Assembly: GCF_029360805.1 (NCBI RefSeq)
Contig: NZ_JARKNC010000010.1
Span: forward strand, 234,645 to 298,644
Length of the DNA: 64,000 bases
Direction of reading: 5' to 3'
Origin: Daejeonella sp. JGW-45
GTDB lineage: Bacteria; Bacteroidota; Bacteroidia; Sphingobacteriales; Sphingobacteriaceae
Positions within the stretch are counted from its first letter, which is position 1; every line of letters starts with the position of its first letter. The position numbers were made by a program, and so were the translations under genes. Shown in pieces: positions 1 to 64,000 of the stretch. The notes under the pieces were generated by a model. That model was given only the letters and a program-made list of their open reading frames with translations. It ran no database searches and was not told where the DNA came from.

Positions 1-1
1 G

Positions 2-442
2 ATGCTCTTCTCAGACAAGTTCTATGCAGGCATATCATCGCCTTTTTTTTATTATCGCGACCTGGGCGGCGAAGCGCCATCAGAAACAGCATACAAGCCA
101 CACTATATAATGCAGGGCGGCTATCTGGTAGACCTGGGACCTGAACTCAAGTTTAAGCCCAACGTTCTTGTCAAATATGTAAGCGGTTCACCAGTTCAGG
201 TGGATGTAAACGCTAACTTCCTGCTCAAGGAAACGATCTGGCTTGGCGGTTCGGTTCGCTCTATGGATTCATTTGACGTACTTGCAGAGCTGCAGCTAAC
301 ACCTAATATTCAGCTGGGATACTCGTATGATTTTACCACATCGAGGCTTGCTAAGGTCGAGAAAGGGTCTCATGAAATTGTATTGAATTTCAGGCTGTGG
401 TCCAGGGGCAATTCTACTACACTGCCCAAATGTTATTTCTAA
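2..442 (+). CDS. PorP/SprF-family outer membrane protein, C-terminal part (partial at window edge)
   Basis: The reading frame is open to the left edge, so only the last ~146 residues are seen and the first Met is not the true start. The visible part alternates short hydrophobic and aromatic strands (LGPELKFKPNVLVKYV, ANFLLKETIWLGGSVR, IQLGYSYDF), as in the C-terminal beta-barrel of PorP/SprF proteins. Members of this family are outer membrane partners of the type IX secretion/gliding machinery or of adhesin export and often sit beside large secreted adhesins, which would lie outside this window. It ends 1 bp before the convergent clpS stop. The family call rests on strand pattern and resemblance only. 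Confidence 0.72.
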   Translation: MLFSDKFYAGISSPFFYYRDLGGEAPSETAYKPHYIMQGGYLVDLGPELKFKPNVLVKYVSGSPVQVDVNANFLLKETIWLGGSVRSMDSFDVLAELQLTPNIQLGYSYDFTTSRLAKVEKGSHEIVLNFRLWSRGNSTTLPKCYF

Positions 443-443
443 G

Positions 444-725
444 CTATTCTACGCTCACTGTAAGACCTTCCTGTTTAAGGATCTTTCTGTAGACTTCTAC
501 TTCCGTAAAGGAACCTTCCAGGATAACGCATTTCCCGTCATTATGCACCGTCCATGCTATCCGCTCAGCCTCCTTTTCTGTGTAGTCGAGGTATTTTACG
601 AGGCAATTGATGACATGCTCAAAGGTATTGGTATCGTCATTCCAAAGAATAAGGCGATGGGTGACTTTTAACGCCGCTAATACTTCTTCAAGCGTTAGAG
701 TTTCTTCCTGTACCTGTGTTCCCAT
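444..725 (-). CDS. clpS: ATP-dependent Clp protease adaptor ClpS
   Basis: 93 residues, typical for ClpS. It carries the hallmark substrate-pocket stretch (LWNDDTNTFEHVINCL) followed by the helical segment with AERIAWTVHNDGKCVI and the EVYRKILKQEGLTVSVE tail. ClpS binds the ClpA/ClpC N-domain and delivers N-end-rule substrates (bulky hydrophobic N-termini) to ClpAP-type protease in the cytoplasm. The N-terminus (~20 residues) is acidic and flexible as expected. A TATTTTTG promoter-like box lies only 4 nt before the ATG, which suggests an almost leaderless mRNA. It is convergent with the PorP/SprF gene. Confidence 0.95.
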   Translation of the reverse strand: MGTQVQEETLTLEEVLAALKVTHRLILWNDDTNTFEHVINCLVKYLDYTEKEAERIAWTVHNDGKCVILEGSFTEVEVYRKILKQEGLTVSVE

Positions 726-729
726 TTTG

Positions 730-737
730 CAAAAATA
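730..737 (-). promoter_or_regulatory. Bacteroidota -7 element (TATTTTTG) for clpS
   Basis: Read on the minus strand, TATTTTTG matches the Bacteroidota TAnnTTTG consensus and is followed by CAAA and then the clpS ATG. The 4-nt spacing would put the transcription start at or next to the start codon. No clear -33 TTG element is visible. Confidence 0.45.
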
Positions 738-780
738 CGGAATGGATAACGATTTCGATATTATAAATTGAGAATGCTAT

Positions 781-890
781 AAAGGAATAAGGAACAGAGA
801 ATAAGGAACAAAGATTGAATAGTTTAACTATCCCTTTGATATGTTCATCTTCCGGTATGCAGTCCTTGCTCTTTACTCCTTACTCCCTTT
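781..890. repeat. Heptad stutter repeat, two inverted arms
   Basis: Arm 1 (781-815) reads as AATAAGG, AACAGAG, AATAAGG, AACAAAG with a 7-bp period. Arm 2 (861-890) is TCCTTGC, TCTTTAC, TCCTTAC, roughly the reverse complement of arm 1. Between them are ~45 bp without repeats. The element fills most of the intergenic space between the dienoyl-CoA reductase stop and clpS. Confidence 0.7.
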
Positions 891-903
891 TAGATTAATC
901 TGA

Positions 904-1779
904 TTAGCTTCCTTTCGCAGACCGTGTCATCTGCTCAAGCATATCCCACATTTCCGGAGTTATGGCCTCAAGACCGTTAAACTGACCGGCTCCCTGCAGC
1001 CATTCTCCTCCGTCTATGGTGATCACTTCGCCATTAATATATCCTGAAAAATCTGAGAGCATAAATGCAGCCAGGTTTGCCAGCTCCTGGTACTCACCCA
1101 CGCGCCTGAGGGGAACCCGGTTCCTGAAATCGAACTTCCTGGCCATATCACCTGGCAATAGGCGGTCCCATGCTCCTTTAGTTGGAAAGGGTCCCGGCGC
1201 GATAGCATTGGTACGGATCCCGTATTTACCCCACTCTACCGCCAGCGAGCGCGTCATTGCAAGCACGCCGCCTTTGGCGCAGGCAGAAGGCACGACATAT
1301 CCCGATCCTGTAAAGGCATAAGTGGTGACGATATTCAATATAGTACCGGCTTGCTTCTCTTTGATCCAGTGCTTGCCGAAAGCCATGGTGCAGTTTGCCG
1401 TACCTTTAAGTACAATGTCAATGATAGTAGAAAAGGCATTGGCAGAAAGCCTCTCTGTTGGCGAGATGAAGTTGCCCGCTGCATTATTCAATAATCCGTG
1501 AACTCCTCCAAATGCTTCAATGGACGACTTCAGAACAGTTTCAATCTCGTCCGGATTCCTTACGTCGCATTGCAGGGGAAGGACATTGCCGGCAGTTTCA
1601 CTTTGCATCTCGGATGCGGCTTTTGTGAGTACATCCAACTTGCGGCTGGTAATAACCACATTCGCCCCTAGTTTCAGGAAGTAGGTACTCATTGCACGCC
1701 CCAAACCAGTACCGCCGCCGGTTACGACAATAGTTTTTCCCGACAATGCGTCATCTCTTAGCATGGGTTCGTTGTACAT
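904..1779 (-). CDS. SDR-family 2,4-dienoyl-CoA reductase
   Basis: 291 residues from the ATG at 1779, which overlaps the upstream gene's TGA (ATGA); a longer in-frame extension inside that gene is less likely. The Rossmann motif GGGTGLG is at ~21-27. NAAGN, GSGYVVPSACAKGG, AVEWGKYGIRTNAIAPGP and the C-terminal GEVITIDGGEWL...KGS follow mitochondrial-type 2,4-dienoyl-CoA reductase (DECR) more closely than general FabG-type SDRs. The enzyme reduces 2,4-dienoyl-CoA with NADPH during beta-oxidation of unsaturated fatty acids. Co-translation with a dodecenoyl-CoA isomerase-like gene supports that role. Substrate specificity is inferred from similarity. Confidence 0.85.
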   Translation of the reverse strand: MYNEPMLRDDALSGKTIVVTGGGTGLGRAMSTYFLKLGANVVITSRKLDVLTKAASEMQSETAGNVLPLQCDVRNPDEIETVLKSSIEAFGGVHGLLNNAAGNFISPTERLSANAFSTIIDIVLKGTANCTMAFGKHWIKEKQAGTILNIVTTYAFTGSGYVVPSACAKGGVLAMTRSLAVEWGKYGIRTNAIAPGPFPTKGAWDRLLPGDMARKFDFRNRVPLRRVGEYQELANLAAFMLSDFSGYINGEVITIDGGEWLQGAGQFNGLEAITPEMWDMLEQMTRSAKGS

Positions 1780-2546
1780 CAGGATGATTTCTGTTGGAGG
1801 TTTTGGATAATCGTCTTTAAAATAGAGCGCGTACTCGGCGACCACCATTGTTTTAGCATAATTTCCAGCATCTCAGATTGATCGGCGCCTACCTTCGCAA
1901 GGAGTTCTGCCCTTAAATTAGCTTTACTCTGCCGCCACGTGGTTGGGTCCATCTGTATATATTTTTGTATGCTGCGCTCTGCCGCATGCAGAATACTTTC
2001 CGGTTTCACCAGCTCATCTACCAGCCCGGACTTGAGCGCCTCGCCGGTGTTCATCAGTTTACCCTCCAGCATATAGCGATAGGCCGTTGCATTGCCCAGC
2101 CAGAAGGAATACAGGTGAAAGATACTTTGCGGAACTATTATACCTACCGGTACTTCATTAAGACCGATGATATATTTGCCTTCCGACATCACGCGGTAGT
2201 CACAGCAGATTGCCAGAACGCAGCCTCCCGCCGGACTGTGGCCGCTGATTGCAGCGACCATGGGTTTACGAAAAGCAACAAGGGTTTTAACCAGATCCAG
2301 GAAGTCTATCCAGAATTGCCTGATGGCTGTTTCATCATAATTATAGAGTTCAATAAGGTCGAGTCCCGCGGAGAAGAAGCCTTCTTTCCCGCTGAGGATA
2401 AGCCCTGCAATATTATCGTCTTTCTCTATGCTCCGCACCATTTGCCCGATCTCTGAAACCATTTCCGCATTGATCGCATTTGAACGGCCTCTGTCAAGCT
2501 GAAGGACAGCTATTCTATCTTTGATATTAACTTTAATTGTATTCAT
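1779..2546 (-). CDS. Enoyl-CoA delta3,delta2-isomerase-like protein (crotonase fold)
   Basis: 255 residues, full crotonase-fold length. The oxyanion-hole segments are visible (GKEGFFSAGLDL at ~52-64 and GHSPAGGCVLAICCDYRV at ~103-120). The segment IGLNEVPVGIIVP carries the Glu found in mitochondrial dodecenoyl-CoA isomerase (ECI1) rather than the two-Glu arrangement of hydratases. It would shift 3-enoyl-CoA to 2-trans-enoyl-CoA, complementing the dienoyl-CoA reductase whose ATG overlaps its stop codon. A simple enoyl-CoA hydratase remains possible but fits the residues less well. Confidence 0.82.
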   Translation of the reverse strand: MNTIKVNIKDRIAVLQLDRGRSNAINAEMVSEIGQMVRSIEKDDNIAGLILSGKEGFFSAGLDLIELYNYDETAIRQFWIDFLDLVKTLVAFRKPMVAAISGHSPAGGCVLAICCDYRVMSEGKYIIGLNEVPVGIIVPQSIFHLYSFWLGNATAYRYMLEGKLMNTGEALKSGLVDELVKPESILHAAERSIQKYIQMDPTTWRQSKANLRAELLAKVGADQSEMLEIMLKQWWSPSTRSILKTIIQNLQQKSS

Positions 2547-2568
2547 TATCTTCTCTGTATTTCAGGTG

Positions 2569-5280
2569 CTACCTGACACTGTAACGGTATACCTGCCTGC
2601 CCGGCGAGCCCTTTAAATTAATTCCCTCGACAATGACTTTATAGTTTCCCGCGCCGTCAGCATTGAAGAACTCTACGCTCGATTTGCCATCATTATCGCT
2701 GATAACATTAGGGTTCCAGTACACCGTGGTTCTAAGGTCTGCAACCTTTGCATTGATTTTAGGATCTTCGTAGTTAGGTGAGTAAAACTCACGGGCTTTA
2801 TAGAAGCCTTTGGGGTTATAGCTGATAACACCCGGGGCATAGGTTCTGTAATCTTTATTGCCCTCGGCCCGCTTGGTATTGATCACCAACACACCGCCTC
2901 CTCCGCGCATTCCGTAAATGGCTGTGTTACCCCCGCTTTTCAGGACCTCAATACTTTCCACATCATTTGGGTTTACAGATGAGATAAACTCCGGTTCAAC
3001 ATACATCCCATCTATAATGATCTGCATTGGAACAGGCCCGCGGAAGGAAGTGTTCATACTCCTGGTTGAATAAACTATGCCGTTATTCACTATTATACCC
3101 GCCACCCGTCCCTGGATACATTGAGTGAGAAAGGAGCAGTTCCGAAGGTCTTCACTTTTTATTATCGCATCAGCGTGGCCGGCGCCGTTAAGATTGGATG
3201 AGTGTTTAAGTACTGGCTTTTTCTCAACAATCTTTACTTCGTCGAGAAGGATGCTCCGGCCAACTATCCCGTGAAGGCGCCAGTCGTCATATTGATTTTT
3301 GCTGTTTTGAAGGTAAGGCAAAATAGAGCGGTTTACGTTGATCTCTACCTGTGCCTCATTTTTGTTTTTGGTCACCAGCTGGGCAGGAATACGGTTAAGT
3401 TCAATCTCAACATTCTTACGATCGCGTTCGTTTCTGGCCTGGACAATGAATTTGGTGCTGTCGCTAAATACTAAATTGGGAAACCTGAAATCACCGTTGA
3501 CATCGGTCAGCGTATCCAGCAGAAAGACGTCGCCAGCTGAAGAAAGTAAGGTAACGCGGCCACCCACCACAGGCTTACCATTCAGGGCTTTAACCCTTCC
3601 GCTTATTTCCATATTAGTCTCGGGCTGATACACGAGGTTAGGGTATGAGTTAGAAAGAATGTTTTTCCATTCGAAGCGCCGCCAGCCCTGGGTCATCAGC
3701 AAGATATCCAGGTGCCTTATCTTCGTTTCATTAATATCGGTGAAATAATGATTCGGTTGCTCGATAAATCCCTTCAGATCAGAGCTAAGCAAGAGGTTTG
3801 AAATGATAGTCGTTTCCGCAGATTCATTGAACGGGACTTTCGTCTCGTCGATCACCGCAATTGAAAAGCTGCCGCTGGCAGGCAGGCCTTTCGAATCTTT
3901 CACATCCAGCATCAGCTTAACCTTTTCACGCTTCTCGTAGCTGCTTTTTGCGGTTCCCACCTCTATCTTCATAAAATCGGAATGGTTAATAAAAACCAGC
4001 CGTTCTGCCACTGGCTGATTGCCTGGCGAGAATAGTGTTAATTGCAGAATACCTGTAGGAAAACGGCTCTTAGGTATTTTGGAGCTGAAGGATTGGGCAT
4101 CGAGTTTATTCTTTGCTACAAAATGCACCACGCCATTTGTCTGGGCTACTAAAGTGAATTTAGAGTCAGGCTGGATCCCTACCGAAGTCGAAATGTGGAC
4201 ATGCAGATTATCAGGGTCCATGTTGTTAACAGTTAATACATAACCCTTCGGAGCCACCCTTGGCAGCGGAAAGGTTCTTTCGGAGCCATCCTCAAATTTG
4301 ATATGCGCTGTATAAGTTTCGTTTGCCAGCGGCTGTAACCTGAAATGTCCCATACCTGCATGTTCCGACTCGAAGTCAATTACCTTTGCGTTTGCCTCGT
4401 CGGAGATATATCCTGTTACCTTCATACCCAATCCGTCAGCGCCAACTGCTTTAAAACCGACCCGCGAACGTATGCCTGCAACAAGATCACCGCTTTCGGG
4501 GAAGAACTGCACATCCGCCTGGTTGGATGTAGATTTAACGGGAAAGTTCTTTGATACCAGTGTTTTGTCATCTACTTTGATGCTCGTCGATATTTTTCCT
4601 GATTTAAGTATGAAAGGCTGCGTGTTTGTAAAAGCGATCTGCAGGTCACCCTTCGCATCGGTAATGCCTTTGCCTTTTGTAATATTCCTGAAGTCTAAAT
4701 TCACACTGTACGTTACCTCCTTATTGGCCAAAGGCACCCCATCCATATCTGTGTAATTAATATCAGCAATTACTTTTTCTGAGTTTCCCGTTTTACTGAA
4801 TTGATAACTGACATTGGTCAGGATATTATTTGAAATGGAGTTCCCAATTGTAAATGTCTTATCAAAAAAATATTCTTCACCGAAATTACGCATCCATGTG
4901 GTATAAGCCCGGATGCGATAATTGCCCTCTTTAAGTGAATCGGCAAGCGCAAAATCTCCTGATGCAGTCCCGAACAGGAGGGGCAATTTTAAAGACTGCT
5001 TAACAGAGTCCTTTTCGTTGATCAACTCAACATACAGGATCTGGCTTAGAACAGACAACTCATTCCTTTCAGCGTTGACGACATAAGCTTTGAACCATAT
5101 ATTATCCCCAATTGCGTAGTATGGCTTGTCCATGTGCAGATGGACTTTCTCCTGCGGGTATTCGGAGCGATATTTTTCGATCTGCGCTAAGATCTTCTTC
5201 AGGGCTTCATCCTCCTGGATAAAACCGAATATAATTGTTGTAATCAGAACAGGTATCAGTAAAAGCAGGCGCTTTTTCAT
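2569..5280 (-). CDS. Exported MG2-domain / TonB-plug-domain protein (no barrel)
   Basis: 903 residues from the ATG at 5280, which gives a clean signal peptide (MKKRLLLLIPVLITTIIFG); an in-frame upstream start exists but is less plausible. The N-terminal half has an alpha-2-macroglobulin MG2-like start (EKVHLHMDKPYYAIGDNIWFK) and further Ig-like strands. A carboxypeptidase-regulatory-like domain follows at ~560-640 (ISGRVKALNGKPVVGG). Near 690-800 is a TonB-dependent-receptor plug-like domain (CIQGRVAGIIV, IIIDGMYV, DVESIEVLKSGGNTAIYG, GGGVLVINTK). There is no 22-strand barrel after the plug. Such proteins are common in Bacteroidota; their role at the outer membrane is not established. Confidence 0.82.
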   Translation of the reverse strand: MKKRLLLLIPVLITTIIFGFIQEDEALKKILAQIEKYRSEYPQEKVHLHMDKPYYAIGDNIWFKAYVVNAERNELSVLSQILYVELINEKDSVKQSLKLPLLFGTASGDFALADSLKEGNYRIRAYTTWMRNFGEEYFFDKTFTIGNSISNNILTNVSYQFSKTGNSEKVIADINYTDMDGVPLANKEVTYSVNLDFRNITKGKGITDAKGDLQIAFTNTQPFILKSGKISTSIKVDDKTLVSKNFPVKSTSNQADVQFFPESGDLVAGIRSRVGFKAVGADGLGMKVTGYISDEANAKVIDFESEHAGMGHFRLQPLANETYTAHIKFEDGSERTFPLPRVAPKGYVLTVNNMDPDNLHVHISTSVGIQPDSKFTLVAQTNGVVHFVAKNKLDAQSFSSKIPKSRFPTGILQLTLFSPGNQPVAERLVFINHSDFMKIEVGTAKSSYEKREKVKLMLDVKDSKGLPASGSFSIAVIDETKVPFNESAETTIISNLLLSSDLKGFIEQPNHYFTDINETKIRHLDILLMTQGWRRFEWKNILSNSYPNLVYQPETNMEISGRVKALNGKPVVGGRVTLLSSAGDVFLLDTLTDVNGDFRFPNLVFSDSTKFIVQARNERDRKNVEIELNRIPAQLVTKNKNEAQVEINVNRSILPYLQNSKNQYDDWRLHGIVGRSILLDEVKIVEKKPVLKHSSNLNGAGHADAIIKSEDLRNCSFLTQCIQGRVAGIIVNNGIVYSTRSMNTSFRGPVPMQIIIDGMYVEPEFISSVNPNDVESIEVLKSGGNTAIYGMRGGGGVLVINTKRAEGNKDYRTYAPGVISYNPKGFYKAREFYSPNYEDPKINAKVADLRTTVYWNPNVISDNDGKSSVEFFNADGAGNYKVIVEGINLKGSPGRQVYRYSVR

Positions 5281-5318
5281 TGGGTTAGTTTTTTGCGGGT
5301 CTAAACCCTTTAAATGAG

Positions 5319-5350
5319 AATACCTCAATTTACGAAAAAATTGAGGTATT
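5319..5350. terminator. Perfect 13-bp stem-loop downstream of dcd
   Basis: AATACCTCAATTT (5319-5331) and AAATTGAGGTATT (5338-5350) are perfect reverse complements around a 6-nt loop. It lies 37 bp after the dcd stop and 39 bp before the ATG of the MG2/plug gene. It could terminate dcd transcription or act in the leader of the next gene. There is no classical long T-run after the stem. Confidence 0.55.
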
Positions 5351-5386
5351 ACTTTTACCGGCCAGAGTATTTTTACAAGGGCAAGC

Positions 5387-5923
5387 TTAAAACGAATTCT
5401 TCCACATCATACTTTCTACAGGTTTCGTGGTTTTATTATTGTATTTGGCACTGCCCTTCGTGTTATACATAGTTTCTACATCACCGTCGACCACGAAATA
5501 AATGAGCTGTCCGATTGGCATCCCGGCGTAGATCTTTACCGGCTGAGCACAGGATATTTCCAGGGTCCATGTATTGCAAAAGCCAACATCACCCTTCCCG
5601 GCAGTAGCGTGGATGTCTATTCCTAACCGCCCGGTACTTGATTTCCCTTCGAGAAAAGGTACATGCTTATGTGTTTCGGTATATTCAAGAGTTACCCCCA
5701 GGTAAAGAGTATTCGGCTGCAGTATAAAGCCGTCTTTAGGTATCTCAAAATGATCGATCTCGTTATGGGCTTTTGCATCAAGCACCCGGTTCTTGTAGGT
5801 TGCAAGATATTTCCCCAGATGTACATCATAGGAATTGGTACCCAGGCAGTCTTTTTTGAAGGGTTCGATAATAATATTCCCTCTGTCAATTTCTTCCAGG
5901 ATCAGCTTGTCGGAAAGGATCAT
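5387..5923 (-). CDS. dcd: dCTP deaminase
   Basis: 178 residues, close to the family's usual 180-195. It opens with the conserved MILSDKLILEEIDRGNIIIEPF and contains GTNSYDVHLG, FILQPNTLYLGVT, the LEGKSSTGRLGIDIHATAG region and WTLEISCAQPVKIYAGMPIGQL, which includes the likely catalytic Glu. It converts dCTP to dUTP (and in some members directly to dUMP) for dTMP synthesis, as a homotrimer in the cytoplasm. It is divergent from the phosphopantetheinyl transferase gene across a ~70-bp promoter region. Confidence 0.95.
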   Translation of the reverse strand: MILSDKLILEEIDRGNIIIEPFKKDCLGTNSYDVHLGKYLATYKNRVLDAKAHNEIDHFEIPKDGFILQPNTLYLGVTLEYTETHKHVPFLEGKSSTGRLGIDIHATAGKGDVGFCNTWTLEISCAQPVKIYAGMPIGQLIYFVVDGDVETMYNTKGSAKYNNKTTKPVESMMWKNSF

Positions 5924-5965
5924 AAATAAGCTTAAGATTTGGCCTAAATTATGATTTATTTGAGA

Positions 5966-5973
5966 TAGTTTTG
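5966..5973 (+). promoter_or_regulatory. Promoter -7 element (TAGTTTTG) for the PPTase-lipB pair
   Basis: TAGTTTTG matches TAnnTTTG and lies 20 nt before the ATG at 5994, in the short divergent region shared with dcd. A -33 element is not obvious. Confidence 0.4.
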
Positions 5974-5993
5974 CAGGTATTTTGTTTTTTAGA

Positions 5994-6641
5994 ATGTCGC
6001 TCGTTTATCATAAGGAATTAGACCCGCATACATCTTTTGCGATATGGAAGATCGAGGAATCTGCGGATGAGCTGCTGGCAAAGCTGCAGTTGAAGTCTCA
6101 CGAGATCTCGTACCTCGATACCCTGGTAAATGGGAAGCGGAATCTGCATTGGCTGAGTACCCGTGTATTGCTCCGTCGTATGATGAATACCGAAGAGTAT
6201 ATCGACTGCCAGGTAGATCCCAGCGGCAAGCCTTACCTGACAAATTTCCCGCATCACATTTCTCTGAGCCACTCGTTTGATTATGCAGCGGTTATGGTGA
6301 GCAGAACCCGGCGCGTCGGTATAGATATTGAGCTTATAAAGGATAAGATCGAACGCATAGCTCATAAATTTATGAATGCCGGCGAGCTTGCCTTTATATC
6401 GCAAGACCGTATCGAACACCTTTACGTATGCTGGTGTGCCAAAGAGGCCATTTATAAATTGCACGGAAAGAAGAATATCAGTTTTTTAGACCATATACGG
6501 ATCATGCCTTTTAATTATCCTGGATCGGGAACTTTCGAAGCGATGCTGGATTTAGGCACACGTATTAATACGTATACTGTGCATTATGATAAGTTTGACG
6601 GATATATGATCGGTTACGTGTCAGATAATAATGAAGAATAA
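5994..6641 (+). CDS. 4'-phosphopantetheinyl transferase superfamily protein
   Basis: 215 residues from the ATG at 5994; a TTG 12 nt upstream is also in frame but gives no better context. The Sfp-type signature is complete: HHISLSHSFDYAAVMVS, then the Mg-binding GIDIELI (D-x-E), and WCAKEAIYKLHGK (W-x-x-KEA). The enzyme moves phosphopantetheine from CoA to a conserved Ser of acyl or peptidyl carrier proteins. Its length and the single-copy setting fit either the AcpS-like housekeeping role or secondary metabolism. The last 11 bp overlap the lipB start, so the two are probably co-translated. Confidence 0.88.
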   Translation: MSLVYHKELDPHTSFAIWKIEESADELLAKLQLKSHEISYLDTLVNGKRNLHWLSTRVLLRRMMNTEEYIDCQVDPSGKPYLTNFPHHISLSHSFDYAAVMVSRTRRVGIDIELIKDKIERIAHKFMNAGELAFISQDRIEHLYVCWCAKEAIYKLHGKKNISFLDHIRIMPFNYPGSGTFEAMLDLGTRINTYTVHYDKFDGYMIGYVSDNNEE

Positions 6642-7326
6642 GAAAATTATATTTCAGGACTGGGGTATGCTGGATTACCAGGCCGCCTGGGATAAGCAGG
6701 AAAGTATTTTTGCTGCAACCATAGCGGCAAAGGTTACTAATCGAACTAACAATTCTGACAATCCGGTTCCCAACCATCTTATCTTCGTTGAGCACCCTCA
6801 TGTCTATACGCTCGGCAAAAGCGGCCAGCCTGAGAACCTGCTGCTGGACGAGGCAGGCCTGCAGGAGAACGACGCCACCTATCACAAGATCAACCGGGGG
6901 GGCGACATTACGTATCACGGTCCCGGGCAAATAGTCGGCTACCCTATCCTCGATCTCGATAACTTCTTCACAGATATTAACCTTTACCTCCGCACCCTGG
7001 AGCAGGCTGTAATCGATACCCTTGCCTGGTACGGTATAGCGAGCGGTCGTTACCCCGGCTACACAGGAGTCTGGCTGGATGCGGATAACACTAAAGCCCG
7101 GAAGATCTGTGCGCTGGGTGTCAGATGCAGCCGCTGGGTAACCATGCACGGATTTGCCTTCAATGTGAATACCGATCTCGGCTATTTTAAGAATATTATA
7201 CCATGCGGAATTGACGATAAAGACGTAACCTCAATGAAAAGGGAGCTGGGGAAGGACGTTAATTTAGAAGAAGTTAAGACGGTCCTTTTCAACAATATAG
7301 TGAAGTTGTTTGAAATGCAGGCATAA
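6631..7326 (+). CDS. lipB: Lipoyl(octanoyl) transferase LipB
   Basis: 231 residues. It shows the LipB signature INRGGDITYHGPGQIVGYPILDL at ~88-110, then KICALGVRCSRWVTMHGFAFNVN with the catalytic-site Lys and HGFA, and PCGIDDKDVTSM with the nucleophilic Cys. It transfers octanoyl from octanoyl-ACP to the lipoyl domains of 2-oxo acid dehydrogenases and the glycine cleavage H protein, the first step of lipoate synthesis. It overlaps the upstream phosphopantetheinyl transferase by 11 bp; both enzymes act on acyl carrier protein chemistry. A bidirectional terminator separates it from groEL. Confidence 0.95.
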   Translation: MKNKKIIFQDWGMLDYQAAWDKQESIFAATIAAKVTNRTNNSDNPVPNHLIFVEHPHVYTLGKSGQPENLLLDEAGLQENDATYHKINRGGDITYHGPGQIVGYPILDLDNFFTDINLYLRTLEQAVIDTLAWYGIASGRYPGYTGVWLDADNTKARKICALGVRCSRWVTMHGFAFNVNTDLGYFKNIIPCGIDDKDVTSMKRELGKDVNLEEVKTVLFNNIVKLFEMQA

Positions 7327-7330
7327 TAAC

Positions 7331-7366
7331 AAAAAAGCCCTTCCTGGTTTAGGAAGGGCTTTTTTT
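7331..7366. terminator. Bidirectional intrinsic terminator between lipB and groEL
   Basis: An A-run, a GCCCTTCCT / AGGAAGGGC stem with a GGTTT loop, then a T-run. The poly-A/poly-T arrangement can end transcription from both convergent genes. Confidence 0.9.
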
Positions 7367-7381
7367 CTAAGCAAGGGTTTC

Positions 7382-9022
7382 TTACATCATTCCACCCATG
7401 CCGCCGCCACCCATTGGAGGCATACCTGCGCCACCTGCATTTTCTTCAGGATCATCAGCAAGTACAACTTCAGTAGTCAGAAGCATTGCGGCTATTGAAG
7501 CTGCATTTTCTAAGGCTACACGTCCAACTTTAGTCGGGTCAATTACGCCGGCACCGATTAAGTTCTCATACACATCAGTGCGTGCATTGTAACCATAATC
7601 AGCTTTACCTTCTTTCACTTTTTGAACTACGATAGAACCTTCAATACCTGCGTTTTCACAGATCTGGCGTAACGGCTCTTCAATAGCTCTGCGGATGATC
7701 TGAATACCAGTGTTCTCATCATCGTTGTCGCCTTTAAGAGCAGCAAGAGATTCAACTGCGCGGATGAAAGCAACACCACCGCCTGCAACGATACCTTCTT
7801 CGACAGCCGCACGGGTTGCATGTAAAGCATCATCAACACGGTCTTTCTTTTCTTTCATCTCAACCTCAGTAGCTGCACCAACATATAGTACGGCAACACC
7901 GCCTGAAAGCTTAGCTAAACGCTCCTGTAATTTTTCTTTATCATAATCAGACGTAGTGGTTTCTACCTGTGCCTTGATCTGATTTACACGAGCCTTGATA
8001 TCTTCTGATTTACCTGCACCGTTGATAACGATTGTGTTGTCTTTATCAACAACAACCTTCTCAGCAGTACCCAGGTAAGTAAGGTCAGCATTTTCCAATT
8101 TATATCCTCTTTCTTCAGAGATAACTGTACCGCCAGTTAAGATAGCGATGTCCTCAAGCATTGCTTTACGACGGTCGCCGAATCCGGGAGCTTTAACAGC
8201 AGCTACTTTCAGCGAACCACGGATCTTATTAACTACAAGTGTAGCTAAAGCTTCTCCATCAAGGTCTTCAGCAATGATCAATAGTGGTTTTCCTGTCTGA
8301 ACTTGTTTTTCCAATACCGGAAGAAGTTCTTTCATTGAAGAGATCTTCTTGTCGTAGATAAGAATGTATGGGTTCTCAAGCTCAACCTCCATCTTGTCGG
8401 CATTGGTAACAAAGTATGGAGATAAGTAACCACGGTCAAATTGCATACCTTCAACTGTTTTCACTTCAGTTTCAGTGCCTTTTGCTTCTTCTACAGTGAT
8501 CACGCCATCTTTACCAACTTTTGCCATTGCATCAGCGATAAGAGTACCAATTACTTCGTCATTGTTAGCAGAGATAGAAGCAACTTGTTTGATCTTGTTG
8601 TTATCCTCACCAACTTTTTGAGACTGGCTCTTCAGGTTAGCAACAACGGCAGTAACGGCTTTATCGATACCGCGTTTCAAATCCATCGGATTTGCTCCGG
8701 CAGCAACGTTCTTAATTCCGGCTGTAACGATAGCCTGAGCTAAAACAGTAGCAGTAGTTGTTCCGTCGCCTGCGATATCAGCAGTTTTAGAAGCTACTTC
8801 TTTAACCATTTGGGCACCCATGTTTTCAAGGGCATCCTTTAATTCGATTTCTTTAGCAACAGTTACGCCATCCTTGGTGATAGCTGGTGAACCGAATTTT
8901 TTATCAATAATTACGTTCCGGCCTTTAGGTCCTAAAGTTACTTTCACCGCATTTGCCAGAATATCCACGCCTCTTTTCAGAGCATCACGTGCTTCAACAT
9001 TGTATTTAACTTGTTTCGACAT
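7382..9022 (-). CDS. groEL: Chaperonin GroEL
   Basis: 546 residues, the normal GroEL length. All landmarks are present: [41 protein letters not shown] (ATP site with the catalytic Asp), the apical domain, [32 protein letters not shown], and the C-terminal Gly-Met-rich GGM repeat. It forms the 14-mer folding chamber that works with GroES. groES lies upstream on the same strand (126-bp gap), so a groES-groEL operon is likely. No CIRCE-type inverted repeat was recognised before groES. Confidence 0.98.
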
Positions 9023-9149
9023 TTTAAATGAGTTTAGATGTTGGAGTTTATCAAATTAAGTTTGAAAAATCACTCCGGGTTTTAATGTTTATTGAGATGA
9101 GTTCTGATGCCGGAAGCCTGATGTCAGACCTCGGACTTCCGTCTTCCAT

Positions 9150-9443
9150 TTATAGTGTTGCGAAAATATCAGCCTCACGCATGATCAGGTATTCTTTACC
9201 GTCGTGAGTGATTTCAGTACCAGCATACTTTCCGTATAACACTACGTCTCCTACTTTGTAGGCCATAGGGATTAAATTTCCAGTTTGCTCTGCATACTTT
9301 CCAGGACCTACAGCTACAACTGTTCCTTTTTGTGGTTTTTCTTTAGCAGTATCAGGAATATAAAGTCCTGATGCGGTTTTTTCTTCAGCAGGAGCAGCTT
9401 CTATAACTACCCGGTCTGCGCTAGGTTTGATATTTAATGCCAT
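9150..9443 (-). CDS. groES: Co-chaperonin GroES
   Basis: 97 residues. It starts [28 protein letters not shown], contains the mobile-loop region and VVAVGPGKY, and ends [31 protein letters not shown], all typical of the 10-kDa chaperonin. It caps the GroEL ring. It is first in the groES-groEL pair. Confidence 0.98.
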
Positions 9444-9615
9444 AGTTTAATTATGTATTTATTTGATTGAATTTTATGTCTCTTGATCGTCACTAATTAT
9501 GCCAAAGCATGAAGCCTGCAGATTCTTGTCAAATTTTCCTTTTTAATTATCGAACCCGCGATCTCTAACTATCTGCGGTGTCATGCTGTCAGTCAAATGT
9601 CAGGTTTTTGGCAAT

Positions 9616-9645
9616 AAAAAAGGCCTCCCAAAAGGCGGCCTTTTC
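9616..9645 (-). terminator. Intrinsic terminator after secG
   Basis: On the minus strand AAGGCCGCC and GGGAGGCCTT form a near-perfect stem around TTTT, followed by a T-rich run. It lies about 20 bp past the secG stop. Confidence 0.8.
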
Positions 9646-9664
9646 ATAATATTTAAGTTATTTT

Positions 9665-10009
9665 TTATTTTTTGTTCGTATCAGCTGGCGCAGCCGGAAG
9701 CGGCAGGCTCGAAGGAGCTGCGACCGGAACCGCTGGTTTATTGATCTGGTCCTGGATCTCTCTTCCTTCCTGATTAACAGCACCACCCTTATCTACAACT
9801 ACGTTAACAAGCAGTGATAATACCATAAGGCTAACGGCAAGAACCCATGTTCCTTTCTCCAAAAAGTCTCCCGTGCGCTGTACACCCATAATATTATTAG
9901 ATCCGGCAAACCCTGAAGACAGGCCGCCACCTTTAGGGTTTTGGATTAAAACGATCAGTACCAGTAAAACACAAACAATGATCGCCAGGATAACAATTGT
10001 ATATAACAT
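9665..10009 (-). CDS. secG: Preprotein translocase subunit SecG
   Basis: 114 residues. Helix 1 (MLYTIVILAIIVCVLLVLIVLIQ), the conserved NPKGGGLSSGFAGSNNIMGVQRTGDFLEKGT loop and helix 2 (WVLAVSLMVLSLLVNVVVD) are the SecG fold. The C-terminal ~30 residues are Pro/Ala-rich. It is the third component of the SecYEG channel in the inner membrane. It is the last gene of the sigma-54 activator, lptE, TPR-like, secG block and ends at a terminator. Confidence 0.95.
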   Translation of the reverse strand: MLYTIVILAIIVCVLLVLIVLIQNPKGGGLSSGFAGSNNIMGVQRTGDFLEKGTWVLAVSLMVLSLLVNVVVDKGGAVNQEGREIQDQINKPAVPVAAPSSLPLPAAPADTNKK

Positions 10010-10015
10010 ATTTCT

Positions 10016-11287
10016 TTAATTTACTTTCTTTTCTAATTCACGAATTTGGTCGGCAAAGTACGGGCTTTTTTCCGGAAACTTCAAACTTAATTTTTTGTAA
10101 GTGTCAATAGCTTTGTGAAATAACATCTGATCTGTATAGATCTGAGCAAGCGTTTCCGAAACAAGGTCATTAGGATCCTCCGCACTTTTCCGCGCTTTGT
10201 TCTCCGTGTCCAGCTTATCAGAATTAGGCGCTTTGATCTGCGGCTCTTCCCGGAGGAACTTTTCAAGTATGTAATCCTCTTTTCGTTTTACCTGAAATGG
10301 CACGGTTCGCGGCGCATTTTCAAACTGATCAACCGGCGATTGCAGATGAAAGATGTTTTCGATTATCTGGCTGCTCAACTGATCCACGGTGTTCCTTTTA
10401 ATGCTTTGGGTAGTATCCAACTGAAAGTTCACGTATGGCTGATAATTTTCCGTATGTTCTTTCCTGGTTTTATTGAGCCACCACAGGAACGAGTAAGGCA
10501 TCTTATCATCGTCATACTTCGAAACCTTTTGCTGCTCTTCGGCATTGACGTTATGAGAGATGTTTTCCGCAATATCTGCTTCCGGGCGGAAAACATTCTC
10601 CGTTTGGTCAATAAGAGGCTCAGTGATCTCTTCTTCTTTCAGATAATCGGCAGGAATAGCATGTTGCTTGATCAGGAGGTCCAGTTCATCTTCTTCGGAA
10701 GGTGCCGCTTCGGCTGCTGAAACAGGTGATTCTTTTTTAACATCGCTATCCGCCAGATCTGCAGCCGGTTCGGGTTCAGGCTTTTCCTCCTTTTCAATCG
10801 GCGCATCATCAATTTCCGGCTGAAAGAGAACTTCGTTCTCAGGGCTTTCAGCTTCGGGACTTAAAATATGCTCAATATCCTCTAAGCCCCTGATTTCCTC
10901 AATCTGATCATCATCACCGTCCAGATCCTGCGGTACGATCGGCTCAGATGGATCCGGTTCAAAGAGCGTATCTTTGACGGGATCAGGATCCATGTTGCTT
11001 TTCTCTGGTTCGGCCAGAACCGGCGCCGGACTAACCTCCTCGCGCGTTTCCGCGCTCTTTAAACGTTCAGCATCTTCTATGAGCGTCCGCAGGATATTGC
11101 CATTGCCTGAATATAATGCGGCCCGGGCTAATGAACTTTCAAAATCTGCCGAATCTGCCTGGAGAAGCGAGCGGGAATAAAAGGCCCGGATCAGTTGTGA
11201 ATAAGGATACTTCTCAATTAAACTCTCAAGCGCTTTTGAGTTATCAGCCTGTATGGCAGATGGATCATAAATAAGATCCGAAAACAT
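10016..11287 (-). CDS. TPR-like hypothetical protein with long acidic middle
   Basis: 423 residues from the ATG at 11287, chosen because AGGAG lies ~11 nt upstream; a longer TTG-initiated form (to 11371) would overlap lptE by 14 bp. The N-terminal ~80 residues form helical repeats (ALESLIEKYPYSQLIRAFYSRSLL). The middle is highly acidic and Pro/Glu-rich, probably disordered. The C-terminal ~60 residues read as a TPR-like pair (ETLAQIYTDQMLFHKAIDTYKKLSLKFPEK). No signal peptide, so probably cytoplasmic. The same neighbours (lptE, secG) suggest an envelope-related role, but no function can be assigned. Confidence 0.75.
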   Translation of the reverse strand: MFSDLIYDPSAIQADNSKALESLIEKYPYSQLIRAFYSRSLLQADSADFESSLARAALYSGNGNILRTLIEDAERLKSAETREEVSPAPVLAEPEKSNMDPDPVKDTLFEPDPSEPIVPQDLDGDDDQIEEIRGLEDIEHILSPEAESPENEVLFQPEIDDAPIEKEEKPEPEPAADLADSDVKKESPVSAAEAAPSEEDELDLLIKQHAIPADYLKEEEITEPLIDQTENVFRPEADIAENISHNVNAEEQQKVSKYDDDKMPYSFLWWLNKTRKEHTENYQPYVNFQLDTTQSIKRNTVDQLSSQIIENIFHLQSPVDQFENAPRTVPFQVKRKEDYILEKFLREEPQIKAPNSDKLDTENKARKSAEDPNDLVSETLAQIYTDQMLFHKAIDTYKKLSLKFPEKSPYFADQIRELEKKVN

Positions 11288-11357
11288 TTTTTTATTAAGC
11301 TCCTGAGAATTGTTCTGTTCCACTATGCTGTTCTGATTTTTGAAATCTAAAAATTTT

Positions 11358-11888
11358 TTACCAATTGGCAAAAGCCTTGTTAAAAATAAGCTCCGACAAT
11401 TGCCGGTTAATAAGTGTGATCAGTTTTTGCTGCTGGGATTCTATGGAGCCCTGCGTTAAGCTGAATTCCTGGTTGGCAGAGAAGCTTTCTTCAAAACCAA
11501 GTTCGGGCTTAAGCGCATTGGTGTATTTTACGCTTACGGTTACGGTGATCCGTGTCAGCCCCGCGCGGTCGTTTCCCTGAATGGCTACCGGGCGCACTGA
11601 ATAATCGGTTATCCGGCCCTCAAAGTTGGCGTCCGCCTCTGAGCGTATGATGCTGAGCCTCGACTGGTTCCTGATCCTTTCTTTCAAAGCCTCCGTAAAC
11701 TGTGAGCTTAAGTAAGGGATCACCAATGTTGCATTATTCTCGAAGAACTGTACCGAAATAGTTTTCATTTCTTCAGGGATCGATGCACCTGTGAAGGTAT
11801 ACACACCACAGCCCTGGGCCAGGAATATCACGGGCAGCATGACGTAGATACAAGCGAGTTTAACACGTTTATACATCCTTAAAAACAT
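11358..11888 (-). CDS. lptE: LptE-family LPS-assembly lipoprotein
   Basis: 176 residues with a lipoprotein signal ending LAQGC (Cys27). The mature part begins GVYTFTGASIPEEMKTISVQFFENNA and contains TEALKERIRNQSRLSIIRSEADANFEGRITDY, as in Bacteroidota LptE-like proteins. LptE would plug the LptD translocon at the outer membrane. The start overlaps the stop of the sigma-54 activator (TAATG), so the two are translationally coupled. A second Met four residues later is also possible. Confidence 0.87.
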   Translation of the reverse strand: MFLRMYKRVKLACIYVMLPVIFLAQGCGVYTFTGASIPEEMKTISVQFFENNATLVIPYLSSQFTEALKERIRNQSRLSIIRSEADANFEGRITDYSVRPVAIQGNDRAGLTRITVTVSVKYTNALKPELGFEESFSANQEFSLTQGSIESQQQKLITLINRQLSELIFNKAFANW

Positions 11889-13117
11889 TAAAGTTCAAGT
11901 TCTTTGATTTTACGGTATAAGGTCCTTTCAGAGATCCCGAGCTCCCCGGCAGCCAGTTTACGTTTGCCCTTATGCTTCTTGAGCGCTTTTTTGATCAGGT
12001 CTGATTCTTTGTCGACGAGCGACAAAGATTCTTCCACTTCTTCGGCCTCATGGGTTATTTCGTATGACTTATCATTCGGCTGATGGATCACCAGCTTATG
12101 AGGATCTGCCGGGTGATTGGCTGAAGGTAATTCTATATCCCGGTAAAGCTGGTTGATCACCTGTTGATTTGAAGAAAAGTCGGCGGCATTGCCCCCATTC
12201 TGTATGATATCAGCAACCAGCTTTTTAAGGTCGGTCATGTCTTTTTTCATGTCAAACAGAACCTTGTACAGGATATCCCTCTCCGAGAAATCATCCTTGT
12301 CGGGGTTATGTACACGCATCGGCAGCGTACTGCCAGCCTCTTTGGGAATATAGTTCAGCAGGCTCTGTGCGGTAAGATTTCTCTCCTTCTCCAGCACTGC
12401 GATCTGCTCGGCAATGTTTTTCAGCTGGCGTACGTTTCCCGGCCAGCTGTAATCCATAAGTAATTGCTGTGCACTCTGGTCGAGCTGTACCGAAGGGCTG
12501 CGGTATTTATCTGTAAAGTCTGCAATGAATTTTCTGAACAGCAGATTGATGTCCTCTTTCCTTTCGCGCAAAGCGGGCACTTTAAGCGGTACAGTATTCA
12601 GCCGGTAGTAAAGATCCTCTCTGAACTTTCCGGCTATCACCGCATCAAAAACATCTTTGTTTGTCGCTGCTATTACCCTCACATTAGTCTTTTGTACCTT
12701 TGAAGATCCTACCCGGATGTACTCACCTGTTTCAAGAACCCTCAGCAGGCGGGCTTGTGTTCCGAGCGGCAATTCTGCCACCTCATCAAGAAATATCGTG
12801 CCACCGTCAACTACTTCAAAGTATCCTTTCCTGGCATCGGATGCGCCGGTGAATGATCCTTTCTCGTGACCGAACAGTTCCGAGTCTATAGTTCCTTCCG
12901 GAATCGCACCGCAGTTAACCGCTATGAACGGCCCGTGCTTGCGGGCACTCATAGAATGAATAATATGCGAAAAAACTTCTTTACCGCTTCCGCTTTCGCC
13001 GGTTATTAAAACTGAAATATCCGTTGGCGCAACCTGACGCGCTATATCAATAGCCCTGTTTAGGAGCGGCGAATTTCCAATTATTCCAAAACGGTTCTTT
13101 ATGTCCTGAACGTCCAT
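11888..13117 (-). CDS. Sigma-54-dependent (AAA+) transcriptional activator without N-terminal sensor
   Basis: 409 residues. The AAA+ domain begins almost at the N-terminus: Walker A GESGSGKE at ~40-47, the sigma-54 contact loop as GSFTGAS (a variant of GAFTGA), and Walker B GGTIFLDEVAEL. A Fis-type HTH closes the protein (LIKKALKKHKGKRKLAAGELGISERTLYRKIKEL). There is no receiver, GAF or PAS domain ahead of the AAA+ part, so regulation must come from another protein, the central linker or expression level. It is coupled to lptE by a TAATG overlap. Targets cannot be told from sequence. Confidence 0.9.
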   Translation of the reverse strand: MDVQDIKNRFGIIGNSPLLNRAIDIARQVAPTDISVLITGESGSGKEVFSHIIHSMSARKHGPFIAVNCGAIPEGTIDSELFGHEKGSFTGASDARKGYFEVVDGGTIFLDEVAELPLGTQARLLRVLETGEYIRVGSSKVQKTNVRVIAATNKDVFDAVIAGKFREDLYYRLNTVPLKVPALRERKEDINLLFRKFIADFTDKYRSPSVQLDQSAQQLLMDYSWPGNVRQLKNIAEQIAVLEKERNLTAQSLLNYIPKEAGSTLPMRVHNPDKDDFSERDILYKVLFDMKKDMTDLKKLVADIIQNGGNAADFSSNQQVINQLYRDIELPSANHPADPHKLVIHQPNDKSYEITHEAEEVEESLSLVDKESDLIKKALKKHKGKRKLAAGELGISERTLYRKIKELEL

Positions 13118-13153
13118 TTTCTTATCTCCCTGGCTTATATAAGCCTCAATCTC

Positions 13154-14653
13154 TTATTTAGTTGTCACTATTTTACCGATCAGTGTTGCCGGCGTACACC
13201 TCTCGATCATCACGTTTACATAATCTCCCGGTTTATGGTCGCCTGACACGGGAAATATCACTGTGATGTTATATTCTGTCTTGCCTGAAAAATCCAGGTC
13301 TGATTTCTTGGAAAGCCCGTCGATCAGTACCCTGTAGGTTTTACCAAGATGCTTCAGCAGGCGTTTATGCGACCCTTCCTGCTGCTTGGCAAGTACCTCA
13401 TTAAAGCGGCGTGTTTTAACATCCTGCGGGATATCATCCTCAAAACGTTTTGCTGCCAGGGTTCCCGGCCGTTCTGAATAGGTATACATGTATGCAAAGT
13501 CATATTGCACATAATCCATCATGCTCAACGTATCCTGATGTTCTTCTTCAGTTTCTGTGCAGAAACCTATGATCACATCCGTGGAAATTGCACAATCAGG
13601 TATGATGCGTTTAATTGTATCAACACGCTCCAGGTACCATTCACGGGTATAAGTTCGGTTCATCAGATCGAGCACACGTGAATTTCCCGACTGCACCGGC
13701 AGGTGGATATGATTACAAATGTTATCATACTTCACCATGGTGTGCAGTACTTCGTCTGTTATATCTTTCGGATGCGACGTTGAAAAACGTACCCTCAAAT
13801 CCGGGTCTATCTGGGCAACCATCTCCAGAAGCTGGGCGAAGTTTGTTGATTGCTGTGAATTGCCGGTTGCCAGCAGCTCTGCTGTAAGTTCTCCATTTTC
13901 TATCTCCTGTTCCCCATTCCCCGAACTCCATTTATACGAATCCACATTCTGCCCTAATAAAGTAACCTCCTTATAGCCGTTATTAAAGAGCTCGGTTGCC
14001 TCCTGAACGATAGAGTAAGGGTCGCGGCTCCGTTCACGTCCGCGGGTAAAAGGAACCACGCAGAAAGAACACATGTTGTCACAACCACGCATGATTGAAA
14101 CAAATGCCGAGATGCCATTGCTGTTTAAACGTACCGGGCTGATATCAGCGTAGGTTTCCTCACGCGACAATAACACGTTCACAGCACGGCCGCCTTCATC
14201 CGCCTGGTTGATCAGGTTGGGAAGGTCGCGGTATGAATCCGGTCCGATAACGATATCGACCAGCTTCTCTTCTTCCAAGAATTTAGATTTAAGCCGTTCC
14301 GCCATACACCCGAGTACGCCGATAGTCATCCCGGGGCTTTTTTTCTTGGCGGCGCCAAATTCTCTTAAACGGTTCCTGACCCGCTGCTCAGCATTGTCGC
14401 GGATCGAGCAGGTATTAATAAAGATAACATCAGCTTCTTTATATTGAGAAGTGGTCTCAAATCCCATATCAAGCATGATCGAAGCAACGATCTCGCTGTC
14501 TGCGAAGTTCATAGCACAACCATAGCTCTCTATGTAAAGCTTACGGCCTGTGTATTTCGCCGTTCGCTCAATCACTAAAGCTTCTCCCTGCCTGGATTCG
14601 TCATGAAGCGTGGGATGTAGAGTATCTTTAAAATCAGCTGGCCTGTCAAACAT
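13154..14653 (-). CDS. miaB: tRNA-2-methylthio-N6-dimethylallyladenosine synthase MiaB
   Basis: 499 residues, longer than the ~440-480 usual. The N-terminal UPF0004 domain binds one Fe-S cluster ([32 protein letters not shown]). The radical-SAM motif [22 protein letters not shown] is near residue 190, and a TRAM domain ends the protein. It methylthiolates i6A37 of tRNAs reading UNN codons. After [11 protein letters not shown] there is an unusual Ser/Gly/Glu-rich insertion of ~30 residues encoded partly by a 7-bp-period repeat (13889-13929), which probably forms a surface loop. Confidence 0.95.
13889..13929. repeat. Heptad stutter repeat inside miaB
   Basis: Plus-strand words TTCTCCA, TTTTCTA, TCTCCTG, TTCCCCA, TTCCCCG, AACTCC follow a 7-bp period. 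They encode part of the extra loop of MiaB. The reading frame stays open. Confidence 0.65.
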
Positions 14654-14674
14654 CTATAAAACTATATTAAACCA

Positions 14675-14682
14675 CAAAATTA
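14675..14682 (-). promoter_or_regulatory. Promoter -7 element (TAATTTTG) for miaB
   Basis: Minus-strand TAATTTTG matches TAnnTTTG and lies 21 nt before the miaB ATG. Confidence 0.4.
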
Positions 14683-14803
14683 CGAATTTTTCCCCTTAAT
14701 GACAATTTGGCAGTGATGGTTTTTGAATAAGATGACTAAATTGGGACTAAGAAATAAGCAGCAGGATACGATAATGCCTTATTATTAAACGTTTAGCAGA
14801 TAT

Positions 14804-16615
14804 ATGGTGCAAAAAAGTTCAGGAATCAAAAAATGGAAGTGGCTTGTTTCTATTCTGTTGATCTCTTGTATCCTGATCACATCCTCGGCGATTTACCTCA
14901 ACTACCGGTGGAAGCCTGTTCTGACCAGCAGGATAAAAAATGCAGTTGAAACGTCTACAAACGGCTTGTACAGTATTGACTTCGAGAATATCCGCACCAA
15001 TATGGTTACCGGAAGGATAAGCGTAGAGAATATTGTCTTCCTGCCCGATACCTCAATCTTCGATAAGATGAGTGCAGATAGCCTGGCGCCAAGGCATCTT
15101 TACAAGGTTGAAGTGAACGAGCTTATACTTAAGCGGGTGCACCCCTGGAAAATCTATTTCAATGGAATCCTGGAGATGGGTTCTGTGGTCATAGATAAAC
15201 CGAAGCTGGAAATAATTTTTACGAACAGCAAAAGAAACAAAGCCACAGTCAAACCGGATGTCAGAACCGCCTGGCAGCGTCTTGCGCCGTATTTGCGGTC
15301 GCTGAAAGTCAAGGACATCACGTTCCAGGATGCCGACTTTCAATACGTTGACAAAAGCGAATCACCGGCGCGTATTACTAACCTCCGGGGTTTAACGATT
15401 AAAGTGAGCGACCTGCTGATAGACTCTTTGTCGCAGTATGATAAATCGCGCCTCTATCACACGAAAGATATTTATGCCGAGCTTAATTCCTACCGTTCTG
15501 TTACCGCCGACAGTAACTATACGATCCAGATAGGACAATTAACGGCCTCCACGGGTGAAGGTTATGCGCGGATCAAAGATTTCAAGCTCGTACCCCGGTA
15601 TGGCGAGATGGAATTCTCCCAGCGCTTCAAAACCCAGACAGACCGCTATTCAGTAAGCGTTGCAGATATGGAACTTAAAGATGTCGATTACAGGATGCTG
15701 AACAGTCAGCGCCGGCTCCTGGCTTCGCGGCTTAGACTGGACAAGGCTAATATTTCCATTTTTCTGAACCGCGCCATGCCTGATTCCCTGCGCGACCGCG
15801 GTAATAACTTTCCCCAGATATCATTGCAGCGGTTTAAGCTCGAAGGCCTGATCGATACATTGTTCCTCCAGGATTCGCGTGTAAATTACTCCGAGTATAA
15901 CCCCGATTCGAGGCGAAAAGGGACCGTGATCTTCAGTAAAATAAACGGCAATATCCGGAACATAACAAATGATTCGGCGAGCCTCGCTAAAAACTCCCGG
16001 TCAGAGGCCGACCTGACCGCCCTGCTCATGGACCGCGGCAGGTTTAACGTTAACATGAAATTCGACCTGGTCTCACCACAGGCTGCCTTCAGTTTCAAAG
16101 GAAATATTGGCCAAATGGATGCGGATATGTTTAATGCTGCAATTCGCCCGCTGTCCCTTATCGAGGTTAAATCAGGTTCTTTAAGTAAGATGGATTTTAG
16201 TGGGGAAGGAAGCATTAAAGGGGTAAAGGGACTGGTAGCATGCTACTATAATAATCTTAAAATAGCCCTTCTCGAGAAGAGTGAAAATAGTACCTGGCTC
16301 AGGCGCCGGGGTATTGCATCGATATTTGCCAATGTGCTGATCATTGAAAGCGAAAATCCATCTCCGGGCAAGCCTGTGCGAAAGGTGAATTATAATTATA
16401 TCCGCCCGGACCATTCCTCTTTTTTCAATATGATCTGGAAGGGACTGTCTTCTGCGCTTTTAGGCAGCATTGGCTTTGATGCCGAAACACAGCGTGAGAT
16501 CAAAGCCCGTTTGCGTAAAATGGAAATAGAGCGCTTTAACAAAGAGCAGAGGCGTGATGAAAGAGAAAAAAGGAAGGTGAAACGTAAGATCAACCGGCGG
16601 GACAGGAATAAATAA
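14804..16615 (+). CDS. AsmA-like membrane-anchored protein of unknown function
   Basis: 603 residues. One N-terminal membrane helix (WLVSILLISCILITSSAIYL) is followed by an AsmA/DUF748-like opening (YSIDFENIRTNMVTGRISVENIVFLPD). Long runs of amphipathic beta-strands follow, as expected for periplasmic proteins of the AsmA/VPS13-like bridge group. The last ~45 residues are strongly basic and charged (KAR, KEQRRDEREKRKVKRKINRR). It has no strict match I can name. Alone in its transcription unit, convergent with ilvE through a shared terminator. Possible role in envelope lipid transport is inference only. Confidence 0.75.
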   Translation: MVQKSSGIKKWKWLVSILLISCILITSSAIYLNYRWKPVLTSRIKNAVETSTNGLYSIDFENIRTNMVTGRISVENIVFLPDTSIFDKMSADSLAPRHLYKVEVNELILKRVHPWKIYFNGILEMGSVVIDKPKLEIIFTNSKRNKATVKPDVRTAWQRLAPYLRSLKVKDITFQDADFQYVDKSESPARITNLRGLTIKVSDLLIDSLSQYDKSRLYHTKDIYAELNSYRSVTADSNYTIQIGQLTASTGEGYARIKDFKLVPRYGEMEFSQRFKTQTDRYSVSVADMELKDVDYRMLNSQRRLLASRLRLDKANISIFLNRAMPDSLRDRGNNFPQISLQRFKLEGLIDTLFLQDSRVNYSEYNPDSRRKGTVIFSKINGNIRNITNDSASLAKNSRSEADLTALLMDRGRFNVNMKFDLVSPQAAFSFKGNIGQMDADMFNAAIRPLSLIEVKSGSLSKMDFSGEGSIKGVKGLVACYYNNLKIALLEKSENSTWLRRRGIASIFANVLIIESENPSPGKPVRKVNYNYIRPDHSSFFNMIWKGLSSALLGSIGFDAETQREIKARLRKMEIERFNKEQRRDEREKRKVKRKINRRDRNK

Positions 16616-16650
16616 GAAAAGCTGCCCGGATAATCAGACAGCTTTTCTTA
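16614..16650. terminator. Bidirectional terminator between the AsmA-like gene and ilvE
   Basis: AAGAAAAGCTG and CAGCTTTTCTT are perfect reverse complements around a 14-nt loop, with A/T-rich flanks on both sides. It overlaps the TAA of the AsmA-like gene. Confidence 0.85.
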
Positions 16651-16667
16651 ATAATTTATTAAAGGAA

Positions 16668-17738
16668 TTATCCTACGAAATAGTTCCAGCCGAACTCGTC
16701 GGCGGCACGACCGTATCTGATCTCGTTAAGTGTATTTAAAACCTTATTGGAAAACTCCCTTTTTGCAGGATCCGGTAATGTGTAAACCTCGCCTTCATGG
16801 GCTATTTCAGCAATGTGAGCTATTGTGGCCGCAGTGCCAGCGCCAAAGGCGTCGGTTATCCTGCCTTCTTTAATGCCCTGAAGGATCTCAGCAACCGAAA
16901 CACGACGCTCCTCAACTTCGATACCCCAGCTTTTCGCCAAGGTAATAACAGTGTCGCGGGTTACCCCTTTTAGAATCGTGTCACGTGTTGAAGGTGTGAT
17001 AACTTTTCCGTCCATCATGAACATAATATTTGCTGCACCGAGCTCTTCCATATAGGCGTGCTCGCGTGAATCGGTCCAGATCAGCTGATCAAAGCCCTCT
17101 TCGGTCGCCCTGCGCGCCGGAAGCATGGAGCCGCCATAATTGCCGGCTGCCTTTGCGAAACCGAAGCCACCATCGCTCGACCTTGAGAAATTGGTCTCGA
17201 TTTTTACCCGGAGATTCTTAGAGAAGTAAGGGCCGACCGGTCCGGTAAGGATCATAAACTTATATGTCTCGGAAGGAGTAACGCCTAAATAAGGATCCGT
17301 TGCAAACATGAACGGCCGGATATAAAGACTATGACCCTCTTTTGAAGGTATCCAATCCTTATCAATTTCTACGATAGCAGAGAGAGCTTGTAAATACATT
17401 TCAACCGGTATCTGAGGCATACACAGACGTTCAGCCGACGCATTCGAACGTTCCGCATTTTTCTCAGGACGGAAAATCGCGACCCGCCCATCCACATGTT
17501 TATAAGCCTTGATCCCTTCAAAGAACGCTTGCCCGTAGTGTAGCGCAGAAATAGCAGGGCTTAATCCGATCTCCCCGTAAGGGACTATCTGAAAATTCTT
17601 CCATTCACCGCCTTCATAATCGGCAACGAACATATGGTCAGAAAAGGTCTTGCCAAAGGGCAAGTTGTCAAAGTCTATCTTGGACAGACGTGACTCCGCT
17701 GTCTTAGTAACAGCGATGTTTAAAGTATCGGTTAACAT
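16668..17738 (-). CDS. ilvE: Branched-chain amino acid aminotransferase
   Basis: 356 residues from the ATG at 17738; the open frame continues upstream but that part has no family similarity. It has the BCAT class-IV fold: FGKTFSDHMFVADY, LHYGQAFFEGIKAYK, SLYIRPFMFATDP, the PLP-Lys region FAKAAGNYGGSMLPARRA, ELGAANIMF and FGAGTAATIAHI. It catalyses the last step of Leu/Ile/Val synthesis (and the first of their breakdown) with glutamate. It is a single-gene unit preceded by a long non-coding region. Confidence 0.95.
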   Translation of the reverse strand: MLTDTLNIAVTKTAESRLSKIDFDNLPFGKTFSDHMFVADYEGGEWKNFQIVPYGEIGLSPAISALHYGQAFFEGIKAYKHVDGRVAIFRPEKNAERSNASAERLCMPQIPVEMYLQALSAIVEIDKDWIPSKEGHSLYIRPFMFATDPYLGVTPSETYKFMILTGPVGPYFSKNLRVKIETNFSRSSDGGFGFAKAAGNYGGSMLPARRATEEGFDQLIWTDSREHAYMEELGAANIMFMMDGKVITPSTRDTILKGVTRDTVITLAKSWGIEVEERRVSVAEILQGIKEGRITDAFGAGTAATIAHIAEIAHEGEVYTLPDPAKREFSNKVLNTLNEIRYGRAADEFGWNYFVG

Positions 17739-18186
17739 GGTAATTATGGTTGGGAAGCGCAATTTACAAAAAAAAGTATTACGTCCTGTGCCAACCTGCG
17801 CATTTCTGCTCGTTCTCAAGCAGTAAGCATCTAAAATTCCCCCCAAAGCAAGGGTAGTCTTTTATTATTGATATATAAATTTATATAATATAAGAAGGAA
17901 ATTACTCTGATACAATTAGGAAGCTATTCGGAAATTGGTCGGATCCTATCCCTATCTCGGAGTCATTTCCGAATAATGTCCTAAGAAATAGCCTCGAAAT
18001 ATATAATTTAACTTCAGTTCACTCCAGCTTGGCGGAACTGTCAGCAGTTCGGTTTTAGCAAATAAGGCGGTATCGGATCGGGCTAAAAGCCCGTGGCAAT
18101 TAACCGGTGGTAATCCCGTGGTAACAACCGGTGGCTGTACCAAATCTAAAAGCCCGTACCAAAATCAGCCTGTGGCAAAGTAAGGC
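17739..18186. other. 448-bp non-coding region with inverted repeat and short GTGG repeats
   Basis: It lies between the ilvE start and the serB-like stop. The part at 17870-17900 is very A/T-rich. An 11-bp perfect inverted repeat, TATTCGGAAAT (17925-17935) and ATTTCCGAATA (17965-17975), encloses ~29 nt. From 18083 to 18180 the words CTAAAAGCCCGT (twice), CCGGTGG and CCCGTGG recur. No convincing ORF or RNA gene was recognised. Confidence 0.6.
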
Positions 18187-19479
18187 TTAGTAAAGTATCC
18201 TGAACTTAATCGTATGATCGATCTGCTTCAGGTCTTTGAGCACCTGTTTATCGTACTGGTCGCTTACATCAGTGATAACATATCCGATAGAGGCGTTAGT
18301 CATGAGATACTGGCCAACGATGTTGATATCATGATCGGCAAACACCTGGTTGATGCTGGCCATAATTCCTGGTACATTGCGGTGGATATGGATAAGGCGG
18401 TGTGCGCCGGCAATGCGCGGAAGCTGCAGGTTGGGGAAATTGAGGCTCCGATAGGTGTGACCGTGGTTGATGAAGTTGATCATCCGTTTTGCGATGAACT
18501 CAGTGCTTCCCGGGCTATTTTTACGATCGTCGAAGATGACTATACCCATATCTGTGCAGATATCTTTCGACAGGGCGAGCCTGCTGTTGCCAAGGTATCC
18601 CACTGTTTTAAGCTTAACGGCGAGTTTTAGTTTTTCATCGTCAAGCACTTCGCCGTTTGCCAGCAGCATCATGCCAACATCAGGAACATATTTCTCTTCA
18701 AAACTGGTTTTGTGGCGGATAGAGAAGCCGTCCTTTTTTAAGGTTTGTATGGCAAGGGCCGGCACCTCGCCGATAACCAGGCAAAGGATCCTGTTTTTAG
18801 GATAAGATATTGCCCTTGGCAGGTTGTTAACGTAGAGGAATTCGTCGAAGCTCGGGGTAATGTGGTCGGCTTTCTCAGCTACGGTTTTTCGTTCTATATT
18901 TTCTGTAAAAGCATAGAACTTCTTGATCATTCCGAATTCCTTTAACTGGAAGTCTGAGTGCCCGTCGCCGATGCCATAAATATCTCCCTTTAATTTCAGG
19001 TTCTTCAGCAGGGTAACTTTTCCGCCCTCGTTAGAGAGCGGGTTCTTCTCATCATAACCAATGATCTTGCCCGCTTCGTCGAACACGAAAGTATTGGCAT
19101 AGATATTTTCTTTTGGGATGTGATAGGATGATACCACAGGCGTAATGAACTCTTTAAACCCACCAGATACGATAAGCACATCGTGCGCGTGTCTTTTAAA
19201 AAAGGTCTTGTTTCTTGAAAATGAAGCTGAAACTTTTTTCTTAAGGTGCGTGATGAGTTGTTTCAGGTGTTCTTTATCGGCTTCAAGCAGTTTAACGCGG
19301 GCAGTAAGGCTTTCGCGGAACGACATTTTGCCTTCCATCGCAGCATTGGTCAGATCTTCGATCTCTTTATAAATGCCCTCACGATTCGGGTGGTCCTGTA
19401 ATGAAATTCTGGCCAGTTCGTCCAGCGCTTCTACCTGTGTAAATGTGCTGTCGAAATCTATGATATAAAACTGCTTCAA
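18187..19479 (-). CDS. serB: Phosphoserine phosphatase (HAD) fused to a SerA-like C-terminal ACT region
   Basis: 430 residues. The first ~215 are a HAD-IB phosphatase: nucleophile motif IIDFDST (Asp8/Asp10), VSGGF, and GIGDGHSDFQLKEFG. After a ~115-residue linker, the last ~100 residues (NFPNLQLP, HRLIHIHRNVPGIMASINQVF, DINIVGQYLMT, IGYVITDV, KFRILY) closely follow the serine-binding ACT end of 3-phosphoglycerate dehydrogenase. The linker segment before it also looks like a decayed SerA piece (GSTEFIAKRMINFINHG). It should make serine from phosphoserine and may be feedback-sensed by serine; the latter is inference. The epimerase gene sits just upstream (13 bp). Confidence 0.85.
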   Translation of the reverse strand: MKQFYIIDFDSTFTQVEALDELARISLQDHPNREGIYKEIEDLTNAAMEGKMSFRESLTARVKLLEADKEHLKQLITHLKKKVSASFSRNKTFFKRHAHDVLIVSGGFKEFITPVVSSYHIPKENIYANTFVFDEAGKIIGYDEKNPLSNEGGKVTLLKNLKLKGDIYGIGDGHSDFQLKEFGMIKKFYAFTENIERKTVAEKADHITPSFDEFLYVNNLPRAISYPKNRILCLVIGEVPALAIQTLKKDGFSIRHKTSFEEKYVPDVGMMLLANGEVLDDEKLKLAVKLKTVGYLGNSRLALSKDICTDMGIVIFDDRKNSPGSTEFIAKRMINFINHGHTYRSLNFPNLQLPRIAGAHRLIHIHRNVPGIMASINQVFADHDINIVGQYLMTNASIGYVITDVSDQYDKQVLKDLKQIDHTIKFRILY

Positions 19480-19492
19480 GGGATCGGTATAT

Positions 19493-20464
19493 TTAATTCT
19501 TGTTGTACGTGCTGCAAACCTCTGCGATGGAATCTTTCACGGATTTGAATTCCAAATTTAAGGCCTTTTTGATTTTTTCATTAGAATAATTCTGCTTTTT
19601 GAAGGCAGTGCGAACGGTATCCTTACTTAACCCGTAGTTTTTACCGGTAAAAGCTGATGCTATCACTGCCCCCAGGCGCGCAGATTCGAGCATCCACGGC
19701 TTAAGCGCTATGACAGGCGGCTTTTTGCCAAACTGAAGGGCGATCTCAGTAAAAAGCTCGCGGTAAGTCTTGTTTTCAGAGGTGATAATATATCGTTCGT
19801 CAGAGATATCGCTTTCCATTAAAGCGATCATAGCTGTTACCACGTCTTCAACATCTACATAAGCAAAACTGCCACCCGGATAAAAAGAAAGGCCTTTCCG
19901 TATTGTTTCGAAGAGTTGCCCGCTTCCTTCCGTGCCTGCGTTTTTGCCAATGATGATCCCCGGATTTATTATCACTGCATTCAATCCTTCTGCAGCAGCG
20001 CGGAATACCTCCATCTCACTTTCATATTTTGAAATAGAATAGCCGCTTTGCCTGGTGCTAAATTCCCAGTGATGTTTTTCGGTAATAAGTTCACCCTTTT
20101 TACTGTTGCCTACAGCAGATACGGAACTTACATGCAGGAATTTTACTACGTTATTTGCAGCACAAACATCGAGCAGGTTCCTGGTACCTTCGACGTTCAC
20201 CTTCATCATCTGCTTTTTGTCCTTCGCACTCAGGGAAACCAAAGCAGCGCAATGATATACCTGACCGATACCCTGCATAGCGTCTTCGAGGCTGTAGTAA
20301 TCCAGGAGGTCGGCATCTACCCATTCAAGACCACCCTCATTTTTCAGGATCTCAGGGATATTGGATGAGGCACGTTTCATAGCACGTACTTTCTCACCGT
20401 TAAGCAATAATCGCCTGACTAATTCTGAACCTAAAAAACCGGTTGCGCCGGTAACTAATATCAT
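19493..20464 (-). CDS. NAD-dependent epimerase/dehydratase (extended SDR)
   Basis: 323 residues. It has the N-terminal GATGFLG nucleotide motif, a DADLLD acidic region, HCAALVS, HVSSVSAVG and the catalytic YSISK. The C-terminal third binds substrate in this family and here reads ITSENKTYRELFTEIALQFGKKPP. The group includes dihydroflavonol-reductase-like and sugar-nucleotide enzymes, so the substrate cannot be named. It is followed after 13 bp by the phosphoserine phosphatase gene, suggesting one transcript. A TACTTTTG box at 20491-20498 (minus strand) is a plausible promoter element. Confidence 0.87.
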   Translation of the reverse strand: MILVTGATGFLGSELVRRLLLNGEKVRAMKRASSNIPEILKNEGGLEWVDADLLDYYSLEDAMQGIGQVYHCAALVSLSAKDKKQMMKVNVEGTRNLLDVCAANNVVKFLHVSSVSAVGNSKKGELITEKHHWEFSTRQSGYSISKYESEMEVFRAAAEGLNAVIINPGIIIGKNAGTEGSGQLFETIRKGLSFYPGGSFAYVDVEDVVTAMIALMESDISDERYIITSENKTYRELFTEIALQFGKKPPVIALKPWMLESARLGAVIASAFTGKNYGLSKDTVRTAFKKQNYSNEKIKKALNLEFKSVKDSIAEVCSTYNKN

Positions 20465-20490
20465 CCGGTATGAATTTTAGTAAATGCTTT

Positions 20491-20498
20491 CAAAAGTA
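20491..20498 (-). promoter_or_regulatory. Promoter -7 element (TACTTTTG) for the epimerase-serB unit
   Basis: Minus-strand TACTTTTG fits TAnnTTTG and lies 26 nt before the epimerase ATG. Confidence 0.35.
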
Positions 20499-20611
20499 AT
20501 TGAATAAAGTGATATTTGCTTTCAGTTGGCCAGGCAATCTTAATTGTAGCCGGCTGTTTTTTGTTTCAGGGGCTTGTATTAATTATAAAAATCCGGTTCA
20601 GCTTATATCCT

Positions 20612-21787
20612 ATGTCATTATCCGATTTTTTGTCTCCTGTAAACTATACCACTCCGCAGAGCGGCTTCTATACCAGTCATCTCGGAGCAAAACTGGAGAT
20701 CTATCATTCACATTTTCCTGATCTGGAAAGTAATACCTATGATATTGCGATTATTGGGGTGCTCGAAGATCGTAATGCAGTCAATAATTCAGGTACTGCT
20801 TTATCTGCCGACTATTTTCGCGAGAAATTCTATTCACTTAACGAAGGGAATTACGCAACCAGGATAGTCGACCTCGGAAATATTAAGGCCGGCCACACTG
20901 TTTCTGATACCTATGTAGCGTTAAAGCTTGTCGTTGCCGAGCTGATAAAGAAGGATATCGTTCCGGTTATTATCGGCGGCGGGCAGGACCTGACCTATGG
21001 GCAGTTTATGGCTTATGAGGAATTGGAACAAAAAGTGGATCTGCTCGTGGTCGATTCGCACTTTGACCTCGATGATGATCCCCAGAATGTAAACGGTACA
21101 ACTTCAGCTTCGTATCTCAACAGGATCTTTCTGCATGAGCCCAATTATTTATTCAATTACAGCAATATCGGTTATCAGACCTTTTTCGTAAACCAGGAAA
21201 GCCTGAAGGTGATGGATAAGCTGTATTTCGATATTCACCGGCTTGGGGATGTTGCAAATAATATGACAACAGCAGAGCCGATCATTCGCAATGCTAATAT
21301 GATCAGTTTTGATATGTCTGCCATCCGCTCGTCGGATGCCGGAGCCAATGCCAATGCTTCTCCCAATGGTTTTTATGGAGAGCAGGCTTGCCAGATATGC
21401 CGTTACGCTGGGATGAATGATAAGCTTTCGTCGATAGGATTTTACGAGTTCAACCCAGCCTATGACCAGAACGGGCAGACAGCGTTGCTGCTCGCGCAGA
21501 TGGTCTGGTACTTTGTGGATGGCTTTTACAATCGTAAAAAGGAACACCCGCTGCTGCCGAAATCACAATATATTACTTATCGCGCAAGCCTTAAGGACGG
21601 CTCGCACGAATTGATCTTCGTGAAGAGCAAAAAATCAGACCGCTGGTGGATGCAGGTGCCTTACCCTACCGGCTTGTCCAAGAATGAACGCCATCACCTC
21701 GTTCCATGCCGGTATGAGGATTACCAGCTGGCGAATGCAGGTGAGATGCCGGATCTGTGGTGGAAGACGTATCAGAAACTTAATTGA
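20612..21787 (+). CDS. Ureohydrolase (arginase/formimidoylglutamase) family protein with altered metal motifs
   Basis: 391 residues from the ATG at 20612; an earlier in-frame start would add a hydrophobic stretch not expected for this cytoplasmic family. The family's metal motifs are recognisable but changed: GGGQDLTYGQ in place of GGDHS, VDSHFDLDDD for DAHxD, and SFDMSAIRSSDA in place of SFDxDxxDP. Thus at least one His and one Asp ligand appear replaced. Canonical members release urea or formamide from guanidino/formimino groups using two Mn ions. Such divergent forms are, as I recall, annotated formimidoylglutamase in Bacteroidota; activity is uncertain. Confidence 0.75.
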   Translation: MSLSDFLSPVNYTTPQSGFYTSHLGAKLEIYHSHFPDLESNTYDIAIIGVLEDRNAVNNSGTALSADYFREKFYSLNEGNYATRIVDLGNIKAGHTVSDTYVALKLVVAELIKKDIVPVIIGGGQDLTYGQFMAYEELEQKVDLLVVDSHFDLDDDPQNVNGTTSASYLNRIFLHEPNYLFNYSNIGYQTFFVNQESLKVMDKLYFDIHRLGDVANNMTTAEPIIRNANMISFDMSAIRSSDAGANANASPNGFYGEQACQICRYAGMNDKLSSIGFYEFNPAYDQNGQTALLLAQMVWYFVDGFYNRKKEHPLLPKSQYITYRASLKDGSHELIFVKSKKSDRWWMQVPYPTGLSKNERHHLVPCRYEDYQLANAGEMPDLWWKTYQKLN

Positions 21788-21947
21788 GTTGTACGTGGTA
21801 CGTTTTACGTTTTAAGTTCACGTGCTAACTCATAATTTTTTAAGAGATTGTTAACCTACAGCGTTTAGAAACTTACAACGTACCACGTAAAACTTACAAC
21901 TCAAAAGGCGTTTAGAAACTTACAACGTACCACGTAAAACCTACAAC
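21788..21947. repeat. Heptad stutter repeat with inverted arm and a 40-bp direct repeat
   Basis: The left arm 21788-21822 reads TTGTACG, TGGTACG, TTTTACG, TTTTAAG. The right arm carries its reverse-complement words (ACGTACC, ACGTAAA, ACTTACA). The right arm is itself duplicated: 21861-21900 and 21908-21947 are 40-bp copies with one mismatch, each starting GCGTTTAGAAAC. The element fills the gap between the ureohydrolase and xylB. Confidence 0.8.
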
Positions 21948-21951
21948 TAAT

Positions 21952-23430
21952 ATGCTATTACTCGGCATCGACCTCGGTACTTCGTCCATCAAAGTATCTG
22001 TTATTAATTCGCAGACGCAGAAATGTATTGCAAGCGCCCAGTACCCGGAGACAGAATCGGAAGTGATCGCATTGCAGCCGGGCTGGGCAGAGCAGTCGCC
22101 GGAAATGTGGTGGGAACATGTGCAGCAGGCAATTATTATATGTAACTCTAAGAAATTATATGATCCTGGGGAGATCAGGGCAATAGGTATTGCCTACCAG
22201 ATGCACGGACTGGTTCTGTTAGACAAGAATCAGCGGGTACTCCGGAACTCGATCATCTGGTGCGACAGCCGGGCGGTGGAGATTGGCGACAGAGCCTTCG
22301 AGGCTATTGGTACTGATAAAGTCTTAAGCGAGATGCTTAACTCGCCGGGTAATTTTACTGCATCAAAGCTAGCCTGGGTTAAGGAGAATGAGCCGGGTAT
22401 TTACAAGGATATCGATAAGATGATGCTGCCCGGCGATTTTATCGCAATGAGGTTTAGCGGGGAAATTACTACGAGCATTTCATCGCTTTCGGAAGGGATA
22501 TTCTGGAATTTTAAAGAAAACAGCCTCTCGGAAGATGTGACAGGTTATTATGGGTTCAATAAAGATCTTATCCCCGATATTCAACCTGTGTTTTCTGACC
22601 ATGGGAAACTGAGGGCCGAAATTGCTTCAAAGCTTGCCCTGAGGCCGGGAATTCCTGTAACCTACAAGGCTGGCGACCAGCCAAACAACGCGCTGTCGTT
22701 GAATGTGCTTCAGCCCGGAGAAGTTGCAGCTAATGCCGGTACGTCAGGCGTGATCTACGGAGTGTCGGATGAGCTGACCTATGATCAGCAATCCAGGATC
22801 AACACCTTTGCGCATGTTAACCATACCAACTCAAGGAAGAGGTTGGGTGTGCTGCTATGTATCAACGGAACAGGTATCCTGAACCGGTGGGTAAAAAATA
22901 CGTTCACGTCCGGAACGACTTATAACGAGATGAACGCTGCGGCTGCCGGCGTGCCTGTTGGGAGCAACGGGATCCGGGTCATACCCTTCGGTAACGGGGC
23001 GGAGCGGATGCTTAATAATAAGAACATTGGAGCCCATTTCCATAAGCTGGACCTGAATGTTCACCGCCAGGCGGATATTTTTCGGGCTGTGCAGGAAGGC
23101 ATTGCCTTCTCTTTTCGCTACGGATTGGATATTATGCGAGAGAACGGCATGAACCCGAAGGTGATCCGGGCAGGCAGGACCAATCTGTTTTCGAGCCCGG
23201 TATTTACAGAGGCTTTTGTAAATGCCTGTGGTGTTCCGGTCGAGCTTTACGAGAACGATGGAAGCGTCGGGGCAGCGATCGGAGCCGGGATAGGAATGGG
23301 GGAGCTGACGCTGGATAATGCGTTTAGTAAAGTCAGGCCCCTGGGTATAATTGAACCAGAGCTTGAGAGGGAGTATGATGATGTATATAGGGAGTGGAAG
23401 GGGGTGTTGGAAAGCCACCTTCGCAAATAA
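21952..23430 (+). CDS. xylB: Xylulokinase
   Basis: 492 residues, normal for FGGY kinases. The N-terminal ATPase motif LLLGIDLGTSSIKVSVI, then LQPGWAEQSPEMWWEH, GIAYQMHGLVLLD and the ITSWCD-like SIIWCDSRA are typical of XylB. The C-terminal half has KAGDQPNNALSL and NAGTSGVIYGVSD, and the ending is intact. It phosphorylates D-xylulose to xylulose-5-phosphate for the pentose phosphate pathway. Its partner xylA lies 3.4 kb downstream in the same direction, separated by an insertion-like region. The upstream gap is a heptad repeat element. Confidence 0.93.
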   Translation: MLLLGIDLGTSSIKVSVINSQTQKCIASAQYPETESEVIALQPGWAEQSPEMWWEHVQQAIIICNSKKLYDPGEIRAIGIAYQMHGLVLLDKNQRVLRNSIIWCDSRAVEIGDRAFEAIGTDKVLSEMLNSPGNFTASKLAWVKENEPGIYKDIDKMMLPGDFIAMRFSGEITTSISSLSEGIFWNFKENSLSEDVTGYYGFNKDLIPDIQPVFSDHGKLRAEIASKLALRPGIPVTYKAGDQPNNALSLNVLQPGEVAANAGTSGVIYGVSDELTYDQQSRINTFAHVNHTNSRKRLGVLLCINGTGILNRWVKNTFTSGTTYNEMNAAAAGVPVGSNGIRVIPFGNGAERMLNNKNIGAHFHKLDLNVHRQADIFRAVQEGIAFSFRYGLDIMRENGMNPKVIRAGRTNLFSSPVFTEAFVNACGVPVELYENDGSVGAAIGAGIGMGELTLDNAFSKVRPLGIIEPELEREYDDVYREWKGVLESHLRK

Positions 23431-23514
23431 CCTCTCGGTAGGCCATAAAGGGCTGAGAGCTTCCCTTCGAGTAAGCCACCGTGTACTGATATCTTATATT
23501 TTAATTCAATGCCT

Positions 23515-23598
23515 GACCCGGAACGGGTTAAATGTTTGTAGAAGATATTTCTGGCCCCAAACGCGCCCCTGAAAGTGGTCGCATGTTTATAGCAATCG
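23515..23598. repeat. Two dispersed GACCC...GGGTC palindromic elements
   Basis: Element 1: GACCCG-gaa-CGGGTT followed by AAATGTTTGTAGAA (23515-23546). Element 2: GCCCCTGAAAGTGGTC followed by GCATGTTTATAG (23563-23598). Both have the layout of the units in the 60-61.5 kb array (small hairpin, then A/T-rich ATGTTTATAGAAAAT-like tail), but diverged. They lie between xylB and the toxin-antitoxin element. Confidence 0.6.
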
Positions 23599-23622
23599 CT
23601 CCAATTTTACTCGGAAACTAAT

Positions 23623-23684
23623 GATCTAATAAATTCCCCACATTTAATTCATACTACCTGCTTGTTTTAAAATGATAATCTGCA
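23623..23684. repeat. 62-bp direct repeat, left copy
   Basis: Identical over 62 bp to 24627-24688. It begins GATCTAATAAATTCCCC and ends AATGATAATCTGCA. It lies 138 bp upstream of the toxin gene and contains no intact gene here; in the right copy the same sequence is the end of the antitoxin gene plus the end of the esterase gene. Confidence 0.95.
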
Positions 23685-23822
23685 GCGTATTCCTATTGGG
23701 GTCAGATCACTATAGCGTATAGTCATTGAACGGTGTCATACAGGGATACACATTTAAATGCATAGATAAAGTTTCTGCATATAGAAACTTTTGTTTAATT
23801 TTGAATGTAATACTATTGAATA

Positions 23823-24170
23823 ATGAATTCATATGACATATTAGTATTAGATGAAGCAAAAGCCTTTATTAAGGCTATGCCCAAATCAGCTCAAAAAAAG
23901 TTGGTTAAGGCTATGGATTATGTACGGATTGGGAGTATTAAGAAGGATTATTTCAAGAAGCTTACAGGCACAGATGATATATGGGAATTTCGTATTGCTG
24001 ATTCAGAGAAATGGTACCGGATACTGGCGTTTTTTATGAAAGCAAACGACGGTCCGGTGACGGTGATTGTCGCTACCCATGGATTTGAGAAAGAGGGAGC
24101 GAAAACGCCTTCTCAACAAATCGGACGTGCGGAACGTATTAAAAAGGAATTTCAGTCAGTAAATAAATGA
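23823..24170 (+). CDS. HigB/RelE-type toxin (phage Gp49-like family)
   Basis: 115 residues. The pattern ILVLDEAKAFIKAMPKSAQKKLVKAMDYV, then KKLTGTDDIWEFRIADSEKWYRILAFF and VIVATHGFEKEGAKTP, is the RelE-superfamily ribosome-dependent mRNA interferase type of the Gp49/HigB group. The C-terminal HGFxKK-like and KTPxxxIxRAxxIKxEF features are characteristic. It should cleave mRNA and be blocked by the HTH protein encoded 76 bp downstream. The pair sits between 62-bp direct repeats. Confidence 0.88.
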   Translation: MNSYDILVLDEAKAFIKAMPKSAQKKLVKAMDYVRIGSIKKDYFKKLTGTDDIWEFRIADSEKWYRILAFFMKANDGPVTVIVATHGFEKEGAKTPSQQIGRAERIKKEFQSVNK

Positions 24171-24246
24171 TATACCCGGGTGTAAAGCGGTTCCGCACCG
24201 GTATTGAAATACAGAGCCGCCATTTGAATTTTTAAATCTTACAATA

Positions 24247-24633
24247 ATGAAAAAGTCTGCACCCTTGAAAAAGGGATACTCAAAAGGTGGGATCAAACTA
24301 CCGTCTGGCTACAGCGGTGTGTCAATGGAGGAGTTAAAGGACGACCTGTTTGGCTCGGAAGGAACTGTTGAACGTGATTTGTACGAAACCGAGTTGAAAG
24401 AAGAAATACTTGGTGATGTGATAAGACACATGCGGAAATTAAAACACCTTACCCAGGAAGAACTCGGCAGTAAGGTAGGGGTTGGTAAAGCGCAGATCAG
24501 CAGGATTGAAAAAAATTATAACAATGTAACTATTGCCAATTTTTTGAGGATACTGCATGCGCTAAATGTTAAGGTCAGGTTGTCTGTTGAAGTAGAAGCA
24601 CAGGAAAAAAAGGAAATCGAATTGTCGATCTAA
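24247..24633 (+). CDS. HigA-type XRE-family antitoxin
   Basis: 128 residues. A helix-turn-helix of the XRE/Cro type occupies ~58-112 (RKLKHLTQEELGSKVGVGKAQISRIEKNYNNVTIANFLRILHAL). The basic N-terminal ~30 residues and Glu-rich C-terminus would contact the toxin. It should neutralise the upstream toxin and repress the operon. Toxin-first order is typical of higBA. The last two codons lie inside the right copy of the 62-bp direct repeat. Confidence 0.88.
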   Translation: MKKSAPLKKGYSKGGIKLPSGYSGVSMEELKDDLFGSEGTVERDLYETELKEEILGDVIRHMRKLKHLTQEELGSKVGVGKAQISRIEKNYNNVTIANFLRILHALNVKVRLSVEVEAQEKKEIELSI

Positions 24634-24688
24634 TAAATTCCCCACATTTAATTCATACTACCTGCTTGTTTTAAAATGATAATCTGCA
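24627..24688. repeat. 62-bp direct repeat, right copy
   Basis: Identical to 23623-23684. It covers the last two codons of the antitoxin (ATC TAA), the short gap, and the final ~10 codons of the convergent esterase gene. Confidence 0.95.
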
Positions 24689-25857
24689 AATCTTATAAAG
24701 TTCTTCCAGTCAAACAGCGTCAGGTTATGTGCACCGGTACGGTTATGATAGCCCAGTGGAGATTGGATGATGGCAGCGTCCGGTGCCGGGGGTTCTTCTC
24801 CAAGGGCAGACTTTTGCTTGTATAAACTGTAAACCTTTTCTGCGTTTTTGAGGGCTAAGAACGTTCCCTTCGGATCGGCCCACAGATCTTCAGTTGCGTT
24901 GGTTGCATAAACGGGCCTTGGTGCTACGAGCGCAATAAGCTGATGCTGATCGACAGGCAGAAGGCTTTCCTTATCGTTGAATTTCTTATAGTTTGTATTG
25001 AACCAGTGCGGGAAGGAGGTGTTGATCCGCCTGACCCTTTCCCCGAACTCTCTGCGTGCCAGCTTCGCCCCGGTGCTTCCCGAGCAGTTAGAAATACAAA
25101 GTGCAAAGCGTTCGTCCTGCGCCGCAGCCCACAGTGCGGCTTTTCCGCCGCGTGACTGACCGGCAATGGCTATTTTATCTTTGTCAATAAGCGGCTCGTT
25201 TTCAAAATAGTCCATCACCCGGCTTGCTCCCCAGCCCCATGCACCGATAGCACGCATACCATTGTCGGCAGATAATTGCTCCGGATATAGTTGCAGTACA
25301 CCATTCATGAAGAGCTTAGCATCATCCGGAGCTACATCGCTGATATGGAATGCGGCAATGGCGTATCCGTTTTCAATAGCAAGCTCCGCAGGCCAGAAAT
25401 CGCTTTTAACAGTGCGGGTCGGATCTGTTTGGTCCTTTGCCCTGTTGTTGATCAAAAGAAAAGCAGGAGCTGGCTCAGAGGTATTGTTGGGGATAAAAAG
25501 CACCAGGTTTATTTTTACACTTTTGTTTCGGCGGAACACTTCAATAAGTACTTCCTTCAGGTGAGCTTTTCCATTCATAACACCCGTGTCTTCATGGATC
25601 GCCGAATATTTTATGCTATCATAATTCTTAGGTACCTGGCCGTAGATGTTCTCCTCGAAAAGTCTTAATGTTTCCGGTTTCCTGATCTTCTCCCATTGAT
25701 CTTTGTTCCTGATGGTTTTACCAGCCTCCGTCTTTAACGGATCTGGCAAGGTATATAGAGGAACTTTAGATTCGTCATAATTGGATTCTTTATGATCCTG
25801 TGCCTGGACCAAAACGATACTTAGGAAAAAGATCGAGGCAGCTAATAGTGTTTTCAT
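24658..25857 (-). CDS. CE15-type glucuronoyl esterase (secreted)
   Basis: 399 residues from the ATG at 25857, which gives a signal peptide ending VQAQ; an in-frame start 6 codons upstream is less apt. The alpha/beta-hydrolase nucleophile lies in IAGQSRGGKAALWAAAQDERFAL, matching the GxSRxGK of CE15, followed by the family's CSGSTGAKLARREFGERV and SFPHWF. The C-terminal YHNRTGAH supplies the likely catalytic His. CE15 enzymes cut the ester between 4-O-methylglucuronic acid of xylan and lignin alcohols. Placement between xylB and xylA supports a role in xylan use. Its 3' end is part of a 62-bp direct repeat. Confidence 0.85.
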   Translation of the reverse strand: MKTLLAASIFFLSIVLVQAQDHKESNYDESKVPLYTLPDPLKTEAGKTIRNKDQWEKIRKPETLRLFEENIYGQVPKNYDSIKYSAIHEDTGVMNGKAHLKEVLIEVFRRNKSVKINLVLFIPNNTSEPAPAFLLINNRAKDQTDPTRTVKSDFWPAELAIENGYAIAAFHISDVAPDDAKLFMNGVLQLYPEQLSADNGMRAIGAWGWGASRVMDYFENEPLIDKDKIAIAGQSRGGKAALWAAAQDERFALCISNCSGSTGAKLARREFGERVRRINTSFPHWFNTNYKKFNDKESLLPVDQHQLIALVAPRPVYATNATEDLWADPKGTFLALKNAEKVYSLYKQKSALGEEPPAPDAAIIQSPLGYHNRTGAHNLTLFDWKNFIRFADYHFKTSR

Positions 25858-25920
25858 GGAAGCGATTTTGCACAAATTATGAAAAGGAGATGGCTTTTGA
25901 AAAAGGATTGATACAAAGGG

Positions 25921-26830
25921 CGCTCTTCCCCGATCAAGTCGGGGAAGAGCCCTGCGTCACGTCCACAAGTGTTGAGGAGGCTTTTAAGTCTGCAAAACTA
26001 TCATGTAAAACCAGGCACCATAACCCTGCATACGTTATTTACAGCTGCGCTGGACTTTTAAAACCCGCGTTATTTACATTCCTCGCCGGGCATTGCTGCA
26101 CATGCCCGCAGGAGGAATGTTTGGTGTGCACTCTTCCCCGACTTGATCGGGGATCTCGTTAATAACACGCGGCCAAAGCCGCAAGTGTTAACCGGGAGAT
26201 TAAGGTCGCGCAAAAGCTGCAAGCTATTTACAGCTGCGCTGGAGGTTTAGATTCCTGACATTCAAAGGCATTGTGAACGCGGGCTGCGCCGCGTCTGGGA
26301 GGAGATCCCCGATCAAGTCGGGGAAGAGCCCTGCGTCACGTCCGCAAGTGTTGAGGAGGCTTTTAAGTCTGCAAAACTATCATGTAAAACCAGGCACCAT
26401 AACCCTGCATACGTTATTTACAGCTACGCTGGACTTTTAAAACCCGCGTTATTTACATTCCTCCTGCGGGCATTGCTGTGCATGCCCGCAGGAGGAATGT
26501 TTGGTGTGCACTCTTCCCCGACTTGATCGGGGATCTCGTTAATAACACGCGGCCAAAGCCGCAAGTGTTAACCGGGAGATTAAGGTCGCGCAAAAGCTGC
26601 AAGCTATTTACAGCTGCGCTGGAGGTTTAGATTCCTGACATTCAAAGGCATTGTGAACGCGGGCTGCGCCGCGTCTGGGAGGAGATCCCCGATCAAGTCG
26701 GGGAAGAGCCCTGCGTCACGTCCGCAAGTGTTACGGAGCCTCTTAAGTCTGCAAAACTATCATGTAAAACGAGACACCATAACATGCTGTGTGCCCGCAG
26801 GAGATCCCCGACTAAATCGGGGACGAATTC
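25921..26830. repeat. Tandem array of a ~380-bp structured repeat (about 2.3 copies)
   Basis: The block starting TCCCCGATCAAGTCGGGG recurs at ~25927, 26306 and 26686 (spacing 379 and 380 bp). Two nearly identical full copies are followed by a partial, more diverged third. Each unit holds several hairpins. One stem reads CTCTTCCCCGA/TCGGGGAAGAG (25923-25949). Another in copy 2 is a perfect 19-bp stem around an 8-nt loop (26455-26500). The array fills the gap between the esterase and xylA and encodes no convincing protein. Confidence 0.9.
26455..26500. other. Perfect 19-bp hairpin in the 380-bp repeat
   Basis: ACATTCCTCCTGCGGGCAT (26455-26473) pairs fully with 26482-26500 around TGCTGTGC. The matching site in copy 1 (~26074-26120) has a damaged left arm. 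Confidence 0.85.
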
Positions 26831-26880
26831 CCTCCCCCTTTCACATAAATTCTATAAATTAGAAAACCCAAAGCTATTAT

Positions 26881-28212
26881 ATGTCAAACATCACAACCGG
26901 AGATAAAGAATTCTTTAAAGGAATAGGACAGGTAACATACGAAGGCCCGGACTCAGACAACCCGCTTGCCTTTCGCTGGTACGACGAGAATAGAATGATT
27001 GGCGGCAAAACGATGAAGGAGACCCTGCGTTTCGCCTGCGCTTACTGGCATTCATTTGTAGGGAATGGTGCTGATCCTTTCGGCGAACCTACTCACATAT
27101 TCCCCTGGAACGAGAAGACTGATCCCGTAGAACGTGCAAAGGATAAAATGGATGCGGCGTTTGAGTTCATTACTAAAATGAACTTGCCGTTCTATTGTTT
27201 CCATGATGTGGATGTAGTGGACTATGGCAATGACATCGTAGAAAATGAGAGGCGCTTACAAGTGCTTACTGAATACGCAAAGCAGAAGCAGAAAGTCAGC
27301 GGCGTAAAACTCTTATGGGCGACAGCTAACCTGTTTTCGCATAAACGATATATGAATGGTGCAGCAACCAATCCGGACTTTCATGTGTTAAGTCACGGCG
27401 CTGCGCAGGCTAAAGCGGCACTTGACGCAGCGATTGCCCTTAACGGGGAGAACTATGTTTTCTGGGGTGGGCGCGAAGGGTATATGAGCCTGCTGAACAC
27501 CAATATGAAACGTGAACAGGAAAACTTAGCCCGTTTCCTTCATGTAGCAAAAGATTATGCCCGTAAGCAAGGTTTCAAGGGAACTTTCTTTATTGAGCCC
27601 AAGCCTTGCGAGCCTACCAAGCACCAGTACGATTATGATGCGGCGACTGTAATAAGTTTCCTTCGTCAGTATGATTTGATGGGCGACTTTAAACTGAACA
27701 TTGAAGTAAATCACGCCACCCTTGCCGGCCATACCTTCCAGCACGAGCTGCAGGTTTCAGCCGATGCAGGCTTGCTCGGTTCCATTGACGCTAACCGCGG
27801 GGATATGCAGAACGGCTGGGATACCGACCAGTTTCCGAATAACATTAACGAGCTCACGGAGGCGATGCTTGTTATCGTCGAAGCGGGCGGACTTTCAGGC
27901 GGCGGTATAAACTTCGATGCCAAGATCAGGAGGAATTCCACCGATCCGGCCGACCTGTTCTATGCTCATATCGGGGGTATGGATGCCTTCGCCCGGGCGC
28001 TTATTGCCGCTGATAATATTCTTAACAGATCCGATTACAAGAAGATCCGGCAGGAGCGCTATGCCTCATTTGATTCCGGCAAAGGAAAAGATTTTGCTGC
28101 AGGCAAGCTTTCTCTTGAAGATCTGAGGGCTTATGCGATTGAAAAGGGTGAGCCGGAGGCGAGGAGTGGGAAACAGGAGTTTTTGGAGAATCTGGTGAAC
28201 AGGTGGCTATGA
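26881..28212 (+). CDS. xylA: Xylose isomerase
   Basis: 443 residues, as for class-II xylose isomerases. The catalytic His-Asp pair is in [13 protein letters not shown], substrate contacts in [11 protein letters not shown], metal ligands in [18 protein letters not shown] and [19 protein letters not shown], and GSIDANRGD completes the site. It interconverts D-xylose and D-xylulose with divalent metal ions. No TAnnTTTG promoter is visible just upstream; the preceding 1 kb is the repeat array. Confidence 0.97.
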
Positions 28213-28222
28213 AAATATAGAT

Positions 28223-29482
28223 TTAAATGACGCATGTCCCTCGTTCGATCCTCACCTCATAAACCAGCATCTCAACCCCCGTCTCCACTTTATATTTCTT
28301 TGAAATCCGTTCTGCCAGATCCGCAGCTGCTTCCTCTTTTACCAGGTTGATCGTACAGCCCCCAAACCCCCCGCCCATCATCCTCGCACCTAAAACATTA
28401 GGATCATCCTTAACCAGGTCAACCAGCAGATCCAACTCTTTACAGCTCACCTCATAAAGCTTGCTAAGCCCCTCATGGGTTTCATACATCTTTTTACCGA
28501 AGGCGACAATGTCATTATTCTCTAAGTCTTCACATCCCTTAAGAAGCCTTTGGATCTCGGTCACAATAAACGTGCAGCGCTTATATACCAATTCATTTAC
28601 GGGTTTCACAAATTCCAATAGCATTCCCTCCGTCACGTCCCTCAGACTTCCGATGTTCTGGCTTTGAGCTTCGAGCTTTGAGCTTTGAGCTTCCACAAGG
28701 CGAACCCCCTCCTCGCACTGTTCCCTTCTCTCGTTATAAGCAGACGATGCCAGCGAGTGTTTAACCCGCGTATCAAACAGGAGCACTTTTACGTCCTTTA
28801 GTTTAAATGGAAAATGATTGTATTCCAGACTCCGGCAGTCCAATCGGATCAGGTGATCCTTCTTGCCAAACATGCTCGCAAACTGGTCCATAATCCCACA
28901 CTTCATTCCCACGAACTCATTCTCTGCTGCCTGCGAGATCTTAACCATATCTATCTTTGAAATCCCCAGACCAAACAGTTCATTAAGCGCATAGGCCGTC
29001 GCACACTCCAGCGCCGCAGAAGACGACAGCCCGGCGCCCGGAGGTATATCCCCGCCAAAAACAACATTAAAGCCCGTCGTTATTCCCTTAGCAGAATCAT
29101 TTTCTCCACCCAGCATCCTATCAATCCTACCCATCCTATGCATCCTATTCCCCTCTCCGCCCAGCATCTTAATCTGCTCCACCACTCCCAACACATAATC
29201 CGGCCACAACTTCCCCGACCTTACGATGGCATCCGTCGTCGCTTTATGATCATCGTCATAATCCAGCGCATACAAATGAATCTCATTGTCATCCCGTTTC
29301 CCGATCCCAAGATAGATCGCTTTGTTAATAGCAGCCGGCAAAACAAAGCCCATGTTATAATCGGTATGTTCACCGATCAGGTTGATGCGGCCGGGAGCGC
29401 GGATGATCAGGGGCTGCTGATTGAAAAGTTCGGTAAACTTTTCTGCGATAGCTTTCGGATAATCTGATTGTGGCAGGCTCAT
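28223..29482 (-). CDS. galK: Galactokinase with two repeat-encoded insertions
   Basis: 419 residues against ~385 for typical GalK. GHMP motifs are intact: APGRINLIGEHTDYN, GGDIPPGAGLSSSAALE, MKCGIMDQFASMFG and MMGGGFGGCTINLV. It phosphorylates galactose at C1 (Leloir pathway). Two insertions interrupt the family pattern: one near residues 112-125 rich in Arg/Met (HRMGRIDRM), encoded by a 9-bp-period tract, and one near 263-275 (EAQSSKLEAQSQ), encoded by a 7-bp-period tract. Both leave the frame open. Convergent with xylA (10-bp gap). Confidence 0.95.
   Translation of the reverse strand: MSLPQSDYPKAIAEKFTELFNQQPLIIRAPGRINLIGEHTDYNMGFVLPAAINKAIYLGIGKRDDNEIHLYALDYDDDHKATTDAIVRSGKLWPDYVLGVVEQIKMLGGEGNRMHRMGRIDRMLGGENDSAKGITTGFNVVFGGDIPPGAGLSSSAALECATAYALNELFGLGISKIDMVKISQAAENEFVGMKCGIMDQFASMFGKKDHLIRLDCRSLEYNHFPFKLKDVKVLLFDTRVKHSLASSAYNERREQCEEGVRLVEAQSSKLEAQSQNIGSLRDVTEGMLLEFVKPVNELVYKRCTFIVTEIQRLLKGCEDLENNDIVAFGKKMYETHEGLSKLYEVSCKELDLLVDLVKDDPNVLGARMMGGGFGGCTINLVKEEAAADLAERISKKYKVETGVEMLVYEVRIERGTCVI
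28661..28702. repeat. Heptad stutter repeat inside galK
   Basis: GCTTTGA, GCTTCGA, GCTTTGA, GCTTTGA, GCTTCCA at 28661-28695, running into TTCCACAAGGCG (28691-28702). The same 12-mer follows the heptad tract at 63411-63467. Confidence 0.75.
29114..29149. repeat. Nonamer repeat inside galK
   Basis: CATCCTATC, AATCCTACC, CATCCTATG, CATCCTATT: four 9-bp units, so the repeat adds three-residue periods to the protein. The word CATCCTATG also recurs between purD and secA (32247-32281). Confidence 0.8.
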
Positions 29483-29498
29483 GTAATGCGTTTCTTAA

Positions 29499-29506
29499 CA
29501 AACATA
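29499..29506 (-). promoter_or_regulatory. Promoter -7 element (TATGTTTG) for galK
   Basis: Minus-strand TATGTTTG fits TAnnTTTG, 16 nt before the galK ATG, with a TTG ~22 nt further upstream that could serve as the -33 element. Confidence 0.45.
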
Positions 29507-29544
29507 ATATTTTTGCGTTGTTAGCCTTCAATAAGCGATTATTT

Positions 29545-29552
29545 TAACTTTG
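29545..29552 (+). promoter_or_regulatory. Promoter -7 element (TAACTTTG) for the TlpA-like gene
   Basis: TAACTTTG matches the consensus and faces the TlpA-like gene. The predicted leader (~90 nt) contains a hairpin with arms TCACTGC (29582-29588) and GCAGTGA (29601-29607). Confidence 0.4.
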
Positions 29553-29644
29553 CCAGACTAAGTTTTAATTACAAACGTTTGTCACTGCGAACGAAGCGAA
29601 GCAGTGATTTTGTATCCTTCACCGTTATTATACTATTCCAGTTC

Positions 29645-30799
29645 ATGAGATACTTTAAATTAATCATATATCTGTTCCTTTTTACAGGCACGAATCCTGT
29701 TTTTGCACAGGGCGCTTCGTTCACTGTTAACGGTACTGTAGACCCAAGTCTGAATATTGAGACCGTGTACTTCAGTCAGGCCACCTTTATAAATAACACA
29801 TTTCAAAAATCTACCAGGATTCCGGTCGTCGGGGGTAAGTTCATTATAACAGGGACTCTCAAAGAACCCGGGCCGGGCTTGATCTCATTGGTAGAAGACC
29901 TTAAGCCCAAGAACCCTGCGGATATTAAGCAGTTTATTCTGGACAAGGGGATAATCAGCTTTACTGTGAAAGATAAACTGTCTTCAGCAGTGATCAGCGG
30001 ATCAAAAGCAAACGATGACATTGTAAAATATACAAGCGGTCAGGTGTCTTATGTGCAGAAGATCAATGCCCTTAATGAGATTGCAGACCAGCAATCCCGG
30101 CAGGGCGTGCCTATGGATTCGATCGTCAGCACCTACGGTCCGCTATTGAAAGATGCTTCCACCGAGCTCTACGGGTACCAGCGTTCATTCGTTACTCAGC
30201 ACCCATCAGCCTTTATATCTTTATTGCTGTTGCCGGAGATCGCGCGGTTTAACAGTAATTTCCTCGAAGCAGATTCTATTCTGGAAGGGCTTGACCTGGT
30301 TGTAAAGTCCAGCCCAACGGGAACTGCGATTAAAAACTATATCGGCGCGGAGAAGAAAACATCTGTGGGTGCCTTTGCACCTGAGTTTGCGGCCTCCGAT
30401 ACTGCCGGCAAGAAGTTTGCACTCTCGTCCCTGAAAGGGAAATATGTCTTGCTTGATTTCTGGGCAGCCTGGTGCGGACCCTGCCGTCAGGAAAACCCTA
30501 ATGTGGTTAAGGCTTATCAGACATATAAGGACAGGGGCTTTACCGTGCTTGGTGTCTCCCTCGACCGCGACCGCAAAGACTGGCTTAAAGGCATACGTGC
30601 CGACAACCTGACCTGGCCGCATGTGTCTGACTTAAAACACTTTGCAAGCCCTACAGCGGTGTTGTATAATATTACCAGTATCCCGAGGAATTTTCTTCTT
30701 GATCCGAAAGGAAAGATAGTAGCGAGAGATCTGAGGGGGGTGGATCTGCAGGAGAAACTGGAAGAAATCTTTGGAGAACAAGGAATCAGGAAAGAATAA
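29645..30799 (+). CDS. TlpA-like thiol-disulfide oxidoreductase with N-terminal DUF4369-type domain
   Basis: 384 residues from the ATG at 29645, giving the signal peptide MRYFKLIIYLFLFTG...VFAQ; an upstream in-frame start would place extra residues across a hairpin. The N-terminal ~90 mature residues (FTVNGTVDPSLNIETVYF, LKEPGPGLISLV) look like DUF4369. The C-terminal thioredoxin domain has FWAAWCGPCRQENP (CGPC near residue 277) and the cis-Pro region NITSIPRNFLLDPKGKIV. It should reduce periplasmic disulfides, for example in cytochrome c maturation or stress. The C-terminal residues EQGIRKE are encoded by the start of a heptad repeat element. Confidence 0.88.
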   Translation: MRYFKLIIYLFLFTGTNPVFAQGASFTVNGTVDPSLNIETVYFSQATFINNTFQKSTRIPVVGGKFIITGTLKEPGPGLISLVEDLKPKNPADIKQFILDKGIISFTVKDKLSSAVISGSKANDDIVKYTSGQVSYVQKINALNEIADQQSRQGVPMDSIVSTYGPLLKDASTELYGYQRSFVTQHPSAFISLLLLPEIARFNSNFLEADSILEGLDLVVKSSPTGTAIKNYIGAEKKTSVGAFAPEFAASDTAGKKFALSSLKGKYVLLDFWAAWCGPCRQENPNVVKAYQTYKDRGFTVLGVSLDRDRKDWLKGIRADNLTWPHVSDLKHFASPTAVLYNITSIPRNFLLDPKGKIVARDLRGVDLQEKLEEIFGEQGIRKE

Positions 30800-30930
30800 A
30801 GACTTTGCGTCTAATTTACAAACGGGCCTTAATCTTTGCTCTTTAATCTTTGCTCTTTAATCTTTGTTCTTTATTCTTTGCTCTTTATTCTTTGCTCTTT
30901 AATCTTTGTTCTTTATTCTTTGCTCCTGAC
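30776..30930. repeat. Heptad stutter repeat with inverted arms at a convergent gene end
   Basis: The left arm (30776-30800) includes the last codons of the TlpA-like gene. The spacer contains GCGTCTA (30807-30813). The right arm (30829-30930) is a long run of TTTGCTC, TTTAATC, TTTGTTC and TTTATTC with a strict 7-bp period, reaching the purD stop codon. The arms are imperfect reverse complements. Confidence 0.85.
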
Positions 30931-30931
30931 T

Positions 30932-32218
30932 CTACATGAGGTCCGCCCCAATATCCGCCCTGAAATACCTTGCATCAAAATAGATCCTTCCGGCATCAGC
31001 TGTAGCCGACTGGACAGCATCAAATAGATTATCCTGAAGAGAGGTTATCGCCATAACGCGGCCGCCGTTTGATTTCACGATCCCGTTTTCGAGTTCTGTG
31101 CCGGCATGAAAAGCTATAGAATGCCGCAGGTTATCCATACCGGTTATGGTTTTGCCTTTCATATATTCACCCGGGTAGCCCCCGGCAACAAGCATGATGG
31201 TGGCTGCGGTTTTAGGAGAAATTTTAAGCTCCTTATCGGCAAGATTTTCTTCGGCAACGCCTCTGAACAGTTCAACAAGGTCGCTTTCAATTCTAGGGAT
31301 GACGCTTTCAGTTTCCGGATCGCCCATGCGTACATTATATTCAATAACATAAGGGTCTTTTCCTTCAGGACTATGTGACGCCATCAGGCCTATGAAAATG
31401 AAGCCTTTATAAGGGATGTTGTCTTTTTTCAGGCCTTCAATGGTCGGGATAATGACACGCTCCTCCACTTTCTTCATGAAAGCTGCGTCTGCAAAAGGGA
31501 CAGGTGAGACAGAACCCATTCCGCCGGTGTTTAAGCCGGTATCACCTTCGCCGATTCTCTTATAATCTTTTGCTTCAGGAAGTATCTTGTAGGATTTTCC
31601 ATCTGTGAGTACAAAAACAGACAGCTCAATGCCGGTAAGAAATTCCTCTATTACAACCATGCTGCTGGCTTCGCCGAACTTTGCATCAGCAAGCATAGCT
31701 CTGAGCTCAAGCTTGGCTTCGCCGAGTGTTTCACAGATCAGAACGCCCTTACCCGCGGCAAGTCCGTCAGCTTTCAGAACAATGGGAAGTTTCTGGGTGT
31801 CGAGATAGGCCAGTCCTTGTTCGAGGGTATCAACCGTAAATGATTTAAATGCAGCCGTCGGGATGCCGTGACGGATCATGAACTGTTTAGAAAAATCCTT
31901 ACTTCCTTCAAGCTGTGCACCTTCCTGCTGCGGGCCGATAACCGGGATATGCTTTAATTCGGTTCTCTCAAGAAAGTAATCATGGATTCCCTTTACCAGC
32001 GGTTCTTCCGGTCCTACTACGACCATCGTGATGTTATTTTTAAGCACGAATGCTGCAATCGCTTCGAAATCGGTAGCTTTAAGGTTAACGTTCTTGCCAT
32101 AAGCACCAGTACCGCCGTTTCCGGGAGCTATGTAGAGCTTCGATAAAAGTGGGCTTTGTGCGATTTTGGATGCAAATGCGCTCTCGCGGCCGCCCGAACC
32201 AAGAAGGAGGATATTCAT
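30932..32218 (-). CDS. purD: Phosphoribosylamine-glycine ligase
   Basis: 428 residues, full PurD length. Typical blocks are MNILLLGSGGRESAFASKIAQS, VVGPEEPLVKGI, SKDFSKQFMIRHGIPTA, VLKADGLAAGKGVLI, EEFLTGIELSVFVLTDGK, NTGGMGSVSPVPF and EYNVRMGDPETE. It makes glycinamide ribonucleotide in purine synthesis, ATP-dependent, in the cytoplasm. TATGTTTG lies 4 nt before the ATG, suggesting a nearly leaderless mRNA. It is divergent from secA. Confidence 0.97.
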   Translation of the reverse strand: MNILLLGSGGRESAFASKIAQSPLLSKLYIAPGNGGTGAYGKNVNLKATDFEAIAAFVLKNNITMVVVGPEEPLVKGIHDYFLERTELKHIPVIGPQQEGAQLEGSKDFSKQFMIRHGIPTAAFKSFTVDTLEQGLAYLDTQKLPIVLKADGLAAGKGVLICETLGEAKLELRAMLADAKFGEASSMVVIEEFLTGIELSVFVLTDGKSYKILPEAKDYKRIGEGDTGLNTGGMGSVSPVPFADAAFMKKVEERVIIPTIEGLKKDNIPYKGFIFIGLMASHSPEGKDPYVIEYNVRMGDPETESVIPRIESDLVELFRGVAEENLADKELKISPKTAATIMLVAGGYPGEYMKGKTITGMDNLRHSIAFHAGTELENGIVKSNGGRVMAITSLQDNLFDAVQSATADAGRIYFDARYFRADIGADLM

Positions 32219-32222
32219 AATG

Positions 32223-32230
32223 CAAACATA
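32223..32230 (-). promoter_or_regulatory. Bacteroidota -7 element (TATGTTTG) for purD
   Basis: Minus-strand TATGTTTG, then CATT, then ATG. The spacing of 4 nt implies a transcription start at or beside the start codon. Confidence 0.45.
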
Positions 32231-32246
32231 AGAATTAGCAGATTAG

Positions 32247-32281
32247 CATCCTATGAATACGATCATCCTATGAATCCTATT
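32247..32281. repeat. CATCCTATG repeat between purD and secA
   Basis: CATCCTATG (32247-32255), CATCCTATG (32264-32272) and AATCCTATT (32273-32281). It is the same word as the nonamer insertion in galK (29114-29149). Confidence 0.7.
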
Positions 32282-32296
32282 CTCATAATTAAATCG

Positions 32297-32304
32297 TAAT
32301 TTTG
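32297..32304 (+). promoter_or_regulatory. Promoter -7 element (TAATTTTG) for secA
   Basis: TAATTTTG fits TAnnTTTG and leaves a leader of roughly 75 nt before the secA ATG. The -33 element is weak. Confidence 0.4.
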
Positions 32305-32385
32305 CACTCCAATTATGCCATTATGACTTTAAATAGTAATGGCTTAGTTGTTGTATAAACTTGTTTTTCATAGAATAAACTATAT

Positions 32386-35300
32386 ATGTTAGGTATTTTA
32401 AGTAAGCTATTCGGGAGCAAATCTGACCGCGATATAAAAACAATTCAGCCTCTTGTTGAAAAAACTAAGGAAGAGTATGCCAAATTAGCGAATTTGAGCA
32501 ATGATGAACTGCGGCAGAAGACGGTTGACTTTAAGTCCCGCATAGCTGCTTTCCTTACGGATATTGATAAAGAGATCGCTGATGTAAGATCAAGGGCAGA
32601 TGCTGAAGATCTTCCGATCAACGAGAAAACAGCCATCTATGATGAGCTGGATAAACTTCAGAAAGATCGCGATAAGGAACTTGAGAAAGTTTTACTCGAG
32701 ATCCTGCCGGAAGCCTTCGCGGTGATCAAGGATACTGCACGAAGGTTTACTGAAAATAAAACATTAGAAGTAAGCGCTACACAGGCCGACCGTGAGCTTG
32801 CTGCCCGGAAGTCAAACGTTGTTATTCAGGGCGATAAAGCGATTCACCACAACACCTGGCTTGCTGCCGGAACTGAGGTTACCTGGAACATGATCCATTA
32901 TGATGTCCAGCTGATCGGCGGTATTGTGCTTCACCAGGGCAAGATAGCCGAGATGGCTACGGGTGAGGGTAAAACCCTTGTCGGTACCTTGCCTGCGTAC
33001 CTGAATGCGCTTTCAGGACAGGGAGTGCACATCGTAACGGTGAATGATTACCTGGCACGCCGTGACTCGGAGTGGAACGGGCCTTTATTTGAGTTCCACG
33101 GTTTAACAGTCGATTGTATAGATAAACATCAGCCGAACTCTGAGGAGCGCAGAAGAGCTTATGCTGCAGATATTACGTTCGGTACAAATAATGAGTTCGG
33201 GTTTGATTATCTGCGTGACAATATGACATTGAACCCGGAGAGCCTGGTTCAGCGTAAACTGCATTTTGCTATGGTGGATGAGGTCGACTCAGTATTGATC
33301 GATGATGCGCGTACACCATTAATTATTTCAGGACCAATTCCCCGCGGCGATGAGCACGAGTTCTATGAGCTTAAGCCAAGGATTGAAAGGTTGGTTACTG
33401 CACAGAAGAATTTCGTTGTTGATGTGCTTAACCAGGCGAAGCGGTCAATTAACGCAGGGCAATCAGGGCCTGACGAGGGCGGTTTAGCCTTGCTTCGCGC
33501 TTACCGCGGATTACCAAAGAGCAAAGCGCTCATCAAGTTCCTGAGTGAACCGGGTATGAAGCAGGTGCTTACCAAATCTGAGCACCATTACATGGAAAAC
33601 CAGAACAAGGAAATGCCTAAGGTTGATGCGGAGCTTTTCTTCGTGATTGACGAAAAAAATAACCAGGTTGAGCTAACCGAGAAAGGTATAGAGCTGATCA
33701 CCACTTCCGGTGAAGATCCGAACTTCTTTGTGATGCCCGATGTAGGAACTGAGATAGCCGAACTGGAAAAATCTGATCTTTCAACAGAAGAAAAGATAGC
33801 AAAGAAAGACGCGCTGATGCGTGATTACTCAATTAAGTCTGAACGGATCCATTCCATAAACCAGCTTCTTAAAGCATACACCCTGTTCGAGATAGATGTC
33901 GAGTACATCGTTGATGAAGGTAAGATCAAGCTGGTTGATGAGCAAACGGGCCGTATCATGGATGGCCGCCGTTATTCTGACGGCTTGCACCAGGCTATCG
34001 AGGCTAAAGAAAATGTTAAGGTTGAGGATGCTACGCAGACCTATGCAACCATTACCTTGCAAAACTTCTTCCGGATGTACCATAAGCTTTGTGGTATGAC
34101 CGGAACAGCAACAACAGAAGCCGGTGAGCTTTGGACGATCTATAAACTGGACGTTGTGGAGATCCCTACTAATGTTCCTGCACAGCGTAAAGATCATGAG
34201 GATATGGTTTATCGTACCGTGCGTGAGAAATATAACGCCGTGGCGGATGAAATAACCAAGTTGACGCAAGCCGGCCGGCCGGTACTCGTGGGTACAACCT
34301 CGGTTGAGATTTCGGAGTTGTTAAGCCGCATGCTCAAACTGAGAGGTATCAGGCATAATGTATTGAACGCTAAACTTCACCAGAAAGAGGCAGACATTGT
34401 CGCTGAAGCCGGACAGGCGGGTACAGTTACCATTGCAACCAACATGGCTGGTCGTGGTACAGATATTAAACTGGGTGCAGGCGTTAAAGAAGCCGGAGGT
34501 TTGGCCATTGTAGGTACTGAGCGCCATGAATCGCGCCGTGTCGACAGGCAGCTTCGTGGTAGGGCAGGCCGCCAGGGCGACCCGGGATCAAGTCAGTTCT
34601 TTGTATCCCTGGAGGATAACCTGATGCGTTTATTCGGTTCTGAAAGGATCTCGAATATTATGCTTCGGATGGGAATTGAAGAAGGCGAGGTGATCCAGCA
34701 TTCTATGATCACCAAGTCGATAGAACGTGCGCAGCGTAAGGTTGAGGAAAACAACTTCGGGGTACGGAAACGTTTGCTGGAGTATGATGACGTGATGAAC
34801 TCGCAGCGGTCGGTGATCTATGCGAAGCGGAAGAATGCACTATTTGGCGAGCGCCTGGACGTGGATCTGAACAATACTATTTTTGATGTTGTTGAGGATA
34901 TTGCCACTGAGTACAAAGAAGATAATAATTATGAAGGTTTCCAGATGGAGATCATACGCATCTTCTCTGTAGATCCTGAGATTACCGATAAGCAATTTGC
35001 CGACTTGAATGCTACCAGGCTGACAGACGCAGTGTTTGCAAGGATCGATGATTTCTATCGCCGCAAGCTTGAGGCCGTGGCAAGCCAGACACTTCCGGTA
35101 TTAAAAGATGTGCTGCGTGAAAGGGGAGATCAGATTGAAAATATTGTTGTTCCCTTTACTGACGGGGTACGCCAGGTTCAGGTAGCTACCAATCTCAAAA
35201 AAGCAGTTGAGTCGAACGGTCATGAAGTTTTCAAGGCATTTGAGAAAACGGTAGTTCTTGCACTGATCGACGAAGCCTGGAAAGAGCACCTGCGTGAGAT

Positions 35301-35688
35301 GGACGAATTAAAGCAGTCGGTTCAGAACGCCGTTTACGAACAAAAGGATCCATTGATCGTTTACAAGATGGAAGCCTTCAACATGTTCAAGCAGATGCTT
35401 GCAACAGTGAATAAGGATGTGGTTAGCTTCCTGTTTAAAGGAAATATTCCTTCTCAGAATCCGGAGCAGGTTCGTGAGGCTCGCCCTCAGCCACGCCAGG
35501 ATATGAGTAAGCTTAAAGTCTCGAAACCAGAGCTTGCCCAGACCGCGAACGGGCTTCCTGTTGATGACACCAGGGAATTACAAAAAACACAGCCAATCCG
35601 CGTGGAGCAGAAGATCGGAAGAAACGATCAATGCCCTTGCGGGAGTGGAAAAAAATATAAAAACTGTCACGGAGTAGGAGTAGATTAA
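32386..35688 (+). CDS. secA: Preprotein translocase ATPase SecA
   Basis: 1,100 residues, the long Bacteroidota form. Walker A ([14 protein letters not shown]) lies near residue 190, the DEAD-type [16 protein letters not shown] near 297, [13 protein letters not shown] and [15 protein letters not shown] in NBD2. The preprotein crosslinking region contains a lineage insertion around 340-420. The C-terminus carries the zinc-binding [14 protein letters not shown] for SecB/lipid contact. It drives post-translational export through SecYEG. The stop is 3 bp from the ATG of the SPOR gene, suggesting an operon. Confidence 0.98.
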
Positions 35689-35691
35689 TTG

Positions 35692-36099
35692 ATGCACAGG
35701 AAGCTGGCCATAGGATTTTTCTTTAGTTTCTTTTTAATACAGGTTGTTTCTGCCCAGGAAAAGGGTAAGGTGCTTGTGATAAAGGACCCCCAGATAGACA
35801 GCCTGATAGCAAAGAGACTGGAGCTAAGCCGGATGGGCAGCAGTGGAAACACCGTAACCAGCCTTGGTTTTAGGGTTCAGATATTCTCAGGACTGGAGAG
35901 AGAGCAGGCCTATGCGGAGCAGACGAAATTCAGGGCCTTATATCCCACAGTAAGGACTTATATCAGTTATACCCAGCCCAATTACCGGGTACGTGTAGGT
36001 GATTTTCGTACTAAACTGGAAGCTCAGAAATTCCTCACCGAATTAAAGAAACAGTACCCTTCACTTTTTATTTTTGCCGAAAAGATAAATCCCAGATAA
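35692..36099 (+). CDS. SPOR-domain exported protein
   Basis: 135 residues from the ATG at 35692; a TTG one codon earlier is also in frame. A signal peptide ends VVSAQ. The remainder is one SPOR-like domain (GFRVQIFSGLEREQAYAEQTKFRALYP...YRVRVGDFRTKLEAQKFLTELKKQYPSLFIF), a fold that binds denuded peptidoglycan glycans, often at septa. It starts just after secA and its TAA overlaps the next ATG (TAATG), so secA, SPOR and the M20 hydrolase may be co-transcribed. Confidence 0.88.
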   Translation: MHRKLAIGFFFSFFLIQVVSAQEKGKVLVIKDPQIDSLIAKRLELSRMGSSGNTVTSLGFRVQIFSGLEREQAYAEQTKFRALYPTVRTYISYTQPNYRVRVGDFRTKLEAQKFLTELKKQYPSLFIFAEKINPR

Positions 36100-37283
36100 T
36101 GCTTAAAGATAAAATAAGCCAATTGGCTCAAGACATCCATAAGGAAGTTGTAGGAAACCGCAGGCACCTTCATGCCAATCCGGAGCTTTCGTTTGAAGAA
36201 TATGAAACTTCAGCATTTGTAAAATCGAAACTCGATGAGCTGGGTATCAGTTACCAGAATATGGCTGATACTGGTATAGTTGCGCTGATCAAAGGTTCCA
36301 AGCCTTCCGATTCGGTAGTAGCCTTACGTGCTGATATGGATGCATTGCCTATTCTTGAAGCAAACGATGTCCCTTATAAATCGACCAAACCAGGTGTAAT
36401 GCACGCTTGCGGGCATGACGTTCATACTTCATCGCTGTTAGGTACTGCAAGGATACTGACGGAATTGAAGGATGAGTTTGGCGGGACTGTAAAACTTATC
36501 TTCCAACCCGCTGAGGAGAGGCTGCCTGGCGGAGCGAATCTGATGATCAAGGAAGGCGTACTGGAAAACCCAAAGCCGCAGGCAGTGATCGGGCAGCACG
36601 TAATGCCGCACATCGAGACCGGGAAAGTAGGCTTCCGTGCAGGAAAATACATGGCTTCAACGGATGAGATCTACGTAACTGTTTACGGAAAGGGCGGGCA
36701 CGGTGCTCAACCGCAGCAAAACATCGACCCGGTTCTTATCACTTCACATATCATTGTTGCACTGCAACAGATTGTCAGCAGAGTAGCAAACCCAACAGTA
36801 CCTTCCGTACTTTCTTTCGGTAAAGTTATTGCGAACGGCGCAACGAACGTTATTCCTAACGAGGTGAAGCTTGAAGGTACATTCAGGACTATGGATGAGG
36901 CCTGGAGGGCAAAAGCTCATGAAAAGATGAAGAAAATGGCGGAAGGCATTGCTGAAGCGATGGGCGGAAGCTGTGATTTTAACATCATGCGCGGTTATCC
37001 TTTTCTCATCAATGAAGAGAAGCTCACAGCAAATACCCGCGCTTACGCGGAAGAATATTTAGGCAGCGAAAACGTTATCGATCTGGACATCTGGATGGCT
37101 GCCGAGGATTTCGCATATTATTCACAGGTCTCTGATGCCTGCTTTTACAGATTGGGTACCGGAAACGAGAAGCGTGGTATAAGCTCTTCAGTTCATACGC
37201 CTACTTTCGATGTCGATGAGGAATCGCTCAGACTGAGCACCGGTCTGATGACCTACATTGCGCTCAAGCAATTGGGCAATTAA
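36099..37283 (+). CDS. M20-family amidohydrolase (N-acyl-amino-acid / hippurate hydrolase type)
   Basis: 394 residues. Metal-binding motifs are visible: VALRADMDALPI, MHACGHDVHTSSLLG (Cys-Gly-His-Asp as in the M20D group), FQPAEERLPGGANLMIKEG, and the dimerisation domain GKGGHGAQPQQNIDPV. A C-terminal AEDFAYYSQ supplies the last ligand region. Such enzymes release amino acids from N-acyl or peptide conjugates. The substrate is not predictable. No signal peptide. Coupled by TAATG to the SPOR gene. Confidence 0.9.
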   Translation: MLKDKISQLAQDIHKEVVGNRRHLHANPELSFEEYETSAFVKSKLDELGISYQNMADTGIVALIKGSKPSDSVVALRADMDALPILEANDVPYKSTKPGVMHACGHDVHTSSLLGTARILTELKDEFGGTVKLIFQPAEERLPGGANLMIKEGVLENPKPQAVIGQHVMPHIETGKVGFRAGKYMASTDEIYVTVYGKGGHGAQPQQNIDPVLITSHIIVALQQIVSRVANPTVPSVLSFGKVIANGATNVIPNEVKLEGTFRTMDEAWRAKAHEKMKKMAEGIAEAMGGSCDFNIMRGYPFLINEEKLTANTRAYAEEYLGSENVIDLDIWMAAEDFAYYSQVSDACFYRLGTGNEKRGISSSVHTPTFDVDEESLRLSTGLMTYIALKQLGN

Positions 37284-37309
37284 TTGCGGTGCGCTGCATT
37301 AGAAGAATT

Positions 37310-38245
37310 ATGAAGAAGCTCGTTTTTTTACTCGGCCTGTTGCTTAGCGTGATAGCAGGTTTTAGCCAGAATATTCCCCGTTTTAATCCTGATACGATAT
37401 GGACGGTAAATATTGATTCGGCTATCACTGTTCAGTCGACACGCCTTACTGCCGAAACATTTATCCAGGAAGTGATGAATGATACCAGCTTTTATAAAGC
37501 TTTCCGCAACATGAAAAAGTATTCGTTCACGGCGGAAAACAACATTTTCACGTACGATAAAAAGAATAAGGTTGAAGGAAGTATGTATAGCAGGATCTAT
37601 CATAACAACAACGGGCCTTATAAAATGCAGGTACTGGAGAAGAGAGATAATGGTAAGATCTATAAGAAGAATGGTAAGTTTTCACTCTATACCGTAGAGA
37701 TGTTCGACTACATATTCATGAATCCTTATAATTCTGATTTTACCAGACCCGACGACGCTAAGGGTACGAACGAGTCTTATAAGGATAAGCTCAAGACCCT
37801 GATATTTAGCCCTGGACGCCCCGTAAAAGGAATTCCCTTCATCAGTAATAAGACGGCAATCTTTACTCCTAATATGCGCCAGTATTATGATTACACCTAT
37901 TATCGCGGCACGTACCTGGACTCCATTCCTGTCTATATCTTTAAGGTGAAAATGAAGCCGGGTTTATCCAGTTGGACCCAGGATGGTATCATGATTAAAG
38001 AACTGGTTACTACCTTTGATATGAGGAATTTCCAGATCCTGGGCCGTTCTGTAGACATGAAATACGATAACCTGGCTTTTGACTTTGATGTTCAGATGAA
38101 TATTGAGTGTAGTTATTTTGGTGATGACCAAACCCTGCTTCCAACAAAGATCAGCTACCAGGGTAACTGGGATCATCTGGCAAAAAAGGAAGAACGGGCG
38201 AGTTTCCTGATACTGCATAAGGGGTATAAAATCGGAACGAAGTAA
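37310..38245 (+). CDS. Exported protein of unknown function
   Basis: 311 residues from the ATG at 37310, which begins a signal peptide (MKKLVFLLGLLLSVIAGFSQ); a GTG 21 nt upstream is also in frame. The mature part is rich in Tyr and beta-strand-like segments (GSMYSRIYHNNNGPYKMQVLEKRDN, YYDYTYYRGTYLDSIPVYIFKVK, ELVTTFDMRNFQILGRSVDMKYDNL). No catalytic motif was recognised. It follows the M20 gene by 26 bp and may be the last gene of the secA unit. Confidence 0.7.
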   Translation: MKKLVFLLGLLLSVIAGFSQNIPRFNPDTIWTVNIDSAITVQSTRLTAETFIQEVMNDTSFYKAFRNMKKYSFTAENNIFTYDKKNKVEGSMYSRIYHNNNGPYKMQVLEKRDNGKIYKKNGKFSLYTVEMFDYIFMNPYNSDFTRPDDAKGTNESYKDKLKTLIFSPGRPVKGIPFISNKTAIFTPNMRQYYDYTYYRGTYLDSIPVYIFKVKMKPGLSSWTQDGIMIKELVTTFDMRNFQILGRSVDMKYDNLAFDFDVQMNIECSYFGDDQTLLPTKISYQGNWDHLAKKEERASFLILHKGYKIGTK

Positions 38246-38271
38246 ACCCGGTATACCTATCGCATTTTATA

Positions 38272-38508
38272 CTAAAGTGCCACGACCCCTTCTTTAATCC
38301 CCCAGCAAAGCATCTGGTAAAAGTTCCGAAATCCCATTTTTCTGAGCATATTCTTCCGGTGCGTCTGCACGGTAAACTCACTTATAAATAGCTTATCAGC
38401 CATTTCACGGCTGTTATATCCCTCAGCCATCAGCTGCAGAATTTCATTTTCGCGCTGGCTGAGCGTGACGTCTATAACCGTGGGTTTATCTAATATTAAA
38501 GCATGCAT
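38272..38508 (-). CDS. Solo LuxR-type HTH regulator
   Basis: 78 residues, essentially only a LuxR/GerE DNA-binding domain: LSQRENEILQLMAEGYNSREMADKLFISEFTVQTHRKNMLRKMGFRNF. There is no receiver or ligand-binding domain. The start at 38508 is followed by MHALILDKPTVIDV, so it is either a genuine short regulator or the end of a truncated response regulator; no upstream receiver remnant is visible. It is divergent from the AT-rich signalling cluster and a likely candidate to bind the inverted repeat at 38632. Confidence 0.8.
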   Translation of the reverse strand: MHALILDKPTVIDVTLSQRENEILQLMAEGYNSREMADKLFISEFTVQTHRKNMLRKMGFRNFYQMLCWGIKEGVVAL

Positions 38509-38631
38509 AACATGTGGGAATTATCTTTATTCAAATTTCCACGGCAGCGCTATTATCTCTCAGGGGCGATCCACCTGAAATAGTAGGGTGTTTTTACGGT
38601 ATTGAGATAGAGATATTTACGGTTGTTTTGT

Positions 38632-38667
38632 GTTTAAGTTTTTGTTGATATTAGTGGAAACTTAAAC
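38632..38667. promoter_or_regulatory. 10-bp perfect inverted repeat upstream of the signalling cluster
   Basis: GTTTAAGTTT (38632-38641) and AAACTTAAAC (38658-38667) are exact reverse complements 16 nt apart, ending 15 nt before the ATG at 38683. Position and symmetry suggest an operator for an HTH dimer or a leader hairpin. Confidence 0.6.
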
Positions 38668-38682
38668 TTAAAATTCATAACC

Positions 38683-39135
38683 ATGCCAATTAAAATTAAT
38701 GATTCTAACCAAAAAGATGTAAACAAGCGTTTAAAAAAAAATGATGTAAGGGAGATGGTACAGCACCATCGCAACAACAAACCATTCAAAAAAGCACACT
38801 TTTCTCATTTTATGTTAACGGAAATTTTAACATTGTTTCGAGATAATGGAGTAATTGATTTTACAAAACCACTTCAATCCCAGCTGACAGCAATTAAAGA
38901 CTATGGGGTAAAATTTTATTCCGGAGTACACTTTAAGCCAGAAACTTGTGACGGGAAACCCGATTATCTTAACCATTCAAATATAATTATCTGCAATACC
39001 AAAGATGATGGAAGTAATTTCTATAAAGATATGTTGGACGATAATAAATCGATTTCATTTTCTGGCGCGTTTGACGGTCTTGACATGGGGCAGATTTGCC
39101 CTCCTGAGTGCGGGGGGACGGATGACGTAGTATAA
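38683..39135 (+). CDS. Unknown protein, first gene of AT-rich signalling cluster
   Basis: 150 residues, not recognised. The N-terminal ~50 are basic and polar (NDSNQKDVNKRLKKNDVREMVQHHRNN), the middle contains HFMLTEILTLFRDNGVIDF, and the end has FDGLDMGQICPPECGGTDDVV with two Cys. No signal peptide or membrane helix. Base composition is clearly more A/T-rich than the flanking housekeeping genes. It ends 1 bp before the next gene, so both are probably expressed together with the kinase and regulator. Confidence 0.65.
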   Translation: MPIKINDSNQKDVNKRLKKNDVREMVQHHRNNKPFKKAHFSHFMLTEILTLFRDNGVIDFTKPLQSQLTAIKDYGVKFYSGVHFKPETCDGKPDYLNHSNIIICNTKDDGSNFYKDMLDDNKSISFSGAFDGLDMGQICPPECGGTDDVV

Positions 39136-39136
39136 A

Positions 39137-39817
39137 ATGATAGAATTCCTCAAGTTGCCGTTTACATTAATATCAGAATGGGTGTGTTTTATCGCATCCA
39201 TTCTGATCATAAAAAGATATCATCCTAGTACCTGGAGAATCTTTCAGATATATCTTTTTATTGTTATATGTGTAGAAACCTTAAGCTATTTTGGATTACG
39301 TTTAAAATACATAACAACTACGCAATGGCTTTATAATTTATTCATGCCGGTACACGGCTTATTTTATTTTTATGTATTTTCAAAGATAATACGCTTGAAA
39401 TCTATTAATACAGCTTTCGTGTTTGCCTGCATTCTTTTTATATTCTCTCTATTATCAGAGGGATTGTATCAAGGATTTAGTCAATACTTTTTTCGAAGCT
39501 ATATTATTCTGTGCATTTTAGCTATTGGTTTTTGTATTATGTATTATTATAGCCTTTTTCAGCAGATAGAATATTCCAATTTGCTTAAGGAACCGGCGTT
39601 CTGGTTTGCAGCCGGCAGCCTGGCCTATTTTGCAATCGGTACATCAGTAACAGTTTTTTTTGCAGAATTGGTTAGTCTTAAAGTTAAAAACCAGATCCCA
39701 TTAAGAGGCATTATAATGGGAATTATTAATGTTATTATGTATGGATGTTGGATTAAATCATTTTTATGCCTTCAGAACAAACGGGACTATACACGGCTAT
39801 CTTATTCTCAGCATTAA
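39137..39817 (+). CDS. Seven-helix-like integral membrane protein of unknown function
   Basis: 226 residues with about seven hydrophobic helices (for example WVCFIASILII, IYLFIVICVETLSYFGL, TAFVFACILFIFSLL, SYIILCILAIGFCIMYYY, AFWFAAGSLAYFAIGTSVTVFF, GIIMGIINVIMYGCWI). The short loops carry no enzyme motif. It overlaps the histidine kinase start by 52 bp, so the two are tightly coupled; it could be a separate membrane sensor for that kinase. A/T-rich like its upstream neighbour. Confidence 0.75.
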   Translation: MIEFLKLPFTLISEWVCFIASILIIKRYHPSTWRIFQIYLFIVICVETLSYFGLRLKYITTTQWLYNLFMPVHGLFYFYVFSKIIRLKSINTAFVFACILFIFSLLSEGLYQGFSQYFFRSYIILCILAIGFCIMYYYSLFQQIEYSNLLKEPAFWFAAGSLAYFAIGTSVTVFFAELVSLKVKNQIPLRGIIMGIINVIMYGCWIKSFLCLQNKRDYTRLSYSQH

Positions 39818-40548
39818 TATTCCTCTTAATTGTTTTCGGGTTAATTTTTCTTGTGTTAACCTACAACCGCCGCAAAAAAGATCACATCACTGAAAAACAA
39901 ACCCTACAAAAAGAACACGAAGCCGACCTGTTAAAAACGCAACTCGAAGTCCAGGAGCAAACCATGAAAACCATAGCCGCCGACCTGCATGACAATATTG
40001 GCCAGTTATTAAGTCTCACGAGCATTACCTTGGGATCCATTACCGTTACAGATAAGAAAACATCCAGGAAATTAGACGATTCTCAGCAACTTGTACGGCG
40101 GTCGATAAAAGAATTAAGGCAGCTGGCAAACCTGCTGCATGGTGAGAAAATAATTGAAACAGGATTAATCGACGCGATAGTCTATGAGACCGAATGGCTA
40201 AAGAAGTCTGGCAATTACATTGTAAATTTCGACAATAGCGTTCACGAAGATCCAAGCCCGTCCACTGACAAAGACCTCATACTCTTCAGGCTGTTGCAGG
40301 AAGCGATAAACAATATCATAAAACATTCATCAGCGACCGCGATAACAATATCTTTAGCGCACGTACAGGGTGATCTGCTGCTTTCAATTACCGATAACGG
40401 GATAGGGTTTATCGCAGAAGAGGTGGAAAAAAACGGAATGGGTTTGTCGAATTTATTAAGAAGGGCGAAAGCAATGCAGGGCGAAATTGATATCATTTCT
40501 GCCATTGGCAATGGTACTACGATTGCCATAAAAGTTCCATATCCGTAA
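39766..40548 (+). CDS. NarL/LuxR-class sensor histidine kinase (HisKA_3)
   Basis: 260 residues. One N-terminal membrane helix (ILFSALIFLLIVFGLIFLVL) and a coiled-coil lead to the HisKA_3 motif AADLHDNIGQLLSL with phospho-acceptor His75. The HATPase domain has LLQEAINNIIKHSSAT (N box), ITDNGIGF and GMGLSNLLRRAKAMQGEI (G boxes). There is no extracellular sensor domain, so input probably comes from the membrane protein encoded just upstream or from the cytoplasm. It should phosphorylate the response regulator starting 2 bp downstream. Confidence 0.93.
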   Translation: MPSEQTGLYTAILFSALIFLLIVFGLIFLVLTYNRRKKDHITEKQTLQKEHEADLLKTQLEVQEQTMKTIAADLHDNIGQLLSLTSITLGSITVTDKKTSRKLDDSQQLVRRSIKELRQLANLLHGEKIIETGLIDAIVYETEWLKKSGNYIVNFDNSVHEDPSPSTDKDLILFRLLQEAINNIIKHSSATAITISLAHVQGDLLLSITDNGIGFIAEEVEKNGMGLSNLLRRAKAMQGEIDIISAIGNGTTIAIKVPYP

Positions 40549-40550
40549 GT

Positions 40551-41201
40551 ATGATAGAAAAGATTTCCATTGTGATCGTTGATGACCATACCCTGTTCCG
40601 TTCGGGTGTGGCTAACTTACTTTCTGAGTTTGAGGAGATAAATGTGCTATTCCAGGCATCAAGCGGTAAAGACCTTCAGCAAAAACTTTCTGCCGATAAT
40701 TTGCCAGATATCATATTGATGGATATTACCATGCCCGCAATGGATGGTTACGAGGCCACAAAATGGGTAACTGGTTTATATCCTCAAATCTGCGTGCTGG
40801 CTTTAAGCATGTTTGACGATGAAAAATCAATCATCAGTATGCTAAAGGCCGGGGCCTGCGGATACTTGTTAAAGGAATCCGACCCATCCGATCTTCTTGA
40901 AGCCATTAAAATTACAAAGGAGAAAGGCTTGTTCATCAACGAAAATGTTTCGGGGAGGATGTTGGTCTCCCTTCGTCATGATTCCAAAGCCGGTGCTGCT
41001 AATCTAAAACCCAGCCAAAGGGAAATGGAATTCCTGCAGTACTGCGCCACGGAACTTACCTATAAGGAAATTGCCGATAGAATGAACGTGAGCCCCAGGA
41101 CGGTTGATAATTATCGGGAATCGCTTTTCAGCAAATTGAATATCAAGTCGAGAACAGGTCTGGTAGTTTACGGAATAAAGAACTCCCTTATCCAAATCTG
41201 A
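40551..41201 (+). CDS. NarL/FixJ-family response regulator
   Basis: 216 residues. The receiver has VIVDDHTLFRSGV, phospho-acceptor Asp58 in LPDIILMDITMPAMDGYEA, and KAGACGYLLKESDP with the conserved Lys. The C-terminal LuxR HTH is LKPSQREMEFLQYCATELTYKEIADRMNVSPRTVDNYRESLFSKLNI. It pairs with the HisKA_3 kinase immediately upstream. A terminator hairpin follows at 41382. Confidence 0.95.
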   Translation: MIEKISIVIVDDHTLFRSGVANLLSEFEEINVLFQASSGKDLQQKLSADNLPDIILMDITMPAMDGYEATKWVTGLYPQICVLALSMFDDEKSIISMLKAGACGYLLKESDPSDLLEAIKITKEKGLFINENVSGRMLVSLRHDSKAGAANLKPSQREMEFLQYCATELTYKEIADRMNVSPRTVDNYRESLFSKLNIKSRTGLVVYGIKNSLIQI

Positions 41202-41506
41202 TTCTAATCAAAAATTACCCAAAGCTGGGTATTGCAGCTTGGTAAGTTTATTCGAATTTTATAATGCGGGTCAGGTTAACTTATTGCCAGCAGGACTGGT
41301 TTAAATAAATCTTACCCTTTGTTTTCTGTTAACCTTTATAAAATAGAATCCGGCAAAGGTGAGTTGATTGGTTTATCGCGGGCGGCATTAGAGATAATGC
41401 CGCTTTTTTTATAAGATATTTAACTGTATTCCGTTTTCTAAGAAATTTCCCCGTTTCACTATGGGACACGAAATTTTGATTAATTTTAGACCCTAGCTGT
41501 TAAATC
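41202..41506. other. 305-bp non-coding region with stem-loops before dnaG
   Basis: It contains a short hairpin (TACCCA...TGGGTA near 41217), a pair GGTTAAC (41274-41280) and GTTAACC (41328-41334), then the terminator at 41382-41410. The arrangement could be the response-regulator 3' UTR or a small RNA ending at that terminator. No ORF is supported. Confidence 0.45.
41382..41410 (+). terminator. Intrinsic terminator
   Basis: GCGGCATTA / TAATGCCGC stem around GAGA, followed by seven T. It would end transcripts coming from the response-regulator side, upstream of dnaG. Confidence 0.9.
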
Positions 41507-43423
41507 TTGATCCCAAAAGAGACCGTCGATAAAATCATTGAGGCTTCACGCGTAGAGGAAGTTGTAGGGGATTTTGTGTCGTTGAAAAGACGCGGGACCA
41601 GCCTGATCGGGAATTGCCCATTTCATAACGAAAAAACTCCTTCCTTTCACGTTTCGGTTGGTAAAGGGATTTACAAGTGTTTTGGATGCGGAAAAGGCGG
41701 CGACTCTGTCCGGTTCATTATGGAGCACGAGAAGGCTACCTATCCGGAAGCCTTAAGGTACCTGGCAAATAAATACAACATTGAGATTGCGGAGGTTGAA
41801 AATACCCCGGAAGAGCAAGCGATCAATGATAGGCGGGAAAGCCTCTATATTGTTTCTGCTTTTGCCGCCAAGTTTTTCCAGCAGCAAATGCTGGAAACTG
41901 AGGAAGGCCAAAATATCGGCTTAAGCTATTTCAAAGAACGGGGTTTTCGCGAGGATATCATCAGGAAATTTGAATTGGGTTATTCCCCAGACGCCTGGGA
42001 TGCATTGTCAACAGCCGCAACAGGCGCTGGCTATAATATCCAGTTTCTCGAGGAGACGGGCCTTACCATCCGGAAGGATAATGATAAATTTTACGATCGT
42101 TTCAGAGGCCGGGTAATGTTCCCTATCCACGGCTTCACTGGTCGTGTGATCGGCTTTGGGGGGCGTACGTTAAAGACCGATAAAGCGGTTCCGAAATACG
42201 TTAACTCGCCCGAGAGCGATATTTACCACAAGTCTAACGTCCTCTATGGTTTATCCTTCGCAAAAAAGGCAATGCGTGACCTGGATAACTGTTATCTTGT
42301 CGAGGGCTACGCCGATGTGCTGTCAGTTCATCAGGCGGGTATTGAAAATGTTGTTGCATCTTCGGGAACCTCGCTTACTGTAGAGCAGATTCGCCTGGTA
42401 AAACGTTTTACAGAGAATATTACCATCCTATACGATGGAGATGAGGCTGGTATCAAAGCCTCTCTAAGGGGACTGGACATGATCCTTGAAGAAGGTCTGA
42501 ATGTGAAAATAGTTCTCTTTCCGGATGGAGATGATCCCGACTCATATGTTCAGAAATTCGGCAGCGCCGCGTTCAAAACCCATATAGAACAAAATAAGAA
42601 AGACTTTATTCTCTATAAAACCAGTATCCTTTTAAAGGATGCAGGAACTGATCCCATCAAAAGAGCTGGTCTCATAAGGGAAGTTGTAGAAAGTATTGCA
42701 AAGATTCCGGACGGGATAAAGGCTTCGGTCTTCGTAAGGGAATGCAGTTCGCTTTTGCAGATTGAAGAGCGGGTACTGATTTCAGAGTTAAATAAGATCA
42801 GGCTTAACAAAACTAAAAATTCATATCAGCCTCAGCCTGCTGCGCAAACCCCTCCTGAGCCGGATTTTATTGAAATTCCCGGTTCGGTGTCTGATACCGA
42901 CGAGGCACAGGAGAAGGAGATCGTGCGTTTGCTGCTTAATTATGGACATGAATTGGTCCATTGGGATGGCATAACCGATACTTATATTGCCCCTTATGTT
43001 ATAGGGAACCTTGCCGATGTGACGTTCGACAGCGAGCTTTGCAGTCGTGTGATTGATGAATATAAAAAGCAGCTTGAGCAGGGAGAACTTCCCTCCGAGC
43101 AGGATTTTATCAAGCATCCTGACCATCGAGTTGCAGATCTGGCTATCTCTATGGTGTCCTCACCGTACATTCTTAGTGAAAACTGGTACGCAAAACGAAA
43201 GATCTATGTCAAGAGTGAAAGTGAAAATTTACGATCGACAATTCTTGGAGGCATATTTCATTTAAAAAAGCGCAAGGTTGATCGCATTTTGAAAAAGATA
43301 CGCGAGGAGATCCAGTCTGAGAGTGATGCAGATAATCAGGCGATACTGATGAAGAAATATTTGCAGGTTAAAGAGGTCGAAAAAGGAATTTCCGCGTTCC
43401 TGGGATCAGTCGTCGTCAAGTGA
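41507..43423 (+). CDS. dnaG: DNA primase DnaG (TTG start)
   Basis: 638 residues starting at TTG (41507): the encoded IPKETVDKIIEASRVEEVVGDFVSLKRRG is the conserved DnaG N-terminus, and no ATG fits. The zinc ribbon is CPFHNEKTPSFHV...YKCFGCGKGGD. The TOPRIM core includes YLVEGYADVLSVHQAGIENVVASSGTSLT and YDGDEAGIKA. The C-terminal ~200 residues should bind the replicative helicase. It makes RNA primers for replication. Its stop overlaps the yraN ATG (TGATG). Confidence 0.97.
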   Translation: MIPKETVDKIIEASRVEEVVGDFVSLKRRGTSLIGNCPFHNEKTPSFHVSVGKGIYKCFGCGKGGDSVRFIMEHEKATYPEALRYLANKYNIEIAEVENTPEEQAINDRRESLYIVSAFAAKFFQQQMLETEEGQNIGLSYFKERGFREDIIRKFELGYSPDAWDALSTAATGAGYNIQFLEETGLTIRKDNDKFYDRFRGRVMFPIHGFTGRVIGFGGRTLKTDKAVPKYVNSPESDIYHKSNVLYGLSFAKKAMRDLDNCYLVEGYADVLSVHQAGIENVVASSGTSLTVEQIRLVKRFTENITILYDGDEAGIKASLRGLDMILEEGLNVKIVLFPDGDDPDSYVQKFGSAAFKTHIEQNKKDFILYKTSILLKDAGTDPIKRAGLIREVVESIAKIPDGIKASVFVRECSSLLQIEERVLISELNKIRLNKTKNSYQPQPAAQTPPEPDFIEIPGSVSDTDEAQEKEIVRLLLNYGHELVHWDGITDTYIAPYVIGNLADVTFDSELCSRVIDEYKKQLEQGELPSEQDFIKHPDHRVADLAISMVSSPYILSENWYAKRKIYVKSESENLRSTILGGIFHLKKRKVDRILKKIREEIQSESDADNQAILMKKYLQVKEVEKGISAFLGSVVVK

Positions 43424-43788
43424 TGGCCGCTCATAATGATACCGGCACCAGAGGTGAATTGCTTGCAAGGAAATATCTCGAGGAGAAAGATTACGAGATT
43501 CTCGAAGTAAACTGGCGATCCTGGAGAGCTGAAATTGATCTGATCGCATTTAAAGATGAAATCCTGATCTTTGTGGAGGTGAAAACAAGAAGCGGAGATT
43601 TTTACGGTCAACCGGAAGACTTCGTAGACTCAGCAAAGCAGTCGCAGCTAACGTTTGCAGCAGAAGAATATATATATAAGATAAATCACAATGATGAGAT
43701 CAGATTCGACATTATATCGATCCTGTTTGATAAATTTGATAATCATACCATAAATCATATTGAGGATGCTTTTTGGCCGGGATCATAG
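43423..43788 (+). CDS. UPF0102 (YraN) family nuclease-like protein
   Basis: 121 residues from the ATG at 43423, overlapping the dnaG TGA; a GTG one codon earlier is also possible. The restriction-endonuclease-like core is clear: GTRGELLARKYLEEKDYEILEVNWRSWRAEIDLIAFKDEILIFVEVKTRSG, with the D...E-x-K metal-binding pattern. Members are thought to be DNA-processing nucleases or resolvase-like, but the biological role is not settled. Co-translation with primase is in keeping with a DNA-metabolism role. Confidence 0.9.
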   Translation: MAAHNDTGTRGELLARKYLEEKDYEILEVNWRSWRAEIDLIAFKDEILIFVEVKTRSGDFYGQPEDFVDSAKQSQLTFAAEEYIYKINHNDEIRFDIISILFDKFDNHTINHIEDAFWPGS

Positions 43789-43809
43789 CATCTGTCTAAC
43801 TATAATCAA

Positions 43810-44892
43810 ATGCGCTTAAAACTAATTCCACTTTCGCTTATAGCCATTTTAACGCTTTCTTATTGTAAGAACGATAAAAAGATAACAGAGGAGACTTCAG
43901 CTTTTGTTAGTCCGCAGGCTGGTAAAACTATAAACCTGGGAGATACTGTTAACCTGCAGGTTAAACTTACTGATAAAGCTGATTCGGTCGTATACTATGC
44001 CGACGGAGAGCGCCTGCTAAACGCCGCCGGTGAAAAGGCTGTAAGTATGCAAACCCATGACTTACAGCTTGGTATAAAAGCTATTACTGCCAAGATCTAC
44101 CGGAATGGTTCTGAGCAGGAAGAAATAAGCACCAATATTGTAGTTAAATCACAGTTGGTACCACAGAAGCTAAACTACACACTCGTTCAGGAATTTAAGC
44201 ATGATACAAGTTCATATACCCAGGGACTCGAGTTTCACAACGGTTTTTTTTATGAAAGCGACGGGTATGCAGGTGAGTCATCTATACGAAAAGTGGATCC
44301 GGCCACCGGCAAAGTAATTCAGCTCACCCCGGTTGATAAGTTTTTTGCTGAGGGTTTGACTATTGTGGGAGATAAGGTCCTGATGCTTACCTACACGGAG
44401 AACGTAATGATGGAGTACGACCTTAAAACGTTGAAGCTTCTCCGTCAATGGACACCGCCTTATAACAGGCAGGGCTGGGGCTTATGTAATGACGGTAAGA
44501 AAATTTATAATTCAAATGGCTCTAATACGATCTTCATACTGAATAAGGATACGTATATGCAGGAAAGTTATATCGAGGTTTATGATAATAACGGACCCGT
44601 GCATGAGCTTAATGAACTGGAATATATCGATGGACGGATCTATGCCAATATTTATGATTCTACGAGGATAGTAATCATAAATCCTGCCAATGGGCAGGTC
44701 ACGGCCGAATTTGATCTGGCAGACCTATACCCCGACGCCAGCAGGGCGATGAAGGACATCGACGGCTACGTGCTTAACGGGATTGCGTGGGATAGCTCGG
44801 ACAAACGGTTATTTGTTACCGGAAAGAAATGGGATAAGCTGTTCCAGATAAAGCTAAGCCCTCAAACCTCCACCCTCCACTCCTTATATTGA
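43810..44892 (+). CDS. Glutaminyl-peptide cyclotransferase lipoprotein (plant/bacterial-type QC)
   Basis: 360 residues with a lipoprotein signal (LTLSYC, Cys19). An N-terminal Ig-like stretch (~25-120) precedes the beta-propeller QC domain: [76 protein letters not shown] and [26 protein letters not shown]. It converts N-terminal Gln to pyroglutamate on exported proteins, common in Bacteroidota. Its last 31 bp overlap the end of pgi on the opposite strand. Confidence 0.9.
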
Positions 44893-46514
44893 TTGATCAG
44901 CCCATTGGTCGAAGAATCATGGGTCGAAACTCGCGAATCATCCTTTAGTTCAGGCAAGATATTACCGGCAAGCTGTTTGCCAAGTTCCACTCCCCACTGG
45001 TCAAAACTGAAAACATTCCAGATTATGCCCTGCGTGAATATCTTATGTTCGTAAATCGCGATAAGCAATCCGAGGTTAAACGGAGTGATCTTTTTTATTA
45101 AGATCGAGTTGGTAGGCCTGTCACCATCGAAAACCTTAAACGGAGCCAACTCAACGATTTCCCTCGCACCTTTCCCGGCAGATTTAAGTTCAGCTTCCAC
45201 TTCTGCGCGGGTCTTGCCATTCATAAGAGCTTCTGTCTGTGCAAAGAAATTGGAAAGCAGCAGCTGATGATGGTTTCCAAGAGGGTTGTGACTCTGAGCC
45301 GGGGCTATAAAATCACAGGGAATAAGTTTCGTTCCCTGGTGTATCAATTGATAAAATGCATGCTGTCCATTGGTACCGGGTTCGCCCCAGATCACCGGGC
45401 CGGTTTGATAGTCGATAACATCGCCATCCCGGTCGGTAGATTTGCCATTGCTTTCCATATCAGCCTGCTGGAAGTATGCTGCAAAACGGTGCATATACTG
45501 GTCATAAGGTAAAATAGCATGGCTTTCTGCACCAAAGAAGTTGGTGTACCAGATACCCAATAAGGCTAGTATAATGGGAATATTGCTTTTAAATTCCGTA
45601 TTCCTGAAGTGCTCATCCGCTTCATGCGCGCCGTCCAAAAGCGCCCGGAAGTTCTTAAACCCTATTCCGCAAGCAATGCTCAACCCTATGGCGCTCCAGA
45701 GTGAATATCTGCCGCCAACCCAATCCCAGAACTCAAACATATTTGTAGTGTCTATTCCGAATTCTGAAACTCCTTTCTCATTTGTTGAAATAGCCACGAA
45801 ATGCTTCGATACCGCCTCTTTAGATCCGCTACTCCTTGTGAACCAATCGCGGGCAGTATAAGCATTTGCCATGGTTTCCTGAGTAGTAAATGTCTTGGAT
45901 GCAATCAGGAACAAGGTCGTTTCAGGATCAACATCCTTAAGCGTTTCAGCAATATGGCTGCCGTCAACGTTTGAAACGAAATGCAGCCGGATATGATTGC
46001 GGTAGGGCTTTAAAGCTTCGGTGACCATAACCGGGCCCAGATCAGAGCCGCCAATACCGATATTGACAATATGTTGTATAGCCTTTCCACTGTAGCCTTT
46101 CCATTCGCCGCTGATCACTTTGTCTGAAAAGGATTCCATCTTATCCAGGACACCGTGTATATCTTCCAGGATATCCCTACCCTCCAGTACAAAACCTTTG
46201 CGGGCCGGAAATCTCAAAGCCGTGTGAAGAACAGCCCTGTCTTCGTTCTCATTGATCTTCTCTCCGGCAAACATGGCGTCTATCGATTCCCTGAGGCCGC
46301 ATTCCACAGCAAGGTCTATCAATAATTGCATGGTATCTTCTGTTATCCTGTTTTTCGAATAATCAAGAAGTATCTCACCGAACCTGACGGAAAATTTCCT
46401 GAACCTTTCCTCATCCCGGAACATGTCCTTCAGATGCACCTTCCTGACATGTTCGTAGTGAGATGTTAATGCCTTAAAGGCTTTTGCGGATGTGAAGTTT
46501 TGACGTGGCAGCAT
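44862..46514 (-). CDS. pgi: Glucose-6-phosphate isomerase
   Basis: 550 residues. PGI signatures are present: [78 protein letters not shown] and, near the end, [17 protein letters not shown]. It interconverts glucose-6-phosphate and fructose-6-phosphate. The 3' end overlaps the convergent glutaminyl cyclase gene by 31 bp. A heptad repeat lies just upstream of the start. Confidence 0.97.
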
Positions 46515-46520
46515 ATTGAG

Positions 46521-46550
46521 TTATACGTTTTACGTTGTAAGTTTTACGTT
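46521..46550. repeat. Heptad stutter repeat upstream of pgi
   Basis: TTATACG, TTTTACG, TTGTAAG, TTTTACG, TT: strict 7-bp period. The words are nearly those of the element at 21788-21947, 25 kb away. The remaining intergenic sequence to 46806 holds a small inverted repeat (AATACC...GGTATT, 46767-46781) and nothing else recognised. Confidence 0.7.
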
Positions 46551-46806
46551 CTGGACCCAGAGAGCTTAATACTTAACGTGATATTACGAAATCCGGTGCA
46601 ATTAATTGTAAAATTAGATGTATATCCATTAATTTGGATTTATTCCAAGCCAATCAAGTAGAAAGCGAACGTTGTGTTATGCTATCGGGCGGGAGCACAG
46701 TTATCGAATTATTAACTCGATGTTCCGGTATGGATTTGATGATTCGCTGATTAAAAATTTAGTGAAAATACCGATGGTATTAGCAGAAATTTAATGCCGG
46801 ACTACC

Positions 46807-48225
46807 CTATGGAATTAGAGGAAAAATCCGACTCTCGGTATGTGCTGAATCAATAATCTTCAGCATCCTCGAGCTTACTTCCGGGTGCTGCTTAGCGATA
46901 TTGTTTTTCTCCTGTGGATCTTTGCTCAGATCATAGAGTTCTAATGCCCGTTTTGCCGGATCTTTTACATTCAAGTAAACCGCCTTCCAGTTTCCCTGGC
47001 GCACTGCCTGCCTTCCGCCTAATTCATGGAATTCCCAATATAAATATTCGTGCTGCTGCTGCTCGGTTGTGCCAAGCAGTTCCGGTAGAATAGAGATGCC
47101 ATCTATGTTCTTAGAACCTGCAGTGCCGCTAAGTTGCGTCAGGGTTGGATAGATATCCCAAAAGGCTCCGGTAAAGCTGCTGGTTGAACCGGCCTTTATC
47201 TTTCCGGGCCAGCTGGCAATAAAAGGTACCCGTATGCCGCCTTCGTACAAATCGCGTTTGGTTCCCCTGAATCCACCCGAGCTGTTAAAGAATTCCGGAT
47301 CGGCGCCGCCTTCCTTATGAGGGCCGTTATCGCTCGTGAAAATGACCAGTGTGTTTTGGTCGAGCTTCAATCGTTTCAGCGTGCTCATCACCTGCCCGAC
47401 ATAGATGTCCAAACGGGTAACCATTGCAGCAAATGTAGCGTGAGGCTTATCCTGAGAGGTATAACCAATGGGAGTAGCGCTCTCTCCATAATCATCTCCT
47501 TTAAAGGGAGTCTCGGGGAATTTTCCGTCAAAACGGGCGAAGATATTATCTTTAGGAACTTCCAGCTCAGCATGCGGAAGAGTGTAAGGTAAGAAGAGAA
47601 AGAACGGTTCATCTTTATGCTCTTCAATAAATGACAGTGCCTTTTCCTGTATCAGCCCGGGGGCATAAACTGCTTTTGTCTTCAGGTCATCTTTTCCGTT
47701 GATAATTACCCGGGTCCTATTATCCCACAGGTGCCCGGGATAATAACGGTGTGATTCGCGCTGGCAGTTATACCCATAAAAGCTGTCGAATCCCTGGTTC
47801 AAAGGGTCGCCTTCTGTACCCACAAACCCCAGGCCCCATTTGCCAAAAGCCGCCGTGGTATATCCTGTACTTTTTAATACTTCGGCAATTGTATGTACAG
47901 AATCAGGAATCGGTTGCTGGCCTTCCGGATAAACTTCCTTGTTTCCGCGTATATAGGTGTGGCCGGTATGCTGGCCCGACATCAGCGAAGACCTTGAGGG
48001 TGCGCAGACACTCGTGCCTGAATAGAACTGAGTAAACCGCATACCCCGGGCAGCCAGGCGATCTATATTTGGTGTCTTGAATTTTTTCTGGCCGTAACTG
48101 CTCAGGTCGCCGTAGCCAAGATCATCAGCCACGATCAGGATAATGTTGGGTTTATCAGTCTTCTGGCCAAAAACCGATATGGCTAATGAGCAAAAACAAA
48201 TGAGAGTGGTTATGATCTTTTTCAT
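46807..48225 (-). CDS. Secreted sulfatase (arylsulfatase family S1)
   Basis: 472 residues with a signal peptide (ending SVFGQ). The alkaline-phosphatase-like core opens KPNIILIVADDLGYGDLS with the metal-binding Asp pair. The formylglycine motif CAPSR starts at Cys74, so a maturation enzyme (FGE or anSME) elsewhere in the genome is required. Further family blocks are SGQHTGHTYIRGN, TAAFGKWGLG, VIFTSDNGPHKEGG and FRGTKRDLYEGGIRVPFIASWPG. It would desulfate a polysaccharide or aryl sulfate. It is 3 bp downstream of the COG3650 lipoprotein gene. Confidence 0.93.
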   Translation of the reverse strand: MKKIITTLICFCSLAISVFGQKTDKPNIILIVADDLGYGDLSSYGQKKFKTPNIDRLAARGMRFTQFYSGTSVCAPSRSSLMSGQHTGHTYIRGNKEVYPEGQQPIPDSVHTIAEVLKSTGYTTAAFGKWGLGFVGTEGDPLNQGFDSFYGYNCQRESHRYYPGHLWDNRTRVIINGKDDLKTKAVYAPGLIQEKALSFIEEHKDEPFFLFLPYTLPHAELEVPKDNIFARFDGKFPETPFKGDDYGESATPIGYTSQDKPHATFAAMVTRLDIYVGQVMSTLKRLKLDQNTLVIFTSDNGPHKEGGADPEFFNSSGGFRGTKRDLYEGGIRVPFIASWPGKIKAGSTSSFTGAFWDIYPTLTQLSGTAGSKNIDGISILPELLGTTEQQQHEYLYWEFHELGGRQAVRQGNWKAVYLNVKDPAKRALELYDLSKDPQEKNNIAKQHPEVSSRMLKIIDSAHTESRIFPLIP

Positions 48226-48228
48226 GCC

Positions 48229-48969
48229 TTATGGACGATCTGGAAATGAATCTCCTTTTTTAATAGCACAGCCTTTATAGATCTTCCCATTAAAGTTTAC
48301 CTCGGCAGAGTAATTATATTGGCGGTCTGACATGCCATCGCTGCATTTCTCTTCCCGAATTAGAACGATAAGCTTATCGTTTGCCGGGTTCGTAGCTTCG
48401 TAGCGATGTACACCCTCTTTAATAAGGGCTGGCGAATAGATAAACTCGTGTACTTTCTCAACTCCCACATCTTTAAGTACTATCCGCTGCTCCCCGGGAA
48501 TAATATCAACCGACCAGAACGGCTCATTTCCCAGGATAATAAATTCATAATTATAGCATTCTGTGCGGAAGTTCTTAGCCTCCACCTTGATGATATCGGT
48601 TACTATAAGTACATTTTCATACCCGGAAGCATACCCCAGTTTTGATTTCCCCGCCAGGTAACCTTTCACTTCAGCATAAACACTTTCATAAGGATAGGAT
48701 GGAAAGCGGTGGGTCTTTTCGTAGTGGTCACGCAGACTTGCGAGACTATCGTTTACCCAGTATACCTTTTCAGGGCTCCCGCAATGCCGGAATGTATTTA
48801 TTTCGTTGCCAAAAGTATAAAGGCCTTTAAAAATCGTGGGCACTGTGTCTGCCTGAGTCTCGTCTTTAACTACGGTTTTAACCGAATCAGCTGTATGGGT
48901 CTGTTTATCCGGGGTATTGCAGGCTTGTAGTATAAATGCGGCGCAGAATAAAAGGATGGAAGTTTTCAT
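48229..48969 (-). CDS. COG3650-like lipoprotein
   Basis: 246 residues with a lipoprotein signal (ILQAC, Cys17). The middle reads FKGLYTFGNEINTFRHCGSPEKVYWV and the C-terminal domain begins ILGNEPFWSVDI, the motif I associate with COG3650-type envelope proteins. The rest contains VHRYEATN and CSDGMSDRQYNYSAEVNF with conserved Cys. Function unknown; possibly a small-ligand or inhibitor-like envelope domain. It precedes the sulfatase by 3 bp in a probable operon and is divergent from prfB. Confidence 0.75.
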   Translation of the reverse strand: MKTSILLFCAAFILQACNTPDKQTHTADSVKTVVKDETQADTVPTIFKGLYTFGNEINTFRHCGSPEKVYWVNDSLASLRDHYEKTHRFPSYPYESVYAEVKGYLAGKSKLGYASGYENVLIVTDIIKVEAKNFRTECYNYEFIILGNEPFWSVDIIPGEQRIVLKDVGVEKVHEFIYSPALIKEGVHRYEATNPANDKLIVLIREEKCSDGMSDRQYNYSAEVNFNGKIYKGCAIKKGDSFPDRP

Positions 48970-49007
48970 AGCTTATGATTTAACTCGCTTAAAGATGCGA
49001 TTTTTTC

Positions 49008-49015
49008 TATTTTTG
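49008..49015 (+). promoter_or_regulatory. Bacteroidota -7 element (TATTTTTG) for prfB
   Basis: TATTTTTG, then TATC, then the prfB ATG. The spacing of 4 nt again predicts a leaderless or near-leaderless transcript. Confidence 0.45.
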
Positions 49016-49019
49016 TATC

Positions 49020-50097
49020 ATGACCAAAGAAAACATTACGGATTTAAGAGACAGGATAACGTCTCTGAGGAGGCATCTTTGACATCGACAGGAAGTTAGA
49101 TGATCTCAGGAACGAGCAGGATATAGCACTCCGGCCTGATTTCTGGGACGACCCGAAAGAAGCTGAAAAAGCACTGCACTCAATAAATACTAAAAAGAAG
49201 TGGACCGACGAATTCGAGGAGGCAGAGGCATCTGTCGAAGACGCTGCCGTTATGCTCGAATTTTTCCAGTCGGGCGATGCCACAGAAACAGATCTGAAAG
49301 AACAGTACGAAACTTCCCTTGCTAAGGTCGAGGAGCTGGAGTTTAAGAATATGCTCAGCTCTGAAGAAGACCAGTTAAATGCCGTTATGCAGATCACGGC
49401 TGGTGCCGGCGGGACAGAGAGCTGCGACTGGGCTTCCATGCTCCTGCGGATGTATATCATGTGGGGAGAAAAGCACGGCTTTAAAATAACAGAGCAGGAT
49501 TACCAGGAAGGCGATGTTGCCGGAATCAAAACCGTCACCATTCAACTGGAAGGCAGCTTCGCCTATGGTTACCTGAAAGGAGAGAATGGTGTGCACCGTC
49601 TGGTAAGGATCTCACCGTTCGATTCAAATGCCAAACGCCATACCTCGTTCGCATCTGTGTACGTCTACCCGCTGGTTGATGACACCATTGAGATTGACGT
49701 TAATCCATCTGATATTGAATTCGAGACTTTCCGTTCGGGCGGTGCCGGCGGACAAAATGTAAATAAGGTTGAAACAGCCGTACGGCTTTATCACAAGCCC
49801 TCAGGAATTATTATCAAGAACCAGGAATCGCGCTCGCAGTTGCAAAACAAAGAGAATGCAATACGTTTATTGAAATCACAGCTTTATGAGATAGAAATGC
49901 GGAAACGCCGGGAAGCCTCTGCAAGCATTGAAGGAAGCAAGAAGAAGATCGAATGGGGATCTCAGATCCGCAACTATGTGCTGCATCCTTACAAGCTGGT
50001 AAAAGACCTCCGGACTAACTATGAAACCTCCAACGCTCAGGCTGTACTCGATGGTGACCTGGATGAGTTCCTTAAGTCTTATTTGATGGAGTTTTAG
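49020..50097 (+). CDS. prfB: Peptide chain release factor 2 with programmed +1 frameshift
   Basis: Translation starts at ATG 49020 and runs 20 codons to an in-frame TGA at 49080-49082. The site CTT TGA C is preceded by AGGAGG (internal Shine-Dalgarno), the classic autoregulatory RF2 frameshift signal. After +1 slippage the frame continues at 49081 (GAC) to 50097, giving ~358 residues. The SPF stop-codon recognition tripeptide (ISPFDSN) is near residue 197 and the GGQ motif ([12 protein letters not shown]) near 242. It releases peptides at UGA and UAA. A conventional ORF call starting at 49252 would miss the N-terminus. Confidence 0.95.
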
Positions 50098-50100
50098 AAT

Positions 50101-50219
50101 GGAGTAAGGAGCAAGGAGCAAAGAGCAAAGAACAAAGAGCAAAGAGCAAAGAACAAGGAGCAAAAATTTATTAATAACGTTAGTCCTTCATCTTTAATCT
50201 TTGCTCCTTTATCTACTCC
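50101..50219. repeat. Heptad stutter repeat hairpin between convergent genes
   Basis: The left arm (50101-50165) is a series of AAGGAGC, AAAGAGC and AAAGAAC with a 7-bp period. The right arm (50187-50219) is CTTTAATC, TTTGCTCC and TACTCC, largely its reverse complement, and covers the last codons of the SirB1-like gene. It lies between prfB and that gene and may act as a terminator-like hairpin. Confidence 0.85.
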
Positions 50220-51097
50220 GGTTCCGGAAATATCCTAAGCAGCTCCTGTAATTCCTCTACTTTATCTAAAGCTGAAAGCTTTTCATAGGCACTGATCAGA
50301 TTCCGCAGTACGCGCTGAATAATGTCGACATTGGTACAAGGTTCATAAAAATGCTGGTTGGCTTTCAGGTTGAGTTGTTTTAAAAAAGCATCCACATCTT
50401 TACGGCCGAATATAAAGCCCTTATTAAAAGCGTTGATATAAAACAGGATACGGTCTTCGAATTCTTCCTTCTGCACTTCGATGCTTTCCGACGGGCTTTC
50501 ATCTACATAGGCAAGTATAAAATGCTGCGGCAGGTTAACGCCGTATATGGGAATATCAAGCTTTTGTGCAATGATGGAATAGATCACCGCCAACAAGATC
50601 TGATTCCCTTTCCTGCTTTCCAGTACCTGGCTTAGATAAGAGTTTTGCGGATCCTGGTGGTTCGTGGTGTTACCGGTAAAGCCGTGGATACTATAGAGCA
50701 CATGGTTAATTAGCTTTACTTTTTCAACCGCACTCATCTCGTAGACCATTTGCATCCAGATATCGCGTTTAATATCCTCTAACTGGTTGACAACTTTCTG
50801 CTCATCCAGGTCGGGATATTGGTATTTGTTAACTATCAGTATGCCCTGCAAAAGATCGAAAGCGCCTCCAATATACCATAGCTCAAGCTCTCGTTTTACA
50901 TTCAGGAACTGGATCTTGTGAACCAGGTTTTCTATCCGTTCCTGCAGCACCGTGTCAAGCGATTGCGCCCATGCACTTTCGAGCTGTTCAATCACATCAT
51001 TCCCGTATGATAACAGCTTTTGCTCTACATGATTCGCAATCTCCAGGTCCGGATCATCCAGTAACTTGATCAGCGATTCTATTTCTTTATCGTTCAT
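50213..51097 (-). CDS. SirB1-like transglutaminase-superfamily protein
   Basis: 294 residues from the ATG at 51097; the longer open frame upstream has no family similarity. The N-terminal ~90 residues are helical (LIKLLDDPDLEIANHVEQKLLSYG). The central domain resembles SirB1/transglutaminase-like proteins: NSYLSQVLESRKGNQILLAVIYSIIAQKLDIPIYGVNLPQHFILAYVD, with His in LPQHF, followed by FGRKDVDAFLKQL. The C-terminus is TPR-like. No clear nucleophilic Cys is seen at the expected site (GNQILLA), so it may lack catalysis. Cytoplasmic. Confidence 0.8.
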   Translation of the reverse strand: MNDKEIESLIKLLDDPDLEIANHVEQKLLSYGNDVIEQLESAWAQSLDTVLQERIENLVHKIQFLNVKRELELWYIGGAFDLLQGILIVNKYQYPDLDEQKVVNQLEDIKRDIWMQMVYEMSAVEKVKLINHVLYSIHGFTGNTTNHQDPQNSYLSQVLESRKGNQILLAVIYSIIAQKLDIPIYGVNLPQHFILAYVDESPSESIEVQKEEFEDRILFYINAFNKGFIFGRKDVDAFLKQLNLKANQHFYEPCTNVDIIQRVLRNLISAYEKLSALDKVEELQELLRIFPEPE

Positions 51098-51127
51098 GGC
51101 GTGGCCTAAATTAAAAAAAAATGTTGC

Positions 51128-51230
51128 ATGGAGGCGAGAAGTGAGATACCAGACGTTTATCGTTATATCAAAGCGGTTTATTCTCACATCTCACTTCTCG
51201 TTTCCCGCTTCTCGTTTCTCGCTTCTCCTC
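51128..51230. repeat. Heptad stutter repeat hairpin in a divergent promoter region
   Basis: CGAGAAGTGAGAT (51135-51147) and ATCTCACTTCTCG (51188-51200) are perfect reverse complements. The right arm continues as TCTCACT, TCTCGTT, TCCCGCT, TCTCGTT, TCTCGCT with a 7-bp period to 51230. It occupies the space between the SirB1-like and O-methyltransferase genes, just before the latter's promoter box. Confidence 0.85.
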
Positions 51231-51232
51231 AC

Positions 51233-51240
51233 TATCTTTG
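51233..51240 (+). promoter_or_regulatory. Bacteroidota -7 element (TATCTTTG) for the O-methyltransferase gene
   Basis: TATCTTTG, CCTT, ATG: the same 4-nt spacing as at clpS, purD and prfB. Confidence 0.45.
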
Positions 51241-51244
51241 CCTT

Positions 51245-52030
51245 ATGATAAACCTGCGGTTAGCAGCCGATTATTTAAAACATCGCTTGACATCCAAAAC
51301 CCGTCACGGTGTGCATTCGCCCTTCGCATACCATCTGGTTGATAAAGTTATTTACGACTTTCATGCCAAACCGGATTACTTCACTATCGAAGAATTGAGG
51401 ACTGAACTGCTTACCGATGCACGGACTATCAACATCACAGACCTCGGTGCAGGTTCTCATGTCAACAATAATAAACAAAAACAAGTAAGAACGCTGGCCA
51501 AAAATGCACTCAAACCTGCGCGGCTTGCCCAGCTCATACACCGGCTTGCGGTTAATGCAAACCCCGGCAACATAATCGAGCTCGGAACCTGCCTGGGAAT
51601 AACCACAGCCTATTTAGCAACCGCAGCACCTGACGCCCAGGTGATAAGCATTGAGGGCTGTCCCGAAACAGCTGCGATCGCTGAAGACAACCTTTCCAGG
51701 CTCGGAATAAAAAATACCGGTCTTCTGGTAGGCAATTTCGACCAGGTCTTGCCCGGCGTCGTAGAGATGCTGCCGAAGCTGGACTTCGTCTTTATTGATG
51801 GCAATCATCGGAAACAAGCTACACTGGATTATTTTCACTGGTGCCTGCCCAAGCTTAGCGATAATTCCATAATGATATTTGACGATATCTATTGGAGCCG
51901 GGGAATGAAAGAAGCCTGGGAAGAGATCAAAGCCCACCCGGAGGTGACAGTTACTATCGATCTTTTTTGGATCGGGTTGGTGTTTGTCAGGAAGGGACAG
52001 GCGAAGGAGGACTTTCGGATTAAATTTTAG
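51245..52030 (+). CDS. Class I SAM-dependent O-methyltransferase
   Basis: 261 residues from the ATG at 51245, chosen over the longer frame because a TATCTTTG box lies 4 nt before it and the extra residues derive from a heptad repeat. After a helical N-terminus (KTRHGVHSPFAYHLVDKVIYDF) the SAM-binding motif is NIIELGTCLGITTAYLATA, followed by VISIEGCPETAAIAEDNL and DFVFIDGNHRKQATLDYF. This matches caffeoyl-CoA/catechol O-methyltransferase-like enzymes. Substrate unknown. Confidence 0.88.
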   Translation: MINLRLAADYLKHRLTSKTRHGVHSPFAYHLVDKVIYDFHAKPDYFTIEELRTELLTDARTINITDLGAGSHVNNNKQKQVRTLAKNALKPARLAQLIHRLAVNANPGNIIELGTCLGITTAYLATAAPDAQVISIEGCPETAAIAEDNLSRLGIKNTGLLVGNFDQVLPGVVEMLPKLDFVFIDGNHRKQATLDYFHWCLPKLSDNSIMIFDDIYWSRGMKEAWEEIKAHPEVTVTIDLFWIGLVFVRKGQAKEDFRIKF

Positions 52031-52125
52031 AACTGAAAGCTGAAAACTGAAAGATGAGAACTGAAAACTGAAAACTGAAGTGCGGCGTCTAGAAATTTTC
52101 AGTTTTCAGTTTTCACCTTTCAGCT
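52031..52125. repeat. Heptad stutter repeat hairpin between convergent genes
   Basis: The left arm (52031-52080) runs GAAAGCT, GAAAACT, GAAAGAT, GAGAACT, GAAAACT, GAAAACT. The spacer contains GCGTCTA (52085-52091). The right arm (52097-52125) is TTTCAG, TTTTCAG, TTTTCAC, CTTTCAG and ends at the stop codon of the D-aminoacylase-like gene. The arms can form a long stem. Confidence 0.9.
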
Positions 52126-53713
52126 ATCTAACATACGCCTGCCCATACAACGCCCTGCCGCTTTTTGTTCCCAAATGCTTCTCGTTCTCAACAACCAGCT
52201 CGCCATTTACAAGCACATATTTAAATCCTTGTGAGTAAGCGTGCGGTTGTTCGAATGTAGAGAGGTCCTTCACTTCCGCTTCGCTGAATACAACAATGTC
52301 GGCTGCATAGTTAGGAAGAAGGAAACCGCGGTCGCTAAGGCCGAATTTCTGTGCCGGGAGGGACGTCATCCTGCGGATAGCATCTTCGAGCGAGATGACC
52401 TTTTCTTCGCGGACATATTTTCCCAGCACGCGGGAGTTGGTACCATAGCCGCGGGGATGCGGCATGCCCTGGCCAAATACCCTTATCCCCGCATCGGCAG
52501 CGAACATGCTAAAAGGATATTTCATGATGTATTTCACATCTTCCTCGTTCATGCTGTTATAAATCATTTGCGCACCGCCGGCAGCTACCATATCCATAAT
52601 GGTCTCTGCTTCATTCGCTGCGTTCGACTTCTTGCCCAGCAGTTTATTTATTTCGGTAATATTTTTACCGTTATAGGTTGTGTCGGCGGAGTAGTTAGCC
52701 ACCACCGCATAGGAATAATTTGGGAAAGCATAGTCTTTTAACTGCTGCAGCATTTCTTTCTTGATCCTCGAGCGGGTTTTCGGATCAGCTAAACGTATCT
52801 TCATCGAATCATTACCCCCCTGGAAGGTCCAGTCAGGCAGGCGGATGCCCAGGTTAGTACTGCTGGCCGTGTATGGATACTGGTCTATAGTTACTTCCCA
52901 GCCATCCAATCTCGCTTTTTTGATAAGGTCTACCGTTTCATTCGATCTGCCCCAGTTCGATTTACCGCCTACCTTAAAGTGCGAGATCTGAACAGGGATA
53001 TTAGCTTCCTTGCCAATGTTTATCGCTTCGTTTATAGCATCTGCAACGTTGTTCTCTTCATCACGAATGTGAGAGGCATAAACACCGTTATATTTAGCGG
53101 CCGCTTTCGCGAGGCTGACTACTTCCTCGGTCTTTGCAAAGGTGCCCGGTATGTAGATCAGGCCGGTTGACAGCCCGACAGCGCCCTCTCTCATGGCCTT
53201 AGCCACCAGTTCATCCATTTGCTTTTGCTCTTCGGCACTTGGCGCGCGGTTGGCGCGCTGTAGCACCTGAGAACGCACAGTATTGTGGCCTATCAGCGAG
53301 GCAATATTAATTGAAGGGCGAATACTGTCCACCAAACGAAGGTAACTACCGATATTATCATCAGATCCGCCGCAATTACCCGTAATTACTGTGGTTACAC
53401 CGTCCAGAATATAGTTATCTGCCGTCGGGGTTCTTACCACCCCCCCCTCTATATGTCCATGCACATCAATAAACCCTGGCGCTACGATCAAGCCTTTTGC
53501 ATCAATGTCCCTGGCTGTTCTGAGGTTGCCGAGGTAGCCCACCTTAAGGATCTTTCCGTCTTTAATCGCTACATCTCCGTAAAACCAGGAGTTGCCGGTT
53601 CCGTCAAGGACTTTCCCGTTCCGGATAATTACATCCGCTATGGTTTGTGCGGTTTGTGCGTTTGAAACGAGAATGCTTCCTAACAAATAGGCAGATAATA
53701 AGATTTTTTTCAT
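52124..53713 (-). CDS. Exported D-aminoacylase-like (N-acyl-D-amino-acid deacylase) amidohydrolase
   Basis: 529 residues from the ATG at 53713, giving signal peptide MKKILLSAYLLGSILVSNAQ. The amidohydrolase fold is clear: VIIRNGKVLDGTGN, GLIVAPGFIDVHGHIEGG (metal-binding HGH), TTVITGNCGGSDDN, GLSTGLIYIPG, YASHIRDEENNV, ISHFKVGGKSNWG, DQYPYTASST and HPRGYGTNSRVLGKYV. These are the D-aminoacylase group motifs, which release D-amino acids from N-acyl-D-amino acids. Periplasmic location and neighbours suggest processing of D-amino-acid-containing material; the exact substrate is not known. Confidence 0.9.
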   Translation of the reverse strand: MKKILLSAYLLGSILVSNAQTAQTIADVIIRNGKVLDGTGNSWFYGDVAIKDGKILKVGYLGNLRTARDIDAKGLIVAPGFIDVHGHIEGGVVRTPTADNYILDGVTTVITGNCGGSDDNIGSYLRLVDSIRPSINIASLIGHNTVRSQVLQRANRAPSAEEQKQMDELVAKAMREGAVGLSTGLIYIPGTFAKTEEVVSLAKAAAKYNGVYASHIRDEENNVADAINEAINIGKEANIPVQISHFKVGGKSNWGRSNETVDLIKKARLDGWEVTIDQYPYTASSTNLGIRLPDWTFQGGNDSMKIRLADPKTRSRIKKEMLQQLKDYAFPNYSYAVVANYSADTTYNGKNITEINKLLGKKSNAANEAETIMDMVAAGGAQMIYNSMNEEDVKYIMKYPFSMFAADAGIRVFGQGMPHPRGYGTNSRVLGKYVREEKVISLEDAIRRMTSLPAQKFGLSDRGFLLPNYAADIVVFSEAEVKDLSTFEQPHAYSQGFKYVLVNGELVVENEKHLGTKSGRALYGQAYVR

Positions 53714-53743
53714 GATTAATACAATTACGGGCTTTGAGCTGTC

Positions 53744-53853
53744 AGGTATCAGCTTACCATTCAAATATATAATTTAAGTTTTGATTCAATCAGTGCAGAA
53801 GTTCGTGTTATATCGGCCCCAGACCTGATACCTCAAACCTGATACCTCATAGC
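53744..53853. repeat. Heptad stutter repeat with short inverted arm
   Basis: The right part 53823-53853 reads ACCTGAT, ACCTCAA, ACCTGAT, ACCTCAT (7-bp period). AGGTATCAG at 53744-53752 is the reverse complement of CTGATACCT. It lies between the D-aminoacylase-like gene and the next serine hydrolase gene. Confidence 0.7.
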
Positions 53854-55130
53854 TAATCTTGGATCGCCCCGTACGCCAGCGCCCTGAACTTTTCAATCAC
53901 TTCATTGTGCGTTCTTGCCTGCATCTGGCGGTAGATCAGGAGCACCATTTTTTCCTTGGGATCAACCCAATACGATGTTCCGAAAGCACCGCCCCAGCCG
54001 AAGGTGCCAACCTGTGCAGGCGCGCGCCCGCTGCTTTTTTCGGTAACGATCTGGAAGCCCAACCCGAACTTATCATCATTGCTGATGCTCACTTCTCCAA
54101 CCTGGTTTACTGTCATCATTCTTACGGTATTGCGTGCCAATATTCTTTTGCCATTATATTCACCGTTGTTTAGCAGCATTTGCAGAAATATGGCGTAATC
54201 ATAAATGGTAGAGCTTAAGCCTGCGCCTCCGGAAAAGTAGGTCGTTTTCTCAAGCGGATAGGCTGGGGTGACTGGTCCATTAAGCATCTGAGCACTCGCC
54301 TTGACTAGAGTACCATCCGGCTTTTCCGTATAAAGATTCACCAGCCTGGCTGCTTTGGCCTGGGGTAAATTAAAATAAGTGTCCTTCATTCCCAGGGGTT
54401 CGAAGATCCGGGTGCGGAAAAACTCGTCGAGGCTAAGACCTGATACCACTTCCACTAACGCACCTAAGACGTCAGTATTCAATCCGTAGGTAAATCTTTC
54501 ACCCGGCTGATGCATCAGCGGTAGCTTGCCGAGCCGTGACATCGCATCCTGCAGGCTGGCGTCACGCATACCGATCCCCGCAGTGAGATTGCTTTTTGCA
54601 TAAATGGCATTTGCTTCTCTCGAACCGATCTGAGCATAACCGATGCCGGAAGTATGTGTCAGCAAATCTTTAATGGTGACTTCCCGCTTCGCCGGTTCTG
54701 TAGTATAAGTTGTGTCGGCGGGATTAAATTTCACCAATACTGACTGCCCCTTAAATGAAGGGATATATAATGAAACAGGATCACTAAGAAGTAATTTTCC
54801 TTCATCGAAAAGCATCATGATAGCTACGCTGGTGATAGCCTTGGTCTGCGAGGCGATCCTGAAGATGCCATCCCTGGGCATGGGCGTTTTTGTGCCCAGG
54901 TCATTATAACCTGCCGCCTTATAATAGGCCACTTTACCGTTGCGTACGATCAATGCCGATGCGCCATTCAGGTAGCCCTTGTCTACCCACTCGTTCATTG
55001 CCGCATCAATGCGTTTCAGACGTTCTGACGAGAAGCCTGCAGCTTCAGCTGTCGATGTTGTAATGACCTGGCCAAAAGCGCTAAGCGCTCCGGCAACCAC
55101 AAATAAGATCGATAATATATTTCTTTTCAT
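53853..55130 (-). CDS. Class C beta-lactamase-like serine hydrolase (exported)
   Basis: 425 residues with a signal peptide ending SAFGQ. The SxxK nucleophile is SQTK at 94-97 (RIASQTKAITSVAIM), the YxN-type motif is in FTYGLNTDVLGALVE, and GGGFS-like GTFGWGGAFGTSYWVDP is near the end. The family includes penicillin-binding-like esterases, D-aminopeptidases and class C lactamases. It lies in a minus-strand run with another serine hydrolase and a D-aminoacylase-like enzyme. The exact substrate is unknown; antibiotic resistance is not implied. Confidence 0.88.
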   Translation of the reverse strand: MKRNILSILFVVAGALSAFGQVITTSTAEAAGFSSERLKRIDAAMNEWVDKGYLNGASALIVRNGKVAYYKAAGYNDLGTKTPMPRDGIFRIASQTKAITSVAIMMLFDEGKLLLSDPVSLYIPSFKGQSVLVKFNPADTTYTTEPAKREVTIKDLLTHTSGIGYAQIGSREANAIYAKSNLTAGIGMRDASLQDAMSRLGKLPLMHQPGERFTYGLNTDVLGALVEVVSGLSLDEFFRTRIFEPLGMKDTYFNLPQAKAARLVNLYTEKPDGTLVKASAQMLNGPVTPAYPLEKTTYFSGGAGLSSTIYDYAIFLQMLLNNGEYNGKRILARNTVRMMTVNQVGEVSISNDDKFGLGFQIVTEKSSGRAPAQVGTFGWGGAFGTSYWVDPKEKMVLLIYRQMQARTHNEVIEKFRALAYGAIQD

Positions 55131-55221
55131 AACAGTATTTTATTTTGCTTTTTGGTTTGCCTTTATTTTCTGTACTCTTTATTCACACGCCTTTCTTTTT
55201 TTAAAACTCCGGCAGAGTTTA

Positions 55222-56721
55222 TCACTTTGCCGTTCTCACAAAATCCACGGCCGGATCCCCAAAGGGCCGGGTACTTATCTTATCGATATCTCCCCTGTTA
55301 TTCGTATTAAAACTGATCCTCATATCTGGGAAACCCTTGCCTTCGTCCATGGTAATGAACTGATCATAATGCCAATGATTGAGCACCGCAGTGAGGTCAC
55401 GGTATTTAAGGGTTAGAGAATTGTTTTGGATGCCGATGGTTATATCACCATAAACCGGATGTCTGAAAGTTCCGGCATAGGCCTGTATCTGGTGGGATGG
55501 ATTCGTATTTTCGACACGCGAGGCGTTTATAGAATCAATCTGCTTCTTGCTTCTTTCCTGTCCGTCCAGATAATCCTTGCGGTATCTGCCGCTCCAGTCT
55601 GTCGGCTCCCGCCCAAGCAGGATATCGATCACCGGCAGGTTCATCACCGAACGAAGCGAGCCTGCCGCGGTTGAATTATGTACCATGAAAATTGCCAGGC
55701 TGTCTTGCGGAAGATAGGTCAGGTTGGAATAGAAGCCGTCGATAGAGCCGGTATGACTCACCATCTTCGTGCCTTTATACATCTGAACGATCCTGCCGAG
55801 GGCATAGATGGAGTTTGACAGCTCATTGTAACGGCCTCGTTTGTCTGACAGGTTTTGCGGGATCATAGTTTCCGCAATAGCCCTTGCCGGGATAACCTGC
55901 CTGCCGTTAAATCTTCCGCTGTTCACCAGGGCTATCATCCAGTTGCCCATATCTTTCATGTTTGAATATATGGTTCCTGCAGGTCCCAGGGTTTCCGATT
56001 GTGAACTGAAGGTGCGCGTAACCAGGTCTCCCTGTTCATTATCAAAATAGGACTGCGAATGCTCAGCCGGCCGTTTACCTTCGCCAGCGAAGCCGCTGGC
56101 GTTCATGCCAAGCGGTTTGAAGATCCTCTCGCGTACGTTGTCCTCCCATGACTTGCCGGTTACCCGTTCTATCACCAAACCAGAGGTAGTGAACATCATA
56201 TTATTATAGATATAACCTTCCCGGTAGCCCAGCGATGGCTTCATATGGGCGATCTTAGCAAGGGCTTCTGTTCTTTTGAAAGGTGAATTTACCCATATAC
56301 CATCATATCCCGGAAGCCCGGTGCGGTGGCTCAGCATATCCCTGAGCGTTACCCGCGACGTCAGTTCTTCATTATAAAAATTGATCTCCGGAATGTAGTT
56401 TCGTATAGGTTTGTCCAGGCTTACTGTCCCTTCAACTGCCAGCTGGGCCGCCAGGGTTGCCGTGAAAAGCTTGGTGTTAGAGGCAATAGGAAATATGGTT
56501 GTTTCGGTTGCGGGCAATTTTTTTTCGATATCCCTTAAACCATAACCTTTGCTGTAGATGAGCTTGTCTTTGTATACAATGGCGATGCCCATTCCGGGAA
56601 TGTTCCATTGCTGAAGCAGGCCGTTTGCATAAGCATCGAGGGCGCCGTATTTAGCGGTATAGTCTGTGCTTTGCGCAGTTACACACAGGGGGAACAGCAA
56701 TAGTAAAAGTAGTCTTTTCAT
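55222..56721 (-). CDS. Class C beta-lactamase-like serine hydrolase with C-terminal DUF3471-type domain
   Basis: 499 residues with signal peptide ending VTAQ. SxxK is SNTK at 81-84 (FPIASNTKLFTATL), the YxN motif is YNN in GYIYNNMMFTTSGLVIE, and HTGSIDGFYSNLTYLPQ is the third motif region. The last ~110 residues (LQAYAGTFRHPVYGDITIGIQNNSLTLKYRDL) form a small beta domain like DUF3471. It is 26 bp downstream of the DUF885 gene, suggesting co-transcription. Probably a periplasmic peptidase or esterase. Confidence 0.88.
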   Translation of the reverse strand: MKRLLLLLLFPLCVTAQSTDYTAKYGALDAYANGLLQQWNIPGMGIAIVYKDKLIYSKGYGLRDIEKKLPATETTIFPIASNTKLFTATLAAQLAVEGTVSLDKPIRNYIPEINFYNEELTSRVTLRDMLSHRTGLPGYDGIWVNSPFKRTEALAKIAHMKPSLGYREGYIYNNMMFTTSGLVIERVTGKSWEDNVRERIFKPLGMNASGFAGEGKRPAEHSQSYFDNEQGDLVTRTFSSQSETLGPAGTIYSNMKDMGNWMIALVNSGRFNGRQVIPARAIAETMIPQNLSDKRGRYNELSNSIYALGRIVQMYKGTKMVSHTGSIDGFYSNLTYLPQDSLAIFMVHNSTAAGSLRSVMNLPVIDILLGREPTDWSGRYRKDYLDGQERSKKQIDSINASRVENTNPSHQIQAYAGTFRHPVYGDITIGIQNNSLTLKYRDLTAVLNHWHYDQFITMDEGKGFPDMRISFNTNNRGDIDKISTRPFGDPAVDFVRTAK

Positions 56722-56747
56722 ATCTGGTTATAGGTTGTGAGTCTGGC

Positions 56748-58100
56748 TCATTTGATCAGCTCTGCGGGTGTAGTGGGATTGCTTAATAGCTTCTCGAACA
56801 TATTCCACCGCCTGGAAGAGGCTTCCTTTATGTTCCCGGTCGCGGGCATACCGGCTGTTTCACCAGCCTGGATTAACTGCTCCTGCAGTCCATGCTCGAT
56901 ATACCGTTCAACCGCATCCTGTCCGTAATTGTAATTGATGACATAGCTGCGGTATTTCTTCACAAAGCCTACCGACTTCAAAGCGGTTTCCTCATTGTAA
57001 AGACAGTATTTCTGTAACCAGTCGACAGCTTGCTTCTCAGTCATCGTCTTATTGACCAGCCCGCGGGCCGCTTCATTTCTTGCATAATTGAGCTTTCCGC
57101 GGATAGCCAGAGCTTTGAAGTACAAACCAATATGCGTAGTGTCCAACCCCGCCAGCGGCAGGATAATGTCCCTGGAGAAACGGATCTTTTCATCGCCCGG
57201 GAACACTAATTCTATCCCGTAGTTAGCGCTGCCCTCGGCAATGAAAGATTGCGGGCTAAACAAGGGGTATAAGGAAATTTCAACCCAGCCTTTATCGCGG
57301 TAGAGGTTTTTTTCCAGCAGCATATTGTATACATGGTGCCCCGGATAGCTTTCATGGCTTCCCACATCAATGGCACGCTCAATAAATATCCGGGTGTCGG
57401 TGTTTATCTGGATCTCGCTGGTGTAATTGCCTTTGTACCAGTTATACCCGCTCCATGGCTTACCGGTCACGTAGCCCAGGGTAAAAGTCTCTCCGGCGGG
57501 CAGGTCGTAATGGGCTACTGTTCTTTTTCTTGCCTCCGCGATGGTAGCTTTGAACACCGTATCGAGCTTGTCTTTGGGGATGATGAACCGCTTGGCCAGT
57601 ACCTGGAAACGATCCTGAACATTGCCGCTGCCCGGGAGAATGCGGTCGAGCGAGTCAATCAAGCGCTGGTAGTGGTTTGCCGGATATTCAGGAGCCTTGA
57701 CGCCGAAAAGATCTTTAGATTCATCATCGAAAGTACCGGTCTCACCTGTAAAGATCTTTACCCGGCGCCCGAAAGCGGTTAATTGCCCGGCCATCCAGTT
57801 TGCCCTTTGTGAATTCGTGTCCGAACTGCTTCCTGACAGACCGGCCAGCTCCTCCTGCATGGCAGCAATCGTGCTGAGAATACTGTCTTTAGGAAAAACG
57901 GCGGGCTTTGTTTTGGGCTTCAATGAGTCGGGACCGTAATATGCATCCACAAAGTCGGTATCATACTGGCCAATGAATAGTCCCAGCCGGACATATCTTT
58001 CGGCGAGAGCATTCAGTTCCTGGTCTTTATCCGGATGCATTTCCGAACATGACCAGATAAGCCCTGCTGTAAAGAATAGCAAGTATTTTAATCTGTTCAT
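56748..58100 (-). CDS. DUF885-family lipoprotein (metallopeptidase-like)
   Basis: 450 residues with a lipoprotein signal (LIWSC, Cys18). The family's HESYPGHHVYNMLLEKN motif supplies zinc-ligand-like His and Glu, and FIAEGSANYGIELVFPG is the downstream Glu-containing block. Overall helical, as for DUF885. The group resembles zinc carboxypeptidase/dipeptidase folds; activity of this member is not proven. It sits between a BamA/TamA-like gene and two serine hydrolases on the same strand. Confidence 0.87.
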   Translation of the reverse strand: MNRLKYLLFFTAGLIWSCSEMHPDKDQELNALAERYVRLGLFIGQYDTDFVDAYYGPDSLKPKTKPAVFPKDSILSTIAAMQEELAGLSGSSSDTNSQRANWMAGQLTAFGRRVKIFTGETGTFDDESKDLFGVKAPEYPANHYQRLIDSLDRILPGSGNVQDRFQVLAKRFIIPKDKLDTVFKATIAEARKRTVAHYDLPAGETFTLGYVTGKPWSGYNWYKGNYTSEIQINTDTRIFIERAIDVGSHESYPGHHVYNMLLEKNLYRDKGWVEISLYPLFSPQSFIAEGSANYGIELVFPGDEKIRFSRDIILPLAGLDTTHIGLYFKALAIRGKLNYARNEAARGLVNKTMTEKQAVDWLQKYCLYNEETALKSVGFVKKYRSYVINYNYGQDAVERYIEHGLQEQLIQAGETAGMPATGNIKEASSRRWNMFEKLLSNPTTPAELIK

Positions 58101-58161
58101 TGCGATAACTTTCTAAATGCTGTTAAATCACATGCAAAATAGTAAAATTACCCTTTGTACA

Positions 58162-59307
58162 TTAAAACGATTCCCCCAAACTTAAATAAAATCCTTTCTG
58201 TCTTTCTTCACCCGGTCTTTTCTCGCCGAAGGCGTAATCCATCCTTACACTAAGGCCTTTCTCGATGTCAAAGAAATACCTGAAACCGCCGCCCAAACTT
58301 GGTTTAAGATCTCCGACCCGGAAATTGCCCTTGCCGTAAACTGTACCTGTGCCGGCAAAGCCTACGAATCCGAACCGCGGATTCAGCCTCAGCCGGAGTT
58401 CGGCCTGCAGCGCCAAAAGATTCTCATCGCGGTAACGCCCGGTATAATAGCCGCGCATCATTTCATCGTTGCCCATCTGCGGCAAAAGGTAAAAGGGCGT
58501 ACCGCCATTTCCTATCGTCTGATACAGGCCGTTAACACCGAGCACCAGCTTTTTGCTGAAGCTTTTAAAGCTGCGGAGGTCGGCTTTGAACATGCCGCCG
58601 TCGAAGTTATCGCCGCCAAACAGACCGGGGGCGTAGGAGTAATTTAGTTTAAGGTATGAGCCGCTGGTGGTATAAGTGTTAGAATTCCGGTTATCGATAA
58701 TTTGCGAGACCCCTATAAATAGCACCTTCCCGCCATCGCGGTCCACGATAGAGGGATCGTTGGTATAGATTCCCCCGGCTGCCTTATCTATAAAACGGTA
58801 GCTTTCAAAACTTGCGTTGATGCCCGTATAGGTGATCTTGCCAAAGCGTTTCTCTGCTCCTGAATTTATTCTGAATAGTTTTTGTGTGATGCGGTCTTCA
58901 TTTGCCTGGAAGGTACTGTTACCGGTACCATAGAAGTTGAAGGGGAAATTCTTATATCTCAGCTCGGAAGTGTAATGGTAGTTATTCCCCGGCGACCAGA
59001 TGTCGCTTTTAAGCTGAAAGTTGCTTTGGCTTTTAGTGGTAAATGTAGCTACGCCCGTGAGCCGCGAGGCACGTGTGACGGTGTCGGTGCGGTCTGTATA
59101 AAAGGAGTATAAACTCACGGCACCAAACTCGACTCCTGTTTCCTGTGCATATCCCAGGACGGGAAGTGCGAGAAAACTGCTGGAACGGGTTGTATCGGCG
59201 CTGTTAGAGAATAGTTTCCTGATCAGTTTCTTTTGTGCGAACAAGGGCTTACTCGCCACAGATGTAATTAATAGTAAAAAGATGGGCAGTAAAATACGTT
59301 TTTTCAT
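58162..59307 (-). CDS. BamA/TamA-family (Omp85-like) outer membrane barrel protein
   Basis: 381 residues from the ATG at 59307 with signal peptide ending PLFAQ; a TTG three codons upstream is in frame but less likely. There are no obvious POTRA domains. The rest is beta-barrel: GAEKRFGKITYTGINASFESYRF, NTYTTSGSYLKLNYSYAPG, MMRGYYTGRYRDENLLALQAELRLRLNPRFGFVGFAGTGTVYG, ending FYLSLGESF with a terminal Phe. The RGY/F-type RGYYTGRYRD segment is the Omp85 loop-6-like signature. Substrate unknown. A TATCTTTG box lies 6 nt before the ATG. Confidence 0.85.
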   Translation of the reverse strand: MKKRILLPIFLLLITSVASKPLFAQKKLIRKLFSNSADTTRSSSFLALPVLGYAQETGVEFGAVSLYSFYTDRTDTVTRASRLTGVATFTTKSQSNFQLKSDIWSPGNNYHYTSELRYKNFPFNFYGTGNSTFQANEDRITQKLFRINSGAEKRFGKITYTGINASFESYRFIDKAAGGIYTNDPSIVDRDGGKVLFIGVSQIIDNRNSNTYTTSGSYLKLNYSYAPGLFGGDNFDGGMFKADLRSFKSFSKKLVLGVNGLYQTIGNGGTPFYLLPQMGNDEMMRGYYTGRYRDENLLALQAELRLRLNPRFGFVGFAGTGTVYGKGNFRVGDLKPSLGGGFRYFFDIEKGLSVRMDYAFGEKRPGEERQKGFYLSLGESF

Positions 59308-59313
59308 GACGGG

Positions 59314-59321
59314 CAAAGATA
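59314..59321 (-). promoter_or_regulatory. Bacteroidota -7 element (TATCTTTG) for the BamA/TamA-like gene
   Basis: Minus-strand TATCTTTG, then CCCGTC, then ATG: a 6-nt spacing, close to the 4-nt cases. Confidence 0.4.
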
Positions 59322-59333
59322 GGGTTTAGTTGA

Positions 59334-59353
59334 AACCCGATAGCTATCGGGTT
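59334..59353. repeat. 20-bp perfect palindrome
   Basis: AACCCGATAGCTATCGGGTT is a perfect palindrome. It directly abuts the heptad tract at 59354. Confidence 0.8.
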
Positions 59354-59388
59354 GAAAGTTGAAAGTGGAAAGTTGAGAGTTGAAAGTG
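59354..59388. repeat. Heptad stutter repeat upstream of the BamA/TamA-like gene
   Basis: GAAAGTT, GAAAGTG, GAAAGTT, GAGAGTT, GAAAGTG: five exact 7-bp units. Confidence 0.85.
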
Positions 59389-59608
59389 GCTGGGTGGAGG
59401 GCCGTATTGCTATTCCGTCCAAATTTAAGCACAATGCTAATTTTTCACTAACTTAAAGCTGGTGCATTACAGTCAGGTTTCAAATCCCCAATGGTAATCG
59501 CTTCAGAAAAAGATGATCATGACCGGCCAGTCGCAGGTAACTCCGGTCTGGTTCCCACACAGCAAAAGAATACTAACGAACCATTATAAACAATCAAAAT
59601 CAAATCCT

Positions 59609-59698
59609 ATGGAAAAATTAAATCTAAAGATCACCGCATTAGTCATCATCCCCGCAGCATTCTGTCATAAAGATGGAATTACTGTACCACACCATTAA
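59609..59698 (+). CDS. Possible 29-residue peptide (uncertain)
   Basis: A short frame with A/T-rich upstream sequence encodes a basic N-terminus, a hydrophobic stretch (ITALVIIPAAF), then CHKDGITVPHH and a stop, 35 bp before the XRE regulator. The look recalls leader-like small peptides, but there are no modification enzymes nearby and chance cannot be excluded. The rest of the 59308-59733 gap shows only the palindrome and heptad tract. Confidence 0.2.
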   Translation: MEKLNLKITALVIIPAAFCHKDGITVPHH

Positions 59699-59733
59699 CG
59701 AAATTATCAATTTTCACCTTCAAATTAAAGAAA

Positions 59734-60159
59734 ATGGAAATCTTCAAGTTCGGAGAAAATCTCCGCCGTAAGCGTCTGCTGGCAGGCATCAGCCAGGAAG
59801 CCGTCGCGCTCAAAATGAATATCTCACAAACCAAATATTCCCGCATCGAAAGAGGCAGATTGTTGCCGGATGATGAGTTCATCGCCCGGCTGGCGGAGTT
59901 TCTCGGGGTTCCGGTAACCGAACTGAAGCCCAAAGGCTGGAATCACGCTAAAAAGATAAAGCTGGTATCCTCACTAACCTATCCCGGCAGGATTGCCTAC
60001 CGTGTTTTGCTTGCCGGAGCAGCCTGGGATATGGCCAGGGGCTTTTGGGATGGGGCAGAAATCGGATCTATTTTTACCAAAATCGCCCTGACTGTTTGTA
60101 TAGCAATGGCCGCCCTGGTATTTTGGTATTACACGGAATATATTAGGGATGAGGAGTAG
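59734..60159 (+). CDS. XRE-family regulator with C-terminal membrane helices
   Basis: 141 residues. The N-terminal HTH is complete (FGENLRRKRLLAGISQEAVALKMNISQTKYSRIERGRLLPDDEFIARLAEFLGVPV, ~5-60). The C-terminal part contains one or two hydrophobic segments (GRIAYRVLLAGAAWDMARGF and FTKIALTVCIAMAALVFWYY), so the protein is probably membrane-anchored. XRE-TM architecture suggests sensing of an envelope cue or silencing of an accessory region. It borders the tandem repeat array. Confidence 0.82.
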   Translation: MEIFKFGENLRRKRLLAGISQEAVALKMNISQTKYSRIERGRLLPDDEFIARLAEFLGVPVTELKPKGWNHAKKIKLVSSLTYPGRIAYRVLLAGAAWDMARGFWDGAEIGSIFTKIALTVCIAMAALVFWYYTEYIRDEE

Positions 60160-60167
60160 AGGGCAGG

Positions 60168-61460
60168 TTCGACCCTGAAAGGGTCATATGTCATAGAAAA
60201 TCATCCTTTCCGTTTTCCCGACCCCGAAGGTTGGTCGTATGTGACAACTGGATCATATCATTAAATCCATTGAAACATATTCATCCTTAAATTCAATATC
60301 AAAGCTATTTAAAGGAATCCGGTGTATGGGAATTAGTTGACGGGTTGACTATTGAAGCAGGTTTATAACTCTCGGCACACATGCGACCGCCTTCGGGGTC
60401 GGAAAAAATCCTTGAATTATTTCTATAAATATTTGACCCCTCCGGGGTCATGGCTGCTTCGGGCAGCTCACAGCCTGCTCCCAAATCCCCCCCGCTGCCC
60501 TTGTCATCCCCTCGAAGGCGGGGACCTCAAGCACGTCTTCCTCCTAAGTCTTACATTACCTCGTCATCCTGCCAAACCGGCCCTCCACATCTCCTAGCTC
60601 CCTTCGACCCTGAAAGGGTCATATGTTATAGAAAATCATCCTTTCCGTTTTCCCGACCCCGAAGGTGGTCGTATGTGACAACTGGATCATATCATTAAAT
60701 CCATTGAAACAAATATTCATCCTTAAATTCAATATCAAAGCTATTTAAAGGAATCCGGCGTATGGGAATTAGTTGACGGGTTGACTATTGAAGCAGGTTT
60801 ATAACTCTCGGCACACATGCGACCACCTTCGGGGTCATGGCTGCTTCGGGCAGCTCACAGCCTGCTCCCAATCCCCCGCTGCCCTTGTCATCCCTGCGAA
60901 AGCAGGGACCTCAAGCACGTCTTCCTCCTAAGTCTTACATTACCTCGTCATCCTGCCAAACCGGCCCTCCACATCCCCCAGCTCCCTTCGACCCTGAAAG
61001 GGTCATATGTTATAGAAAATCATCCTTTCCGTTTTCCCGACCCCGAAGGTGGTCGTATGTGACAACTGGATCATATCATAAAATCCATTGAAACATATTC
61101 ATCCTTAAATTCAATATCAAAGCTATTTAAAGGAATCCGGTGTATGGGAATTAGTTGACGGGTTGACTATTGAAGCAGGTTTATAACTCTCGGCACACAT
61201 GCGACCACCTTCGGGGTCGGAAAAGATCCTTGAATTATTTCTATAAACATTTGACCCCTCCGGGGTCATGGCTGCTTCGGGCAGCTCACAGCCTGCTCCC
61301 AAATCCCCCCGCTGCCCTTGTCATCCCCTCGAAGGCGGGGACCTCAAGCACCTTTTCCTCCCGGTCTTATATGATATTTTTACATGCGACCGCCTTCGGG
61401 GTCGGAAAAAATCCTTGAATTATTTCTATAAACATTTGACCCCCTCCGGGGTCATGGAAG
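60168..61460. repeat. Tandem array of 384-435-bp palindrome-rich repeats (three copies plus a partial)
   Basis: Copies begin TTCGACCCTGAAAGGGTC at 60168, 60603 and 60987, with spacings of 435 and 384 bp. Copy 2 lacks ~49 bp between two GGGGTC motifs, consistent with recombination between short repeats. Each unit contains several mini-hairpins: GACCCT-gaa-AGGGTC, GACCCC-tc-CGGGGTC, GCTGC-ttcgg-GCAGC, and in copy 2 CCCTGC-gaaa-GCAGGG. A/T-rich flanks of the type TTTCTATAAACAT recur. A partial copy runs to ~61460. Open frames inside are repeated by-products, not genes. Confidence 0.9.
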
Positions 61461-61495
61461 CGAAATCGTTTGTGATAAGTACCTCATAATGAGCG

Positions 61496-61557
61496 CTTAG
61501 TCATTTTAAGTTACCCTCCCAAATAACTTAGTCACTCATCTGACTAACTTAGTCACT
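61496..61557. promoter_or_regulatory. Operator-like CTTAGTCA repeats and palindrome
   Basis: CTTAGTCA at 61496-61503 and the 13-mer TAACTTAGTCACT at 61524-61536 and 61545-61557. The last overlaps a palindrome TGACTAA-c-TTAGTCA (61541-61555). This lies 58 bp before the HTH gene at 61615 and looks like a binding site array. Confidence 0.55.
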
Positions 61558-61614
61558 AAAAAACTAGAGTTTTTCCAGGCGTTCCAACACATTTGTGCAT
61601 TCAAATTTTCCAAA

Positions 61615-61884
61615 GTGGAAGAGAAGCGCATCATACAAATTCTGGAACAGATGGAGACCAATCAACAGGTCATCATAAGTCTTCTGCGCGAGAAGAATTT
61701 TGAGGCGCCATTTGATCCTGAGATGTGGAAAGACAACCTCGTAGTGCAGAAAATATTAGGTGTCAGTAAATCAACCCTGCTACGGATCCGCGACCCGGAA
61801 AATTTTATCTATCAGCAACGCGGGAAACGCACCTATTACTATTTAGGGAGCATTTTCCCAAGCCGCGATGCGTATTTGAAATAG
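61615..61884 (+). CDS. Small helix-turn-helix (excisionase-like) DNA-binding protein, GTG start
   Basis: 89 residues from GTG at 61615. An N-terminal coiled-coil-like helix (MEEKRIIQILEQMETNQQVIISLLREK) leads to a winged-HTH-like part: WKDNLVVQKILGVSKSTLLRIRDPENFIYQQRGKRTYYYLGSIF. This resembles the small MerR/Xis-type HTH proteins common on Bacteroidota mobile elements. No integrase is present nearby. Its likely operator array is just upstream, suggesting autoregulation. Confidence 0.75.
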   Translation: MEEKRIIQILEQMETNQQVIISLLREKNFEAPFDPEMWKDNLVVQKILGVSKSTLLRIRDPENFIYQQRGKRTYYYLGSIFPSRDAYLK

Positions 61885-62339
61885 TGCCTGTTTTCGATTT
61901 GGCTGACTTCAAAATTGGGACCAGCATCTCCGAAATATTTCTAAACCACCTTCTAGTGTTCTCCTTCGTACCTTCTTTGTCTATTATTGCCCTGGCGCTA
62001 GCTAAAATGGGGTTGGAGACGAACAAAAGACGAAGAAGGTACAAACAAAACCCCTTTTTTAGACTATTATTAATTTTAGTTCATAAACGGCCAGACAACC
62101 ACGCTTGTTCCAGTTTTCGGTCCACTATGCCTATTCCGTCAAGAAGCCCTTTCCGGTTTCCTGCCTCCGTTTCCGACCCCTGACTTCCGACCCCCGACCT
62201 CAAGTGTCTCATACCGTTTCATACCGATTCAATTCGTGTCAATTCGTTCCAAAATTTCAAGTCCCCGACACTTCTCCCCACGTTTGTGCTGTACATGTAC
62301 AACAGTATATTTTTTTTAAACCCTTTAAAATTTGAAACA
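61885..62339. other. 455-bp gap with short periodic repeats
   Basis: GTACCTTCTT (61968-61977) and AAGAAGGTAC (62033-62042) form a 10-bp inverted repeat. At 62170-62199 is a 7-bp-period tract (TTTCCGA, CCCCTGA, CTTCCGA, CCCCCGA). At 62209-62248 are four 10-bp units (TCATACCGTT, TCATACCGAT, TCAATTCGTG, TCAATTCGTT). A 99-residue frame (61884-62183) is open but has low-complexity, repeat-derived sequence and is not called. Confidence 0.5.
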
Positions 62340-62984
62340 ATGGGAAAATACAATAAAGGAATACTTGGAGCCTTTTCCGGCAAGGTCGGAACTGTAGTTG
62401 GAAGCTCCTGGAATGGGATCGATTACATGCGGAGTTTGCCAAGGCCTACAACCAAGGCTCCATCAGATCTGCAGCTCATCCACCGGTCGAAGTTTGGCCT
62501 TGTTAACGGCTTTCTTGGCCCTGTAAGCAATCTCGTGAACCTGGGTTATAAGAGCCTGGCCACGAAAAAGACTGGTTACAATGTGGCCATAGCCGAGATG
62601 ATGTCTGATGCCATTACCGGCATATACCCTGACTTTGAGATCGACTATACCAAGATCTTCTTTAGCAAGGGGAGCCTAACCGGTGTATATGGCGTTCTCG
62701 CCACTTCAACCACCCCGGGTGAGATTGACATCGCCTGGGCAGACAATTCTGATTCGGGAACGGCCAAGGCAACTGACAAAGCTGTGGTCCTGATTTACAA
62801 TCCGGCAAAGTCAGCTTTTGTCTATAACCTGGAGAACGGGGCGCTAAGACCTGCAGTGATGGATACAATCATCCTTCCTGCAGAGTTCTCAGGCGACACA
62901 GTTCAGGTTTGGATCGCGTTTATGACACCTGATAAGAAAACCTTTTCTACCAGCATTCATGCGGGCGAGATTGTGGTTGCTTAA
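62340..62984 (+). CDS. DUF6266-family protein
   Basis: 214 residues from the ATG at 62340; the earlier in-frame start adds an unrelated hydrophobic stretch. The N-terminus MGKYNKGILGAFSGKVGTVVGSSWNGIDYMRSLPR is the family hallmark. The remainder is beta-rich, with GEIDIAWADNSDSGTAKATDKAVVLIYN and VQVWIAFMTPDKKTFSTSIHAGEIVV. The family is Bacteroidota-specific to my knowledge and of unknown function. A terminator hairpin follows. The accessory, repeat-rich setting suggests gain and loss. Confidence 0.85.
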   Translation: MGKYNKGILGAFSGKVGTVVGSSWNGIDYMRSLPRPTTKAPSDLQLIHRSKFGLVNGFLGPVSNLVNLGYKSLATKKTGYNVAIAEMMSDAITGIYPDFEIDYTKIFFSKGSLTGVYGVLATSTTPGEIDIAWADNSDSGTAKATDKAVVLIYNPAKSAFVYNLENGALRPAVMDTIILPAEFSGDTVQVWIAFMTPDKKTFSTSIHAGEIVVA

Positions 62985-62997
62985 TTAATAATTACCG

Positions 62998-63022
62998 GCA
63001 GGGTGAAGAGCCCTGCTTTTTT
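62998..63022 (+). terminator. Intrinsic terminator after the DUF6266 gene
   Basis: GCAGGG / CCCTGC stem around a short loop, followed by six T. Confidence 0.8.
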
Positions 63023-63041
63023 AAACTTTAAACTTAAAAAA

Positions 63042-63410
63042 ATGGAACTCATTCAAAAATATTTTCTTCCCGCACACTTTCCCATGAGAAAGGAGCTTGC
63101 GGCTATTATTGTGATCATCCTGATCTTTTTGCTTTATCCTTACTTCATCCGTCAGATCGATATAACGGCGGCAGCGATCGATCCCGGGGTCTACAGCGCG
63201 GTGATCCTGGCGGTCTCAGCCCTGCTGATCTTCAAAGCCGCCACCTGGTGGATCATCAAAGCTATCTGGCCGGTATTTGCGAGCTATTCAGAACATCACT
63301 TCGAAGCGAACTTCAGATCGCTTACTGCAGGTCAGAAAGTAGTGATCTATCTGGGATTTTATTTGGTGATACTATTTGGATTTATTGAGGTGCTGGAGGC
63401 GGTGGTGTAG
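63042..63410 (+). CDS. Small membrane protein of unknown function
   Basis: 122 residues from the ATG at 63042. Three hydrophobic helices are visible: LAAIIVIILIFLLYPYF, GVYSAVILAVSALLIFKAATWW, and VVIYLGFYLVILFGFIEVL. The loop between helices 2 and 3 holds FASYSEHHFEANFRSLTAGQK. It does not match a family I can name; holin-like or accessory membrane roles are only guesses. It follows the DUF6266 gene by 57 bp beyond a terminator. Confidence 0.6.
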   Translation: MELIQKYFLPAHFPMRKELAAIIVIILIFLLYPYFIRQIDITAAAIDPGVYSAVILAVSALLIFKAATWWIIKAIWPVFASYSEHHFEANFRSLTAGQKVVIYLGFYLVILFGFIEVLEAVV

Positions 63411-63467
63411 GGAAACGGGAAGCGAGAAACGAGAAATGAGAAATGGGAAGCGGGAAACGAGAAAAGG
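63411..63467. repeat. Heptad stutter repeat (GAAACGG type)
   Basis: GAAACGG, GAAGCGA, GAAACGA, GAAATGA, GAAATGG, GAAGCGG, GAAACGA, GAAAAGG: eight exact 7-bp units. It is followed by TTCCACAAGGCG (63470-63481), the same 12-mer that follows the heptad tract in galK. Confidence 0.9.
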
Positions 63468-63487
63468 ATTTCCACAAGGCGTAAAGG

Positions 63488-64000
63488 GCATTCTTCCCCG
63501 ATTTAGTCGGGGATCTCGTCAACGACACGCGGCTGCCGCCGCAGTGTTGGCTGGGACATTAAGCTCTACAAACAGAAATTACAGCTATGCCGGAGCTTTG
63601 ATTTCCGATACATTGAAATACCTCGGCGGGCATATGCTGCGCATGCCCATGAGGAGACCCCTGATCAAGTCAGGGGAGAATACCCCCGCCACCTACGATT
63701 AAACGTTGCGAGTGCAGCGCGGTGAGACTCTTCCCCGATTTAGTCGGGGATCTCGTCAACGACACGCGGCTGCCGCCGCAGTGTTGGCTGGGACATTTAG
63801 CTCTGCAAACAAAAATTACAGCTATGCTGGAGCTTTGATTTCGGATCATTGAAATACCTCGGCGGGCATATGCTGCGCATGCCCATGAGGAGACCGCTGA
63901 TCAAGTCAGGGGAGAATACCCCCGCCACCTACGATTAAACGTTGCGAGTGCAGCGCGGTGAGACTCTTCCCCGATTTAGTCGGGGATCTCGTCAACGACA
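63488..64000. repeat. Tandem array of a ~237-bp structured repeat, running off the window
   Basis: CTTCCCCGATTTAGTCGGGG begins at 63493, 63730 and 63966 (spacing 237 and 236 bp). Units contain CCCCGA...TCGGGG and GCATATGCTGCGCATGC-type hairpins. The order of motifs (TCGGGGATCTCGT, ACACGCGGC, GCCGCAGTGTT, ACAGCTATG, GGAG) parallels the 380-bp array at 25921-26830 although the sequences have diverged. No convincing gene is present. Confidence 0.88.

What the first reader, a model, noticed from the sequence alone, without database searches (positions are those of the whole stretch)
50101..52125. A family of 7-bp-period stutter repeats with a different word at each locus and inverted arms
Three successive intergenic regions (50101-50219, 51128-51230, 52031-52125) each hold a degenerate tandem repeat of exact 7-bp period (AAAGAGC; TCTCGTT; GAAAACT types), and in each an inverted arm lets the tract fold into a long hairpin. 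The same grammar recurs at 781-890, 21788-21947, 30776-30930, 46521-46550, 53744-53853, 59354-59388, 62170-62199 and 63411-63467. Period and layout are kept while the word changes, so this is not ordinary copying of one element. Heptanucleotide short tandem repeats (STRR) are known from cyanobacteria; I know of no established description of such a locus-specific inverted system here. A slippage/template-switch process or selection for hairpin gene ends are both possible.
Basis: partly seen in the sequence, partly recalled or inferred. Interest (0 to 1): 0.75.

Follow-up and report, generated by a model that had tools for sequence, protein, structure and literature searches.

The report
Seven-base repeat hairpins at gene ends
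In this bacterium, a relative of Daejeonella, some of the gaps between genes carry a stuttered seven-base word, often mirrored so that it is predicted to fold into a hairpin; at matching gaps of related species the word often differs while the layout stays, so the repeats likely serve as two-way stop signals for transcription that are likely remade by copying slips.

Summary
In 864 kb of this genome the strict scan finds 42 lag-7 stutters (35 intergenic), none at lags 4, 5, 6 and 8, none at lag 7 in shuffled sequence. The three core gaps fold into long hairpins; four of the other eight listed places neither show a matching inverted arm nor fold. 'A different word at each locus' is too strong: 70 loci use 45 words where about 66 are expected, and D. 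lutea shares the vocabulary. The grammar is striking: the left half is the more G-rich in 32 of 33 convergent and 49 of 59 tandem tract gaps; tracts are commonest between convergent genes (30/86; tandem 59/334, divergent 7/127), often abutting stop codons. The convergent gap after prfB carries tracts, in several words, in 10 of 24 distinct sequences; 8 of the 14 others hold a strong hairpin. Best reading: gene-end hairpins, likely bidirectional terminators, reworded by 7-nt slippage; a neutral origin is nearly as likely. Similar placement is published for one-word heptads in Xanthomonas and Nostoc (PMC4692102): a many-word variant of a known kind.

The parts
50092..50167 (+). left arm tract, GAGCAAA/GAACAAA type, about 8 units, abutting the stop codon of the release-factor gene (prfB)
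50184..50218 (-). right inverted arm (TTTGCTC type), reaching the stop codon of the convergent Transglut_core2 gene
   Evidence: (71% complementary over 35 nt), fold
51130..51147 (+). left arm, GCGAGAAGTGAGA type, in a divergent gap
   Evidence: 89% complementary
51180..51233 (-). right arm tract, TTCTCGT/TTCTCGC type, about 6-7 units, next to TATCTTTG at 51233-51240 (promoter-like by a recalled Bacteroidetes consensus)
52024..52079 (+). left arm tract, AACTGAA type, 7 units, abutting the methyltransferase stop codon
52096..52128 (-). right inverted arm (TTTTCAG type), overlapping the stop codon of the convergent amidohydrolase gene
   Evidence: (88% complementary over 33 nt), z -5.7
21784..21818 (+). 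left arm, GTTGTAC/GTTTTAC type
   Evidence: 83% complementary over 35 nt
21869..21948 (-). two successive right arms (direct copies) of the same type
30775..30802 (+). short left arm, GAACAAG/AAAGAAT type
   Evidence: 15 nt, 93%
30829..30932 (-). long right tract, about 14 units of TCTTTGC/TCTTTAA/TCTTTGT/TCTTTAT
53726..53752 (+). left arm, CAGGTAT type
   Evidence: 70% complementary over 27 nt
53820..53858 (-). right tract, ACCTGATACCTCAA type
782..891 (.). weak tract pair (AAGGAAC / TCCTTAC)
   Evidence: fold z -3.2; no inverted pair passed; only the right part passes
46516..46553 (-). single tract (GTTTTAC type) without inverted arm
59345..59391 (+). single tract (GTTGAAA type) without matching inverted arm
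63407..63467 (+). single tract (GAAACGA type) without inverted arm, overlapping a mechanical ORF

Best explanation
These are stretches of a seven-base word beside genes, often mirrored across the gap, which are predicted to fold into hairpins, likely work as two-way transcription terminators (gene-end boundaries), and are likely lengthened and reworded by polymerase slippage in 7-nt steps. Shown: the period, the G-first/C-last polarity, the preference for convergent gaps and stop codons, the match between the arms of one gap, and different words at several orthologous gaps. Inferred: termination, slippage as the source, and selection that keeps a hairpin in the gap. Proposed mode of work: the left arm is C-poor and mostly purine-rich and the right arm is its G-poor mirror, so RNA from either strand gives a purine-rich 5' arm followed by a pyrimidine-rich 3' arm, as in known bidirectional terminators (established knowledge). 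A hairpin of repeats tolerates slips because the arms still pair one unit out of register, which would let length and word drift.
For: Tract frequency in gaps of 60-400 bp: convergent 30/86, tandem 59/334, divergent 7/127; convergent vs divergent p 5e-8, vs tandem p 0.001; stable when 60-150 nt are trimmed from each mechanical gene start (convergent 27/70 to 31/86, tandem 51/294 to 59/334, divergent 7/113 to 8/127). Polarity: left half more G-rich in 32 of 33 convergent and 49 of 59 tandem tract gaps (50-400 bp), against 32:34 and 155:115 in gaps without a tract. Edges: 49 of 89 lie within 10 nt of a stop codon (in convergent gaps the nearer stop); of 75 tandem tracts 34 reach within 10 nt of the upstream stop and 19 within 10 nt of the downstream mechanical start. 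The gap after prfB: 24 distinct short gap sequences, 10 with tracts of several word types; 8 of these 10 and 8 of the other 14 fold at z -4.5 or lower against mononucleotide shuffles. Arms of the same gap match better than arms of different genomes (mean 17.0 vs 10.8; permutation p 0.0015). Compact hairpins in 22/60 tract-free and 5/28 tract-bearing convergent gaps (p 0.09: suggestive only). Period 7 and its multiples dominate.
Against: No RNA-level signature: in tandem hairpins G-U/U-G mismatches 41 against A-C/C-A 31 (p 0.29). Only 49 of 160 tracts had a clear inverted arm; by gap 47 of 101. With arms chosen by alignment the polarity is weaker: 20:3 tandem, 16:6 convergent. The low rate in divergent gaps holds for size-matched gaps only: over all gaps up to 900 bp, starts trimmed, it is 37/164 convergent, 68/808 tandem, 14/162 divergent, so convergent enrichment is robust but avoidance of divergent gaps is not. 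Tandem polarity shrinks as starts are trimmed (35:17 at 120 nt, 24:26 at 150 nt); convergent polarity does not (25:2). In the arm comparison only 2 of 11 genomes matched their own second arm best, because relatives share words. Two of the 10 tract-bearing prfB gaps do not fold better than shuffles (L071, L081), and two tract-free ones lack any hairpin (L063, L067). The window's divergent gap 51128-51230 has a good hairpin (and is not among the 7 of 127, since mechanical ORFs cover it). The consensus scan found terminator-like sites no more often than in shuffles (24 vs 19.7+-4.7) and named none of the tract hairpins, though it allows only loops of 3-8 nt. No expression data.
Confidence: 0.43

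Rival explanations
1. Neutral by-product: 7-nt polymerase slippage, with occasional inverted copying, lengthens intergenic DNA; selection only removes it from coding regions and promoters, which leaves more of it at gene 3' ends.
For: Strong excess of period 7; no G-U excess; variation spread over the phases of the unit, no conserved core; 111 of 160 tracts without a clear inverted arm; patchy presence among relatives (20-kb samples); over all gaps, divergent and tandem rates are alike. Promoter avoidance could explain a divergent deficit, as the authors of PMC4692102 argue for their repeats.
Against: It does not by itself explain the G-first polarity (32:1 and 49:10), the convergent excess over tandem gaps, or why arms match within a gap. 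A mirrored order of unit variants, expected from direct arm-to-arm copying, was not seen once edges were trimmed.
Confidence: 0.38
2. A dispersed mobile or copied element (REP, REPIN or MITE-like) spreads these words between loci and species.
For: Words recur between loci and between species more than chance; GAGATNT x3 is in 45 of 121 family genomes, up to 109 places in one.
Against: No shared loop or constant end was seen by eye in the gaps read; no Rfam match in the window; word changes at orthologous gaps while layout stays. Empty-site and target-duplication tests were not run.
Confidence: 0.08
3. Arrays of binding sites for a protein or RNA-binding regulator, as proposed for TAACTGA repeats in Beggiatoaceae.
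For: A related word (AACTGAN x3) is present in 17 of 247 Bacteroidia genomes.
Against: Many words, no conserved core phase (observed 466, null mean 504), placement nearer stop than start codons.
Confidence: 0.07
4. G-quadruplex elements, as proposed for GGGAATC repeats.
For: G-rich strand polarity resembles the published rule (PMC4692102).
Against: Only 5 of 160 intergenic tracts could form a G3 quadruplex; 34 of 160 have four GG runs.
Confidence: 0.02

Closest known systems
GGGAATC (Xanthomonas) and GGGGA(C/T)T (Nostoc) heptad repeats, PMC4692102 (sections 10, 13, 15 and 16 read, other passages seen)
   Same: Intergenic 7-nt units; [quoted passage not shown] overlap with stop codons; few between divergent genes; inverted pairs (70 and 75 cases) in the two Xanthomonas genomes; length and sequence variation between sister species.
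   Different: One quadruplex-capable word per lineage there; only a few inverted pairs in Nostoc; convergent gaps hold just 11-16% of the repeats there. Here many words, 5 of 160 tracts quadruplex-capable, convergent gaps favoured, and word replacement at orthologous gaps.
TAACTGA repeats of Beggiatoaceae, cyanobacteria and five Bacteroidetes, MacGregor 2015, PMC4679880 (abstract, passages and section 10 read)
   Same: 7-nt intergenic units; one-base neighbours of TAACTGA occur in this genome and TAACTGA in relatives; that paper notes other heptamer repeats nearby in Bacteroidetes and indels in 7-nt increments in Cyanothece.
   Different: There mostly just upstream of start codons in the main genome and almost only direct (169 direct sets, one indirect); here nearer gene 3' ends and often inverted.
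Long simple sequence repeats with heptanucleotide excess (Mrazek 2007, seen only as cited in PMC4679880 and PMC4692102) and cyanobacterial STRR (recalled)
   Same: [quoted passage not shown] a polymerase-contact explanation was proposed.
   Different: No inverted, gene-end grammar or word turnover is described in the passages I saw.
Bidirectional intrinsic terminators (established knowledge)
   Same: Hairpin between convergent genes, purine-rich 5' arm and pyrimidine-rich 3' arm on both strands; ordinary hairpins occupy the same gap in several tract-free relatives.
   Different: Stem made of 7-nt repeats, long, unstable in sequence, 21-72 nt between the arms at the window loci taken as longest pairs; T-tail not demonstrated.

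Membership tests
Heptad repeats of the Xanthomonas/Nostoc kind | 7-nt tandem units, mainly intergenic | tested here: met
   42 strict lag-7 tracts, 35 intergenic, 0 at lags 4, 5, 6 and 8
Heptad repeats of the Xanthomonas/Nostoc kind | G-rich strand begins next to a gene; inverted pairs | tested here: met
   left-G 32:1 and 49:10; 46 of 49 inverted pairs G-first; weaker by another arm choice, 20:3 and 16:6
Heptad repeats of the Xanthomonas/Nostoc kind | unit GGGAATC or GGGGAYT, quadruplex-forming | tested here: not met
   5 of 160 tracts quadruplex-capable; many words
TAACTGA repeats | arrays of TAACTGA | tested here: not met
   AACTGAA and other words in this genome; TAACTGA units seen in some relatives
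TAACTGA repeats | placed just upstream of start codons | tested here: not met
   edges cluster at stop codons; of 75 tandem tracts 34 reach the stop, 19 the start
Intrinsic bidirectional terminators | hairpin between convergent genes | tested here: met
   not for all tracts
Intrinsic bidirectional terminators | T-run after the stem | tested here: inconclusive
   consensus scan names none of the tract hairpins but counts only loops of 3-8 nt
Intrinsic bidirectional terminators | ends transcripts | not testable with these tools
   no RNA data
REP/MITE mobile repeats | one conserved palindromic core copied to many sites | tested here: not met
   words differ between loci; no Rfam match in the window
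REP/MITE mobile repeats | target-site duplication or empty site | not tested
   not run

The most novel reading that the evidence does not exclude
A word-independent grammar of bacterial gene ends: in at least three phyla, 7-nt stutters start with their G-rich strand at a gene edge and are often mirrored across the gap, whatever the word. Neither copying of an element, nor quadruplexes, nor a binding site explains that; a common 7-nt step of the replication machinery feeds hairpin-shaped gene boundaries whose sequence is free but whose shape and strand polarity are kept.
Probability: 0.28. Interest if true: 0.8.

Novelty: new variant of a known kind. Interest (0 to 1): 0.56.

Why it matters
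The excess of heptanucleotide repeats in bacteria has had only hypotheses for an explanation in the papers I read. Here many words obey one placement and polarity rule, and single orthologous gaps show the word being replaced while the layout stays. That separates the grammar from the word, argues against the quadruplex reading of the closest precedent as a general cause, and gives a concrete test system (D. lutea, 25 tracts per 100 kb in the 400 kb examined) for whether bacteria build terminators from slipping repeats.

Tried and rejected
Conserved core inside the unit (binding site): not supported; 94 arrays, 88 with variation, observed 466 vs null mean 504. Mirrored order of unit variants between arms (direct arm-to-arm copying): looked significant, but this came from degenerate edge units; after trimming 23 better vs 19 worse, p 0.17, and against reversed order 20 better, 12 worse, 15 equal; not claimed. 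RNA wobble signature: not found. Loss of the hairpin nuclease SbcCD as the permissive cause: SbcD (TIGR00619) has no match in this genome, but tract-rich G001 and G012 have it; by my hand count, genomes with at least 5 hits of the two patterns are 9 of 43 with SbcD over the cut-off and 25 of 78 without (p 0.21). Quadruplexes: 5 of 160. Known RNA family: none in the window at gathering scores. Locus-specific words: rejected within the genome.

Controls and dropped rows. Genes are mechanical longest ORFs of at least 100 aa (90), so starts are uncertain; one search shows what trimming them does. Shuffles are first-order Markov resamples (20, one per segment and setting). In one search both arms of a hairpin can count, so the 49 are not independent; a further control there, direct matches of the tract in its own flanks, gave 35 of 160 at the same score. 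In one search the position-polarity count keeps only tracts covering less than 60% of their gap and sets 9 central ones and 2 balanced ones apart. One search counts gaps of own, D. lutea, G009, G019 and G002 stretches and sets aside 9 gaps with weak tracts only; its divergent gaps lean G-left even without tracts (72:42) and are 5:2 with tracts. Fold z-scores are against 60 mononucleotide shuffles. In one search, 110 loci were searched and 65 had the convergent pair; 37 of these have gaps above 600 bp and no tract and were left out of the hairpin comparison; four more rows repeat a gap sequence under a second id. The arm comparison includes L072, which has no tract by threshold. The own/D. lutea gap table comes from adjacent reciprocal best hits in the fetched stretches only. 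In one search short inverted repeats in tract-free convergent gaps are purine-first 16:3 but only 11:7 G-first, in tract gaps 12:0 G-first.

Literature: searches and 55 of the open PMC library only. I found no description of this many-word gene-end system in Sphingobacteriaceae in their listings; subscription papers and preprints were not searchable. Of PMC4060949 I saw passages only; they hold no 'heptanucleotide'.
Full report
Where it is. The window is C2:234645-298644 of a 4.1-Mb genome in ten contigs. The genes around the core are a release factor (PCRF and RF-1 domains; prfB by my reading), a Transglut_core2 protein, a methyltransferase and an amidohydrolase.

The observation. The three core tracts are as described; four of the eight other places are single tracts or weaker, without arm or fold. 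In window intergenic DNA lags 7, 14, 21 and 28 stand out. In 864 kb of the genome the strict scan gives 42 lag-7 tracts (35 intergenic), 34 at lag 14, 15 at lag 21 and 7 at lag 28, but none at lags 4, 5, 6 and 8; lag 11 gives 7; shuffled sequence gives none at lag 7. With a looser threshold 73 intergenic lag-7 tracts stand against 1 in shuffled intergenic sequence, with 1 at lag 8 and 14 at lag 11. D. lutea has 83 strict tracts in 400 kb, against at most 6 at any other lag from 4 to 13.

Words. In 70 own word-loci I count 45 distinct words (rotation and strand ignored) where letter-shuffled words give 66 (minimum 61 in 500); 28 of 85 D. lutea loci use a word of the own list, against 9 expected (maximum 17). 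Single patterns are widespread: AACTGAN x3 in 17 of 247 Bacteroidia genomes, TTTNNTC x3 in 52 and GAGATNT x3 in 45 of 121 family genomes. Reversed controls are near zero for GAGATNT; for TTTNNTC some low-count genomes have as many control hits. So there is a shared vocabulary, not a private word for each locus.

Grammar. (1) Polarity. Among tracts covering less than 60% of their gap, those in the left part are G-rich on the + strand (40 vs 3), those in the right part C-rich (47 vs 7). By gap, the left half is the more G-rich in 32 of 33 convergent and 49 of 59 tandem tract gaps, against 32:34 and 155:115 in gaps without a tract. This rule reads the same on both strands. The tandem figure weakens when mechanical starts are trimmed, which moves the midpoint into coding sequence; the convergent one does not. 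G-oriented tracts hold only 10% C. (2) Inverted arms. 49 of 160 intergenic tracts have a clear inverted arm nearby, against 12 when the flanks of another locus are used; 46 of the 49 are G-first. Choosing arms by alignment gives 20:3 (tandem) and 16:6 (convergent). (3) Place. Tracts occupy 30/86 convergent, 59/334 tandem and 7/127 divergent gaps of 60-400 bp. The convergent excess also holds over all gaps up to 900 bp (37/164 against 68/808 and 14/162), where tandem and divergent gaps are alike. 49 of 89 tract edges lie within 10 nt of a stop codon.

Orthologous gaps. Of 34 conserved gaps between the own and D. lutea stretches, 5 have tracts in both (all in the window), 3 in the own genome only and 26 in neither. 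At 50098-50212 the own word is GAGCAAA and that of D. lutea GTATCAA; at 52031-52123 AACTGAA and GTTGACA; at 21788-21951 and 53765-53852 the words differ too; at 30800-30931 they are alike. The prfB gap was found in 65 of 110 loci; 28 rows (24 distinct sequences) have a short gap. Ten of the 24 carry tracts: GAGCAAA or GAGCAAG (own, G009), GTATCAA (D. lutea), GAGATNT (G001, and G023 of another genus), CAAGANC types (G006, G011), AGGTAAA (G021) and composite arrays (G016, G008). Eight of these ten fold at z -4.5 or lower; of the 14 without tracts, 8 hold a strongly folding ordinary hairpin (z -5.4 to -7.9), and 6 a weak one or none. Arms of one gap match each other better than arms of different genomes on average, but relatives with similar words match across, so only 2 of 11 match themselves best. 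In the divergent gap next to the methyltransferase, several relatives share an ATCTCAN word with different numbers of units, while the own genome and D. lutea have TTCTCGY: words are inherited for a while and then drift.

Mechanism. The convergent preference, the strand-symmetric polarity, the stop-codon anchoring and the occupation of a gap where several relatives have a hairpin favour a bidirectional gene-end function, most simply termination. Dominant period 7, mixed unit variants and gradual word change along arrays favour slippage in 7-nt steps as the source. Against the functional half: no G-U excess, many tracts without a clear second arm, and no hit of the simple terminator scan. A neutral model is therefore kept close behind. 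The arm-copying model was tested by unit order and not supported.

Known ground. PMC4692102 (sections 10, 13, 15 and 16 read; passages) reports for GGGAATC in Xanthomonas and GGGGAYT in Nostoc that repeats lie close to the gene on the 5' side of the G-rich strand, include repeats overlapping stop codons, are under-represented between divergent genes and, in Xanthomonas but rarely in Nostoc, form inverted pairs; in Xac RNA data, transcripts start or stop more often at quadruplex-capable repeats than at control repeats. That is much the same grammar with one word. Here only 5 of 160 tracts can form a G3 quadruplex, so quadruplexes cannot be the general cause of the polarity. PMC4679880 (abstract, passages and section 10) describes TAACTGA repeats, including some Bacteroidetes with further heptamers. 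I therefore call this a new variant of a known kind: many words, one grammar.

Noticed in passing
window 25927-26783 and 63492-64000: Long tandem duplications (380-bp unit, 2.3 copies, 97%; 236-bp unit, 2.2 copies, 97%) whose units both carry a CCCCGAT..AGTCGGGGA palindrome.
   Followed up: no
window 60434-61454, also 23514-23530: Several near-identical small hairpins TGACCCC..GGGGTCA followed by AATNTTTATA, and GACCCTGAAAGGGTC twice: perhaps a dispersed palindrome.
   Followed up: no
own genome, 864 kb sampled: A second, smaller excess at period 11: 14 intergenic tracts vs 0 shuffled with the looser threshold.
   Followed up: no
whole genome G000: No SbcD (TIGR00619) match at E 1e-3, although 13 of 14 control genomes match; present over the cut-off in congeners G001 and G012.
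   Followed up: partly
G016, G002 and G008 prfB gap (L071, L073, L081): Higher-order repeats: blocks of roughly 70-105 bp, each containing heptad tracts, duplicated two or three times in one gap.
   Followed up: no
G009, G019 and G006 convergent gaps (G009 gap 11): Another hairpin type, with ends like GTCATTCCGAAGG or TGTCATCCTGAACG and their mirror, sits beside heptad tracts.
   Followed up: no
prfB gap in 37 of 65 loci, mostly named Pedobacter (between L115 and L190): The prfB-Transglut_core2 gap is over 600 bp, mostly about 920 bp, perhaps with an extra gene between them.
   Followed up: no
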